Shown here one piece after another: positions 1 through 64,000 of a stretch of DNA of 64,000 nt. Origin of the DNA: Branchiostoma lanceolatum (Eukaryota; Chordata; Leptocardii; Amphioxiformes; Branchiostomatidae). The position numbers were made by a program, and so were the translations under genes. Numbering within the stretch: position 1 is the first letter of the stretch; each line of letters begins with the position of its first letter. Under the pieces are notes generated by a model. That model ran no database searches. It had not been told where the DNA came from and saw only the letters and a program-made list of their open reading frames with translations. The stretch spans positions 7,007,383-7,071,382 of the forward strand of contig NC_089732.1 of the NCBI RefSeq assembly GCF_035083965.1, read 5' to 3'.

Positions 1-1504
1 CGATGAATGACTGGGGAGCGTTGAAGTCTCCTCCTAGCGAGTCCTGTTCTTGTCCCAAGACAAAAGCACCTCCTCCTGTGAACAACAACAGCAAGATGTG
101 TACCACAAATAAGAATGACAGCAATGATGATATAAGATATTTTCAAGTAAGTCTCAATCAAATAAGATAATTTTCAGTGATTCAGTCAATTAAGCATCAA
201 GAATCATTAATTTTGGTGTTTAAACTAAGTTTCAAATCTCAATCTCTTTTGTCTGTCACTTTTTTCTTTAACCATCATGATCACACACTCCAGCATTGTC
301 CTGGTACTTCTTTCTTGCTTGAGCATGCTGCTTGGATCTTGACCATGGCAAGGTGTGGGTCTTCTGATACGCAGGACTGGTGTCCTAGTTAATCCCTATG
401 AAGGACTGCTACCTCCACCAGTGATATTCAACGGGGTTGAACCTCCAATCTAAGTTGTTATTTCCAACCACGTACACGACCAGCTTGTGCTCCCCTTTAT
501 ATGGAGTCATCACAATAGAACAAAATGAAGAGAGCTTTCACAGCTCTCTTAGTGGCATATTTCTACACAGGTACATGTACATGTAGCTGCAGAACACAGC
601 GCATCATCACAATTACATCTCTCACCTGGTATAACACTGTCCGTTCCCAGTCCCTGTCCCTCGTCCACCGGGTAGCCATTTTTGTAGATCCTCCACACCC
701 CTCCCTCTGAGGTCCATGTGACACAGATGTGGTGCCAGCGACCGTCGTTAGCTGTCACGTCTGTCACCTTGCTGTTCCCACCGATGTACAGCACAAAACT
801 GAAATAAAAAATTGAAAAAGAACAGCTTTTTATTCCAGATGGGAACATCACGAGCTTTTCACAAAATATTCCTTCATTTTCATCATCTTACCAACATCAG
901 AAAAACCCTAAGCTTGTACTAGTCTTGTAGAAAAAGTTAAAGACTTTGTAATGGTTAGTATTTAGAAGATAAAAATGAGATGTATGGCTGCAAAACCAAC
1001 AAGAGTTCAAAGACCTCATATCTCCATGAAATATTCATTCATTTTCATACTTACCAACATCAGAAAAACCTAGGCCTGTAGAACAAATTCAAGTGATGAT
1101 TATGACTTGGAAGGTAAGATAAACTGAAATGTATGGCTGCAAAACAACTAGTCTAAGAGTTCCACAATCTCACACTTTTGCCAAATGATTCTAACCTTTT
1201 TGACTGATGTGTTTTTCATTTATCATGCAAATAATGTCATCATTTGCACACACACACACACACACACACGCTCCCCAAAACATAACCTTCTTGGCAAAGG
1301 TAACTAACCCATTATAGTCTGTCAGCACAAATGTGTTGTCCTCTAGGCTAGTTGCGTAAGACAGTGGGGTTCCGTAGTTCTGCTTGTCCATGCTGCGCAT
1401 CCAGAAGGCACACGTCAGCGCCTTCAGTGATGGGATGCTGTCAATCATCACGTAATCAACAGTCCCAGAGCTCTCAAACTCAAGGTTGAAATCCGAGGGT
1501 ACCT
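1..1504 (-). CDS. SVEP1: SVEP1 exons 26-28: pentraxin domain, cut by the window edge
   Basis: Exons 1309-1504, 626-798 and 1-75 encode the first ~148 residues of a pentraxin/laminin-G-like jelly roll: [56 protein letters not shown], and [12 protein letters not shown]. The RWHHICVTW motif is the pentraxin signature region. Exon 28 has a clear acceptor (CACAG|GAGG) and its 3' end is outside the window. Confidence 0.92.
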
Positions 1505-4500
1505 CTGCAAGAAAAATCAGAATCATTTGTTGCACATGTAGTTATTGTTGTAAAAAAACTAATTTAGGATAGGGCTATCGGCATACCTTGAGCATTTCAT
1601 TACCTACAAAAGGATTAACATCTACTGAAACATAATTCCATCACATAATTCAGCCACCAAGAAAATGTACGTCCAAACAGATCTCCAACCCAACATCCCA
1701 TAGTATAATGGACTCCTGTATATAAAACCTGTACATACCTGGGGGTGCTGCACTAGAGATGTCTCTAGCCCACTGTTTTTCAAAGTGGCAGATTTATGTA
1801 ACCTGGAGGATTAAGAGGTTGTGGTTTGAACAAATATTTACAATGAAAATGACAGTGAACATCACACTCACCTGTCTCACAGTTGGCACCTGAGAAGGCA
1901 GGTGCACACACGCAGGTGTAGCTGCCCACCTGGTCCAGGCAGGTGGCACCATTCTGACAGGGATCAGACTCACACTCATCAATGTCGATCTCACACAGAT
2001 CAGAGGAGTATCCCACCGGGCATTGGCAGCTGAGGTAGAAAAAAAAATCATATAACTTCTTAAAAAAAGGAAAATCCTGTTAGGAGAGAATTCCTTATCT
2101 GACAAATGAAGACCATTTTGAGTATAATTCATCCCATGGTAGCAGTAAATATCAATTGACCTACAATGAATGATCCAAGGTATGTAAGGCTTGTAAGTGT
2201 GCAAATTGAAAGTCTAAAAGAGACCCCTAGCAGCCGTGAACAGTATGGCAGGTGACAAACTCACCTAAAGGAGTTGACAGCATCAACACAGGTTCCGTTG
2301 TTGAAACAGGGTTGACTGGCACACTCATCGATATCCAAGTGACATCTGTCGCCACGGTAACCGGGTGCACAGGTGCAGGAGAACTGACCAATCAGATCCT
2401 CGCAGACGCCCCCGTTCATGCATGGGCCAGAGTAACATTCGTTCACCTCTATTTCACAGTTTGTTCCTGTACAGACAAAGTCAGTTCTTTGAGTGTTTCC
2501 GTGCTGAGGTTAACATGAAGAGTGATACTAGCAAAGCTGTGAAAAGTAACACTTTAAAGTTTGTCAAGGACAGATGTTGAAATACAATGTTTTCTGTTTG
2601 GAACACACAAGGACTAGACGTATAGAATTGCTTTTGATATTAGGAACATCTGAGTGAAATCATGACAAACAGTTAGTTTTTCATGGAGGTTGTAAGCATA
2701 GTTCACATTGTACTGGGAAGTGTTAATGTTGATCTAATAGTGATCTTATGTTTTCAGTGGTCATGTGTCCGAATGTGTGTGAAGAAGGATTTGACACTGT
2801 TGCAGTGCAAAGGTTTTACAAATGTCTGAGATTTCAGAAGTATGTTAAAAGCCACAAAAGAATACCACATTATCAAGTTTCAGGCCTATTTTTATCATGT
2901 TTTTGAAAAGTTTGTCTGATTTCTACTGAACTTGGAATTTCTTTACATTAACAACTTTGACAATGGTAGCATGAGAACCAGTTTGGGTTTGGTACAAGGG
3001 GAGATGGGTTTTGCAATCTTAGCCATTGTAAGACCAAGAGACATTTTTGATCTTACGACAGCCATTGATGACATAATGTACTTTCACCTGTATATCCCTT
3101 GGCGCAGGTGCACTGGTAGCTGTTTGTCCTGTCCGCACAGGTGCCGTTGTACTGACAGGGAGATGACAGGCACTCATCAATGTCCTCCCCACAGGTGGAT
3201 CCTGGAACACACAGCATGGTAATGTACCTTTGCATTCGAGAGGTTGAAGAGTAGGCAGGTAGGGAATATTCTTCTACAACCGCTTTAATGTGATTCACTG
3301 TCCCTGTGCATTTACGTGTAAGTCAAACCGACATCCTGTACCTTCGTACTTGTGCCTATATTTCAAAAGAAAAGCATGTTCACAACTTTTAGATAGAATA
3401 TTCCAGAGATTGGCGCAAAAACTAAGTTTGAAAATTTCTTCATTGCTGTACCTACAAATCAGGGGACCCAAATTGAGGACTCAAAAAATGTACACTATTT
3501 TACTGAGTATGTGACAGACAGAGATAAAAAGATATTCCATACCTGTGAATCCAGGTGTGCAGGTACAGGTGAACATGTTCAGCTGGTCTTTGCAGGTGGC
3601 ATTGTTCAGACAAGGGGAGGACAGGCACTCATCAATCTCCACTTCACAGTTTACACCTGGGGAAGAAAGAAAAATGGACACTGATCATGAAATCTGCACA
3701 AGTCATGTATTAGGAACAAATAAATTTAAGTACTGTAAATTCACTTTAACTTCGCAGCATCTAGATTTAGCAGTACGGTACAAATCAAGAGTTTGGAGTA
3801 TCATGGTTGAAACAATAATAGCAACACAGAATACTGCAAAACAACTCTAGACCAAAAGTATTTACAAGGTGTCTAAAGCCCCCCCCTCTCACTGGACCCG
3901 CGGCACGCTGGCGTTGTCGCTGTGGCCGATCGAATTGACAAAGCACTCAACGAATTTCATCGACAAAAAACAAATTTTTAAAAGCTTTGTGTGTTTTGTT
4001 GTTTTTTGGGTCATACTTGTACGTTTTGAATGATATTCCCATTATAAAGTCAAGGGTAACACAAATCCAGTTTAGGACGCAGTGACGACGCCAGCGTGCC
4101 GCGGGTACAGTGAGAGGGTGGCTTTACCTGTGTAGCCTGCCACACAGTCGCACACATAGCCAGCACTGATGCTCCTGCAGTCCCCTCCATTCTCACAAGG
4201 GTCGGAGAAACAGTCGTTAAACGTCAGGTCTGCTGCCAACTCAAACTGGGTCACGTTAACGTCCACATAGGCAGCTCTTCCTACAGGGAGACACAGTTCA
4301 CTAACATTATAAAGTATGCTCAAACCTGTAAAAGTGACCACCTACATAAGGACCACCTGGGCAATGGCCAATGTGACCATTCTTTGGTGGTCCCTTAGAT
4401 AATTTTTGGCGACGCCTCAGGGGCGAGCCAAATTTTTACTATATTGTGTGCAGATTGCAAGAATTCTAGGAATTGTACAGGAATGTGAAAGTCCATGGGA

Positions 4501-7500
4501 CGATAACTCAAGAATGCCTGGATGTATTGTCTTCATATTTTGTAGGTGGGTAGGTCTGTGGGAGACCTTGTAATGATTGGATTTTGGGCCCTCTAGCGAC
4601 TTTCTATGGTACTGCAGGGGAACTTTCACTTTTCAAATCTCGTCTTCTGAACATGCTATAGTCATGATTTTTAAGTGGTGGATAGCTCTTTGTAAGGAAA
4701 ATATGTTCTGTAGATTTGGACCCCCTAGTGGCTTTTTTTGGAACTGCAGGAGCTGATTTTGACTCAAACTTTGAAAGAGAATAACGCAAGAAGGGTATGA
4801 CGATTCATCATAATTTTTGGTGTGTAGATAGCTTAAGTGATGATTTACATAATCATATGCCAATTATGCAAATCAATATCCGATTTGCATAATTAATGAG
4901 GACGGTTAATGAATCAGCTGCATTCTATTATAGGACTCTCAAACACATGACATATGTAACTGAGAAAGAGATAAATATCGATAGATATCAATTATGCAAA
5001 TTGATACTTAATTTGCATAATTAATGACAAAATACTATAAATCCATAGTGGTAAATGATGGGGATTTCATTTTCGCACCATTTGGAAGTTAAGTAAATGT
5101 GGCCACTATTAGACACAAATCTTGCATAGAGGGCCTCATTTACATGATTTATGAGGAAATGGTACGATATCTTTTTTTGTGAAAACAAGATTTTCATACA
5201 TTGGACAACTTGTGTTATTTTGGTAGAGAAGGTGATCGACTGATATAATTTGTGCCGAAATTATGCGAGGTCCTTATTTGCATGTAGGCTAAAAACGAAA
5301 ACGTTAACAGAGACCACCGTCGGCATGGCAACATCTTTTTATGTTGCCAATCTTGTTCCCATTACATGCATTACGAATCCTGTCTACAGTGACCACCTGT
5401 CCACATAGACTAAGTTTTATTGGTCCCCTGATTGGTCTTTTTGGGCAGTTTTACTGTATCAATATTAGCTATCCTGGCCCTGTGCTTACAATATATAATT
5501 TTAATTCTGTAACAGCCATCCTAACAAAATCAATGACATCTGATCACAGATGTCAACATAGGATGAATAAACAGTAAGTGCATATAATACAAACTCTTTT
5601 TGGATCACTCATATTATGACCTGCATTGATGTACAAGGTGTAAGCATTCAACTTACTCTATAGACAAATCAAATATGTTCTAAGTTGTAACAACTAGGTA
5701 TGGTTTACAAATTATGTACCCTAGAAAAAACAGCTGACTGCTCAAAAGGAACTGGTGTCAGTTGCCAAAATTTTCAAAACATTTGTGTCTAAAGAAATTG
5801 GCTGGCATCTTGTGTTTACTTGTTCTTTCCTCTGCAGAAACTGATTGATATTTGATAACGTTGCAAGAGCGATTATAATATATCCCCATCCTTCTGCTTG
5901 TGATGCATGTTTGACAGTTATAGATGGTGGTAATCCCCTATGGTGCTGATGTCCCAATTCCCAGGCCAGCACTTCCTTGAGAAGAGGAAACATCCTGACA
6001 CCTGTTTCCCCTGATAACACCCTCCCCTCCTCCTGTAGCGACTCACTTCCTTCTCACATCACGCACACAAACACAACCTTGTACAACCCGAAGTCCCTTG
6101 TCCTACACTTTGTCATGGCCCTTTTGCTTGCACCAAGCTTTTTTTTGCTCTCAGAAGATAAACATTCGGGCAATGAAAATACACCATTGGAAGTTGTGAA
6201 GTGACAATGCCTACTAGTATATAGCAAACACAACCTTGTACAACCCTGAGTCCCTTGTCCTACACTTTGTCATGGCCCTTTTGCTTGCACCAAGCTTTTT
6301 TTTGCTCTCAGAAGATAAACATTCGGGCAATGAAAATACACCATTGGAAGTTGTGAAGTGACAATGCCTACTAGTATATAGCAAACACAACCTTGTACAA
6401 CCCTGAGTCCCTTGTCCTACACTTTGTCATGGCCCTTTTGCTTGCACCAAACTTTTTTTTTGCTCTCAGAAGATAAAGATTCAGGCAATGACAATACACT
6501 ATTGGAAGTTGTGAAGTGACAATGCCTATATCTCTAAAATCTAACTGTCAGTGTCTTAAGTACAATTATTATAAAATAAAGATAATTATATTAATACCAG
6601 AAGACATTAATACATGTATCTGGAGAGTTAGAATCCTTCTCACATATTTTGGTGAATAGAGCAGTACCTGTTTCTATTTCTATAGCCCTTGGGCCACAAA
6701 ATTGTGCAAGAACTATAGCACCGTGTTAGTCCACTCATAGGCATTACAAATGTACCTAGTAGTCCTAATATATCTCTCCTAATAAAACTTGGTTGAGAAA
6801 GTTTGTTCCCCCCTCCCCCATCTCTTTCATGTGATTGGCCCATCCTGATCATGTGATATACAGGATGTAAGGGAGTTGCCCGTAGCGGCACAGGAAATTC
6901 GCAGCTTGTTCTTAACTAGCTCGATACCGAGCAGACATCCACATTATACAGCATCCAGTGCACGTGGCAGTTCAGCTCCTTTCTTTTGTTACGTACCCGA
7001 TCGTTGACTGGAGAATTTCTCTGTGGAACGACCACCTGTTAAGGTAATGTTATTGAAGCTTGTCTTTGATTTGATTGTTTGTTTTAGCACTCTCATGCTT
7101 TAGTACAGGCATCGTCCGTTTTGAAGTTGAAAAGGAGATTGAAATCTCCATGCACTTTTGAACTGCTGTCAAGATTTGATTCGTAACGCTTCTGTCACCG
7201 TGCCAATTAAATAAGTTTCGTAGACCTGTGATAACTAAGCAGATATTGTACTGTCAAAAATATCAGGCTTAGTCAATTCAAAAGATGACTGATTTTTCTT
7301 ACATAGATAGCTTAAAAGAATGTTATCTTTTTAATGTCTTATAAGTTTGGTGGAATCATTCCTGAATGCTGAAATAATTGGATTTCTAGCTCTTAATGAC
7401 ACAGAGAGGTTATTTAGCATGAAACATTAAGTTTACAAATGTATGCCTTCCATTTTCCAACGGGTTTAAATTGAAGAGATCTATTCTTGATGGAATTATC

Positions 7501-10500
7501 TGAAATCAAATTTGAAGTTCCAATGTTTTCCTGCATGTGATATATTATGCACCTGCATTTGAAGCAATTGAAAGGGATTACGGAACAGAAAATCATGGGT
7601 GGTCTGCCTTAATTTTTGTTAACACCACTGGATTCACTCTGAAACATTTCCTCTTGGCTTTGATCTAAGAGGAAATGACAGTTTGTGATAAGAGTAACCT
7701 TACAGATACATGTGTATACACATCGCATAATCTTCATTTAAGAGCTAAAAATCTGAGAAAAAAAACATTTTAAAACTTTCTATTTTCAGATTCCAAATGG
7801 CTGCAACTATGAAGCTATGTGTCCTTGTTGCTGTTGTGCTATTCATGGCAACCAATATCGAAGGCCAAAAGAAGCGTTGTCCACGCATCTGTGTTTGCAA
7901 GCGAGGAACGGTGTACTGTAACCATCGTAACCTGAAAGCCATACCCGCAGAGATACAGCCTTCAACAAAGAGCTTGTACCTCCAAGGAAACAACTTCACT
8001 GTGATTCGATCAAACACTTTTGCCAACCTGACCAACCTAGTAAGATTGTCCCTAGCTGTCAGTAATATACACATTATCGAGGAAGACGCTTTCAAGGGGT
8101 TGAAGAAACTGAGGTACCTAAATCTTCCGGACAACAACATCAGTCAGATCGCTAGTAGGCTCTTCAAAGGTTTCAGCACGCTGCAACTTCTGGATTTAGA
8201 CGACAACAATATTCAGAGTCTTTCCAGTGGTCTGTTCTTCAAAATGCTCAGTCTTAAAACATTGCATTTGAATAACAACAACATCAGTAGACTGGAAAAG
8301 TTTGCCTTTCAAGGGCTAAAGAACTTGCTTGACTTGCACCTCAAGAAAAACTCCATTGCAAGTATATCAACTGAAGCCTTTGTTGGGCTAGAGAACTTGC
8401 AACACCTATATCTGAATGAAAACAAGTTGACTATTGTACCAACCACGTCTTTCGCAGAAACCAAGAACCTCTATCTCCTTCAACTTGCAGACAACGAGAT
8501 AGAAACTCTGGAAAACAATGCCTTTGCCATGCTGCAACAACTTACCTACTTGTTTCTTGGAGGAAACAAACTGAAAGACTTACCAACGGATCCATTCAAT
8601 GCCCTCCCAAGTCTGAGAACATTAAGCCTTCACCGTAACCAGTTCACAACACTCAACACAACTGCTTTCAAAAACTTGTACTCCCTTGAAGCTTTAGATT
8701 TGTCAAATCAGACGATTGAGTGGATTGGAGGTGTGTCATTTGTTGGTCTTGTGGCGCTGGAATCCCTGTCCTTATACAACAACAGTCTGCAGTCCTTGGA
8801 CGAAGATGTGATCCTACCACTACTGCAGATACGGAGCCTGAATCTCAACAACAACCCCTGGAGATGCGACTGTGAACTGCAGGGACTGTGGGAGTGGTTG
8901 CAGGACACCACAGCCAGAACTCGTGTCACCTGTCAATCACCTAAGTCACAGACAGGCCAGGAGCTGCGATTTGTCAAACAGTCAGCGTTGGCATGCAGGA
9001 CATCCACCTTGGCTGAAGATATCTCCACCACAACGACACGCCAGCCAACTAACAGTGACATTGCCAGCACATCACAAGTAAGTACAACAACATCTGTTGA
9101 AGTCATCCCAACACAAGGGTTGTCAACAGCCACCAGAAGTGTGTACACTGGTGATTACTACTTCAGCAACCCCTGGGTGGATGACCAGAAAACTGCCAGA
9201 GCCTACACCGAGCCGGTTACACCAGACAGTAGGGACAACCACACTGCTTACGCTGACCTCTCTAAGGTCACCAATCATGGTAAACATGAGACAGGTCTGA
9301 CGGCAACCCAGTTGACGTTCATCTCGCTCGGCGTGGTTGTTGTTCTGATCGCTGCTATCGTGATGGGGGTTGTGATGTGTCTGGACAGGCAGCAGAGACA
9401 GATCGAGCAGCAGCTCATCATCCCCTCCGAGAACGACCACCCGAACCCCATCGTCAAAACTGACACAGAGATCTGCGGGTACCCTGTCAGCTGGAAGAAC
9501 GGTACGGACCAGGTCGTGAATAACCCCACGTTCGGAGATGTGTCGCCGGGACAGGCGCGGCGGAGCCTGATCGCGGAACTTACGATGGAGTTCGACGAGG
9601 AGACGGAGGAAGTAGCGGACATGCTGACCAAGACGCACGCGTACCACTCCCACAAGAACCACAAAAAGTGCAAGAAGTTCCGCCGAGCTGACAACAAGGA
9701 GGACCAGTTCTCTGATGTTTTGTGACAGTGACATTCATGACATGTACAGGACAGGATGGAAATATCAGACTTGATAATCCATCTTTGTTTCATATTACCA
9801 ATAATATATCTTTCATCCAATGATCCAAATGGACTACTAACAACAAGGTTGACAGTACCCTTGGCAAATGTAAGTTATAACTTATTGTCATTGCCTTTTC
9901 TACTGCGTTATAACTTTAAGAGCTAGCTTCATGATTGTATGGTATTGTGTAACATTAAGAGCTACTACATGTACAGTATACATGTATGGATGTATCTTTA
10001 GTTTAAGGTGTATATCCTGCTACAAGTATGGGACAAGTAACATGGTCACATTTTTAGTCATAACTGTACATTAATTTCTTCTATACAGGGAAGAAAAGCA
10101 GAGGTAATATATCCCATGTGCTGTCCAGAATGTAATGGTGCAGTGTAAAATGTAGCTCCAGCTTTGCAAACTAACATATCATGATGCAATACTGTTCCTT
10201 TGGAAGCATGTCAGTTTTGATTACTAGTACCTTTGTTGCCAAAGGCTTATGTGTGTACACATGACTATGTCACTCTGTATATATAACTTTTATGAACATC
10301 AAAGTTTCATTCTCCATAGAGGACTTTTCAGTATCAAATGCAGTATTTGATTTACATCCTAATTTTACGTAATTTATACATCAGAACCCATGGTTGTTGA
10401 ATAGCTCTGTTAAGTGGTGTACTGTGGAGTATGGCTGTAATAATATAAGAGTATGCATATTCTGTACAAGAAGTAAGATTACATCTAGAAGTCATCATCC

Positions 10501-13500
10501 ACACTTGTTTCCACTTCAATGAGTTTGATTTTCAACAGAGTCTCTACAGTTAAACAGCCTAGTTGCTGATGGTGCTTGATAGTATACAATGTATGCGTCT
10601 GAAAGATTTTAGAAGTTGCTAATTTTTTTAATGTGATATCTGAATATAAATTGAATGAGTAGAGGCCATGGGATTGTATAGTGGGGCATAGTGGGCTCTT
10701 GTTTGAGGCATATTACCGGGTATGCAATACAAACAAACAAAGACACACAAAAATTCATAATTTTATCTCCAACTATGAGCTATAGGTTGCTGTGTGATAC
10801 AAACAAACAAAAATCTAAACATCTTACCAAGACACTCAAAAATGGAAGCCGCCCCTTTCTTGGCTCCCTTGCCAGGTCTAATGCCCCCCTTGTAACAGGC
10901 GTTGCAGACAGACATGCCTGGACTCTGCTGGTAGTATCCCTCAGGACAGGGGTAGCACTCCTCCAGACCTGTAGCTGACACATAACCAGGCTGACACAGC
11001 ACTGGTGGGGCCAGGGAAAGAACAGGGGGGAGACTGTGTCAAACAACAAGAGACCAAAGCTATCCAAATCTAATTTATCATCACAGGGTACAATGAAATG
11101 GATAGTTGTTTTTAAGTCTCTACATTGTTCTGGTAGTAAATGCATTGCTCACTTGGGAAGAATTGGTAAAAAAGGTTCCAAGACTTATCTTTGATTAAAA
11201 CTTGAATTGAGAGAACATGCAACATAAAATCCTGATATGACAGTCATGCCACTGATAGTCAAGATGACACTGTGTTCAATTAAGTTCCAGGGCACTTAAT
11301 TTCATGGTCAAAGGAAGCAGAGCGGTGTTAAAAGTTTGTGGTGAGCACAATGAGTGCATCGCTGCCAAAAAAAATCTGTATTGTTTGCGTTGTGATAATT
11401 TTGCAAAAACTGCAAACACAAACCACTGCATAGATTGCCAGCACTTGCATTCTTTAGAATCAAGATGTATTCTTCCTTGCCCCGTAGAACTGACCTCCAC
11501 TATACCAGAAATTTACACTTTACACTTTGTATAGTTCCCAAGAGAGACATTTATTGTGTTTGAACCTTCCTTGGGTGGGTTGTTCGACTTTGTAAGTGTT
11601 TTTGCAAGTTCCTGAAGTACCCCTTGTTTTTTGATGTCCAATACTAATAGTTGGCCACTACTGACCCCCACAGTCCTTGTGCGTGCGCGTGCCCCTCCTG
11701 GCGGTGGTGTAGTTCCCCTCACATGACAGGCAGGAGCTGCTCCCCTCCTCAGGCTGGTAGTACCCAATCTGACACGTCTCACACTGCTCCAGTCCATCAG
11801 GGGAGAAACTACCAGGTTTGCATTTGGCTGTGGGGTAGGGGGTAGTAAGAAGAAGTTTGTACTTTGTTATAAAGCTCCCTAAAGTTAGGAAACTAATAAA
11901 TGTTTTTCCTAAAGTTAGGCAACTAAAAGGCATTTTTTCTAAAAGCAGGAAACTAAAACACATTTTTACTTAAGTTACGAAACTAAAAAATGTTTTTCCT
12001 TAAGTTTGGAAACTAAAAAACGTTTTTCCTTAAGTTAGGATACTAAAAAATGTTTTTCTCATGTTTTGATTTACATATTATGTAGTTTAGAGTGAGAGAC
12101 TGAGTGAGTGATAAGTTAAATTGTAATGATTGAAAAAGATGTGATAAAAGTGTTTATCATCAGACTCTAGCCATTACATGTATAACTGTTACAGTAAATA
12201 CGTAAAGTAATTTCAATAACTTCACACAAAGAGATAAGACTTAATTTTTCCCAAAAAAGATAGACTTGCATAGGAATAACATTTTATTCCTGCTCCTCTG
12301 CACTACCCCTATACATGTACATAAAAGTAATTGCAACAACTTCACCTAAAAAGTTGACTTGATTTTCACCGAAAAAGGCAAACTTGCAGATGAAGAACAT
12401 TTACTGTTATTCTGTACTAACCCTTGCAGTCCTTGACAGTTTTTGATCCCTGCGTGGCTGTGGAGGTCTTGCGAGGACAGATGTCACACTGGAGCTGTGC
12501 CTCTAGGTCCTGGTACGTGCCAACAGGACAGGCGGCACACTCCCCCCTCTGAACATCGAAGTATGTTCCCTGTGGACAGTTCACTGCACAGACAGAATAA
12601 AACACTTAAACAGCAGGTCTGATGCAAAAATGCATCTTACCCAATTTTTTGTTTAGTGCAATAAAACTTATCATTGATTTGATTAGATTTGATTTGATTA
12701 GAATACGCGTGGGATAGAGGCAGCTATTGCTGGTGTTGTGACCCACACATATTATACCCGTTTTTACACTTGGGTGGAGTGAGGAAAGTCGTGTAAAGTG
12801 CCTTTTCCCAAGGGCACAACATCGGTGGCACCAGGGGAATTGAACCCAGGACTGCTGGGTTCTGGGCCCTGCCACACAACCCCACAAATTAATAATATTC
12901 CTTTTTCATCTTTATACAACTGGATAGCCTAAACCAGTAATGATGTTGACTTTCAATTGACATGGAAACTATATCATTCCAATCGTATACATGTAGTTCT
13001 GATACATTTGTTCAAAGTTGCATCATCGGTGACCAACACAAAATCTGTTGTGGGGTCGTGTGGCGTAACGGCAGGGTTTTTGGCACAGAACCCAAGGGTC
13101 CCGGGTTTAAAATCCCCTGACGCCACCGATCTTGTGCCCTTGGGAAAAAGGCACTTTACACGACTTTCCCCACTCTAGCCGTAAAAAGATGGCTATATTA
13201 TGTGTGTGGGTCATGACACCAGCAATAGCTGCCTGTGTCCCACTCCCACGTGTATTGAATTCTTGTAATTCCAATAAAATCCCAAAAACACAGATCTGTC
13301 AGTATCCAATCCTACCACAGAAGTTCCCCCTCAGGACAGCCCCCGGCTGACAGAACAGTGAAGACGGCTGAGCGTCGATAGCGTTGGAGAGCGGTTTCAG
13401 GTCATATCCATCTATGTCGATGTCCAGCGCCCCTTCTGCGCCGTCTGTGGTCATGTGATTGGGCACATCGTCCAGGATGTTCAACAGCTCCTTCTGTAGT

Positions 13501-16500
13501 TGTTGCTCCTCTTCTGTGGTGCTATCAGGGGGAGGTGTGGCATGACCTGAAGCAAGGAGAGCACGTACTTTCAACTGGATATATCTAAAGGTCATCATGA
13601 GATTATACATTTCTCAATGACAATAAACACACAACAGTTTTTGATTCTTGTTCCTTATGTGGACAGTTTAGAGGAAGGGCTAGCAACCCCTCCCTGTAAA
13701 AAAAATATACCCTGCTACAGAAACAGCAAGGAAGTTCTGCTGCAGTACCATAGCAAGCCACTAGGGGGCCCAAAATCTAATCATTTAGAGGTCTCAAGAA
13801 GACCTACCCACATATCAAGTATGAAGACAATCCATCAAGGCTTTCTCGAGTTATCGTGTTTACAGACACAAACACACGAACACTGACAAAAACATAGCCT
13901 TCTCGGCGAAGGTAATTACTGAACAACATTATAGCAATGTGGACAGTTCATATTAGGATGATAAGATGGTCTCACCTGTCAGTTCTAATTCTACCTGCAC
14001 CTGGTATGAGACCAGGTTGTTCTTGTCGTAGATACCAGTGCCCTCCCAGTCTGGAGCTTCTGGGATCCGACTTCTCAGGTCATTCACCCCAAGCTGAATA
14101 GAGGATATCCTCCTTCAGAAAGGAAAAAGACAATGTGTTGAGTTTAACTTTAAGGACAAGCATTTATCTAACATTGATGCAGGCTGTAATCTATCAGTGA
14201 GGGGTATTATGAGCATCATTATTGGCAAAACAGTTCTTTCCTTGGTCTTCACAAACAGAAGTAATTAAGAAAAAGAACTGATACACTCAGCATCTACATG
14301 TAATATGTTTAAAGTCTGCAATTCTGCAAGCCATTGATGAAAGTTAAAGTATCCCAGACATCTTGATAAGACGCATAGGGGTGGCGCCCATCTCCATTTC
14401 AGTAGCCCTTAGGCCACACATTTGTGCAAGTCACTACAGCAGGGGGCTAGTCCGCTGGTAGTGATGTGTGTAAGTTAACAACCATACTCTTTCCCAAATG
14501 CTCAGTGCTAAGCAGAGAAAGCAGTATGTACCATTTTTTACCAGTCTTTGGTATGACCCGGCCGGGAATCAAACTCATCAAAATGCATCACACCCACCTG
14601 TACGATGGCACTCCTATCTGGTCTTCAGGATCATCAGTTGCCTCAATCTCTTCAGACATGGATTCTTGATGTTTGCCATCTTTCTCCAGATCCCTTCTGA
14701 CATCCTCTCTGCTAGAGGTCTTGTAGGAACCGCCGAATATGCTGTCTAATGTGGGAAACTCACTAGAAGAAGTCCTCCTGGTCCACTTTCCATAGATTTC
14801 TTGTGTCTCTTCATCCCCACGGTCTCTTTTAACTCTTCTGGATTCCTTAATCTGTAAACGCCTAAGTTGGCGCTTCAGGTGTCTTCTTGTTTGCTGTGCA
14901 AAGTCAGTTTGTTTGCTGCTCAGGCGTTTTTTCCTGAGGTGGCTTATCAAGTTTCTTTTGCTTCTCTTGCCCATCTTTAGGTTTGTCGCAGGGTGGAACA
15001 TCACATCAGAGTACTGGGGCTCTGAAAAACAAAGTGTCATGGTTTTTCACTTGGCCTTTTCTTCTTCTTGATATGCGTAACCTCAATATGTTGAGGACTC
15101 CGGCATGGGGTGGGGTGGGGCTAAGGGGTACTATTGTTTAGAGGGTGTGGTTGCTATTTTTGTATTTCTGTATCGTATGATTTGGGGGAGCCCATGGTTT
15201 GCAGGCTTCTAGCTCCTCAATGGGCAGATGGCACTCCTCCCTGTATACCACTCTACAGCTTGGTGGCAGCGAATACCCGTAATTCAAGTTACTTATGTTT
15301 ATGGTTTAGGAGAGAAGAAAGCAGTGTAAAATAAACCCTGTACCTTCACTTTCTAACAGGACCTGTTTCCAGTTGGCCTCGCCATAGTTGATTTGCACAC
15401 ACCGTGATGACACATGCCTCAGCTGACACTCAATATCATTTCCACAGTAGCCTGACATCTGGGAATGTTAAAAAATAAGCTCATTAATTAGCAATACAAT
15501 TGACTCACTCAGTCACTGAGAAGGATAAAATCAACATTTGTTCCAAATTATATCCAATGTATAATATTTCAGTTTATCAAGTTGTTGAACAAGAACAACT
15601 GTTGGCAATAGTTAGTGTCAGGATTTTGATGTAAGCCATTCTTATGTTTATGATTTTTTTCAATGATGATACATGTGAAAAGAAATATTTCAGCAGAAAA
15701 CACCATCTAAAGGCTCCACCAACATGTCAAACTATCAAAAGGATTCAAATTCCCCCAATAATCCTCAAAGTGGGCTACTTTTATACTGCATATCAATACT
15801 ACATCCAAGTGAAGATTTTTCAGCACCAAGGACATGACCAGCATACATTTCTATAGTCGTCAGCAAATTTCCTTAAATAAGGGGGCAAGCAGGACGTCCT
15901 CAAAAGAAGGGAGGATTCAATAGAACTTCAATGCAAGGAAGACTTTATTTAGAATGATAAAAGGGTGGAAGAAATGTTCCCCAGCCGACCCCTATATGTA
16001 CATACCCTGTTTGTCACCATGGCACTGACACTTTCTTTCACAGAGTCCAAGAGGGTTGGGTTGTTGCACCACAGACTGGACTCATAATACATCTGTATGT
16101 GCTTCAAGGCATCATTAGCCAGCTTTTTACCTACAGGGAGAACAACATTTCAGATATCAGTACAGGTGTACAATGTATATTTTTACACAACTAAGTATGT
16201 CTCCATTATGCTTAACATGACAAATTACAAATAGACTTTTATCGTGAAAAATTGAGATAAAGTTGTTGGTTTGTCTGTGTGTGTTTGTGTGTGTGTTTGT
16301 GTGTGTGTCTGCTGGTGTTTCCGGATTTTTGTAGTCAGCATAGCTCAAGAACCTCTGGATGGATTATGTGGGTAGGTGTTGGAAATACAAAGGACAAGGT
16401 CATTTTGGGCCCCCTGGTATGTGACCTTGGTACTGCAGCAGAACTTCCATTTTTTGTATCTTTTTAATGCCAAAATACATATGACTTCTCTAACAGTTTA

Positions 16501-19500
16501 GTTTTAAGCTGCCACAAACAGATCTACAATTTCTCCTTTGTACAAAACAGTGAGGTTTGTATTCACCTACTTGAGCAGTCAGGCCACCAAGGCTTGTGGT
16601 GTTCTGTAGGGAGCCAGTTGCCTTCCAGGGTGCAGTAGTAGAAGTTTTCAGGCTGGATGGCGAAGCCGTGACTGTTGGAGCAGTGCAGGGTACAGTTGAT
16701 GCCGCGCTCCATGGTGTTACAGTCGCTCTCACCGTACATGGGGTCATCTGGTACATCACACACATGCTCTGTAACAACAGCAGGGAAAACATTGTTATGA
16801 TGTTGTTTAATAATCAACGGCTTGATGAGACCTTTATTCATTGGTATACATTGTAGTTTAAGAAATGCTAGATTAATTCTAACAAGCATCATCAATTTCA
16901 GTAAATTGTAATCTTCTGATCCAAAAAAACATTGCAAAAAGCCTATGTATTTCGTGTAATACTGTATTATACAATGCTAAACTTTTCCTTCAGATTCTAG
17001 TTTTATTATAAGATTCAGTTGCATACATTTGTAAACCAAAAATGAATTGTTTTGTAATGTTATATACTCACAACTCAATATATTTCAAGGCATTCAAGCC
17101 TAGAAGCTAAGAAAGGGGAACAAAGCACAGTTAGTAACTTACGTTGCACATGGACAATGATGTTACAGCTCTTGCTGTTTCCTGCTGTGTCCACTGCTGT
17201 GTAGTTGACAATGGAAGTTCCCCAGGGGAACAGCCCTGGCTCGTGGCTGCGCAGCATCTTTAAAGGCTCCCCCGAGTTATCGGAGAACTGAGGCTCCTCC
17301 CAGCTCACATTGGCCATCCCAGTCTTGGACAGGAACGGTGGGGGAGACCGACACTTGTCTATCACAGGGGGCTGGGTGTCTGGGGGAAAATGAGACTTAC
17401 TGATGAAGGTAAAAATCAGACACCTTAGTACATAGATATTGAGTTTTTCAATTTTAATTTAAAATTTTCTAAAACTCCACACTTCCACACCATCCCCCGC
17501 TTGTTCGCTCCACTCCCTCGCAATGCTTCCCCTCCCAATCTTTTTCTAGAAAAACCTGTGTACCCTATTTGTTACTCATTTACATGTACCGCAAGCAAAC
17601 TACGTATATGGAAGATGATGTCAAAACCAATTGACAGAATTACATTACAAAAAAGTGAACAAACATTTTTCATCATTTTTAGATATTATTCAACTCTGAT
17701 GTTGATTGAAATCCTTGCCATCATCAAATTTCATCATGCCCATAAGATAGCTGGGTGTACCTTTTACCTTTGACAGTGATGATGAAGGTACAGTGTGCCA
17801 CGTTGCCAGACTTGTCCTGTGCTGAGTACGTCACGTTCACCACTCCTATGGAGAACAGTCGCGGAGGCCAGACTGTGGGGACGACAGTGATTGGCACGTC
17901 GTCATCTGCGTTGTCCGTGGCAACAGCGACTGTCCAGGTGACATTGGCACTGTTCTCCCCCTCAGCTGCCTCCGTGGCGATGTCATCGGGGCAGGTGATG
18001 CTGGGAGGGGTGATGTCTAAACAAATGGAAAAGCCAAAACAACATTAAACATAATATTATCTATCTAGTCACCAATCACCAGCAAGTTGAATTGGTTTAC
18101 TGTACTTGCACAGATCTTGTGTTTGTACAGTCTAAAAACCTCCCTGCATGGCATAATGCTTGTCATTCAACAATCAATTTTCAAACGAAACAGTTGGAGA
18201 GGCAAACAGAAGATACAGCTCCATAATGATAAACAACGGTAACATCAGCCCAAACTCATAACTATTTGAAAAGATTACAAGTTAGCTTATGGATATACTA
18301 TCATTGGCCAACACCTCCCTATCAGGACTATAAGCAGGGCAGTAAGGAGGTCTTTAGGGTTAAATGTAAACTGTACAGTTCATACAGAATAAATGCACAC
18401 CAGTATCCAAACTCTGGCTGTGGGATGTAAACGTTATCAGGTCACTTGACCTGTCAGCACAAACAGACTTTCCCTGGGGAGATAGGATAAGTCCTGATGT
18501 TTGTGGTAATGTCTGCAGACAGATGTTTATTCAGCCCTTATCTGAGAACAATTAATTTTGTCAGTGAGGAACACAAGGAGTTCAGCTGTACCTCGTGACT
18601 TCCAACCTACAAATAGCTTATTTTTGTTGAATATTTGAATTGTACTATTCACCGTAATGTACTTGTCTATGGAAATTGTAATGTATGTTTCTTTTATGAA
18701 TAAAGTTTCTTTTTTGATTTATTGAAAATCAAAAAATAGCTTATAATGATAATTTTTTGTGTGAAGAATAATCTATAGCACTTATCTATAGATAGTACTA
18801 GGTTAAAAACTACTGTATTACTATTATGTTTAAATGTACCATAATGAGCACTATAAAGAAGATTAGGTATTTCATAATTCACTACTCTTAGCTTGCAGAC
18901 CCCTTTATACCAGCTGGAAAGAAGGTAACCTACAGTAGCATAGGCTGGGACAACACAGCCCACACACAGACAGGGCAAGAGAAGGGTTAATTGCTTTGAT
19001 GGTAAATCTCACTTCGTTGTCATCACAAACAGACTGGTGGTGGTGGCGGAGACACACCAGCACTGCATCAACACATCCTAGTGTTGTACCCCATTGTCCT
19101 GACAAGCTGGTAAGAAGTCCAGAACATTTAGAGAAAACATGCTTGCAGATATAAGATTTATTTGTAGGCTACATAATAGTCCAACCTGCTTTTGTACACA
19201 TCATTCTGAATGACAGATAAAAAGTTGTACTAAGTATCCTACTTCTTTGTTTATGTTGTAATGAAACCAAAGAAGCAAGTACCAAGAAATAAGATAAAGA
19301 CATTGCTATTGCTAGTGATCATGGTTTACATCATTCAATATTTACAATTTCACAATATGAAAGCTTGCAAATTCATTTCCAGCCGACTACTATTAATCAG
19401 CTTGAATTTGGGGATTCACAGTTCACTATGAAATTGTCAAAACATAGTGTTCAAATCTTTTGTGCAAAAAGGTGTTCTCACAATGGGTGTTTTATATAAT

Positions 19501-22500
19501 GCCTTTTATCTAAACACCCATGATGGTAGTACAAGACATGTCTTTAATCAGTGGTCACAGTTAAGACCTAAGTCTGTAAAATAAAGCTGTCAAGTGTCTG
19601 TACCAGGCGTCAGCTTATCGTCTTGTGTGTAACTGTTACATCTACTCTTCAGCTCAATCACTTAGCAGGTCACTGTGGTACAACATGACCTGTCAATTGT
19701 AACTAGTTAGATACAGGAGAGGGTCACAAAGTGCCAGCACTATTTGTCAACTTAAGATAAGTGAGGTGGCCGTGTAAAGTCTTGCAGACAAAGTTGGTAA
19801 CAGTTTGGAGGAGGGCATAAGACATGTGGCAAACAACGTCCAGAGAGTAAAGCCTCAAGTGATGTGATTTGGATACTCTTGTGTCTTGAGAATATAGAAA
19901 GGACTATAACAGCTGTGATGAAGCAAAAATTGCCTTCCCTTAATAAGAGTCAAAGTCAGAGCATTTGCACCTTTGTTCTTTGCACTCATCTTGAAGAATT
20001 CCTGCCGTGAAATTAATTGCCTTTCACATAAGTGTACATCATTAAGTTTTATGACACTGCAAACAGACAACCATCTAGCCACACAGGCTGTAAAGTCATG
20101 GCTTAGCCCATTACAATGATTTGTTACTCTTGAACAAGTCAATATATCATTCTCAAAACTGAAAACAAGCCTAGGGCCCCCCGATAATAGACACATACCT
20201 TTACAACTTGGTTCTTCTGTCAGGTTATTCCATTCTCCGGTGTTGTTACAGGTAGTGTCTGAAATTCCTTGAAGTTGGAACCCGTCCTCACAGCTGAACT
20301 GACAGGATGCTCCATATGGGACCTTCTTCTTTGTGCAGGGGTTCTTGGGTTGGAGAGACCCATGGGCAGGGGCAGACAGCCTGGGACAGGTGATCACTGG
20401 CAGAGAAAATATCACAAGCGACACTTGATATTTTATATCACCATCGACAGTCAACATTTTGGAAGTGGGTACTGTAATTCACTTTATCTTCACGGTAGCA
20501 AAATTTCACAGCTGAACTTAAAATTCACAGCGGCAGCAAGTGATTTACAGAACGGATGTGTGAGGGAATCATAAATAGTAACAACAGTTTTTTCACGGAT
20601 GATAACTTCATGGTACAGAGGTGACCGTGAAAACCATGAAAATAAAGTTACAGTGAAAGAAACAAGAATGATGATGCATTATAAGCATTACAATATAGCC
20701 AGACCCTGAAGTTGGTGTGTTAAAGGCATGCATGTGTATATATACTAACGGGGGTTGCCCGAACTTCGGACGCGCCCTAACATCGCATGGATTTTTTACT
20801 GATCTTATTTTGCATAAGTACGCCGTGTTTGTGTCCAATGACTAAGCTGATAAGGAAGGTAAATAACCCAAGTTCATGCACATAATTGTCATTTACATTC
20901 AAAACATATGTGTACATATTCATTTCTTGTTTTGTCGAAAAGTAGTATTTTGACAATAATGATGGTAGCGCTGAGTAGAGGGTCACTGCGTAGCTAGACG
21001 GCCCGGCACCTAAATATACGAGCTGTGCCAAGCAGATACATAAGTCACACAGCTATTATACACATAAGAAAAATAACTTCTTAAAACACTAAAAATTTGG
21101 GTCTTTAAGTGTTTGTTGAGAAGAAAACCGACCAAAGAAAAACAACGTAAACATTGCTGTCGTCTGACGACGTTGTTTTCCCGCCATTTTTGGGGGCCGC
21201 GATGGTGGCGAAACGATTCAACGCACAGTTTTGTTACGCTCTAATATGTGATTGATACCGTCTATGAAAAGGAAACTGAATACAGAGATGGCGAAGATAT
21301 TTCCCAATAAGTAGACGGAGTATTGTTGATGTCAGCGGTGTCGTTTATTCGTAATGATTTCGTAAGTCGGGCCGTATTCAATACGTACGTCGGGCCGCGT
21401 AGTAGCCTATTTCCCGTGGAAACATGAACTGGGATGCGCTAGATATAGCCCTTCTCACATGACGTGAGAAGTGCACACAGTCAAAATTTTCCGGTCAAAA
21501 GAAAGCTAGAATATAGCAGACTTCAAGCCTAATTTACATTTCCCTAACTTCATCACTAACTTCCGAAGAGAGCAAAATTACCAAAGCGTAGGAAGTTAGG
21601 CACACTATCTGGCGTAGCACTAAATCAGAAGGTACATTCGTGAAAATGTCTCACAGCGTCTTCCGCATGTAACGCGGAGCATGAAGGGCCCATGAACAGT
21701 ATGAATACATTTTTTGTCCAAGTATGGTCTTTATATGAATGTGTTCAAAATTCATTCATTAAAACATGACCATTCTCTGGCAACCAGCAATGGAGCGCCG
21801 TGAGTTCCAGCGCGTAAAAAAACGTCCGATATTTGGGCACCCCCCGTTAGATGACAAATTCAGATTCATTTTTATCAAATAGCTACACAGGGAAAAGTCA
21901 AGATGGGAAAACATACCTCCACATTCTGCGGGGACGCCGTCCCAGTGTGCAATAGCCAGGCATCTTCTCTTGTGGGACCCGACCAGCTTGTGTCCCGGGG
22001 CACAGGTGAACTTGCAGACTGTCTCAAACGTGTAGTCATCTCGGTCACAGAAGATGGTGCCGTGGCGGGGTGGCAGCAGAGGTTTGCACTTCCGTACTAA
22101 GAACAGCAGAGAGTCAATGCTGTTAAGATTCACTCATACTAGGCGGTCATACTTGTCAATGTATTCCTAGCCGACCATTGAGCAACGACTCAGGTTTACA
22201 TTTTTAATTTTAGGGTCAGTTTTCAAGGCAAGTCCAAGCCAAAGACTCTGCTGACGGTGCCATTACAAATACGTTTAATGTATGTGTATGTATGTGTATG
22301 TCACAAATGGTGACAATTTACGGGGTAGGAAAAAAATTAATGTTTAAGCGCTACAATAAAATCTACTAGTAACAGATTGAAATACTTTCTGCAAATATGT
22401 ACAGGTTTAGATTTAAAAGCTAATTGTGATGTTCTCTTTAAGTTGGTGGCAATGAGAGCCTATAAATACCTTGGGTAAGGCCTACTCTTTTGCATTGATA

Positions 22501-25500
22501 ACTTTGATAACTTTGACCGTGGAGATACATTTGAAGAATCAGGTAGAGTGACCTGGGTGACCCAGGGGTCAAAGGTAAATGCCAGCTTAGAAAGCCACCT
22601 TGTGACCATGAAAGTATGGTTGCCAGTTGTGGCCAGGTGAGTTCTAGAAAGGTAAGTTTAGTTTTCTAAGCTGTATCTTCACAATGAAACACATTGCTTA
22701 AGCCATTTTATGTCTAAAACTGTAGTCTGCTCTAAAATGACACCTGAATTTGCTGAAAACCAACGGTCCGCTGACATGGCTGATAATATATTTTGCACTC
22801 CACTCCCGGCTCAGTGGCCCTTGGTCTGTGCTGAAACTCCTTGTGGCGTGCCAAAATAATCACAACAAATACGCAAAGAGATGCCGCTTTAGGTCAGGGA
22901 GTTGAGGGAATATCTCTACGTCATGGTTCTTGTGTTTACAACTTGATTTTCGAAGGAAGATAACCGCGCCTCGAAAAAGTAACGGGACTGTACGGACAGA
23001 ACTCACTGCCGGTTACAAGTTCATTTTTAGACATACAAACCAAATTAACTCACAAAACTCTGTCAAATTTGTGCCTCCTATCTTACTCCTTTATTTTTGA
23101 CTATCGGATAGACTGGACATACCTAAATGAGGACAACCAAGCCGTCCAAAAGTTGTGTCTTACAGCCCAACATCTTTCCGCCGCCATTTTTGGTCTCCAG
23201 CCGTGCTGGACTGAACCATTACGTCGACCGGGGAGTTTTCCCAAACTTCGGTCGAACAACTCTGTTGAGTGCTCCAGTAAACAGGTAGTAAAGTAAACAA
23301 AGGATTGCCCAGTTTAAAGCTGACTTTGTCTTTATTGAAAGCATCCGCAAAACAAAATGAAACGGTGGAATGAAAATTAAAAGCCATATTTCATGCAAAA
23401 CTTATGCTGACAAATGCACAACACGGTCTCCACGAGGTTTCTGATAAAGGATTCAGAAAGAATAAAAAAGATAGCTAAACAAAAACTAGAGACAGTAGAA
23501 AGCTAACTAGACCTACATTTTCTGTTAGTCTGTGCTTTACGCAACAAGAGCACTATAAAAGCACCTGCATGTAGATACGTGTACTAGTCACTGAGTACTT
23601 TTCGCTTCGAAGATCTCCTAGCCAAGCTAACACTTACCGACACATTTGGCGGGAGAGCCCGTCCACTCCCCGTCCTTGGTGCACAGCCTGAGGTTGTCCC
23701 CCAGCAGATCGTACCCAGGATCACACCGCACGGCGCAGGCCGAGTTGAACACGTTATTACAGATGTCCTGCACGAAGTAGCCGCGTTCAGGCGGTGATAG
23801 GTCAGGACAGGTGACCACTGTGTGAAGGATCGGAAACACAACGTGGTGATCATAACATGCACAATGTACATAGAAGTATTTCTTCGGTCCCATTTCCAAT
23901 CCGGGGCCCGAAAACGAAAAAGAAAAAAATGAATATCAAGAAAGTACACAAGCAGTTTTTTCACATTTTCTGGCTTTTGTTGTCTTTTATGTCATATTTT
24001 TCGTTCCTACAAGCTACCCGGCCGGGCCCCGGATTGGTAAACGGGACCGTAGCATAAGTAAAACTTTTTTTAAATTAAAGTTTCGCATTATATGCACTGA
24101 GTTACAGTTGTAAACTGCAAGGAGTAGCCTCCTTCGCAGACTTCCTATGACAGCGGCGTATATATTGGGGGGGGGGGGGGAGGTTCTCTAAAGGGAGTTG
24201 TGTAGCCAAGGGAGTTGTGTAGCCGAGGGACGGCCGATTGTTGCACATGAAAACATATATAAACGAGCAATTTACGTTCCGTGTCAACCCAGCTTTGTTG
24301 ACGTTTCGGAGACATTTTAAAAGTCAAACGCCCGCAAAAGTTTCCAACTTTCAGTCAAACCCTTCATGCTTATCAAAACACAGGGAGACGGACACCTGCA
24401 ACTGTGGAGAAAAACACTTCAAGGGTCGACAGGGGTCGTTAACTTACACCAGAACTGGCACGCCACTCAAACCCACAAAACATTATGGCGGACAAGAGAC
24501 AAATTGTGTAGTAAGGTATGCCAACACGCAGCCTATGCAACCTTTTTGCCGTCACATTTGAAGCTAAAATTGATGTTGACAAAGGTATGATATCAAGTGA
24601 TTGGTAGAAGTGTCACTATGTCTAGATGTAGTTATAAAGGCTGCTTTGATATATGAGAGGTTGGAGGTCTTTAGATACAAGGGTAACCGTGTCTGGCCTG
24701 ACAGTATTCACTCCATCTCAATCCTGTTGTTAATCATTCCGTCGCTTGTAGACGGAGAAATTATGATTAATGGCCTGTAATATCTGCGGAGTGGTGCCGT
24801 GTGGCGACAAGGCACGTTCCCGGCATACCTTGGCAGTGCCCCCCGCCGTCATCGCGGTACCCAGCCTTGCACCTGCACTGCTGGGTGGATGTAGCTGCCA
24901 GCGGGGTCACGTGGTGCGGGTCCGGACACTTCAGGCAGGTGTTGATGCCGCCAGGTGCGGCCACAGGTTTGTACGTCCCAACAGGGCAGGCTAGAAGAAC
25001 ACAAAACAGCCTGGTGCATCAGCAAATATTTTACTTGTCTCTTCAGACAAAACAGATACACAAGCATTATAAATGGGAAATGATTTCTTTTCCTCTAGGA
25101 GGAACTTACGTTCAAACTATGTGATTGTTATGTATTTGTTAATTTACTAACTGTTTGAGTGTCTTATCAAATATTCTATTTTCCATAATGTACAAGTGGC
25201 GTTGTGTACAACTTGAGTCCGCCGCCACTTTGTCCATTTTATGATATTTGTATTATTTGTTTGTTTTTTTTTAATTAAAAAAAGGTACAGACGCGGAAAA
25301 ACTCTCCGAACAACATGTGGTAATTCTGAGGACTTGCCGCACAAAATTAAAGAAAAACCAAAACATTTCGGTTTGAAATTGTAGGTCATACTGTTACTAC
25401 CGCAGACTCTGCCAGTGGGAATTGTCACTTTCCTAAAGTGCGCGTGTTGTTCCTTGTCTACTCTTATCAAAACATCTATAAAAGGCATCGACTTAACGCC

Positions 25501-28500
25501 GTCTGGCACAGGCCCTCACCACTTGTCATAAACATGCTATCTTAAAAATAGCGAATACCGGAAAGCAATGTGGTCTGTTAAGTAGTCCCGTAGGATGTGC
25601 TAATATCAGCTTACGGTTAAACACCGTCAACTTGTTTTCATACAAAATCTTCGATAAGACAGAAGGCGCGTTTAAGCGTGATTATGACGAATATGTTGAC
25701 GGATTTGGGTTACACTGCAAGCAGAGGTTGTTGGGGAAATTGTGACCTTCTTATAAAACCTGGTTCTCCAGTTCTTCCCTTCAGTCACTGACGAAAGACA
25801 GCGGATGCTGTCTGAAACGTCTGACTGTTTCAAAATTTTATCCAGTTGCTTCAGTAAGTGTTTTTGGCATATGCCCCGTTTTTTGTCGGCGCTACCACTC
25901 TATATTATGTTGGGGAGTGCTGACAAAAAAAACGGGGCATATGATAAGAAGGTCAAAATTTTTCCAACAACATCTGCTTGGAGAGTAGGTTACACGGAAA
26001 GCTACTTTGTAACCTTGTGAGCCTGCACGTCAAAAAATGATAAATATCGCCATCCTTATCGTCGCGATAATGTAGGGTTATCACTGCGGTTTAGTCACTG
26101 GGGAGAAGACGGTGAATTTATGGTGTCCGTCCCTTAAGTGGAAAAATACAAAGACGCCTCGTCTCGAAGGATGCTAATCCTTGAGATGTCTATGAGACGG
26201 AATCTATGTACATGTACAAGATAGTGTTAAGAAGGCCGTTGTACGTGGTGTCAACATAACAATGGGCTCAATCTGTCCATGTGTTCTCGTACCCTTTACC
26301 CGTCTCAACATCCCATGCACGCAATTTCGGAAAATGGCTTTCCCTTAGTAAACAAGTTTTGATCAAAGAATCTGTGTTTATGAACTGAGATGCGTCCGTA
26401 TCAACGTCGACGAGGAATGTTAGACAATAACGCATGTTCCTATGGCTATATTCATTTATAACTCATTACAGTTTTTGGGGAAAAACAAGGGAGATGTATA
26501 TGGCAGATAACACCATACTTATGGCAGTGGAAGTTGAGTAGTTTCGTATTTATAGGCAGCGGTGGGAATGCCAAAAGGACTGTTTTTGGCGACGCCTCAG
26601 GGGCGAGCCAAATTTTTACTATATTGTGTGCATTGATGAAGGTTAGACATCCAGGTAATAAGATACGCCAAAAATAATTACTCAAGCAACTGGATAAAAT
26701 CTTATCCAGTTGCTTGAGTAATTATTTTTGGCGTATATTGTGTGCAGATTGCAAGAATTCTAGGAATTGTACAGGAATGTGAAAGTCCATGGGACGATAG
26801 CTCAAGAACGCCTGGATGTATTATCTTCATATTTTGTAGGTGGGTAGGTCTGTGGGAGACCTTGTAATGATTGGATTTTGGGCCCCCTAGCAACTTTCTA
26901 TGGTACTGCAGGGGAACTTTAACTTTTCAAATCTCGTCTTCTGAACATGCTATAGTCATGATTTTTAAGTGGGGGATAGCTCTTTGTTAGGAAAATATGT
27001 CCTGTAGATTCGGATCCCCTGGCGGGCTTTTTTTGGAACTGCAGGAGCTGATTTTGACTCAAACTTTGAAAGAGAATAACGCAAGAAGGGGATGACGGAT
27101 CATCATAATTTTTGGTGTGTAGATAGCTTAAGTGATGATTTACATAATCATGCCAATTATGCAAATCAATATCTGATTTGCATAATTAATGAGGACAGTT
27201 GATAAATCAGCTGAATTCTATTATAGGACCCTCAAACACATGACATATGTAACTGAGAAAGAGATAAATATCGATATAGATATCAATTATGCAAATCAAT
27301 ACTTGATTTGCATGATTAATGACAAAATACTATAAATCCATAGTGGCAAATGATGGGGATTCCATTTTTGCACCATTTGGAAGTTAAGTAAATGTGGCCA
27401 CTATCTTGCATAGAGGGCCTCATTAACATAATTTATGAGGAAATGGTACGATATATCTTTTTGTGAACACAAGATTTTCATACATTGGACAACTTGTGTT
27501 ATTTTAGTAGAGAAGGTGATCGACGGATATGATTTATGGGAGGTCCTAAGTTGCATGTGGGCTAAAAACGAAAACGTTAACAGAGACCACCGTCGCCATG
27601 GCAACGTCTTTTTATGTTGCCAATCTTGTTGTTGTTGCACTCTCTTGTTGACTGATAACGCTGTTTTCATACAGTTGGCATTGAAAAGCGCGAAGATTAG
27701 CCACGGAAAGAGTTTTCCATGACGCCTATCAGCAAAGTACTTTATCTTAAGGACTTCCCTTAGACTGTTTGTGTTACGCTCCAAGCAGAGGTTGGGTTTC
27801 GACTTGTTTTAAACGTCTCTTTGGGCGTTTTTTTGGTCTTTCCATTTTGTCACGGTTTCTTTCGGCCGGTGTTTTTGTAGCAGTAAAGGAGAGAACAGTT
27901 AAGTCGTTACTCTACATCTCGCCGTTAACATAAAGGTTGATGACTTCCGGATGTCTGAGTTTATGTCAAGACGAAAGTTTCAAGGACACACTAATCTCCA
28001 AGCAGAAGTTGGGGTGAGAGATCGTAACGGTCACCCAGAGTGACGGGACTATCGGGGAAGCCAGGCAGCTAAACATTACGATCTTCCACCACCACATCTG
28101 CTTGGAGATTGCAATGACACGTGTTTTCACAAATTAGACAACAAAACGTGCAACCTATAGATCCTTGTATGATATACTTTTGTCTTTTATCAGAGAGTCT
28201 TGAACTGTGTTGAGGACGTATGGAAGGATGATGATTTATTTATCTATTTATGAATCTTTAAGGTGGTGCCTTCAGTTAACATGTTTCAAAGGGAGCCCTT
28301 ACAAAATTGTACCAAATCAGGGTACAAAAGAAGATTAATTAACATAAACTCAAAGAATAATGCATTCACTACAATATAACATAAGATAGTAATGATGACA
28401 AGTATGCACATTCATGATACAGATGGTTTTGTGGCTATTATGTGATCTTTCGTGACTTGTCTTGCTTTCTGAGTCCATGTCAAATCAGAGTGAATGTGAC

Positions 28501-31500
28501 ATATCCAGCTGCAATTTCATCATTGAAATCACTTCGGCAAACAGTTTAATAAGACCGACAAATTGAATGAAATATCTGTGCCAAACCGATCCCGTGTGTC
28601 AGGCAGGTTACTATTCAATCACCTTTAAGACGGACAGGGTTAGCGCACAGGTCGGGCCACACCAATTTCATTTGTTGATTCTCGGATTTTTTCAGAAAAA
28701 TTGGAGCCACAGGGCGAAAAAAAAGTTTTTTGCAAATAGTCTGGGGTGAAGATAAGGGTTTACGTTACATAAAGAATAAGAGAATTATTCAAGTTTCAGC
28801 TTTGTATGGCTCATTTTATGCAAAGAACCCCTTTCTTTAATCTAGTTCTATAATTTCAGTCAAAAATACATTTTGCCGTGCAATATATGGATTGATCTTG
28901 AGAAATAGTTTTAATAAATGAAACATCATAACTTACGATAAAATGTGACCACTCTTTTCACTATGTGCAGGCCCATTTGGTGGCTATTGAGTTTCACAAC
29001 TGACCAAGTAGTAAAATCGTGAGTAAAAATTTGTGAATGAGAATAGCGACCCAATTTTTTTTGGCGCTTCAAAATGGGAAAAACAGGAGAGGCTTTTCCG
29101 AGAAGCAAAAAAAAAAAAAAAATGGTGTGGTCTTGTCGGATGAAACATGAGGGTTAGACCCCTGGCATACCTAGACAGTCATGATGGACGCCGTTTCCGT
29201 AGTATCCCGCCTCACATATACACTGGTACTGTCCCGTGTGCGTGCCGCACCTGTGAAAGAGAAGAACCAACATCGTCATAACAACAATTCCAATATTCTC
29301 TTAACGATTTAATATCGCGGTGACATCGTGACCCCAAATCCCGCGAGATCTCGCTGAAGACATTCTTGAGAAAACGTCACGTTCCACCTCTATCCATCAC
29401 CCAGTCCCGGAAGGCGGCTGACAACATGTTTGCCAGGAGGTTCCCCTGCCGAACGTAAATACTGAACCTCGGCGTCCACACCAATATAAAACGGATTCGT
29501 ACAGCGTAAAACGGGACAGTAAACCGAACCAGTCTTTGCTTGCTTCTCAGGCAAATAGCAGTGGGCAATCTCAAGTCACACAGCTCACGCCGTATCTTCA
29601 GAAATAACGCTGTAGCTGCATGTTCCCGTTTAGAACTTAATTCAAGCTAGCCTCTACTAGGCTCCACAAGTCGCTAGAAAAATAGTAGAAATTGGCCAAA
29701 TAGACCGATATACACCAGAGGAGTTAGTTAGCCAGGGAGTACAGTTTGCGACCTTACTTTTATATCGTTTGAAGAAGACGACTCCCAACAGGCTCCTTAG
29801 GTCACAAACTGTACTCCCTGGCCAGCTAACGCCTGTCTCTCTATTCGGCCAATTTCCACTATCTTTCTAGCTACATGTAGAGCCTGGTAGAGGCTACATT
29901 CAAGCCCACATCCAGACTAGTTTTGCTTCCCAAACCAGTATTTGCTTCTCAGATATCGGTAAGAAAAAGATTAGCTCCGTATTTTTACTGATGAGATTTC
30001 TTACCTGCAGGACGCCGTGACGTCACAACACTTGTTGCCCTGTGGACAGAGCTTCCAACACTTCTCAGGCGTCTCCAAGATGAACTCCCCTCCCTGGAGA
30101 TCTGGTAAAAGAGAAAGTTTTATAGATCTGCTCAAATAAAAGCTCAATTTACGCCAGATATTAGTTACTCAAGCAACAGGATATGATTTTGGAAACGGTC
30201 AGACGTTTCAAACAGCATCCACTACTGACCGTTTCCAAAATCAGATCCAGTTACTTGTCATGAGTAACTGCTGTTTGGCGTGTCTTATTACCTGGATGTC
30301 CAACCTTTATAGACGTAAATGATCCATTTCCTTTGTAAGATGAAGTTTCAGTGTCTAAGATATAAGCCCGCTGTTGTAGTGCTTGCGCGCGCAGCTGTGT
30401 TGCCCAAGGGCTATTGAAAAGGAGATGGGCGCCGCCCTATACACCATAGGATGTGGAAAGGAACTTGATTTTTTTTAAATAAATTAAGCATTCTTATTGT
30501 GTCTTTCTCACATCCACATACGTTACTTTTTGTCTATATAGTAATAGTTAAACTCGACAAAGAGAATGAGATTCAACTTAGGAGTAAAGACAGAATAAAA
30601 AGACTCTTTTTACACAACAAAGTGATTTATTTGCGTAAAAAGAGTATTTTTATTCATCGACTTACTAACCAGATAAAACAAGTTATCCACGGACAGTAAA
30701 GACCGTTTTGAGTAAAACCTTGGTGTAATAGTCAAAGCTGCCCTCAGTCGTTCTCTGTATCTTCGAGGAGTCTCTAACAGCTTGTTTTGCCGGCGCGAAG
30801 CTGTAACATGTCTGAGTGAGGGGATATTTAATGGTGTAGTGTCACCACAGGGCAGTGTGTCAATCCTTGGGTTACCGGGCCGTCTCGTTCCCCTTAAAAG
30901 TGCAGTCGTGTTTATCACTGCTAGCATGCTCTAACGACCAGTCCGTGTGCAGGGTGTGACCTCCCTAACTGTTAGACTATTTATGGTGATTGCGCCGTTA
31001 ACGGGTGAAGACAGAGAGGTTAGGGGCGCTCTTGACATCCCGGGGCATGGCGGGCTAAAGGTCACGTGGTAGGCTTCACAGGTGTCACCCAGGCCGTAGC
31101 TAACAGGTGACGACGGCGTGTATTTTGGGTGCGGAACGGGGTAAATACAGTATATGACAACTGGAAACGAATTTCCAATCTTAAAGGCAACCAAAGCAAT
31201 ATTAGGGCCCGAAAATTGGATTTGAAAGTCAATTTATTAAGTTATTTCTATCCATGATTAGTTCAAACAACACCATCACAATTTATAGCTACGTCCATGA
31301 TGCAAAACTATGACTTCGTTGTAATGTGAGAACTCACTTATAGTCGTCACCGGAGTTTTTGTAGGCTCGCGAAACTATGGGGATCATCGTATGGTATGTT
31401 TTTGCACGGTTTTGAAATGCTCAAAATATAAAGTTATAGCACAAACGTGCTAGACGGTGTTAGGAAATGTCAGTATCATAAAGATTTCAGCATTTTTTAT

Positions 31501-33107
31501 TTCCATATTTTGGGCCCTTATATTGCTTTGGTTGCCTGTAAGGTGGTCACGCCATTAATATTCATCGTTCGTAACTTCAAGTCGATTGTCAATATTACCG
31601 TAAGGCGGTGGCTATACATTAACTGGACTGGAAATTCTCATTTGGTCAAAAGTCGTGAATTAAGGTGAGGCTGTATTTGTTGTCTTTTGCTGATATTTGC
31701 GGTCAGCATAATTTAAGAACGGCTGGATGGATTTGGTATGTGGCTAGATCTTAGAAAGACAAGGAAGGGTCAAAGTCAAGTTTTGCCCCCAGGCGGCCAT
31801 CCTTGGTACTGCAGTAAAACTTCCGGTTTTTGTATCATTTGTCCAGGACATGCTGTGGTCTTATTTCTTAAGGGACTTCCATTAAACCAGCCACAGTCAA
31901 CACTTTTCTGTGCAATTCAAACAAATCAGACGAACGTCATATGCAATAACGCTGACTGCTCGGTAGTTTTTGCACCTGTCTAGTTCCAAATTTTCTAATG
32001 AAGACATTTGTTCTTTTACCCTGCGTGGGAGAAAATGTCAGAGCCTGGCAGGTCTGCAGACACGTTCTCAGGTTGTTACCCAACACGACAGATCAGGATT
32101 CACTTAGCTTCCGTTCCCAGAGGAAAGTTTGAGAGACTTCCAAGAATTAGTGCGACCGAGAGGAACATCTCCAAACCAAGTCCCATTCACGCGGTAGACG
32201 CCGAAACCGAGCTGGGGGTCAAGTTGATCATGCCCTGACATTTCCTGTTTGATACCACAAAGGAAATGGAGACATTCGCAGTCTCGAGAACTTCAGAAAG
32301 CTCAGGCATTTGATTTCAATAATACGTTTAAAGCAATGCGCCATGCTACGGGTTCATGATAAAGGTAAGATTATCAAATCTTCTTGAGCTGGTCACATGG
32401 TTGGCATTTCTACCGTTTGGCGGGTGCCCAGACAATCTACTCTTAACTGACGAACTAGTTTTGGTAATCTCCAAGCAGATGTAGAGTCTGGCTCAGTGTG
32501 TTACGCGTTTTTGCGACAATTAGTACAGTACGTCTTTATGAAAGAAGGGAAAAGAGAAAACCAACCTTTCCCCAGCATTGTTGATCTAATGTAATGACAA
32601 AAATGTATTGCCTTGGTGTGAGGGACATTCTGTTCGTATTTGGAATTTAAAAGATTTCTGGAGAGTTCGGGTTAGGAAAACTACTAATATTACTGTCACT
32701 ATGGTATTTTTACATCCAATGAACAATCATAGTAGTAGTAGTAGTAGTTAGGTACATATATATTACCTTGGTGACAGACAATAAACAAAGAGGCTAACAA
32801 ACAAGCATTTTCCTAGTTCTATACCGTTTCTACCCCAAGAGAAGCAAACCCACCTACCCTCGTGCAGTGCTCGTCTTGCCAAAGCCTCGAACTCGGCAAA
32901 GCTGTCGAGGATGTAGCTGTGCTCCTCTGCCGGTTCCGAGGCCATGTTCTGAAGCTCCTGCGAATCCCAAGAAGTCTGATTTGAATCTATCACCCTAAAT
33001 AGAATATGTTTACTGATAGTTTCTTAGTGTGGGCGATGTGCAATTCGTGCAAAGTATATAAACTTGGCAGTACGTTTTCAGCCAAAATTGAAACAGAAAT
33101 GAATGTG

Positions 33108-33156
<49 letters not shown>

Positions 33157-36100
33157 AAGCATTTGATCAAGTATTACTTCTAAATGTATGGTCATCAGAG
33201 AACTGGATCTACATGTACAGTGATATAAATAACTTCTAATGACATTATCTCGGTTTACACACGCTTTGGGGTCGACTTTAAGGCCCGATTTACACACAAG
33301 TTTTCGGAGTCGACTCGGGGTTGTGTGTGAGGAGCTTTGGGCTGCTCAAGTGGAGTTTTCCTCCTAAAAAACGACCTAGGGTTCTCCTTGAACAGTCATG
33401 AGTAGATTCCAAGTCGACTAAAAAAACGTGTGTAAATCAGGCCTTAGCGGCTCCAAGCCGACTCCGAAAACGTGTGTGTAAACACAACCAGAAGTAGTAC
33501 ATGGGATGCCATGAGACAACTGTCAGACAATAGGGCATTAACTCGAACTACAGGTCATTGACCTCTCCGTGCGGACGTACCTTAACGTTTCCGTTCCGGA
33601 TTCCGAAGGTGAAGATCTGTACGCCGTTCTGCTTGAGTTTGCGCGCTTCGGGCAGGGGGTCCCCGCCGTTGGAATAGCCGTCAGTCACCAGGAACACCGC
33701 CTTGGTGGCGTTCGGACGGGCATGTCGTAGTACTTCCTAGGAAGAACGACATAGAAACATTTCATTTTCTGCAACATTATCTGGAAATAAAATAATTCTG
33801 AAATATGTGTGGTAGTGACAGTTACTAAATAAGGGCCCTGTCATACGTGTGCGTATATTAGATTGCGCATGAGTTGCGCATTAGCAATCTTAGGTTTAAG
33901 GAAAGTTTGCGGGGAAGAAGTTGTTTTCTGCGTTGACCCACCGTTGTGCAGCCTAGTTATCGAACCAAGGAAATGACTTCTTGGGCTGCAAACCTAACCT
34001 AGACCAGAAACATGTTAATACGCAACTCATACGGACTTGAATATACGCGCAACTGTGACAGGGGCTTTACACTGTGTAGCGCACTTGCATAGTAACTCAA
34101 ATTTTGAGAATTTCAAAACCGCAAAAAAACGTGCCGTACGATGATTCCTTTGGTTTCGCGAGCCAACAAAAACCCTGGCGACGATTTTCAGTGAGTTCCC
34201 ACATCACAACGACAGCGAATTTTGCATCATGGACATGGACGTCGCTATACCTTGTGATAGTGTTGTTTGAACTAATGATGTATAGAAATTACTAAATAGA
34301 TAGACTTTCAAAAGTTTCAGGCCCTAATATTGCTTGGGTCTCTCACTGAACCCGCGGCACGCTGGCGTCGTCGCTGCGTCCTAAACTGGATTTGTGTTAC
34401 CCTTGACTTTATAATGGGAATATCATTCAAAACGTACAAGTATGTCTAAAAAGACAGCAAAACAAACAAAGCGTAAAAAGATTTGTATCAATGAAATTCG
34501 TTGAGCGCCCTAGCTGTCAAATCGCTCGGAGTCACAGCGAAGTCGCCAACGTGCCGCGGGTCCAGTGAGATAGGGGCTTTAGGGATAGTGTATTTAGATA
34601 TACAGATAATGCTTTCTCTGCTTAGTACTCAGCACATGGGAAAGGGTATGAAAGTTAAAAGCACGTATGCCCCCTAGCCCCCTGCTGGCTTGCCCAACTG
34701 TGCGGCCCAAGGGCTGTAGAAACGGAGATGGGCGCCGCCCTACACATCACATAGTAAAGACGTTATACAGTGTGAAAGCACGTGTATATGTCTTGTTAAC
34801 AAAAACGTGTGCATTTACGCATTAATACGCACAAATCAATGCGTGTTCAACTTTTCATCCAATAGGTCGAGATTGTGCCGTGTACCCGTGTTCTTTATAA
34901 CGGTTGATAGTGAACAACGCACCATCGCCGGTCGTTGGCTTACCCAACTCCGACAGTCGATACCAAACAAACTGAAACCCTCGCCGACCAAGACTGTCTG
35001 ATAGATGACTGTACATTTTGTAATTAACAAAATAAACAATTGATCAGACGAGTCATTCTTGGTTTAACGGTCCCCTCAGAAACTTTAGATGGATGTTTTC
35101 CGCTCTGCTTCCTCTGAAAGTTTGCCGTTAATTGAAGGGAACTTGGCAAAAAGATGCTTCACATAGCAGCTAATCAAGGTTCAAACAACTGTTGCTGAAT
35201 CTTTGGCGCTAGCAAGTAAGAGTAGCAAAAAGAAGGGTTTCTCAATACATTTTACGTTCTACTTCTAAGCATAGCGCCGCAGTCTTCTCAACGTTTGCCG
35301 TTAATTGAAGGGAACTTGGCAAAAAAGATGCTTCACATAGCAGCTAATCAAGGTTCAAACAACTGTTGCTGAACCTTTTGCGTTAGAAGGCAAGGGCAGC
35401 AAGAGGAAGAGTTTCGCAAGAAGCCAAGTTCAATGTTACGCCGCCAGATGGTATGGTGTCCAGGGATTATCACGGGATCAAGTCCAGGGTTTTACCCAAT
35501 TAATCTCAAGACGGGAGGGTTTAAAAAGGAAACACAGAGCCGCAAACAATGCAGGCATTTACCCTACAGGTGCAAAGGCCAGCGTACAAGGAGGGAAGGA
35601 AAATACGTCCCCAGCTGAGTTTGGGCTCGAGTTATGTGTCTTTGGTATTCAACAATATCACCGGGGAGTTTTCTTCGCGCTTGTAAAAACATTGTCAAGT
35701 TGTACCCGTAACCTTTCTGCGGTGCCTGAAAAAACGCCTGAGTCAATGAGAGAAATGTTTGGATACTAGCGTTGAGGGATTTCCTTTCGATCCTCGCACG
35801 GAGCTTTGCCAATAACGCAAGGGCATTGTTTGGGGAAGGAAAGGCACGTAGAAAGCTATACATGTCTATTGTGGAGAACAAGTGTTCCGTATTTAGGCGG
35901 GTCGAAGGGGTGAGACCTGGATGTTGAAGTCCCCGGCAGCGAGGAGTGCAATTTGTCTGGCATGTCGGCTAGCGGCCGCGCTGAAAGCAGCAGCGAGTCT
36001 TATCGTCAGGAAATGTCTATTACTTCCACTGATGAAGGACGGGGTCACGCGGCCTGCTCACGGGGTCCTCTGCTATTGTTAACTACGACTACCGTCTGTT

Positions 36101-36669
36101 CAAAGCAAAGTCAAAACGTTTAACTTGAGTTATAGCTAGTTTAACATCAAAGAAAAGCTTACCTGTGCTTTTATGATGGCTCCCTTGGTATAGGTGCCCC
36201 CGCCGGCGTATTTTATTCTCGGTAGCTCCTCTTCTAGTAGAGAACACTTGTGTTTGTGGTAGCTGGGTTTGGACAAGTGGTCCACATGGTTGACTACCTT
36301 GTTGCGTGAGGAGAACGTTACGATAGCCACGCGTGCCGCATTCTCCGCGAGAGTAAAGTCGGCCAGGAGTTTCTTCACGAATCGGAGCTCGCTGTTGAAC
36401 TTCTCGTTGCCGACACTAGCGGAGCTGTCCACCAGGAAAACAAGTTCGACCGTCTGGTTTTCCGTCTGTCTCAGGCGCTGGACGTGCTTCTTGAAGATCT
36501 CGCCCAGGATTTCCACCTTGGAGCGGGCAGAGTCGGGATCCAGCCCGATCTGTAGCGAGGAGGGATCGTCGTTGACGGTCCAGTCGGATCCGCGGGCGTC
36601 CCATCCCGCCCCGCGGGACAGCAGTGAGAACAAACAGGTCAGAACTGGGACCACGCCGCCGCCCAACAT
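1..36669 (-). CDS. SVEP1: SVEP1/polydom orthologue, 28 exons, 3' part outside window
   Basis: Large secreted matrix protein; in vertebrates SVEP1/polydom is an integrin alpha9beta1 ligand acting in cell adhesion and lymphatic remodelling. Exons in transcript order: 36163-36669, 33581-33736, 32858-32957, 30005-30101, 29171-29250, 24829-24990, 23638-23817, 21917-22096, 20199-20396, 17768-18016, 17143-17379, 16571-16768, 16006-16130, 15344-15458, 14598-15021, 13976-14112, 13316-13546, 12422-12583, 11666-11827, 10828-11001, 4128-4280, 3543-3656, 3088-3201, 2265-2466, 1872-2029, 1309-1504, 626-798, 1-75. Every junction has AG/GT signals and the phases agree throughout, giving about 1,686 residues before the window ends inside the pentraxin domain. 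Domain order matches human SVEP1 from the N-terminus. The remaining sushi array and terminal EGFs should lie beyond base 1. The start is the first ATG before a hydrophobic signal peptide. Confidence 0.93.
1872..4280 (-). CDS. SVEP1: SVEP1 exons 21-25: six EGF modules, mostly calcium-binding
   Basis: Exon 21 (4128-4280) encodes a spacer and EGF1 ([12 protein letters not shown]). Exons 22 (3543-3656) and 23 (3088-3201), both 114 bases, each encode one EGF. Exon 24 (2265-2466) encodes EGF4 and the first half of EGF5, and exon 25 (1872-2029) completes EGF5 and encodes EGF6. EGF2, 3, 5 and 6 have the calcium motif (D/E)-I-D-E-C. The hydroxylation-type pattern C-x-D-x4-F/Y-x-C-x-C is present in several. 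Six EGFs before the pentraxin domain is the vertebrate number. The donor of exon 21 coincides with the end of a fold-back element (see findings). Confidence 0.92.
3874..4126. mobile_element. fold-back MITE A, copy 1, ending at the splice donor of SVEP1 exon 21
   Basis: The ends are inverted: TAAAGCCCCC...ACTGGACCCGCGGCACGCTGGCG at the left and CGCCAGCGTGCCGCGGGTAC...GGTGGCTTTA at the right. The TA at 3874-3875 and 4125-4126 fits a TA target duplication, as in Tc1/mariner-like MITEs. There is no coding capacity. The right end overlaps the GTAAAG donor of SVEP1 exon 21 on the minus strand. Copy 2 is at 34336-34581 in the opposite orientation. Confidence 0.85.
4403..5357 (+). repeat. dispersed repeat G, copy 1
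   Basis: This repeat of about 950 bases starts with the hairpin-forming TTGGCGACGCCTCAGGGGCG and ends near a second hairpin (GGCAACA-TCTTTTTA-TGTTGCC). It is shared almost base for base with 26582-27630. It contains two palindromes built from the octamer ATGCAAAT (4863-4895 and 4986-5023). It has no coding frame. It is itself flanked by pieces of repeat H, so it appears to have inserted into an older element. Confidence 0.85.
6071..6530 (+). repeat. 157-bp tandem repeat, three copies
   Basis: Copies start at 6071, 6228 and 6385 with ACACAACCTTGTACAACCC and run through GTCATGGCCCTTTTGCTTGC to GTGACAATGCCTA. The first two are nearly identical and the third is shortened and slightly diverged. 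They lie in the SVEP1 intron upstream of the LRR gene. Confidence 0.92.
6890..7043 (+). promoter_or_regulatory. possible 5' non-coding exon and promoter of the LRR receptor gene
   Basis: The LRR reading frame begins seven bases after a splice acceptor (TTTTCAG, exon start 7790), so its 5' untranslated region is probably split. The nearest good upstream donor is AAG|GTAATG with exon end 7043, following about 150 bases of more GC-balanced sequence than its surroundings. This would give a 746-base 5' intron. No TATA box is evident. This is inference from splice signals only. Confidence 0.4.
7797..9725 (+). CDS. leucine-rich-repeat type I membrane receptor, single coding exon
   Basis: The product is 642 residues. 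It has a signal peptide at 1-23, an LRR N-cap with cysteines 28, 32, 34 and 41, and about twelve 24-residue LxxLxLxxN repeats from ~57 to 345. The LRR C-cap follows ([16 protein letters not shown], cysteines near 357 onward), then a Ser/Thr-rich stalk (~403-500), a membrane segment near 506-529 ([15 protein letters not shown]) and a ~113-residue cytoplasmic tail. There is no Ig or TIR domain. The tail ends SDVL, which fits a class III PDZ ligand. The architecture resembles LRRTM and LRRC15-type adhesion receptors, but I cannot assign an orthologue. ATG 7797 is preceded by a splice acceptor (AG at 7788-7789), so a 5' non-coding exon is likely. A second in-frame ATG at 7809 would also keep the signal peptide. 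The gene is nested antisense in a SVEP1 intron. Confidence 0.93.
   Translation: MAATMKLCVLVAVVLFMATNIEGQKKRCPRICVCKRGTVYCNHRNLKAIPAEIQPSTKSLYLQGNNFTVIRSNTFANLTNLVRLSLAVSNIHIIEEDAFKGLKKLRYLNLPDNNISQIASRLFKGFSTLQLLDLDDNNIQSLSSGLFFKMLSLKTLHLNNNNISRLEKFAFQGLKNLLDLHLKKNSIASISTEAFVGLENLQHLYLNENKLTIVPTTSFAETKNLYLLQLADNEIETLENNAFAMLQQLTYLFLGGNKLKDLPTDPFNALPSLRTLSLHRNQFTTLNTTAFKNLYSLEALDLSNQTIEWIGGVSFVGLVALESLSLYNNSLQSLDEDVILPLLQIRSLNLNNNPWRCDCELQGLWEWLQDTTARTRVTCQSPKSQTGQELRFVKQSALACRTSTLAEDISTTTTRQPTNSDIASTSQVSTTTSVEVIPTQGLSTATRSVYTGDYYFSNPWVDDQKTARAYTEPVTPDSRDNHTAYADLSKVTNHGKHETGLTATQLTFISLGVVVVLIAAIVMGVVMCLDRQQRQIEQQLIIPSENDHPNPIVKTDTEICGYPVSWKNGTDQVVNNPTFGDVSPGQARRSLIAELTMEFDEETEEVADMLTKTHAYHSHKNHKKCKKFRRADNKEDQFSDVL
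9726..10827 (+). other. probable 3' untranslated region of the LRR gene, then SVEP1 intron
   Basis: This AT-rich sequence after the LRR stop codon contains no convincing reading frame. It should include the LRR gene's 3' untranslated region, but I see no unambiguous AATAAA that fixes its end. The stretch up to 10827 is also SVEP1 intron on the other strand. Confidence 0.4.
10828..12583 (-). CDS. SVEP1: SVEP1 exons 18-20: three GCC2/GCC3 modules
   Basis: Exons 12422-12583 (162 bases), 11666-11827 (162 bases) and 10828-11001 (174 bases) are all phase 1-1. Each encodes one GCC2/GCC3 module with the pattern CPxGTY or CxPGxxS, then ExCxxCPxGxYQ, then CxxCP. Vertebrate SVEP1 also has three in a row here. 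The donors are non-canonical beyond GT (GTTAGT, GTCAGT, GTAAGA) but the frames agree. Confidence 0.88.
11881..12060 (+). repeat. 30-bp minisatellite, six copies
   Basis: There are six consecutive units of exactly 30 bases, consensus AAGTTAGGAAACTAAAAAAT followed by GTTTTTCCTT, with one to six differences each. They lie in the short SVEP1 intron between exons 18 and 19. Confidence 0.93.
12640..12886 (-). mobile_element. tRNA-derived SINE, minus orientation
   Basis: This is the reverse complement of the 13049-13285 copy. Read on the minus strand it starts TGTGGGGTTGTGTGGCAGGG, has a B-box-like CCTGGGTTCAATTCCCCTGG, then the shared GCCCTTGGGAAAAGGCACTT body, and ends in a repeated AATCAAAT-type tail. 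Confidence 0.78.
13049..13285 (+). mobile_element. tRNA-derived SINE, plus orientation
   Basis: TGTGGCGTAACGGCAGGG resembles a polymerase III A box, and GGGTCCCGGGTTTAAAATCC resembles a B box, followed by a non-tRNA body and a short A/T tail. A second copy lies in the opposite orientation at 12640-12886 in the same intron. Confidence 0.78.
13316..16130 (-). CDS. SVEP1: SVEP1 exons 13-17: linker region with Lys/Arg-rich segment
   Basis: Exons 16006-16130, 15344-15458, 14598-15021, 13976-14112 and 13316-13546 encode about 340 residues between sushi 4 and the GCC2/GCC3 triplet. Exons 13-14 ([37 protein letters not shown]) resemble the vertebrate linker. Exon 15 is long and strongly basic ([19 protein letters not shown]), with RRVKRD near 14820-14837 fitting the furin rule R-x-K/R-R. 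Exon 16 ends [12 protein letters not shown], and exon 17 ends [12 protein letters not shown], a good match to the vertebrate sequence. Exon 15 looks longer and more charged than in vertebrates. Confidence is lower for exon 15's exact 3' end because a SINE-like repeat abuts its donor. Confidence 0.83.
14376..14597 (-). mobile_element. SINE-like repeat L ending at the donor of SVEP1 exon 15
   Basis: Read on the minus strand it has GATTCCCGGCCGGGTC, a B-box-like segment near its start, then CTCTGCTTAGCACTGAGCAT, and ends GAGATGGGCGCCACCCC. Related copies are at 34600-34745, about 30370-30450 and about 6650-6760. Its first bases follow directly after the exon 15 coding end (CAG|GTGGGT). Confidence 0.65.
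16571..16768 (-). CDS. SVEP1: SVEP1 exon 12: sushi domain 4
   Basis: This 198-base phase 1-1 exon encodes the isolated sushi module after the HYR pair: [34 protein letters not shown], and the end PWWPDCS. The unusual aromatic ending matches the vertebrate ending before the linker. Confidence 0.9.
17143..17379 (-). CDS. SVEP1: SVEP1 exon 11: HYR domain 2
   Basis: This 237-base phase 1-1 exon encodes the second hyalin repeat: [43 protein letters not shown] and SCNIIVHVQ. The CRSPPP and EPQFSDNSG segments are almost identical to the vertebrate protein by recall, making this one of the best conserved stretches of the gene. Confidence 0.93.
17768..18016 (-). CDS. SVEP1: SVEP1 exon 10: HYR domain 1
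   Basis: This 249-base phase 1-1 exon encodes a hyalin repeat (HYR), an immunoglobulin-like adhesion fold. Hallmarks are [20 protein letters not shown], then TWTV, then [22 protein letters not shown]. It directly precedes HYR2, as in vertebrate SVEP1. Confidence 0.92.
18017..20198 (-). other. SVEP1 intron between exons 9 and 10, no features seen
   Basis: This is 2.2 kb of AT-rich sequence. I see no exon, no long reading frame and no clear repeat end in it beyond short A/T runs around 18.7 kb. Confidence 0.5.
20199..20396 (-). CDS. SVEP1: SVEP1 exon 9: sushi domain 3
   Basis: This 198-base phase 1-1 exon encodes a sushi module: [12 protein letters not shown], then [19 protein letters not shown], then [12 protein letters not shown]. 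It is slightly longer than sushi 1 and 2, as is the equivalent vertebrate module before the HYR pair. Confidence 0.92.
20463..20665. mobile_element. short fold-back element of the 38675-38889 type
   Basis: ACTGTAATTCACTTTATCTT at the left pairs loosely with AATAAAGTTACAGTGA at the right, and GAGGTGACCGTGAAAACC resembles GAGGTCACCGCGAAAACC in the 38.7 kb element. It lies directly upstream of SVEP1 exon 9 on the minus strand. Confidence 0.6.
20745..21850. mobile_element. 1.1 kb terminal-inverted-repeat element in the intron after SVEP1 exon 8
   Basis: The left end CTAACGGGGGTTGCCCGAAC and the right end, read on the other strand (CTAACGGGGGGTGCCCAAAT), pair over about 28 bases and both continue to CGGACG. 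It fills most of the intron between exons 8 and 9. It has no transposase-length frame; the longest is under 90 codons. It is likely a non-autonomous or decayed DNA transposon. Confidence 0.75.
21917..22096 (-). CDS. SVEP1: SVEP1 exon 8: sushi domain 2
   Basis: This 180-base phase 1-1 exon encodes a complete sushi module: [14 protein letters not shown] at the start, [19 protein letters not shown] in the middle, and HWDGVPAEC at the end with the conserved tryptophan. The exon lies immediately above a 1.1 kb inverted-repeat element that fills most of the following intron. Confidence 0.92.
23638..23817 (-). CDS. SVEP1: SVEP1 exon 7: sushi domain 1
   Basis: This 180-base phase 1-1 exon encodes one complement-control (sushi/CCP) module. 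It begins [15 protein letters not shown], has the [14 protein letters not shown] centre and the [10 protein letters not shown] end, so all four cysteines and the tryptophan before the last cysteine are present. The family forms elongated beads-on-string ligand-binding rods. Confidence 0.92.
23896..24036. repeat. inverted repeat with CCAATCCGGGGCCCG ends
   Basis: CCAATCCGGGGCCCG at 23896 and CGGGCCCCGGATTGG ending at 24036 are exact inverse copies, with ACGAAAAA/TTTTTCGT pairing inside. It is a probable MITE of 141 bases just 5' of SVEP1 exon 7 on the minus strand. Confidence 0.75.
24829..24990 (-). CDS. SVEP1: SVEP1 exon 6: GCC2/GCC3 (ephrin-receptor-like) module 1
   Basis: This is a 162-base symmetrical (phase 1-1) exon encoding [14 protein letters not shown] followed by a C-x2-C and [13 protein letters not shown] pattern, typical of the GCC2/GCC3 tumour-necrosis-receptor-like fold. 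It corresponds to the single module found between the Cys-rich region and the first sushi in vertebrate SVEP1. Its length is identical to exons 18 and 19, which encode the same kind of module. Confidence 0.88.
25707..25995. mobile_element. fold-back element K with nested inserts
   Basis: The outer arms are GGTTACACTGCAAGCAGAGG / CATCTGCTTGGAGAGTAGGT, with GTTGTTGGGG and GAAGGTC segments also pairing. Inside lie a fragment of family J (GATGCTGTCTGAAACGTCTG, 25805-25860) and a second inverted repeat with GCATATGCCCCGTTTTTTGT arms (25867-25943). The CTCCAAGCAGA-type end recurs at 27781, 27992, 28095 and 32468. Confidence 0.75.
26582..27630 (+). repeat. dispersed repeat G, copy 2
   Basis: It has the same start, octamer palindromes and terminal hairpin as the 4403-5357 copy, with scattered substitutions and one 114-base hairpin insertion. 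It lies in the SVEP1 intron between exons 6 and 5. Short related fragments with the GGTACTGCAG / GGGCCCCCTGG core are at 13.73-13.92 kb (reversed), 16.33-16.46 kb and 31.70-31.83 kb. Confidence 0.85.
26663..26736. repeat. perfect 35-bp-arm hairpin inserted in repeat G
   Basis: Two perfectly complementary 35-base arms (outer ends ATACGCC / GGCGTAT) are separated by a 4-base loop (26698-26701). It lies in a 114-base insertion absent from the other copy of repeat G. The insertion is flanked by a 13-base direct duplication, TATATTGTGTGCA (26620-26632 and 26734-26746). Confidence 0.9.
27992..28110. mobile_element. short fold-back element of family K
   Basis: The arms AATCTCCAAGCAGAAGTTGG and CACATCTGCTTGGAGATT, with GATCGTAA / TTACGATC inside, give a 119-base fold-back. 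The ends match those of the larger 25.7-26.0 kb element. Confidence 0.75.
29171..30101 (-). CDS. SVEP1: SVEP1 exons 4-5: Cys-rich EGF-like module
   Basis: Exons 4 (30005-30101) and 5 (29171-29250) encode a short module with the spacing [18 protein letters not shown] followed by [20 protein letters not shown]. It matches the vertebrate SVEP1 segment after the vWA domain. The split arginine codon (AG|G) at the junction supports the two exon ends. A 265-bp fold-back element lies in the intron between them. Confidence 0.87.
29640..29905. mobile_element. fold-back MITE N between SVEP1 exons 5 and 4
   Basis: The long imperfect inverted arms include ATTCAAGCTAGCCTCTACTA / AGGCTACATTCAAG, AGTAGAAATTGGCCAAATAG / CTATTCGGCCAATTTCCACT and AGCCAGGGAGTACAGTTTG / CAAACTGTACTCCCTGG. 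It is about 265 bases long. A diverged copy is in the BTB-ZF 3' untranslated region. Confidence 0.82.
30155..30317. mobile_element. fold-back element J
   Basis: GATTTTGGAAACGGTCAG pairs with CTGACCGTTTCCAAAATC, and flanking AGTTACTCAAGCAACAGGAT pairs with ATCCAGTTACTTGTCATGAG. The right end TTACCTGGATGTCCAACCTT recurs at the 26.6 kb hairpin, and a fragment recurs at 25.8 kb. Confidence 0.78.
31181..31541. mobile_element. fold-back MITE B, copy 1
   Basis: The inverted ends are GGCAACCAAAGCAATATTAG / TATTGCTTTGGTTGCC with GGGCCC just inside both arms. It is about 350 bases long, AT-rich inside, and non-coding. It lies in the SVEP1 intron between exons 4 and 3. A partial reverse-oriented copy is at about 34110-34336. 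Confidence 0.8.
32858..33736 (-). CDS. SVEP1: SVEP1 exons 2-3: rest of the vWA domain
   Basis: Exon 2 (33581-33736) continues in frame and carries [10 protein letters not shown], the third MIDAS segment, and IFTFGI, the last core strand. Exon 3 (32858-32957) carries [20 protein letters not shown], very close to the end of the vertebrate SVEP1 vWA domain. All three MIDAS segments are intact, so divalent-cation ligand binding is expected. Exon 3 ends in phase 1 at GAGG|GTAGG. Confidence 0.9.
33109..33156 (+). repeat. GATT tetranucleotide microsatellite
   Basis: About twelve uninterrupted GATT units. Other simple repeats in the window are CA/TG tracts at 1250-1269 and 47276-47345, GTGTTT-type at 16273-16310, AGT at 32729-32748, TGTAAC at 39737-39757, poly-A at 29106-29121, and poly-G at 24169-24181 and 38438-38456. 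Confidence 0.93.
33251..33487. mobile_element. double fold-back element C
   Basis: The inner arms TAAGGCCCGATTTACACAC / GTGTGTAAATCAGGCCTTA span 33279-33446. The outer arms GGTTTACACACGCTTTGGGG / CCGAAAACGTGTGTGTAAAC enclose them. It is therefore one inverted repeat within another, and non-coding. Confidence 0.75.
33831..34067. mobile_element. fold-back MITE D
   Basis: The inverted ends AAGGGCCCTGTCATACG / GTGACAGGGGCTTT with GCGTATATT and AATATACGC just inside give arms of about 30 bases with a few mismatches. It is about 237 bases long and non-coding, in SVEP1 intron 1. Confidence 0.75.
34110..34336. mobile_element. MITE B, partial copy interrupted by MITE A
   Basis: It shares, in reverse orientation, the segments around GTTTCGCGAGCCAACAAAAA, CATCATGGACATGGACGTCG and GGCCCTAATATTGCTT with the 31181-31541 element. 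It ends where MITE A copy 2 begins. Confidence 0.7.
34336..34581. mobile_element. fold-back MITE A, copy 2
   Basis: This is the reverse complement of the element at 3874-4126, sharing ACCCGCGGCACGCTGGCGTC ends and the internal segment around CTTTATAATGGGAATATCATTC. It sits in SVEP1 intron 1 and appears to have landed in the terminal region of a member of MITE family B (34110-34336). Confidence 0.8.
34600..34745 (+). mobile_element. SINE-like repeat L, second copy
   Basis: TTTCTCTGCTTAGTACTCAG, GGCCCAAGGGCTGTAGAAAC and GGAGATGGGCGCCGCCCTAC match the 14.4 kb copy in reverse. A shorter fragment with TGCCCAAGGGCTATTGAAAA and GATGGGCGCCGCCCTA lies at about 30398-30446. Confidence 0.65.
35100..35440 (+). 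repeat. tandem duplication of about 173 bp in SVEP1 intron 1
   Basis: GTTTGCCGTTAATTGAAGGG followed by AACTTGGCAAAAAGATGC and GCTTCACATAGCAGCTAATC begins at 35120 and again at 35293, nearly identical for about 90 bases. The remaining bases are diverged. Confidence 0.85.
36163..36669 (-). CDS. SVEP1: SVEP1 exon 1: signal peptide and first part of vWA domain
   Basis: The exon encodes 169 residues. Residues 1-22 are a hydrophobic signal peptide ([20 protein letters not shown]). The vWA domain starts near residue 74, and DSSAS at 81-85 is the DxSxS metal-site (MIDAS) motif. GGGTYTKGA near the end supplies the conserved MIDAS threonine. The donor is CAG|GTAAGC with exon end 36163, phase 0. The 5' untranslated region lies above 36669 but its start cannot be seen. 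Confidence 0.92.
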
Positions 36670-39600
36670 CCCGGTCTCGCTGTGAGCTCAGCTCTCTCCG
36701 GGAGGGATGCCCGACTATCAGCCGACGGTGTCCTCCAAATTCACAAATTCCTCCCAATGACAGGACAGATCAGGAATTCTAATTGCCCTAGCCACCCGCC
36801 GCCGTGCTCTTAGGTTGAAAGCAAACAGGGCTGAGGTTATCACGATTGTTTATGCCTGGCGAAGACAAGAGGCTTTACTTTGGTCCAGGCTCGTGCTCGC
36901 GAGCCAGAGGTGCCCCACCGAGAGCCGCACTGATTGCCAGCCGGGAAAACACACCTGTCAGCGGGAAAAACCGGGCCACGGACCGCCTCTCCAGGACTGA
37001 TGATCCTACTCTACAACCTACGACTCCTCACTCGCCGTCCTGATGTGTCAGCGACATGACCATGCGTGGGCAAGGGCCTGTTTTCCCAGCCCTTTGCGCA
37101 AGCGTGTTTGTTTATACACTCTGGGACTAACATGACATGCACACGGTTGCCAGAGGTCGGTTCAACATCAAACCATGCACGATATAGGGGCGTCAGGCCG
37201 CATGGTGATCGGACAGTGTTTCAGCCAACGTTCACGTCACGTGCTCGTCACGTGCAGTTATAGTTTTCATTTCTATCGTCTGTTTCGCAAGCCCGCCGCG
37301 ATCTCCAGACTTCACCCAGGAGGAAGCTTAAGTAAACATTTTTGAGTCGAACGAAAACTTCCTTCCGTCTATGCCAAAAGAAGAGAGGCTTTTAAAGCAG
37401 CGTGTCTCGCGGTAAGATGTCCCTATGGGCTTTGTTGTTTAGCTTTTCCCCGGCCGCAAGAGACGGCCTGCTCACTTTCTTCGCCACCAAGCAGCCCTTT
37501 GGAATTTGGTGAAATCTTTGAGAAGGGAGTTTTTCGACGTCTGACACAGAGCATTAGGGCGTCTGGTGTAATACATGTATAGTGCTATTTCAACCTTAAG
37601 GTCTTTTTTGGCATGTGGCACGCTTCGTAGAGATAGTAAGAAAAAACAATAATTACGTAGGTACAAAGCTATCTGGTCTGCAGTTTACCGTGCCCTCAAA
37701 TAGACCCTGATAATAGCATGCGTCATTATGACTTTGTTCTATTGACAGAATTATGTAAAAGCTAGCTTGTATTTCAACAGCTAGATACAATATTTATACA
37801 GATGAGTTCAGCACTTCCTATTCATGCTGAGAGGACATAAAGCTGTTGGAAGACGTGCACGCACTTTCTGAGAAGTTTCGAGGAACTTTGTCTTTTAAAT
37901 GATTCAACCTGAGAAATTCAAGTACATTAGACTTCCGCTGTGTACAGTAAATTACAGACTTTGCGCCAATGGCCCGGACCTCCTGTGCACTTAGGTTGGT
38001 TTCGGGTATCTTTTAAGAGATTCTTTCCAGTAGAGTCCAGTCCAAAACTAAACGCTTCGCTGTTGTATCGCTGATTATATATACTTTTTGAGTTTTTCTT
38101 TCTTCATATATTTTTTGCGGCTTGAAAACCTACTATACTGTTTTCCATATATTAGGTCTATAAATAAAAACGGAAATATTCTATCAAACGTTATATATTT
38201 TAACTATAGTACTAATAACTATAGTTTTAAGTACAATTTATACAGTTGGCAATCAGCATTATGTATAATATGTAGTATTTCTGTGAGTGGGGTGGGGGTA
38301 AGACAAGATGTTTGTTCCGTAGTTTATCCAGTTGTCCTTCTACCGTCCTTGACCAGTATCCTTGGATATCAGTATCAATACTTAGATGACCTGGCATCCT
38401 CTGTTTACTACTTCTACTGTTTTAAAGCATACAATTGGGGGGGGGGGGGGGGGGGTGAGACAGAGTGCCCTACGTAACGGCAAGGATCAGAGTACAGATC
38501 GGATGGACGAGTTTCAACAAGCCGTCCAACCCTACTCCAACAAAGTCTTGGCAGCTGTTTGTCTGCACTGGCAGCGTGCCGGCGGGTACTGGAGCAGACG
38601 GCCTCAGCTGTGACGTGTGCACGCCGCCGCGCAGACACTGTTGACGTACCCGCTCTGTTAAGGTTGGGGGAAAGATACCGTAAATGCAGAAATGTTCGCG
38701 GGGATTTAATTTCGAGATAGGGAGAAAATGGAGTGTTCGCGGTGGTTTTGAGTTCGAGTTTAAAACAATAGTAGCGCTACAGTCAAACAATGGAACGACT
38801 TTTCGCGATGGTTTTAAGTTCGCGGTAAAGAGGTCACCGCGAAAACCGCGAACATAACATCACCGCGAACATTTCTGCATCTATAGTATCTTGCGCGCAA
38901 CGAGTACCAGGCACCGACACTTCTGTCAGTGGATCAAAATAATTATTGTAGAAAACACAAGTGATCCTGCGGTGTACTGGCACAGTGTCGTCCCACAGAA
39001 GGGGATCAGTATGGATTTGGCACTGTTTGGACCGTGACTAAAGATGATATACTTATGTTCGGATGTTTAAAGACCGGTACGCGGTAGTTCTACATACAGT
39101 TGCAGTTTATCGTAGCTTGCCATTTCTGTTGCGCTTCTAGTCCCTCCTCTCATCGCTCCCTGTTTCCCTCCCTGAAAAGTTCCTCCCGTCGTGTGTAGCG
39201 TATTTGACATTTTTGTACAAAAGAAGGATTCAATCTGTCATCATGCAGAAACGCAGGAAAAAAATTGAGCCGCAGGGGTCTTCCGATGGGTAGGTAATAT
39301 ATGGATATTTCAATCACTACCTTAAACATACTGTGTCAAACTTAACATCCTGTACGTTCTAGTCAGTTCTGTATCATGTGTACCTACCGACAAATGTTTT
39401 CTATCAGCCTGACGGGCCCCACTCTAGCGGCACTTCCCGCCTGGTCCCCTAGCTTTCCCCCTAGATTTGCCGACAAACTAGACGAGAATTTGTTTCCAAA
39501 CGCGAAGTTCAATAGGGGCATCCGGGTGGACCGCGCGCTTTGGCAGGTGGTACCGCTGGAGCAGGGGCGGAAATGTCTCACTCCACGCACCATTTAACCT

Positions 39601-40535
39601 TGCTTCACAGCGGCGACACTTTCTCAGGGAACAGTTGGGTCTTTTCAACGACCAAAAGCCGGGAGTAACCCCCTACTGTAAGCTAGGATACACGCGATGT
39701 AGGTTTTATCCGAACTACTGTTCTCTTTCGGTCCTCTGTAACTGTAACTGTAACTGTAAGTGTCAGGGATAGACTCTTTACAGCCATTTTAGTATAATTC
39801 ATTGCATCGATATGTGAATTTCTGATTACAGAAGGAAATGTACCAAGACCAGGCTTCAGTTAAGACGGTTCTGACAAATGTAGAGAGAGCATATCAGTTG
39901 ATCGAAGGGCCACATAAAGAGCTTTTGAATTTGAAAAAAAGTGATCGTTGCTTGGTTGTTGTATATGTGAATAATTTGACGAAACGTTGACACGTCATGA
40001 TATCATGACAGAATATATGTTAGGCACATGCCATCGGAAGTATCGTGGGGACTCTTGTGTTATACCGAGATTATTCGCCAGATGTCGCTACGGAAAGGCC
40101 AATGTGACCTTTCCGCTGTATCTCGCCGAAAGACAAATTCAATGCAGGACATGACGGGCCGGAAGACACGCCCTCTGACGCAAATGGACTGGAGCAGGAC
40201 AACTCGTTGTTTGTAATCATTTATGCCAAGCTACGCAATATGGAATAAAGCGCTTTGATATATCGATAATTGATAAATGAGAAAGTTACTACAATCAAAG
40301 CATCAACTTGTCGTCTGGTTATAAAAAAAGAAACGCCACCTGCCCAATACAAACACATTACAACCTTATGTACCAACAAATCAACTTATCACCATCTGCG
40401 ATAGAAAAAAAATCTAATGGCTAATACAAGAAGAAACAGCAAGTTTAATTTCCCATGCCCAGTTTCGTAGTTTCCGGACTTCTTCAGCCTCATTTCATTC
40501 CACACTTACGGACAACGTTGTAGAAACGCTTCAAG
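36670..40535. other. intergenic region between SVEP1 and the prokineticin-like gene
   Basis: Two genes diverge here: SVEP1 leaves to the left and the small Cys-rich gene to the right. The first ~400 bases above SVEP1 are relatively GC-rich and probably hold its promoter and 5' untranslated region, but no TATA box or initiator can be fixed by eye. The rest contains the MITE at 38675-38889, a poly-G run and no convincing exon. Confidence 0.5.
38675..38889. mobile_element. fold-back MITE with GTTCGCGG motifs
   Basis: The ends ATACCGTAAATGCAGAAATG and CATTTCTGCATCTATAGTAT are inverted repeats. Both are followed inward by GTTCGCGG, and the interior repeats TTCGCGG/CCGCGAA several times. It is 215 bases long, non-coding and intergenic. 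Confidence 0.8.
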
Positions 40536-42015
40536 ATGTTGGCATTTGCTGTCCTTTTCTTTGTCCAGGTCTTGTCGATCAAGGTACGTTCTTGCTCACT
40601 CAATAAGACTGCACCGCATTCCTCAGAATTCTATTGGCAACTAAAGCTGGACCTTCTCTACCAGCAGCTGGGACCAACATATTGTTAGGAATATTTACCA
40701 AAATGTCAACAATCCTTTCTGTGTATGATAATTTTCTCAGTTCTAAATTTGAGCAGGAATAGGACTATATATGTTACGAATTCTCAGGATTTAACAAGTG
40801 TTGATACCTTTACATACGGTTAAACCTACGAAAAACATATATTTTTTCAAGTTTTGAAACCGCATCGATACATTTGTGCGTGTGACTTCACTTAACAGTC
40901 TGGTACGTTACACCAGGAAGGTACCCCTATCCCACTAGGACGGCGCTCTCACTGTGCGCTTTTTGCGACCTGAAACTGAACAAAGCGCTCAAGGAATTCA
41001 TAAAGAAATTCATAATTTAAAAAAACGAATAGTTTTACGCTTTGTGTGTTTTACGGTCTACCTTTTACATGATGTTCCAATTATGAAGTAGAGGATTATA
41101 CAATTCCGATTTAGGTCGCAGCTAGAGCGCAGCGCGATCGCCCTCTATAGCTAGTGGAATGGGGGCCTTAAGAAACGTCTACGCTACATTAACTATGATT
41201 AAGATATTTCGCTTTGCTCCCCCAGGCTCAGATGGGCTGTAACTCTAACGGAGACTGCCTGTCCACGGAGTGCTGTCGCTGGTGGAACAGTGCCCGGCCC
41301 ATGGCGGAACCGATGTTCTTCAACCCCGTCAACAGCGACTCGGACTCCACAGCAGGGTACTGTGGACCGATGGCTCAGGTAACGTCCAACACATGCAAAA
41401 ACATGTTATTAGTAATGGCTCTTACAGTATCAAGAAATCGTGCGTAAAGCACATATCAACGTCCATTCTAGGAAGCCATCTTGAAATATATGTGGTGAAC
41501 TTGTGAATTAGTATTTCTAGAGAATTAGTGTGGATGATGTTTAAGAGTTTTAAGAGATATTGTAAAAAAAAAAAGAATAATATCGTTAGAATTGACAGTG
41601 TCGATTGACAAAATTTGTACATATACACAAGAATCTAGAATCGCTGGTGTGTCACTATCTTCGGTCAGACAGATTCCAATGGTCACACATATGGGGTTGG
41701 TAAGGAAATGGCAATAGCTATTCCGCACTCATTAAAGCCTCAAACTCCAGGCTCCTAACACAGGTCATTCTCGCTTCGATACAGGACGGTGAGATGTGCA
41801 CCCTGGATTACGGCTCTTCCCCGTGTAACTGTGAGTCTGGGCTGCGGTGCTGGGCGGGGATAGTGGGCGCCTACCCCACCGTCGGCACCTGCCGTACACC
41901 TGAGTACATCCAGCAGGCCTGGGACAACTGGAACCAGAACAACGGCGGGCTGTTCCCGCCCCAAATGCCCATGGGGATGAACCAAGACGGGATGGACGTC
42001 ATGATGCCACAGTAG
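40536..42015 (+). CDS. small secreted ten-cysteine protein, prokineticin/astakine-like
   Basis: Exons 40536-40583, 41226-41378 and 41785-42015, all phase 0, encode 143 residues. Exon 1 is essentially the signal peptide (MLAFAVLFFVQVLSIK). The mature part has exactly ten cysteines in the order C-x6-C-x4-CC ... C-x7-C-x8-C-x-C-x6-C ... C. Key segments are CNSNGDCLSTECC, YCGPMAQDGEMC and CNCESGLRC, the colipase-fold spacing of prokineticins, astakines and the Dickkopf C-terminal domain. The N-terminus lacks AVITGA, which vertebrate prokineticins need to activate their receptors, as astakines also do. A Met/Asn/Gln/Pro-rich tail follows the last cysteine (NNGGLFPPQMPMGMNQDG). An ATTAAA polyadenylation-type signal is at 42240-42245. 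The fold call is by cysteine pattern; the function as an extracellular ligand is inferred. Confidence 0.8.
40917..41168. mobile_element. diverged relative of MITE A in intron 1 of the prokineticin-like gene
   Basis: The layout matches MITE A: an inverted pair of GGCGCTC / GAGCGCAGC-type ends, an AAAGCGCTCAAGGAATTCAT segment, and a CCAATTATGAAGTAGAGG segment in the same order and orientation as copy 1. It is much diverged, so the family assignment is by layout and short matches only. Confidence 0.55.
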
Positions 42016-42894
42016 TTTGATCATGGAAGGAAAGTTTTCTCTCCAAAAAGATGGGAGATTCAGAGAGACTCCGAAACAGTTATATCTTTCATGTATTTTT
42101 TCTTTCCCATATAGCCCCTATATGTAAAAGTTAGATGAAAAATACATGTTAAGATACACGGCTACCCAGAGTCTAAAGACTCCTTGGAAAATAACTGACC
42201 AACTTGTATTAAAAGTTGTAACGTTAGTTGTGCTGTATCATTAAAGATGATTGCACAAAGACACGTTTGTTATGTGCATTTATACGTGTATGTAGCGTTA
42301 CTTGCGCCTGATAATCTGACCAAGTAAATAAGTGTGAGAACGTACAGGTGAAGTAAACGTTATGGGACGGGAAGACGGTTCAATATGTTTGCACACCTCA
42401 TGTGCGTACACACGGTACTGTACCTATCTTGTTTTCCTGCGTATCATCTAAACACCGCCAGGAGGCGTTGCTGAATGCTGTGCATCTCACCATGAACGTT
42501 AAATACATCTATGCGATTATGTTTTAGGTCTCTGATCCTCCAAATAGAGAGCAGTACAAGTGAGACATTGGCCACCGATTTTCTCGTTGGAGAAATGTAT
42601 TACGTTTTGTATATTTTCTTGGTGATTTTTCCAACAAATTACAACTCATCAAATTGTTGAGGTAGGCCACCTCCTTGGGTAGGCAGAAATACACTAGTAC
42701 AGAGACACGTAAAGTTTTAAGGAAACCCAAGTTTGCTTATTTCAACACTCAAAGACGAATGATAATAATTAAGAAAATGATTTATCATAGTTTTATCAAG
42801 GAGGTTACCTCCTTGGTTTTATGTTTGGAAACTTGGGGTGATATGATTCAGAGGAGATCCCCTCAACACAACTCTGAATGGACTCTTCCATTTT

Positions 42895-43200
42895 CCCTGT
42901 GCATTCTGGGACCGTAATGGACGGCCATTGATCTTCCAAAACAGCCGCTATCGACGCCAAAAAGTGCAGAAAATCAAGCGCATACTCCGAAAACCACTAG
43001 AACAGGATGCGTGAGTATATAGCTGACGTTTCTGTGCAAAATTCTGTCTGATCACTTTGTTTGGACCAAGGAAAGTAAGAGCGTGTTTCTCTAAGAAAGT
43101 GGGGATCGTCACCCAAACATTTCCTTCGACGGATAACGTCATCGTGTCATTTGTGAAAAGGATCCTATTTCGCTCGGGCGGCCATTTTGGATATTTCTTT
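42895..43200 (+). promoter_or_regulatory. candidate promoter and 5' non-coding exon of the BTB-ZF gene
   Basis: TGCATTCTGGGA at 42899-42910 is the reverse complement of the ZNF143-type promoter motif core TCCCAGAATGCA. About 100 bases on is a strong donor, GC|GTGAGT, with exon end 43010. At about 43178-43192 is GGCGGCCATTTTGGA, a YY1-type site. The gene's first coding exon starts just after an acceptor at 44331-44332, so a separate non-coding first exon ending at 43010 would fit. This is inference from motifs only. Confidence 0.4.
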
Positions 43201-43501
43201 ATGGGCGGTGCCCGCCTTCAGGATTTTATAGCATTGGCGTAGTGAAAGTAAACCTTCCTTGTGATTATAGGATAGCTGTAACTTTTGAAACGAGGTTTAA
43301 AGCTATCTATGACATCAACTTATGTCATGAAATAACTGCAAACTTCAAACACTGCAGAGGTTATGAATGGTGACTGAACTATAACGTTAACGTTACACTC
43401 ACAAAAACTCAATTTCTGAATGTTTTACCATCACTAGATGTGATGTAATGTATTGTAGCAAAGTTTTCCTATTCTGAAGAAAAATGCTCATACTGCTTAA
43501 T

Positions 43502-43714
43502 GAGGGCCTGCATGCCCCTTTTACGTAGAGCGTAATCGGCCGTTTTAATTTTACGTAGAGCGTTGCCGACCACTCCATAATTTAGCGTAGAGCGTAGGGA
43601 GGCTTTTCTGAATTTAGCGTAGAGCGTAGGGAGGCTTTCTGAATTTAGCGTATTACGTAGCCGGCCACCGAATTTAGCGTAGAGCGTTGTCGGGACCCCC
43701 CCATGCAGGCCCTC
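43502..43714. mobile_element. 213-bp element with perfect inverted ends, target duplication and internal 30-bp repeats
   Basis: The ends are GAGGGCCTGCATG and its exact inverse, CATGCAGGCCCTC. They are flanked on both sides by CTTAAT (43496-43501 and 43715-43720), which is a 6-bp target duplication. The interior is six units of about 29-32 bases, each beginning with a variant of TTTAGCGTAGAGCGT followed by a more variable half. It is non-coding; the minus-strand frame through it merely repeats because the units do. Confidence 0.88.
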
Positions 43715-44117
43715 CTTAATGGTGACCATGCATGTAACGTTAAATGTAAATGAAAAATATAACATTATCAAATTTCAACAACTACAGTCCCACTCAATTA
43801 AAAGTATTGCATAAACACCAATACTGATCACTGATTATCCCTTAAACAAAAGAAAATATTTTCCATAGGCAATATCAAAATAAATGGTGTGGAGTAGACA
43901 AGAAGTAAACTTTAGCTAATTCGAAATGTTTTTGTTTTTTTAGGTATTAAACATTACCTGTTTTATTTGACAATCACATCTAACGTTATTTCTTTCCTGG
44001 ATTCGCAGAAGTCTGTTTCTCATTTACAACCTTGTGTTTCTTTTTATGATTCATAACTTCTACTTTCTACTTTAAAGAAGGGAAACAAAGAAGCGAGTAG
44101 AAACAAGTGATCCTCGT

Positions 44118-44206
44118 GAGTGAGTGGCCCCCGGGATTCGAACCCATGCCAAAACCGGGCAGCCAGATCACAGGCACGCACGCCTTAACCACTAGGCTAA
44201 AACTTG
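44118..44206 (-). mobile_element. tRNA-like SINE head upstream of the BTB-ZF gene
   Basis: On the minus strand, AGCCTAGTGGTTAAGGCG is A-box-like and GGGTTCGAATCCCGGGGGCC is a near-perfect B box. The two ends do not pair into an acceptor stem, so it is a tRNA-derived repeat rather than a functional tRNA gene. Confidence 0.6.
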
Positions 44207-44333
44207 TAAAAGAAGGTCCAGACCAGTTAGACTGGTCAGTTGGAGGCGCTTGAACCCCCACTGTTACAGAAGTAACAATGTACCCCTTTGATAAAGCACT
44301 GGTTTAATCATTAAATGATTAATGTTTCTAAGG

Positions 44334-46179
44334 ATGATGGCGACCCTGGAGGAGTTAGATATCGACGTGGTGGACCACTTCCAGTCCATCGTGTCCAGTC
44401 TGAATACGCAGCGTCAGCAGGGTCATCTGTGTGATGTCACCGTTATCGTGGAAGGACAGCGCTTCCCAGCACACAAGGGGGTCCTGGCAGCCTGCAGCGC
44501 GTACTTTGCAGCAGGGTTCGACCAACCGCAGAAGGTTTGAGCATCACAATATTATTATAGTTTCATTCCCCCATAGGAGGAAGCATATACAAGTGTAGTA
44601 CACTGTACGTTGTTTTTTTATGATTTTTCTTTTTCTGATACATGTACATGTATCTTGATCTAACACATTCCAGAAGGTGTCACATTTTCATTTTGGTATC
44701 AGCGTGAAATTCGGCATGGGGTGGAAAATGGAACAGAAAATATTGACAATTTTTTTTCATCTTTCGGCAAAGGCCTTTGGAATCGTTTTCTTTTTTTTTT
44801 AGCTGTTTTCACTCCAAAAGTGTATTTTGGGCTCCTGTGCCCTAATAGAATAGTCAAATGACCTGAAACTTGATCTTGTCACTTTTTTTATTGCCCTTGC
44901 CTTTAAAATTGAGATTTCAGTTGTGTTTTTTCCTGTTTTTCACTTAACATTCTTCAATAACATACCATTACCAGCTGATGAAAAAGTATGCAGTGTGTGC
45001 CTTTGGATAGGAAATTTAAAGGTATTGTGTAACAGTAGACAATGATTACATTTACATTGTGTTAAGGACTGACCCCCAGCGCTTGCCTTGCCCCAGGTTC
45101 TGGAGGTAGAACTGACTGAGGTGAGTGCAGCAGGGTTCCATGATGTTCTGGACTACATGTACACTGCCAAACTGGACCTGAACCCCAACACCATAGATGC
45201 CATCTATGAGACTGCCCAGGTGAATGAAAATGTTAAACGTCAACATGGTAATTAAGAATGGGGGGCGACCTCTCTATCGACCAGTATAGCCATTAACTTT
45301 AAGTAAGAAAGGCACAATATACAAGCTTGAATAGCAGGTACATGTACAGTGTTGGATACTAAATTTGCAGACTTTGACTTCAGACCTATAAATGCTGTAG
45401 ATAGATTGAACAAAAAATTAAGAAAGAAATGATCCATAACTTCTTTGCAGGCTTTACATTAACTTCCTATAACACAGATCATGGATGTTGAATTCATGAA
45501 TTGAGCCTCCTTGTGCAGATAAGTTTTATTATTAATATATTATGAATATATTTGGTTGGATGGAAGTGAATGTCATGGTGATGGGATGTTTTTCTCTTGT
45601 GTCCAGGTCCTGCACATGAAGGCGGTGCTGAATCTCTGTTCCCAGCAGTTCAAGTCTCAGGTTCAAGGTCACAATGCAAGTAACCTTGACCTCCACGAGT
45701 CAACAGCCTCCATGGCAGCACAGCTTCTCAGTCTAGGGTCACAGGAGGGTCAGAGGTCAGACACGGGTCACCTGGATGGTACAGTAGCCAACAACGTGGG
45801 CGAGGCGAGTGTATCCTCACAGCGGACGTATGACCCTGTTGACGTCGGGTTTGAAGATGTCTCTGATGATGACAACGACGCATCGTTGCCGGAAACGCCT
45901 CAAACACCTGAGAAGACGGAAGAGAAGGACAGCGAGCTTGGTAGTATCAGGACGTCGATAGTCCACCTGGACTCCACGCGCACCCTGAAGATCCTGTACT
46001 GCCCGACTTGCGATAAGCCGTTTAAGGGGATGGGGGAGCTACGGCAACATTTCCGCACACACTCCAAGGAGAGGCCGTACGAGTGCCCGGTCTGTAAGGC
46101 TCGCTTCATCCAGCAGGGACACCTGTCAGGCCACATGAAACTGCACAACCAGAAGGAGGACAGGTCTATCAAGTGTCCG
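44334..46179 (+). CDS. BTB-ZF exons 1-3: BTB domain, acidic linker, fingers 1-2
   Basis: Exon 1 has the BTB hallmarks [20 protein letters not shown] and VLAACSAYF. Exon 2 adds [15 protein letters not shown], the conserved BTB F-x2-hL-x-YhYT segment. Exon 3 completes the domain ([15 protein letters not shown]), then gives an acidic Ser/Thr/Pro linker ([20 protein letters not shown]). It ends with two complete C2H2 fingers (YCPTCDKPF and [10 protein letters not shown]) and the first cysteine of the third. Confidence 0.92.
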
Positions 46180-47301
46180 GTAGGTTTAGTTGAAGTGTTG
46201 GAGTTTGATGCCTTGTACTTTCCCAATACATACACCATAATCTTGACTGAGACTTTCAGACAAACTAGCAGTACATTAGTATGCATAGGACTAGAATTAT
46301 ACATGTATCTGTTTGGCTGCTTAAACTAAAGAAGATAAAGAAACCCAATGTTTGATGTTAGATAACTGTGAACTGTATGTTTCAATTCCTGAATATGTAC
46401 CATTGGCATTAACCACAGAAACATGAAAATTGATAAAAAACTTTTTTGAAGGTTTTTGAAAACAAACTTATCCTCTTCCTTTGTAGGTTTGCGAGGCTGG
46501 GTTTGTTAACGAGGCTACGTTAAAGAGGCACCTGAACAGTGTTCACCCCACATACACAACCACCAAGAAAGGCTCTCTTCGCAGCAAGACAAAAGCTGAG
46601 CTGAAAGAGGCCATCAAAGTCAAGAAGAGAGGCCACGCCCCCGAGGTGTTGCAAAAAGAAGAGGCAGCAAAGATCAGGGAGGAAAGCCAGGAGGAAGAAC
46701 AAGAAGAAGATCAAGAGGAGGAGGAGGAGGTAGATGATGAAGAAGCTGAGGAGGAGGAAGAAGAAACTATGGAGGAGGAGGAGGGAGAGGAAGATGTTAA
46801 GGATACAGACTGGAAACCTCCAGGCAAGTTTGTCATCTTCCGAACACACCTTTTTATAGTTTTTTTTTTAACGCAATAAAGCAGTTTTTGTGAAGGGAAT
46901 CTAAGTGAAGAATGAATGTTTTCAGTTGTCCCTATCCTTTTTTGTACATGTAAATCAATATGCATTTGTATTCATCCATTGAAAGATACCTACGCAATAA
47001 TGTTTCAAAATTCAATCTGTCTTATGGATAATTGTACCATATGAACCTTTAGCACTCTGAAGTAGCTGTTTGGCACCCAATTCCCTATTGGTTGTAAATT
47101 AAGTTAGGCAGCAGGAAGAAGGTTAAGACCTATGTTCTCCGTCCAGGTGGAAGGAAGGGGAGGAAGCCTGTCGGACAAACTGGGGTGGTTTTGAGAAAGA
47201 AGAGAGGACCAAAGCCTAAAGATGGCATGGAAGTACAGTGGACCACAAGTACTATGAAGGTTAGGCTTGAAAATCACTGTAGATGTGTTTGTGTGTTTGT
47301 A

Positions 47302-47332
<31 letters not shown>

Positions 47333-50300
47333 CTGTCTGTCTGTATCTGCATTGTTTAAGTACATGTTTGCTTAGAATCATATAATTTGATGTTGGTGTT
47401 ATGTTGTTGTGTTGTGTGTTGTTTGCTTAGCATATGATGCATAAATTATTTGCTAAATTTAACTGAGAATCACATATTGCTTAATAGCTAAAATCTATGT
47501 TCAATAGGGAAACTAAATGGGAGGACTTAAGGTAAAGCTTAAAACTTATTAATAAAAGGGAAAACAATAGAGCAGAATTACTCTTTACAATATAAATCCT
47601 ATGTAAATGTATAGAAATTGATGCAAATGTCTATTTGTTACCATTGCCAGGTGGAAGGTGGTGTAGCTGTCAGGGTGTACAGGTGTAACTACTGTGACAA
47701 GGTGTGCTCCAGCACCTGCAACATGAAGCAGCACATTCGCACACACCACACGTTCGAGCGACCCTACGAGTGTGACGTGTGTGGGGCAAAGTTCAAGCAG
47801 CGTGGTCACCTCTCCGACCACCACAAGGTGTGGAAACTTAAGTATCTACATGCTAGGTGCTTTGCACATGTACATGTACATGTACTGTATACTGTTAATC
47901 CTAAATGTGTATAGTGGTTTTATGTTCATGATTTTCATGTTGACCTCACCACTGCAAATTCATGACACAGCCAATATGTGTTCCCAATGTTTTACTACTG
48001 TACTGCGGAATTGTTTCAACTACGAACTTAGATCAACGTGAAAACCTCTTTTTGCCTACTACATGTACATGTACCATGAAATAAATTAATTTACAGTAAA
48101 TGTAGTAGGAAAATGAATAATGATGTACACTTCTTTTCTTTGAAAATGTCCCGAAGGGCAAACCACAGCAGTCTTCTGTTTAACTGATAAGTTTGTACTA
48201 CTGAAATGCAATTAAAGCCCAAAATCAAAACGCAATTCAAGTGTAATAAGCTGATACACTAGCCTGGAGTACAGCCTTGTTCACTTTTTGCCTGCTTTCA
48301 CCGTTGCAGCAGGTACAGTGTGTATTGACGGTCCAGGTAAACTAAAGCTTATCAAGGCTGTGTTTAAGGCTACTGCACCAGGTTATCACACTTGAGTTCT
48401 AGCACCAGTCCTAAAACTCGTAATCTGTCTTCCCACATCTCCAGGTTCATGCAGACAGGAAGAACTGTCCGTACAAGTGTGACAACTGTGGGGCCAGTTT
48501 TGTCAAGCTGCACGCCCTGTCACGCCACATCCGCAAGATGCACAAGGAGCAGGCCCACAGACTGTCCACGTGTGAGCTGTGTGAGAAAACCTTCCCTCGC
48601 CCTGCCATGATGAGGGTGCACATGCAGACGGACCACAAAAATTACAGGTATGGGTTCAAACAGTGTTTGTTCTGAGGCAACACACCCCTGTAGTGCCTTG
48701 TGGCACATAGGGCAGCAAGTTCTTGCTGTTTCAATAGCAGGGTATATTTTTATAGTGACTGGGGTTGCTAGCCCTTCCCCTTTAATGTGAGGCTGCTAAC
48801 AGTTGAGCCACAGGGACATCCCCGAGACAACATGAACATGTTACCTCTTATGTCTACAAGTTCAACTTCTGTAAGGTTTCTTGAATATCAGAAGAACTGT
48901 TCTTTGAATTAAGTTTTGTATTCTTATAGTTTTTATGGCATACAAACCTATCTCATACTCTATTTTCTCTGCACTTTAAAAACACATTGATAGGGTAACC
49001 TTGTGTACAAATGAAACCCATACATGTAGACTTGGGGAACTTTGAGCCATGAAAAGTGTTTAGAGATGCCATGTACTTCCTTGTGACTTTATTTTTCAAA
49101 TATGCATATAGTCAAAACTACCCAAGAAGGCCATTTAGGGGACAGAAAAAATCTGGTCTATGCATTAACTACTGTGTATAGACAGGATTCTTAAGGCTTG
49201 TGTCAATGTGAAAAATTATCTACGGACCGCCAAAAGGTGGTCATATTGGCATAAAGGTTGTCACTTGTACAGGTTTGACTATACATGTACTTACTGTAGT
49301 AACGTGTATATTTGAACAAGTGTTTAAGTTTTAATGATTATAATATCTCGTCCCCAGGCCCTTTGGCTGTAGCGACTGTGACATGACGTTCCCAACAGTG
49401 GGACGTCTGAACAAACACAAGGAGATCCACGTCCCTGACCGCAAACATGACTACCAGTGTGAGATCTGTGGCAAGATGTACCTCACCAAGGCTGGTCTCA
49501 ACAACCACACACGCCATCATACAGGTAACAAACAATTGTTTATCATAGAAGTCTTTCAGCTTAGATCTTATTCATTTATTTATTTCAAGACAACTAGGAG
49601 GCTCCTTCAACTTATAATAGCTGCCTTTTCATAGTCCTCACATTTTGCAAAAGTTGTGCTATAAATTGCGTGTGTGTGTTATCTCAAATGGTAGATATGA
49701 ACAGGATGAAATTGCAAATATTCAATTCTTTTCGTTTAATGTTGTAGAGACCTAAAGCTTTATTCTGAAAATTGAGATACACTGTAATTTGTTAGCATCC
49801 ACAAATCTTAAGTATTTATTTTGAGAAAGAAATATAAGAGTACATGTTGGTGTTCTCAAAAACAAAACTAAGTACAAACTTGATAAAGCCTGATGTTAAA
49901 CTTACATAGAACTAGACTTTTTTAACAGTAAGATACAGAAGATTGGTGTCATTGATCTGAATACTAGATTTTTGACAAATTTGGGATGCAAGGCTTCTCA
50001 CACTTTGTTTCTTCTTTTACTTTTTGTAGGAGAGAAGCCATATGCCTGTGACCAGTGTGATGCTAAGTTTGCGGAGTCCAACAGTCTGAAGGTCCATAAG
50101 CTGAGGCACAGCGGGGAGAAACCCTTCCTGTGCGATGTGTGTGGTGCAGCCTTCACTTATCCTAACTCACTCAAGACACACAAACTCCTACATACAGGTA
50201 CTGCCAGCAATATGGTTATTTTTAGATCTGGGGGGACTAAGGGAGGATATGTGAATACTGCAGTTGTTGATTTTTGTGTCTCAGTTTTGCCACCTTTTTC

Positions 50301-52858
50301 TGTGAATTTATATCTCAATTAGATCTACCAGGGTATCAGTCTTTCTTTACCGGTAGTAGCATTCTGTTAAAATGTTCTTTATCTATTACTGTATTCAGAG
50401 ACTGTTATCACTCAGATTCAGTGAGATGCTAATTCTATTTTTGTAAAAGTTATTTTGTGAATATTGGTGAATCATGCCAACCTTCAATATTTCTTTATTA
50501 TGGCAGCATGTTCAAATGTTCTGATCAGAAAAGAAGTACGATGTAAACTTTCTTTCCAATCGAAAACAACTTTTCCCTACCTCAGGTGAGATGCCATACG
50601 AGTGTAAGGAGTGTGGGAAGCGGTATCACAACCAGTCAGCGCTGATCCGCCATGTCAAACTGCACTCCGGCGTGAAACCCTTCGTCTGTCCGGACTGCGG
50701 GAAGGGCTTTGTGTACCATGGAGAGATGACCAGGCACAGACGCATTCACACTGGTCAGGAACAAGTCTGCTTTTTAACATTTATCAAATTTGATGTTCTA
50801 GACGTTCAGAAGATTTTAGTATTGCAACATTTATTTTTTAAAGTAAGTCTGATAATTGGAGCATCATGGCAAAAATACTACATATCAAAACTGCCCAACT
50901 CAATTCAACTTTACAAGAACAGATAAAATCTGGTCTATGTGGACAGGTGGTTACCATAGACAGAATTCTTAATACTTCTGGCAATGAGAAAAATTATCTA
51001 AGGGATCACCAAAGGTGGTCACATTGACCAGGTGGTCTATATATAGAGTTAGTTACTTCAACTCACTTGTACATTTACCCCTCACAGTCCTTAATTGGAA
51101 CAGTTTCTAAAGGGAAAATACTAGAAATTGCTTCTGTGTAATAGTTATGCATTCAAATATTACAGATTCAAGTTTGCAAACGATTAAAAAGCATTTGTAT
51201 CACTGTTATGTACATTGTATATATTTTCCCTGCAGGAGAAAAGCCGTTTGTGTGTGATGTGTGCGGCTCAGCGTTCTGTTACTCCTCCCAACTGAGAGAA
51301 CACAAGAAGATCCACACAGACGAGCGCCCCCACCAGTGTGACTTCTGCAAACGCAGGTTCAGGGCATCCAACCAGCTCAAACGCCACAGGTGATACATTT
51401 CCCAGCGTTGCTTCCAATTCAAGATTAACATCTTCGTGTGGTAAATTTCTTTATATCATACCCAGGCCACAGTAACCTTCGATACGGTTGTTCGGACCGG
51501 TCCATACATTACCATACAGCCCGCGCTTCCCTAGTTTGATTCGAATGATTTGAACTCACTTCAGGTGCCCCTTTTGCGCTCCTGTCGAAAATTTGAAACT
51601 AGATTTGGACGCTGAAATCACTGTTGTTACAATTTTTTTGTTCTAGGACACAAAACTCTCTCAACTTCTAGCGCATTTCTCTTTGAAATTTGTGTTTTTT
51701 TCGGGTGGGCACAACATAGATAAGAATATAACACGGTGTATTCCACATCACTCTCCCACCAGTCGGATCGCCCAACGGCACTCTCAACCTTGGACGATAC
51801 GGGATACACCGTGTTGTATTCTGTATGTACCAGTTTTAATCTGTAGGCTGTCATACATGTAATGTCATGTGTTTCTCCAGATACACACACACAGGAGAGT
51901 TCCCTCATGTCTGTGACATTTGTGGGAAGGGTTACACTCGCTCCGACAAGCTGAAGGACCACAAGAAGCAGCACGCCAAGGAGAGCAGCGGTGCCACCGT
52001 GCCCAAGGCCCCTCGTGCACCCAGGAAACCCAAGGAGACCATCTCATACAACAAGGCTCCTGTACCGACTGTCCTCACACAGACCCCAACACCTCAGCAG
52101 GTATGTACTGTCTTGTGTCTTTGTCATCTTGGAATCAATGCTTAAAACCAACTTTTTGCACTGTCATTGCCGCATTCTGTAATTTATCCACCAGTGACAC
52201 TATTTTAGTAAACATCAGGAAAGAAATGTATCCCTTGTTCAAATTATCTTGGACAGTCTTTGAAGTTTTTTTCCCTCACATTTCAAAATACATCATTGTA
52301 CTTTTATGTTATCTACTCTACTTTGACCTTTTTTAGTATCTTGCTACATGGTCACTCAGCAGAGGTCTTGTAGCCTTGTGATTTTCTTCAGTTGTATGCC
52401 ATAACTGTTTGATAGGTGTCCTAAGCAGACTGAATGTCTCTAAACTGTACATGTATCATCAACTGTTCTCTTCCTTCCAGCTTCCCAAGCAGCCTCCCCA
52501 ACCCCCACCCCACCAGCAGCAGCAGCCAGGGACCTACCCTCCCGTCCAGACCTTCAACACTCCCGCCGCCATGTCGCGCTCCTACGGCAGCCTCACCATC
52601 CCCGTCAGCACCATTTCCCAGGCCCCGGCCATCTCCCCACACCCCCGGGCAGACATGCCCCACCCCTCGGCCAGCCCCCTCCCCCCACACCAGCCCCACC
52701 ACCTCCAGCACCACCAGGGGTACGATGTGGGGATGGGGGGCGTACCCACAGGCCACCAGGGTGGGGGGCTGTACATCCCCTCCATCGTGCCCCAGCTCAT
52801 GCTCAATCCAACCAATGAGGAGAGGTATTACATGCAGCAACAGCTTCAGCAACAATGA
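44334..52858 (+). CDS. BTB domain zinc-finger transcription factor, 13 coding exons, 16 C2H2 fingers
   Basis: Coding exons are 44334-44534, 45097-45219, 45607-46179, 46487-46823, 47147-47259, 47651-47827, 48445-48647, 49358-49524, 50030-50197, 50586-50753, 51236-51389, 51881-52100 and 52481-52858. Phases agree throughout and give about 993 residues. The protein has an N-terminal BTB dimerisation domain, an acidic linker, three fingers, a Glu-rich block with AT-hook-like segments, thirteen more fingers and a Pro/Gln/His-rich tail. BTB zinc-finger proteins are nuclear, sequence-specific regulators that usually recruit corepressors. I do not recognise a one-to-one vertebrate ZBTB orthologue. An ATG at 44322 is also in frame; 44334 is chosen because an AG acceptor lies at 44331-44332. 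Intron 4 is GC-AG. Confidence 0.92.
46487..47259 (+). CDS. BTB-ZF exons 4-5: finger 3, Glu-rich block and AT-hook-like basic segment
   Basis: Exon 4 completes finger 3 ([20 protein letters not shown]) and then runs into a Lys-rich segment and an almost pure Glu/Asp tract of about 40 residues. Exon 5 encodes basic Gly/Arg/Lys segments (GRKGRKP and KKRGPKPK) resembling AT-hooks, which bind the minor groove of AT-rich DNA. The junction uses a GC donor (CAG|GCAAGT, exon end 46823), required for frame: exon 4 ends in phase 1 and exon 5 enters in phase 1. Confidence 0.85.
47651..52100 (+). CDS. BTB-ZF exons 6-12: zinc fingers 4-16
   Basis: Seven exons encode thirteen C2H2 fingers. Nearly all keep C-x2-C-x12-H-x3-5-H and several keep the TGEKP-type linker ([19 protein letters not shown]). 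From exon 8 onward, exons are 154-220 bases. The GEKP linkers sit exactly at exon starts (G|GA GAG AAG at 50030 and 51236), so exons break between finger pairs. The final finger ([23 protein letters not shown]) is followed by a basic/Pro segment. Confidence 0.92.
49143..49282 (+). repeat. repeat H, in a BTB-ZF intron
   Basis: The segment with AATCTGGTCTATG, AATTATCTA and GGTGGTCA blocks recurs at 50924-51050 in the same orientation. Pieces recur in reverse at 4318-4402 and 5372-5470 on either side of repeat G. It is non-coding. Confidence 0.65.
50924..51050 (+). repeat. repeat H, second copy in a BTB-ZF intron
   Basis: GATAAAATCTGGTCTATGTG followed by GACAGAATTCTTAA and AAATTATCTAAGGGATCACC matches the 49.1 kb copy and the flanks of repeat G at 4.3 and 5.4 kb. 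Confidence 0.65.
52481..52858 (+). CDS. BTB-ZF exon 13: Pro/Gln/His-rich C-terminal tail
   Basis: The last coding exon gives 125 residues of low-complexity sequence rich in Pro, Gln, His, Ser and Met ([26 protein letters not shown]), ending [10 protein letters not shown]. Such tails are often transactivation or condensate-forming regions. The entry is an unambiguous TTCCAG acceptor at 52479-52480 and the stop is TGA at 52856-52858. Confidence 0.88.
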   Translation, partial: LPKQPPQPPPHQQQQPGTYPPVQTFNTPAAMSRSYGSLTIPVSTISQAPAISPHPRADMPHPSASPLPPHQPHHLQHHQGYDVGMGGVPTGHQGGGLYIPSIVPQLMLNPTNEERYYMQQQLQQQ

Positions 52859-54183
52859 GATGGCATCACTGATTGGTTGTAGGCTCTACCAGCCTCCACG
52901 GTCCCTGGGAAAATAGTAGAAATTGGCCAAATAGAGTCAATTGTATGAAGGAAGTCTGCTACGGAGATAGGGTCAAATATTGCAACTGCGGCTGCGAATG
53001 TTACCCTCCATGGCCAAAGTCCCCCGGCAAATGTACTCCCCACAGCGGGCGCGGTTAGTCTAGTAGAGACTAGATTGGTTGCAGAACTTGAGGGAAACAA
53101 TTGATCCTTCTGAGTCAAAGAAATGAATAAAAGTAGATAGTACAGGTTTGTGAACACAATTTATGTACTGTCCTCCATACAAACAATATAAATCAATTGT
53201 CACACATACTAAATGTAAATGTAGAAAATGTTATATAAGTATGTCCAGTTGCATATTTTCCTAACACTTTGTATCTTGACAGTGAAACTTATATATCTAA
53301 ACTTGTTTTGGAAAAATGCTTCTTGTGCTATAGTGTGCAACAAACAATGGTCAAGCATTTTCATTGTTGTCTTTTTTTTTTTTAGTCATTTTGTTTCATG
53401 ACTGTCGTTGATGGTAAGGACGTATATGTTTACAGAAACCTGTTAGTGTTTTGAATTGTTTTAACAGTATGCTAGTATACAGTGTACATGTACATTTTTT
53501 TGCTTCTCGTGCTCAATACATATCCAGCTGACCAATGTATGTTGTGACTGTGACTATCCCTGTGCTGTAAAAGGCAGGGAAATATATAAATTCTCACATT
53601 GGCTGGCATCATTTACCTTTTGTTGCATACACATGTAGGTAATCTCTAATTAATACTACACGTTGCATCCTATATGTTAAACCGGTGCTCTTTGGAAAAA
53701 GTTGATACATGTTCAACATTATTGCAATGTTTTGGTGAGAAGAAAATATAAGTCCAGAAAGAAATGTTTTGCTGGCCAGTGTTTCAATGATTGACAAAGA
53801 AAGGTAACTGCTTGCTTTAGACTTTCTGAAGAAAACTGTAGGAGACCAACATAGCTTCTCAATGTTTACATTTTTAATGCATTGTTTTTTATATTTTATT
53901 TAGATGAAATGCTGCAGATGGAGATGTTTCGAATATCATTTTTATTTTATTTTGGTATATTTGTCACAGTTGTGGACATGATTCTTTGGAAAGGTAAAGC
54001 AGCAAATTTGGAAATAGATTTGAAATAGATTTGAAATAGATTTGATAAGCACGCGAAGAATAAGATATTTCTAATGTAAGGCCTGAAGGTAAGAAGGCAG
54101 TATCAAATTACATTAAAAATGACAAAATTATTTCACTTTTTACAGATGTATACTGTGGACCAAAATCTTGTTATACAATAAAT
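52859..54183 (+). other. 3' untranslated region of the BTB-ZF gene
   Basis: This AT-rich sequence follows the stop codon and has no convincing reading frame. AATAAA at 54178-54183 is a plausible main polyadenylation signal, and GAATAAAAG near 53124 is an earlier alternative. The first 200 bases contain a diverged copy of the fold-back element seen at 29640-29905, so part of the untranslated region is transposon-derived. Confidence 0.5.
52879..53080. mobile_element. diverged copy of MITE N in the BTB-ZF 3' untranslated region
   Basis: It contains AATAGTAGAAATTGGCCAAA as in the 29.7 kb copy and ends in TAGTCTAGTAGAGACTAG. It begins about 20 bases after the stop codon of the zinc-finger gene. 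Confidence 0.65.
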
Positions 54184-56324
54184 GACAATGTTAAACACGA
54201 ATGTTATACAGGTGAAGGACTTTAGACAATGTATTGTGCAACTGATAAGTTTGGGCATGTGAAATGATGGCAGAACTTTTGCTACCAGCAGACACATCCA
54301 CAACTGTAGCTGATTGTTTAGTTTGTTGATGTAAAATTGCTGAGTTTTTCCATAGAACTGCCATAGCCATGATATTATTTTGCTCCAAAGTGCAAAGATA
54401 TTCATTGGTAGTGTATCATGGTTTATGTTTTAAACAAAACGAATTTTGCTGTTTAATTTACCCAGTTCCTTTATAGGAATCCATATACGATGTATATGTT
54501 TAACTGTTGCCATATGTCTGCCATATGTCAGAATTGTTGTATCGGTTTGACTGTATGAGTCTGTAATTTGTGTTGTCTGATGATATTTAATGACTATAGA
54601 AGTATAGATTGTATTTTGTCCTGTCAAACAATATATTATCTGCCTTGTATCATATATAGATGAAAATGCACTTTAATATTATTATTAAAAACGTACAATT
54701 ACTAGCAGTTTTGTTATCATCATTTGTTATCTTATACTTACTTGTTATCTTGATACACTTATCTTATCCTTACTACTTACATTTTCGATGATAGCCAGTT
54801 TTAAACTGTATGTGCTTCTTAGTAGGATACCAGTTACTGATCCTTACAGAAGTCATATTTTTAAGAAGTTTTTATGAATAACCAAACAGAATTGTATAGG
54901 ATGCAATTAGACTTGAGGAAATCCATGGCAGTACACGTAAAACAAAAGTTTTCAAGTAGTCTTTAAAGGATCATAATTTAACATTTTGATCTGCTTATAT
55001 GATCAAATGATTTGTGAAATGAGTGCTTTTCTTGATCTTTCAAATGACGTTTTGAATACCTGCAGTTCTACGAGTTTCATGTTGAAAACAAACTCATCAG
55101 GTAATGTTACCCAATAACAACTGTATCATGTAAACAGTGAAACCAGTTTGTCACTTTTCCTCGAGGACAACCTGTCCAAACATTTACATAACAATGAACA
55201 CAATCAAACGCTTTCGAAAAGTTGGCAAAACATGGTGGACAATTAGATGATAGGTTGCCTCCAGGTTCTTGTAGCCGGGATATGTGGGAATTCCAATTAA
55301 GGTGACGGCTTGAGTTTGGTGGTGTGTTTAAGGTTTGGATCTATGACCGGTATCACCTCAGTAACGTGGTTTAAGATAGGAATCTTTGGGGTATCATTGT
55401 CAAAAAGGTTCATGTGTCGTTTCATTTAACATGTTTAAATGTCATCATGTATCCGTCTGTCAAGACACGGTATTTTTTATTGTTCCATCATGAAGATGCT
55501 TATTTAACGCCATTAAGATTTAGTAATCCATCTAGGGGTACGTCGGTGCTGTGCACCGTAATTTAGTAAATTACACCAATTTTCACATCCCTAAGGCATT
55601 GTTGTGTAATGGACTAGAAGAAACGAATCTTGTCATGTCTTAATTTGTAGTTTGACTACTTTCCTTTCAAAATTGTCTTTCAAGAAGCGTTTTGTTCTTA
55701 AGTCTTCATCAAAGATGAAAAAAATCGCGCAAATTCTAGCTTTATGATTAGATTTTGAGACGTCCCAGCATTGGTCAAATTTCAAAGCATCTACAACACT
55801 AAATAGGGACGTCACCACTTATCTCTGTACCAGGGCTTGAATACAAAGTAGCGAAAGAGACAAAAGACGGAGAGACACTCCATTGGGCTTAGTCCATTAC
55901 GTCCAGGTAAGGTACCCGGGCCGTGTGTACCCCGACACCAGCCGCCCGTAACCAATATTTGCCGTATCCCCTGACAGCGGGGACACACGGGGGGTCACGG
56001 GGCCGCCTCTGATCGACGTCTCGTCAATGGGAACCGTCCATCACCCTCATTTGAATGTCAGACCCGGACAAGTATGGGGACAGGTTAGAGTACAGATACA
56101 CAGGACGCCTGGACAATATGGGGAGGTTACATATTCATGATTGTATAAGGGGCTGACTGTTAGCGTAGGTCCGTAATGTGTGGGTCCTTTGATACGTGTA
56201 GAAGTACAGAGTGACGGCATTTGTGAGTTTTGCGGCCGGCACAGGTGAAAGGACGGACCATGGCAGCTAGGCGAGGAGGAAGCCGGTTCTGAGCCTCCCG
56301 TGTCCGGGTCACAACGGTGTATCA
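54184..56324. other. intergenic region between the BTB-ZF and Ser-rich genes
   Basis: It is AT-rich to about 55.8 kb, then distinctly GC-richer from 55.9 to 56.4 kb, which is probably the promoter and 5' untranslated region of the Ser-rich gene. I see no exon or clear transposon end. Confidence 0.45.
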
Positions 56325-59300
56325 ATGGCCAGGTTTGGTAACACCAGGCAAGAGGACAGACCCACGGCAGGGAAGAAGTCGTCCGAGAGGGCGAAACACA
56401 GGTGAGCTGATGCACATGTTGGCAGGTAACATGTATTCACGACACAGGTCCGAGAAAATTTATACGGATGGGCGACTCTACATGTGATTTATGTAGACGA
56501 TATGTTTTATGTCATAATAACCATAAGTAGTCATTGTTCCGTCAACTACCACTTCGATCCGGTCATTATATTCTAAATGGGTCAATAAATGTGAGGAGGA
56601 AGTGATCTGTATTGACTCTCTTAATCCACGGGGATTTCATTTCCCGTAGACTCGAAAGTTTTGTGTTCTAAAACGTCACCCAATTTTAAGCTTTAGCTGT
56701 ATTTCGAGATTTGTACTTGTATTTCCCACAGTTTTAGCGATCAAATGATGCAAGGTATAGCAGCCATCGTTTCAGGTTTGAATATTCATAACCGTTAGAA
56801 CTTGACCCCTACTACTGTACACAGTCCTGCTAAGTGTAGGACTGGTACGGTAGTTACCGAAGCGTAAAGCCGCCACGTAAAAACGGTATACTCCATTCAT
56901 TTTCAAACACCGTTTCGTCATGCCGTTCCCAAGGACATGAAATTCTCGTGTTTTCTTCACAGTAAAGGTGTCTAAACTGAAGTTGTATTCAATAATCCTT
57001 AGACCGGCGTGAAATAAAACAACATTACTTGATAATCGTTACCCTTTACTTTTAGATAATGATTAATCACTGGTATTCAATGCCGAGTGCACAATAAAAA
57101 CACTGATTGAATACCGGCACAAAAAAAACGAAGGGTAAAACTTTTGAAAATCAAATTATTCCAAAGTTTTCTTACGTTTGGGGGGCTAATATTGCCAAAT
57201 TTTAAAGTTGGTTTCCATTAATACATGACCAAGACTAGAAAATTCACAACACCACAACGCTACATGTTTTGCTGCACTGCCGTGTTAGTCACAGCTAAAA
57301 TATGTGACAAATCATAACAGCAAGTCAAAAGTCAAACCTAAGCCCATTATTTGTCTTAACGTCGTTAAGATGGCAGTAAGAAAACACAGAAAGCTCTATA
57401 AAACTCAGAGCCTTAACCTCAAAAGGCTCAAGTCAAAACAAGAAAGGTCTTCAAGTCCTTAAGAAGCTTGTCGTGGCTTCAACCAGCTTTACTAAGAACT
57501 GGTGGGACAATAAGGGCCAAAGTTTTCCCCTCTTTATTTACCCAACCGTGCCATAACCTGGAGTGGCGCCCACGGCAAATAAGGGGGTTGGCAAGACTCT
57601 GTTATGACTACAATTATAACAAAGTTTGCGCCCTGGTTCACACCTGGGTAAAACAGACGTGACGAATGTATGATCAAGGTCGGTGTGACATAAAACCGGT
57701 TTGCCCCCAGAACCGTTTGTCAAATACCTTTCTAACGCGTCTCAATGGTTGTCGGAGAAAAACAAATTTATCAAGGCTTAATTGACTAATTAAGCAGTTA
57801 TTAGGCAGATCCCTGAAAGATTCCTTTGATGAGGAATTGTACAGATTCCACGTTGATTTAACTCCTCAAGTCCCTAGATCAATTCTTCCTTCGTTAAGAG
57901 ATTAGTGACAATGTTCCCGACTACAGTACATGAAAGTGACTTTGACATTGAACCCAAGTATGCAACGTTGAAAGGTAGAGTTAGACAAGAATCGTACTGT
58001 TGTAAACGGGTACTAGAAAGAATGTGCTTTGGTACACGTCGCACCAATACGCTTGTGCTTGTTTGCTAAGCACACTCAAGAATGTGACTTCCTTGTTTAC
58101 CCAAGGATGCAGTAAACCATAATGAGTATAATCATTCATTCACAACCGTTAATCATGGCTTAGTAGTGCTGTAATTGCTTTCTTTATGTATTTATTTTCA
58201 GAGCTTCTCAGCCGTTTGAGAAGATATCAGGATGGGACGTCACCACAGACTTTGACGACTTGAGTAAGTGTCCAGTACATTACATGGGCGTGAAAACGAA
58301 GTCTACTTAATCCTGCAATGTAACCAACCCCACAGCAGATGTACAATACCTTTTGATTAATACTTTTGATGCAGATCTTGCTCAAAGAATAGCACGGAAA
58401 ACTCGACTCCATATCTGACCTAATTCTAGTCTTAACTAAAGTGAGTTGTGGTGTCGCCATACTGCCATCGATTCCCTACCACCTAGAGTGAGGTGTTTTT
58501 GTTGACATTACACACACACGCTGTTAGTTTTGCAACAGAAAACCAGAGTCCACCGCCTTAGATACCTGCAAAAGAAAGGCCCTCTGAGGACACTTCAGTA
58601 CAGTTGTCAACGTAAGACAAGAGAAAGAGCACAAAACAAGGCGTGAATACAAACTCGGACACGCCGTCCCCGAGCAAAAGGAAGGTCTACAGAACTAGCT
58701 GTCCAAAACAAACCCGTGTAGTGAAACGTTGGGACAATTTTGCTGGACCTTGTTCATGTTCATTAGTACAAAAGGGCAGCTTAAACGGTTACAGAAACGG
58801 GCAAATCACAAACAAACGCTACAATGGTGGCGTGGTCGGCAAAACAACATGGATACTTCCCTGCGAGAGGGAACAAAAGACTCGCTACAGTCGTCACAAA
58901 ACAAGTATGCCGGTTGTTGTCATGGGAAGGTGCAAAGTCGTGTTCATGGAAGTCTGTATGTTGTACTTGAACTGGCCTTTGTCTGAACCTTGAGTTGTTG
59001 TTGGTTAGATGTCTATGTTGGTAGACACCAGCACGTCTTATGTTTATAACAAAGGGAATTGAAGTCATGCCTGGCTAACTTGCCCTTCGTGACCGTACAA
59101 GGTGTATTTACCTGTCCTCAAGCATACGCAGATGCACACCTCTAAGACACGCTCTGATTCTCGTGTTTGGTTCGAGCCCAAGTAAAGTACAACCGTCGAC
59201 AGGTAGACTGATATGTATCAGGTGCTGTCTGAGAACTATGGTGTAATTTTACCACTCAGGTGGTTTTTAATGGTTTTATTCAACTCTGAGGATTTCATCA

Positions 59301-62300
59301 TCATAGTCCCGACAAGGAACGGAATGTATGATTTTTTATGCAAAGTAGGAATGACAAAGAAGTTGTTTTATGTTCTCGGATACAAAATCATTTTCCAAAT
59401 ATTCTATATTGACGGCTTTGAATGTTTTCGATCTTTTCAAATATGTCTATTTGGTCTCTGTGTACGAGGTCAAAATATACATTTTCAACAAAGTAAAAGC
59501 TAGCAACAGTAAGAATTTAATACAGCATCGTGTTTTTTTTTGCTGTCCATACTTGTTGATATATAGTTAATCATGTAACCAGTTATTCACTATACAGTGC
59601 ACCAGGTAACGGTTACAAATCCTTCTTTAATCCCCAATCTCAGCGTCCAACAGGGTCGTGGCTTGTATACGCTTCACGAACAATTGGACACATTCTAGTG
59701 TAACCTGTCTTCTAAACCAGTTCTAATACCGGCTACTCATGACAAATTGCCTTCATTGAAAGGTTTCAATCTCACTGGCGACATACCTTTTCTGCTAACA
59801 ATGCACCAAGAGACTTCCAACTTTATCTGTTTTCTTTAGTAATCCCGGATCTTAACAACTAATTAGCCTATACTGCCAATTACGTAGTTATTTGTACAAA
59901 TGTTTTTGGAGTCCCTGGACAACACATTCCTCCCGATGCTAGCTTGTTTGTAAATTTTTGTTTTGAGTGTGTATAGGATTTAGTGGCTTTAGAAACAAAT
60001 CCAACCAAGCCCCGATAGAAAGGCAAATTGTGCTTTTCGTGTGTTTTAAAGATACTATTACATGTTCGACTTGTTAGGCTTTAAGACTGTGATACTGTTT
60101 ATTGATAACCGTTTCTTTAATTTTCCAGGTTTGGACGTCTGGACGAAGCAAGCCTCCCAGAACAGACAGAGTAAGTGAACCCGTTATGCTAAGGAGGAAC
60201 CACTTATTGAAATGAAGGCATTGACAGCATGCGTTAGACCTTAATATTTCTGTAACCATGAACAAAGACAATAGGATAACTGTGTACTATGCCTGATAGA
60301 CTAACTGTAAGATGTGCAAATATAGTGCAAGGGTTTCAGGGGAAGGGGAATGGACAATGGCCTTCTCTCAAAGCTACGAGTTTAGGACTAGCTTCCGTTT
60401 GGAACACCTGTTAGATACAATCAATGTACTGTGCCACAAACCAATACCAAGAATTTTCTCGATAATGTTGCCATGGCGACGATACAAACATTCCACACCA
60501 TGTGATGACAAACGGTATTGTGTTTTCTTAACCCTTTCTCTGACCGGAATAACTCTTTCAAAGCTGGTCTCCGAAGTAGGAAATAACTGTTTGTAACCCG
60601 AAACTACGTTTACGTCATTTTGATCTTAGGGAACTACGGGCATTTGATTGAATAATACCACCGTGATGTTTCACTAACAATTAAGTGTTTTAAGAAGCGC
60701 CCTCCCCCGTTAGACAGAATGAAATTGTGAGTCCTACAGACGCAAAAAATCATCAGTCCTACAAAACATCATCGGTGGCTCTTATTTGTAATACCTAAAG
60801 GAAAACAGTGCTATAGTTAATACACTTTTCAGCAATGTTTGCAATAGTGCTAAATGTAACGCTAAAAGTGCGGTTGAAGGTAGAGATTTGTTCCGTTAAC
60901 GCGGAATAGAGACCTTTTCATCAGGACTTGTACTATAAACACCCGTTTGTTTTCCGACAAAGAAAACTGTTCATTACGTTGTTTTGACTTATTTGTAACA
61001 CCTAAAGGAAAACAGTGCTACAATGTATGCAATATTACTAAATATACATTGAATTCGGAGTATCTAATTTCCAAAACACATATTTTCGCTTTACCAGGGA
61101 TTACAAATATCATATGTTAGATATTCATATTTACAGCTTCATGCCACATCTTGTTTTGATCAAGTGTAACATCCTGAACAAATCACTTCTCTTTGTAAGA
61201 TGGGAAAATGTCCTTTTCTGCCAGGCATTCCAACTATAGTCAACAGATCATGTTTTAGAATTTTACGTGTTATGAAAATATGTCTGGGCCACCCACCCTG
61301 GTTTAACTGCTTACACCAAAATCTACTATCACTGGCCGAAACAGGTGGAACTGTTTTACCTGTGTTTGCTGGCTGTAAGCGAACCTACCTTGTTTGTGTA
61401 CGGTTCACTGATGCTCATTTTCTATTCAGCGTGTTTTTCTTTCAACCGACACATTTTTATTGTTTGGTACAAACAGTCCGCCTTGGATCCGGTGAAAGTT
61501 TTCTCAAATGTTGCTTCTCTTCTGAGAAAGTCTACAAGTCAGTCAGGCCATCCTTGTGTAACGTTAGATCTGTTTGTTGCGTAAAATGAGCATACACATA
61601 CACTACATATACATAAAGACGTGTGTAGATTCAAAACCTTGTCCTGACTTAGACAAGTAAACATGGCGGTAACGCGACTCATTCCTTTAGTCACAAGTGA
61701 CCTTGATCCAACGAAACAGGCTCTTTCACGCTGGTTTGAGAACGAAATGCGCGAATAAAGCCCAACCATTGTGTCCGTTACAAAGCTGGGGGTAGCACGG
61801 CGGGCTAAGGAGTTTTTAATCGGCACTAGAAGACGACGTCTTGAGTAGAGCAAAATCGGCCAGTGGGAACCAATTACGCTAATTGGTGTTGACCGAACCT
61901 TTTCATCTCAACCACTGATAGGAGAAGGGTTCTCATTGGTCAGGATAGAAGCGCTTGTCAATAACTACCATAACTCACTTTCGTCGTCTGGAATATAGCA
62001 CTAGTTAACAACGTATGTCTCTCTTGTATCACATATGTTGTACAGATAGCAACCGTTGCAATCGTAAATCGTGATTCTTTTTATCATCATTGAACTGTTG
62101 CTCCGCAGACAGCAATAAAGCTGTCAACGAGGGTGATCTACTCTCTGTCTGGTACCGATATCTAACATGGAATTCAATTAGAAAACTTGTCGACAAGAAT
62201 TATATTTACTTGGGATATGTCTGACCTATCCTTATACAGTGTACTAATCATCTGAAGTTTTAAACTTCTTCACTATCTGCACTCGATCACAGATGTACAA

Positions 62301-63915
62301 TATCAAGTCATACTAGCAATGGTCATATTTGCTCGTCTCTTTTTTCACAATGTAGCTCAATGTTCCTCACTAGTCATGTTATCTGTGTGACTGTATAACA
62401 GGTACTTATTATGCATAGAAGGCGGAAAATACATACGACGTACATTAACTATTTAAAACATAGAGTACTCTAAGAAATCGTCTGACTATATCTCACTTTT
62501 TATCGTTTCACCTTCCAGGTAACAGCCGGAGAAATGAGAAGGTCCCTTCTAAGTACCTGTGCACGACTGAGACGAGATGTTCGGGTCTGCAGAGTCCTGC
62601 GGAGTTCTCCACTGTAACTCTCGCTGATGAACTCACGGAGAACACACAACTTCTTATCAACCATGACGCCGGGCATAGAGACGACTTCACTATCCAGAAA
62701 CGTGCAATAGAGAAGGAGCTTGTGGCTCAAAGGGGCACTAATCATCATAATGGTAAAACGCAAACAACAAAATCATCAACATCGAAGAACGACAGCTCAC
62801 ATTCTAGGCTAACTCATAACGGGTCGACAAGACACGAACAGTTAGACGTTTTCGGAAGCTCAAAATCAATCAATTCTGCCACTTTTTCCAAACTGTTGAG
62901 CATATCGTCAAGTAGAAATCATGAGAGCGATCATGTATCTAGAGAACACAACGGTCATCTTGCCGACAATGTAAACAATGAACAAGCAGCTATAAAATCG
63001 ACCTCTCCACCAGTCTCTAAGATTCAAAATGGGAAGACGTCTACTCAGGAGGTAGAAGCTCCCAGGTCGCAGGTAGAAAGTAGAGTGTTGCTTCCTTCTG
63101 TAAGATTCACATATACGAAGATAAAGGATCAAAGGCCAGAATCTGGTGTTTCCCTGTCTTCGTATACAACCGAACAAACAGAGGGCTCGGGATCCTCGTT
63201 CTCAACGCTACGGACTATAGAATCGTCTGAGGACTCAAAGTCGTCCAGTACCGGGTCTGCAGCTGTCACAGCCACGAGGTCTAGTTCGGGGGAAAGCGGG
63301 TCTTCCAAGCGGTCGACGGGCCCCGAGCTCCCGCCTGTTAACCACTCCCCTAGCCCTACCCTGATGGCATTCCCGAGCGACGGCATCGCCAAGTTCTTCA
63401 CGTCGTGGGCGCGGAGCTTTGCGGAGAGCGTAAGCAATGAGGAGGACCAAGACTTGCCAACGGACATTTTTGCCAGGTATAGCAGAAATAAAAGAGCTTC
63501 TCTTAAAGCCAGAACTCACAACAGCGCCCGCGAAATTCCTTCTATTCAACATTTAAAAGACTCTCGGACTTCAAGAAGCGCGCCAAGTTTGACGACTGCA
63601 GAAGACAATGGTGAGACGTCTTCTAAGGACTGCGACTCTCCCTTAGCAGAGATAAGAAGAGATCCGAAGTTTGCGGACGGAGCCGTAAGCCCAAGTAACT
63701 ACCCAATCAGAGACGTGTTGCCTGATGGGATAGCTGTGCAGCGAGGCCTGCCGGGAAGGAAACTAAAGGCCCCGGATGTATCCAGTCCAACAAAGATTTC
63801 TCTGCAACAGGGTTGGCAGGAAGACGACCTCTCAGGCTGGAGCACGCCTCCGATGTATCAGGGTGACGTCATCATAGTTAAAGACGGAGTAGACCTCGAG
63901 AAACTAAAAGATCAG
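56325..63915 (+). CDS. Ser-rich protein of unknown function, first four coding exons, continues past window
   Basis: Exons are 56325-56401 (MARFGNTRQEDRPTAGKKSS), 58202-58263 (QPFEKISGWDVTTDFDDL), a 42-base microexon 60129-60170 (SLDVWTKQASQNRQ), and 62519-63915. Phases 2, 1, 1 and 0 agree, giving 526 residues so far. The long exon is hydrophilic and Ser/Thr-rich with no membrane segment and no domain I recognise. Better-ordered patches are TSWARSFAESVSNEEDQDLP and GWQEDDLSGWSTPPMYQGD. The last exon probably ends at a GTTAGT donor (CAG|GTTAGT, end 63915); if unspliced, a stop occurs at 63925-63927. The start ATG has only a fair context (G at +4). The large exon is well supported; the three upstream exons rest on splice signals and frame. 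Confidence 0.65.
56402..62518 (+). other. introns 1-3 of the Ser-rich gene
   Basis: Three introns of 1.8, 1.9 and 2.3 kb separate the small first exons from the long exon. Apart from the duplicated block near 60.8-61.0 kb I see only scattered A/T runs. No reading frame in them has a recognisable product. Confidence 0.4.
60781..61045 (+). repeat. duplicated block, 207 bases apart
   Basis: CTTATTTGTAATACCTAAAG with AAAACAGTGCTA starts at 60781 and again, with one change, at 60988. The similarity is about 60-75 bases. It lies in the intron before the long exon of the Ser-rich gene. Confidence 0.65.
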
Positions 63916-64000
63916 GTTAGTGTTTAGAATTAGAAGGTCACCGGTTAGAATTTCAGAAAATGGACGACAAAAGATGGAATTGACCTTTATCAGATTCTGA

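Follow-up and report, generated by a model that had tools for sequence, protein, structure and literature searches.

The window (the whole stretch of amphioxus DNA that we analysed, 64 kb) carries on its minus strand, running from high to low coordinates, domain matches to VWA, sushi, HYR, ephrin-receptor-like, EGF and pentaxin modules. These are all six of the domain types by which SVEP1 is recognized, in order and on one strand, and on the assumption that they belong to a single transcript the arrangement fits an SVEP1-like gene. The initial annotation had named the gene SVEP1 outright; the domain content and order fit this, and we keep the name at "SVEP1-like". That annotation had numbered the EGF exon at issue here (Table 1) exon 21, a number that we treat as provisional; when this exon is compared by itself with the PDB, many EGF proteins match, notch best. 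Three EGF exons of the gene, those ending at 4128, 3543 and 3088, all finish in ...ACAG, in phase 1 and at a shared position within the EGF module, so the splice donor at 4128 is probably older than the transposon insertion described below. Two other features lie among or near the exons. One is a plus-strand frame of 658 aa without stops that carries leucine-rich repeats (7749-9725); it sits between SVEP1-like exons, opposite to them in strand, and looks like a nested single-exon gene. The other is on the minus strand: two adjacent frames at 6054-6426 encode a nearly identical peptide, where about 157 bp seem to have been duplicated in tandem.

Table 1. Features at and around the SVEP1-like EGF exon, in window positions (strand "." where none is assigned).
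Feature	Position	Strand	Description	Basis
EGF exon	4128..4280	-	153 nt, phase 1 at both ends	splice-site and frame scan; Pfam EGF 7.8e-07
Splice donor GTAAAG	4122..4127	-	exon-side G, then TA (presumed duplication) and AAG (tip of element)	sequence; top-scoring GT of exon and intron
Intron	3657..4127	-	471 nt; 220 nt left without element and one TA	
Next EGF exon	3543..3656	-	114 nt, same module end position	
MITE-like element	3876..4124	.	249 bp excluding flanking TAs	inverted arms and second copy in window
TA, intron-interior side	3874..3875	.	presumed target duplication	sequence
TA, donor side	4125..4126	.	presumed target duplication; donor +2/+3 on minus strand	sequence
Left arm	3881..3927	+	inverted repeat	arm comparison
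Right arm	4075..4121	-	inverted repeat, adjoining donor	arm comparison
Second element copy	34340..34581	-	right end TAAAGCC intact; left tip lost, abutting another repeat	

The intron that follows the EGF exon contains a 249-bp element whose first bases are AAGCCCCC and whose last bases are GGTGGCTT; it has inverted ends AAGCC and a TA directly outside each of them, and the positions and bases first given for these tips and flanks proved exact. An ungapped comparison of the two arms gives 87% complementarity over 47 nt; they lie 147 nt apart, and their pairing reaches both TAs once small gaps are allowed, the gap being a longer C run in the left arm. Chance alone often produces a TA with a 5-nt inverted end (in the 64-kb window it occurs in 299 of 195,343 TA pairs spaced 100-800 bases apart), so the case for the element rests on its long arms and on its second copy, which together put it beyond chance. 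The two flanking TAs are presumed to be a target duplication; at 2 bp and palindromic, they would read the same if the element itself ended in TA. The longest stop-free stretch of the element in six frames is 58 aa, and a Pfam scan of one 51-aa stop-free stretch gave 0 families.

The second copy lies in the opposite orientation and marks the element as a member of a repeat family; it is 94% identical to the first over 133 bp, and in a full-length alignment of the two 213 of 261 columns are identical and 19 are gap columns. All three intact element ends in the window read TAAAGCC, and the bases directly outside them differ (TC, GG and CC); the second copy in this way supports a probable edge of the element at TAAAGCC. 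The sequence up to 34339, beside the second copy, matches a repeat at 31293-31190 (84% over 104 columns). We considered this copy as proof of a TA duplication and rejected it for that purpose, since its left tip is missing at the junction with the 31293-31190-type repeat.

The element had at first been called a fold-back transposon. Fold-back elements have very long inverted repeats that make up most of the element, and here the arms are about 47-50 nt each of 249 bp; we withdraw that class and file the element as a MITE, without assigning a superfamily. It has terminal inverted repeats, is short, lacks a transposase and occurs in 2 copies in the 64-kb window; the first copy is flanked by TA left and right, a presumed duplication that is palindromic and 2 bp long, and the second copy lacks one tip. 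TA flanks fit the Tc1/mariner superfamily, whose definition also includes a related transposase in full-length relatives. Beyond the window, pattern scans for relatives of the element gave 0 stretches in viral_contigs, and a search of the phage collection for relatives gave no match. A pattern scan of genome_contigs picked out 6 stretches in bacterial records, which we take as chance, since 18 fixed bases should be matched exactly about 7.5 times by accident in 257 billion bases when either strand is counted. A search of one literature library for the sequence string found no occurrence, and we do not claim that such cases are absent from print.

The exon edge can be read directly: on the minus strand the context is GGCTACACAG/GTAAAGCC (a slash marks the exon-intron boundary throughout), with 4128 as the last exon base by the splice-site and frame scan, which confirms the CAG coding end and the intron start of the initial annotation. 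Removal in silico of the element and one TA yields CAG/GTAGAC, the very donor that had been predicted as the original one. The donors were scored with a matrix built from 16 other donors of the same gene, which were hand-picked by domain and frame without RNA backing and which leave out the gene's other exons whose ends were unclear. With this 16-donor matrix the present CAG/GTAAAG scores 7.07 bits and the rebuilt CAG/GTAGAC 5.32 bits. When the 16 are left out in turn they range from 1.32 to 11.4 bits, eight lying above 7.07, eight below it and two below 5.32; the present donor is thus middling for the SVEP1-like gene. Among the GTs of exon and intron, that at 4128 scores highest in both the present and the rebuilt empty state, and it is presumably the donor used in RNA; second place in the present sequence goes to CAA/GTATGA at 4017 (6.26), within the element. 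The claim that the insertion brought the donor nearer to consensus holds in part. At +4 the change from G to A is toward consensus, and the score rises; at +5 the base is A in both states (G in 14 of the 16 other donors), and at +6 C becomes G while the consensus T is present in neither, so that the gain is small. Positions +4 to +8 are identical to the other two intact tips, so the tail of the donor is an unchanged transposon end and not a later adaptation.

We consider it likely that a TA-targeting MITE inserted at the TA forming +2/+3 of an existing donor, presumably CAG/GTAGAC. The non-autonomous inverted-repeat DNA transposon would have entered that TA, the duplication of the TA would have restored GTA at the exon edge, and the inverted end AAGCC would have taken over +4 to +8, giving CAG/GTAAAG. 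Both ends of the element start with AAGCC, and insertion in either orientation would therefore yield an identical donor. The intron would have lengthened from about 220 to 471 nt while the exon boundary stayed put. The case shows base by base how a donor can take an insertion unharmed: at the TA of GTA, the duplication made by a TA-targeting element itself restores the donor core.

A different history would follow if the element itself ends in TA and no target sequence was duplicated. The empty site would then be CAGGGACACC, which lacks a GT at that place; the transposon would have made the donor beyond its first G, and the exon would formerly have used another donor. That all three intact ends read TAAAGCC, TA included, is predicted by this account and by insertion with a duplication, and the rebuilt sequence does offer a GT slightly downstream (CTT/GTAAAT). 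That GT, however, scores below the top eight sites of the rebuilt empty sequence, and the present exon boundary matches those of the two sister EGF exons in position and phase, which argues against a donor that has moved; we regard this history as improbable. Still less credible, and in our judgment very nearly negligible, is that the intron was born from the element in the manner of an introner and grew later. The element does touch the donor, as introners do, but it is not the whole intron: 220 nt with the acceptor lie outside it, and the position of the intron in the EGF module is the same as in the neighbouring exons. We therefore did not give it introner status.

Insertion into the existing donor might also not have been neutral. 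As RNA, the minus strand of 3870-4135 folds at a predicted -111.9 kcal/mol, against a mean of -68.2 for shuffled sequences (z -9.14; 0 of 200 shuffles as good), and in the predicted fold donor positions +2 to +8 sit in the base of the hairpin, with TAAAGCC paired there. In a growing transcript, positions +2 to +6 are predicted to pair at 0.85-1.0 once it has reached 260-280 nt past the donor, and at 0.11-0.42 when it has reached 320 nt. A hairpin of this strength over +2 to +8 could compete with U1 and cause some skipping of the exon; at 153 nt and phase 1 at either end, the exon would be lost in phase, leaving a protein one EGF domain shorter with its reading frame intact. Against this, the element does not raise the pairing predicted for the whole exon-intron-exon RNA: the values at +2 to +6 are 0.42-0.53 when it is present, compared with 0.45-0.74 for the rebuilt empty state. 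The donor is also transcribed well ahead of the far arm, so that U1 may bind first. The predicted folds do not clearly point to a splicing defect or a donor switch, and we think some skipping unlikely, if a little less so than an element that ends in TA.

The insertion that we favor, into a pre-existing GTA donor, has relatives among known systems, and it is a neat example of transposon-derived splice-site sequence of a kind that is already known and ordinary. The ends of the maize Ds element serve as splice donors; there the donor site falls inside the element, and the exon is changed by it. The present case is like Ds in that terminal bases of a transposon contribute to a donor, and differs in that the exon boundary is unchanged. 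LanceleTn elements are MITEs of amphioxus. PMC5802833 mentions LanceletTn-2 within a gained PRHOXNB intron of amphioxus. Our element resembles these in being a MITE in an intron in the same animal group, a likeness that does not imply that it belongs to a LanceleTn family. Introners, as PMC9860276 describes them, are non-autonomous DNA transposons that make introns, with splice sites composed of target duplication and element bases. The likeness to what is described there is an inverted-repeat element and a splice site in which target duplication, here presumed, and element bases are joined; unlike introners as described there, the present element appears to have enlarged an existing intron and rewritten its donor, and no new intron is evident (PMC9860276).

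How often such an event should occur can be estimated roughly. The window has 4217 TA dinucleotides, and GTA is found in 9 of the 16 other donors, 10 with the site at 4128, or about 0.24% of the window's TAs when only the examined donors of this gene are counted. If two copies per 64 kb, a thin basis, are typical, then for an assumed genome size of hundreds of megabases there might be thousands of insertions, of which, as a rough inference, several or even some tens would have struck a donor TA before selection. On the same rough footing, donor hits may be expected now and then wherever a TA-targeting element is abundant, which speaks against the rarity that the initial annotation had claimed for the case. 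It is tempting to go further and to suppose that TA-targeting transposons can in general land safely at GTA donors, where the duplication would always restore GTA and an AAGCC-like end would be acceptable in either orientation; we offer this as a tentative and rather doubtful generalization. If it were true, donor positions from +4 onward would be replaced repeatedly and introns would lengthen in transposon-rich genomes while exon boundaries stay fixed, a route of splice-site turnover that spares the protein.

Some other repeats of the window touch on this element. An inverted repeat at 33830-34069 has 57-nt arms that are 77% complementary and ends that start TAAGGGCCC and TAAAGCCCC; it may represent a further TA-flanked family whose tip is similar. 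Despite the likeness of its ends (TAAAGCCCC) we rejected it as a relative of the element, the alignment of the two being unconvincing (best E 0.085). The string GCTACACAG is found on the minus strand at 4128-4136, in the SVEP1-like exon, and at 34072-34080, beside the 33830-34069 repeat; it lies just outside the TAAAGCC end at the exon and one base further out at the repeat, which looks unrelated to the element, and the window contains it exactly 3 times. Its presence beside both ends may be due to chance or to a target preference. Finally, the repeat at 31180-31542 and 34240-34339 has inverted arms that begin near CTTAAAGGCAACC, and the second element copy is joined to a fragment of this repeat.
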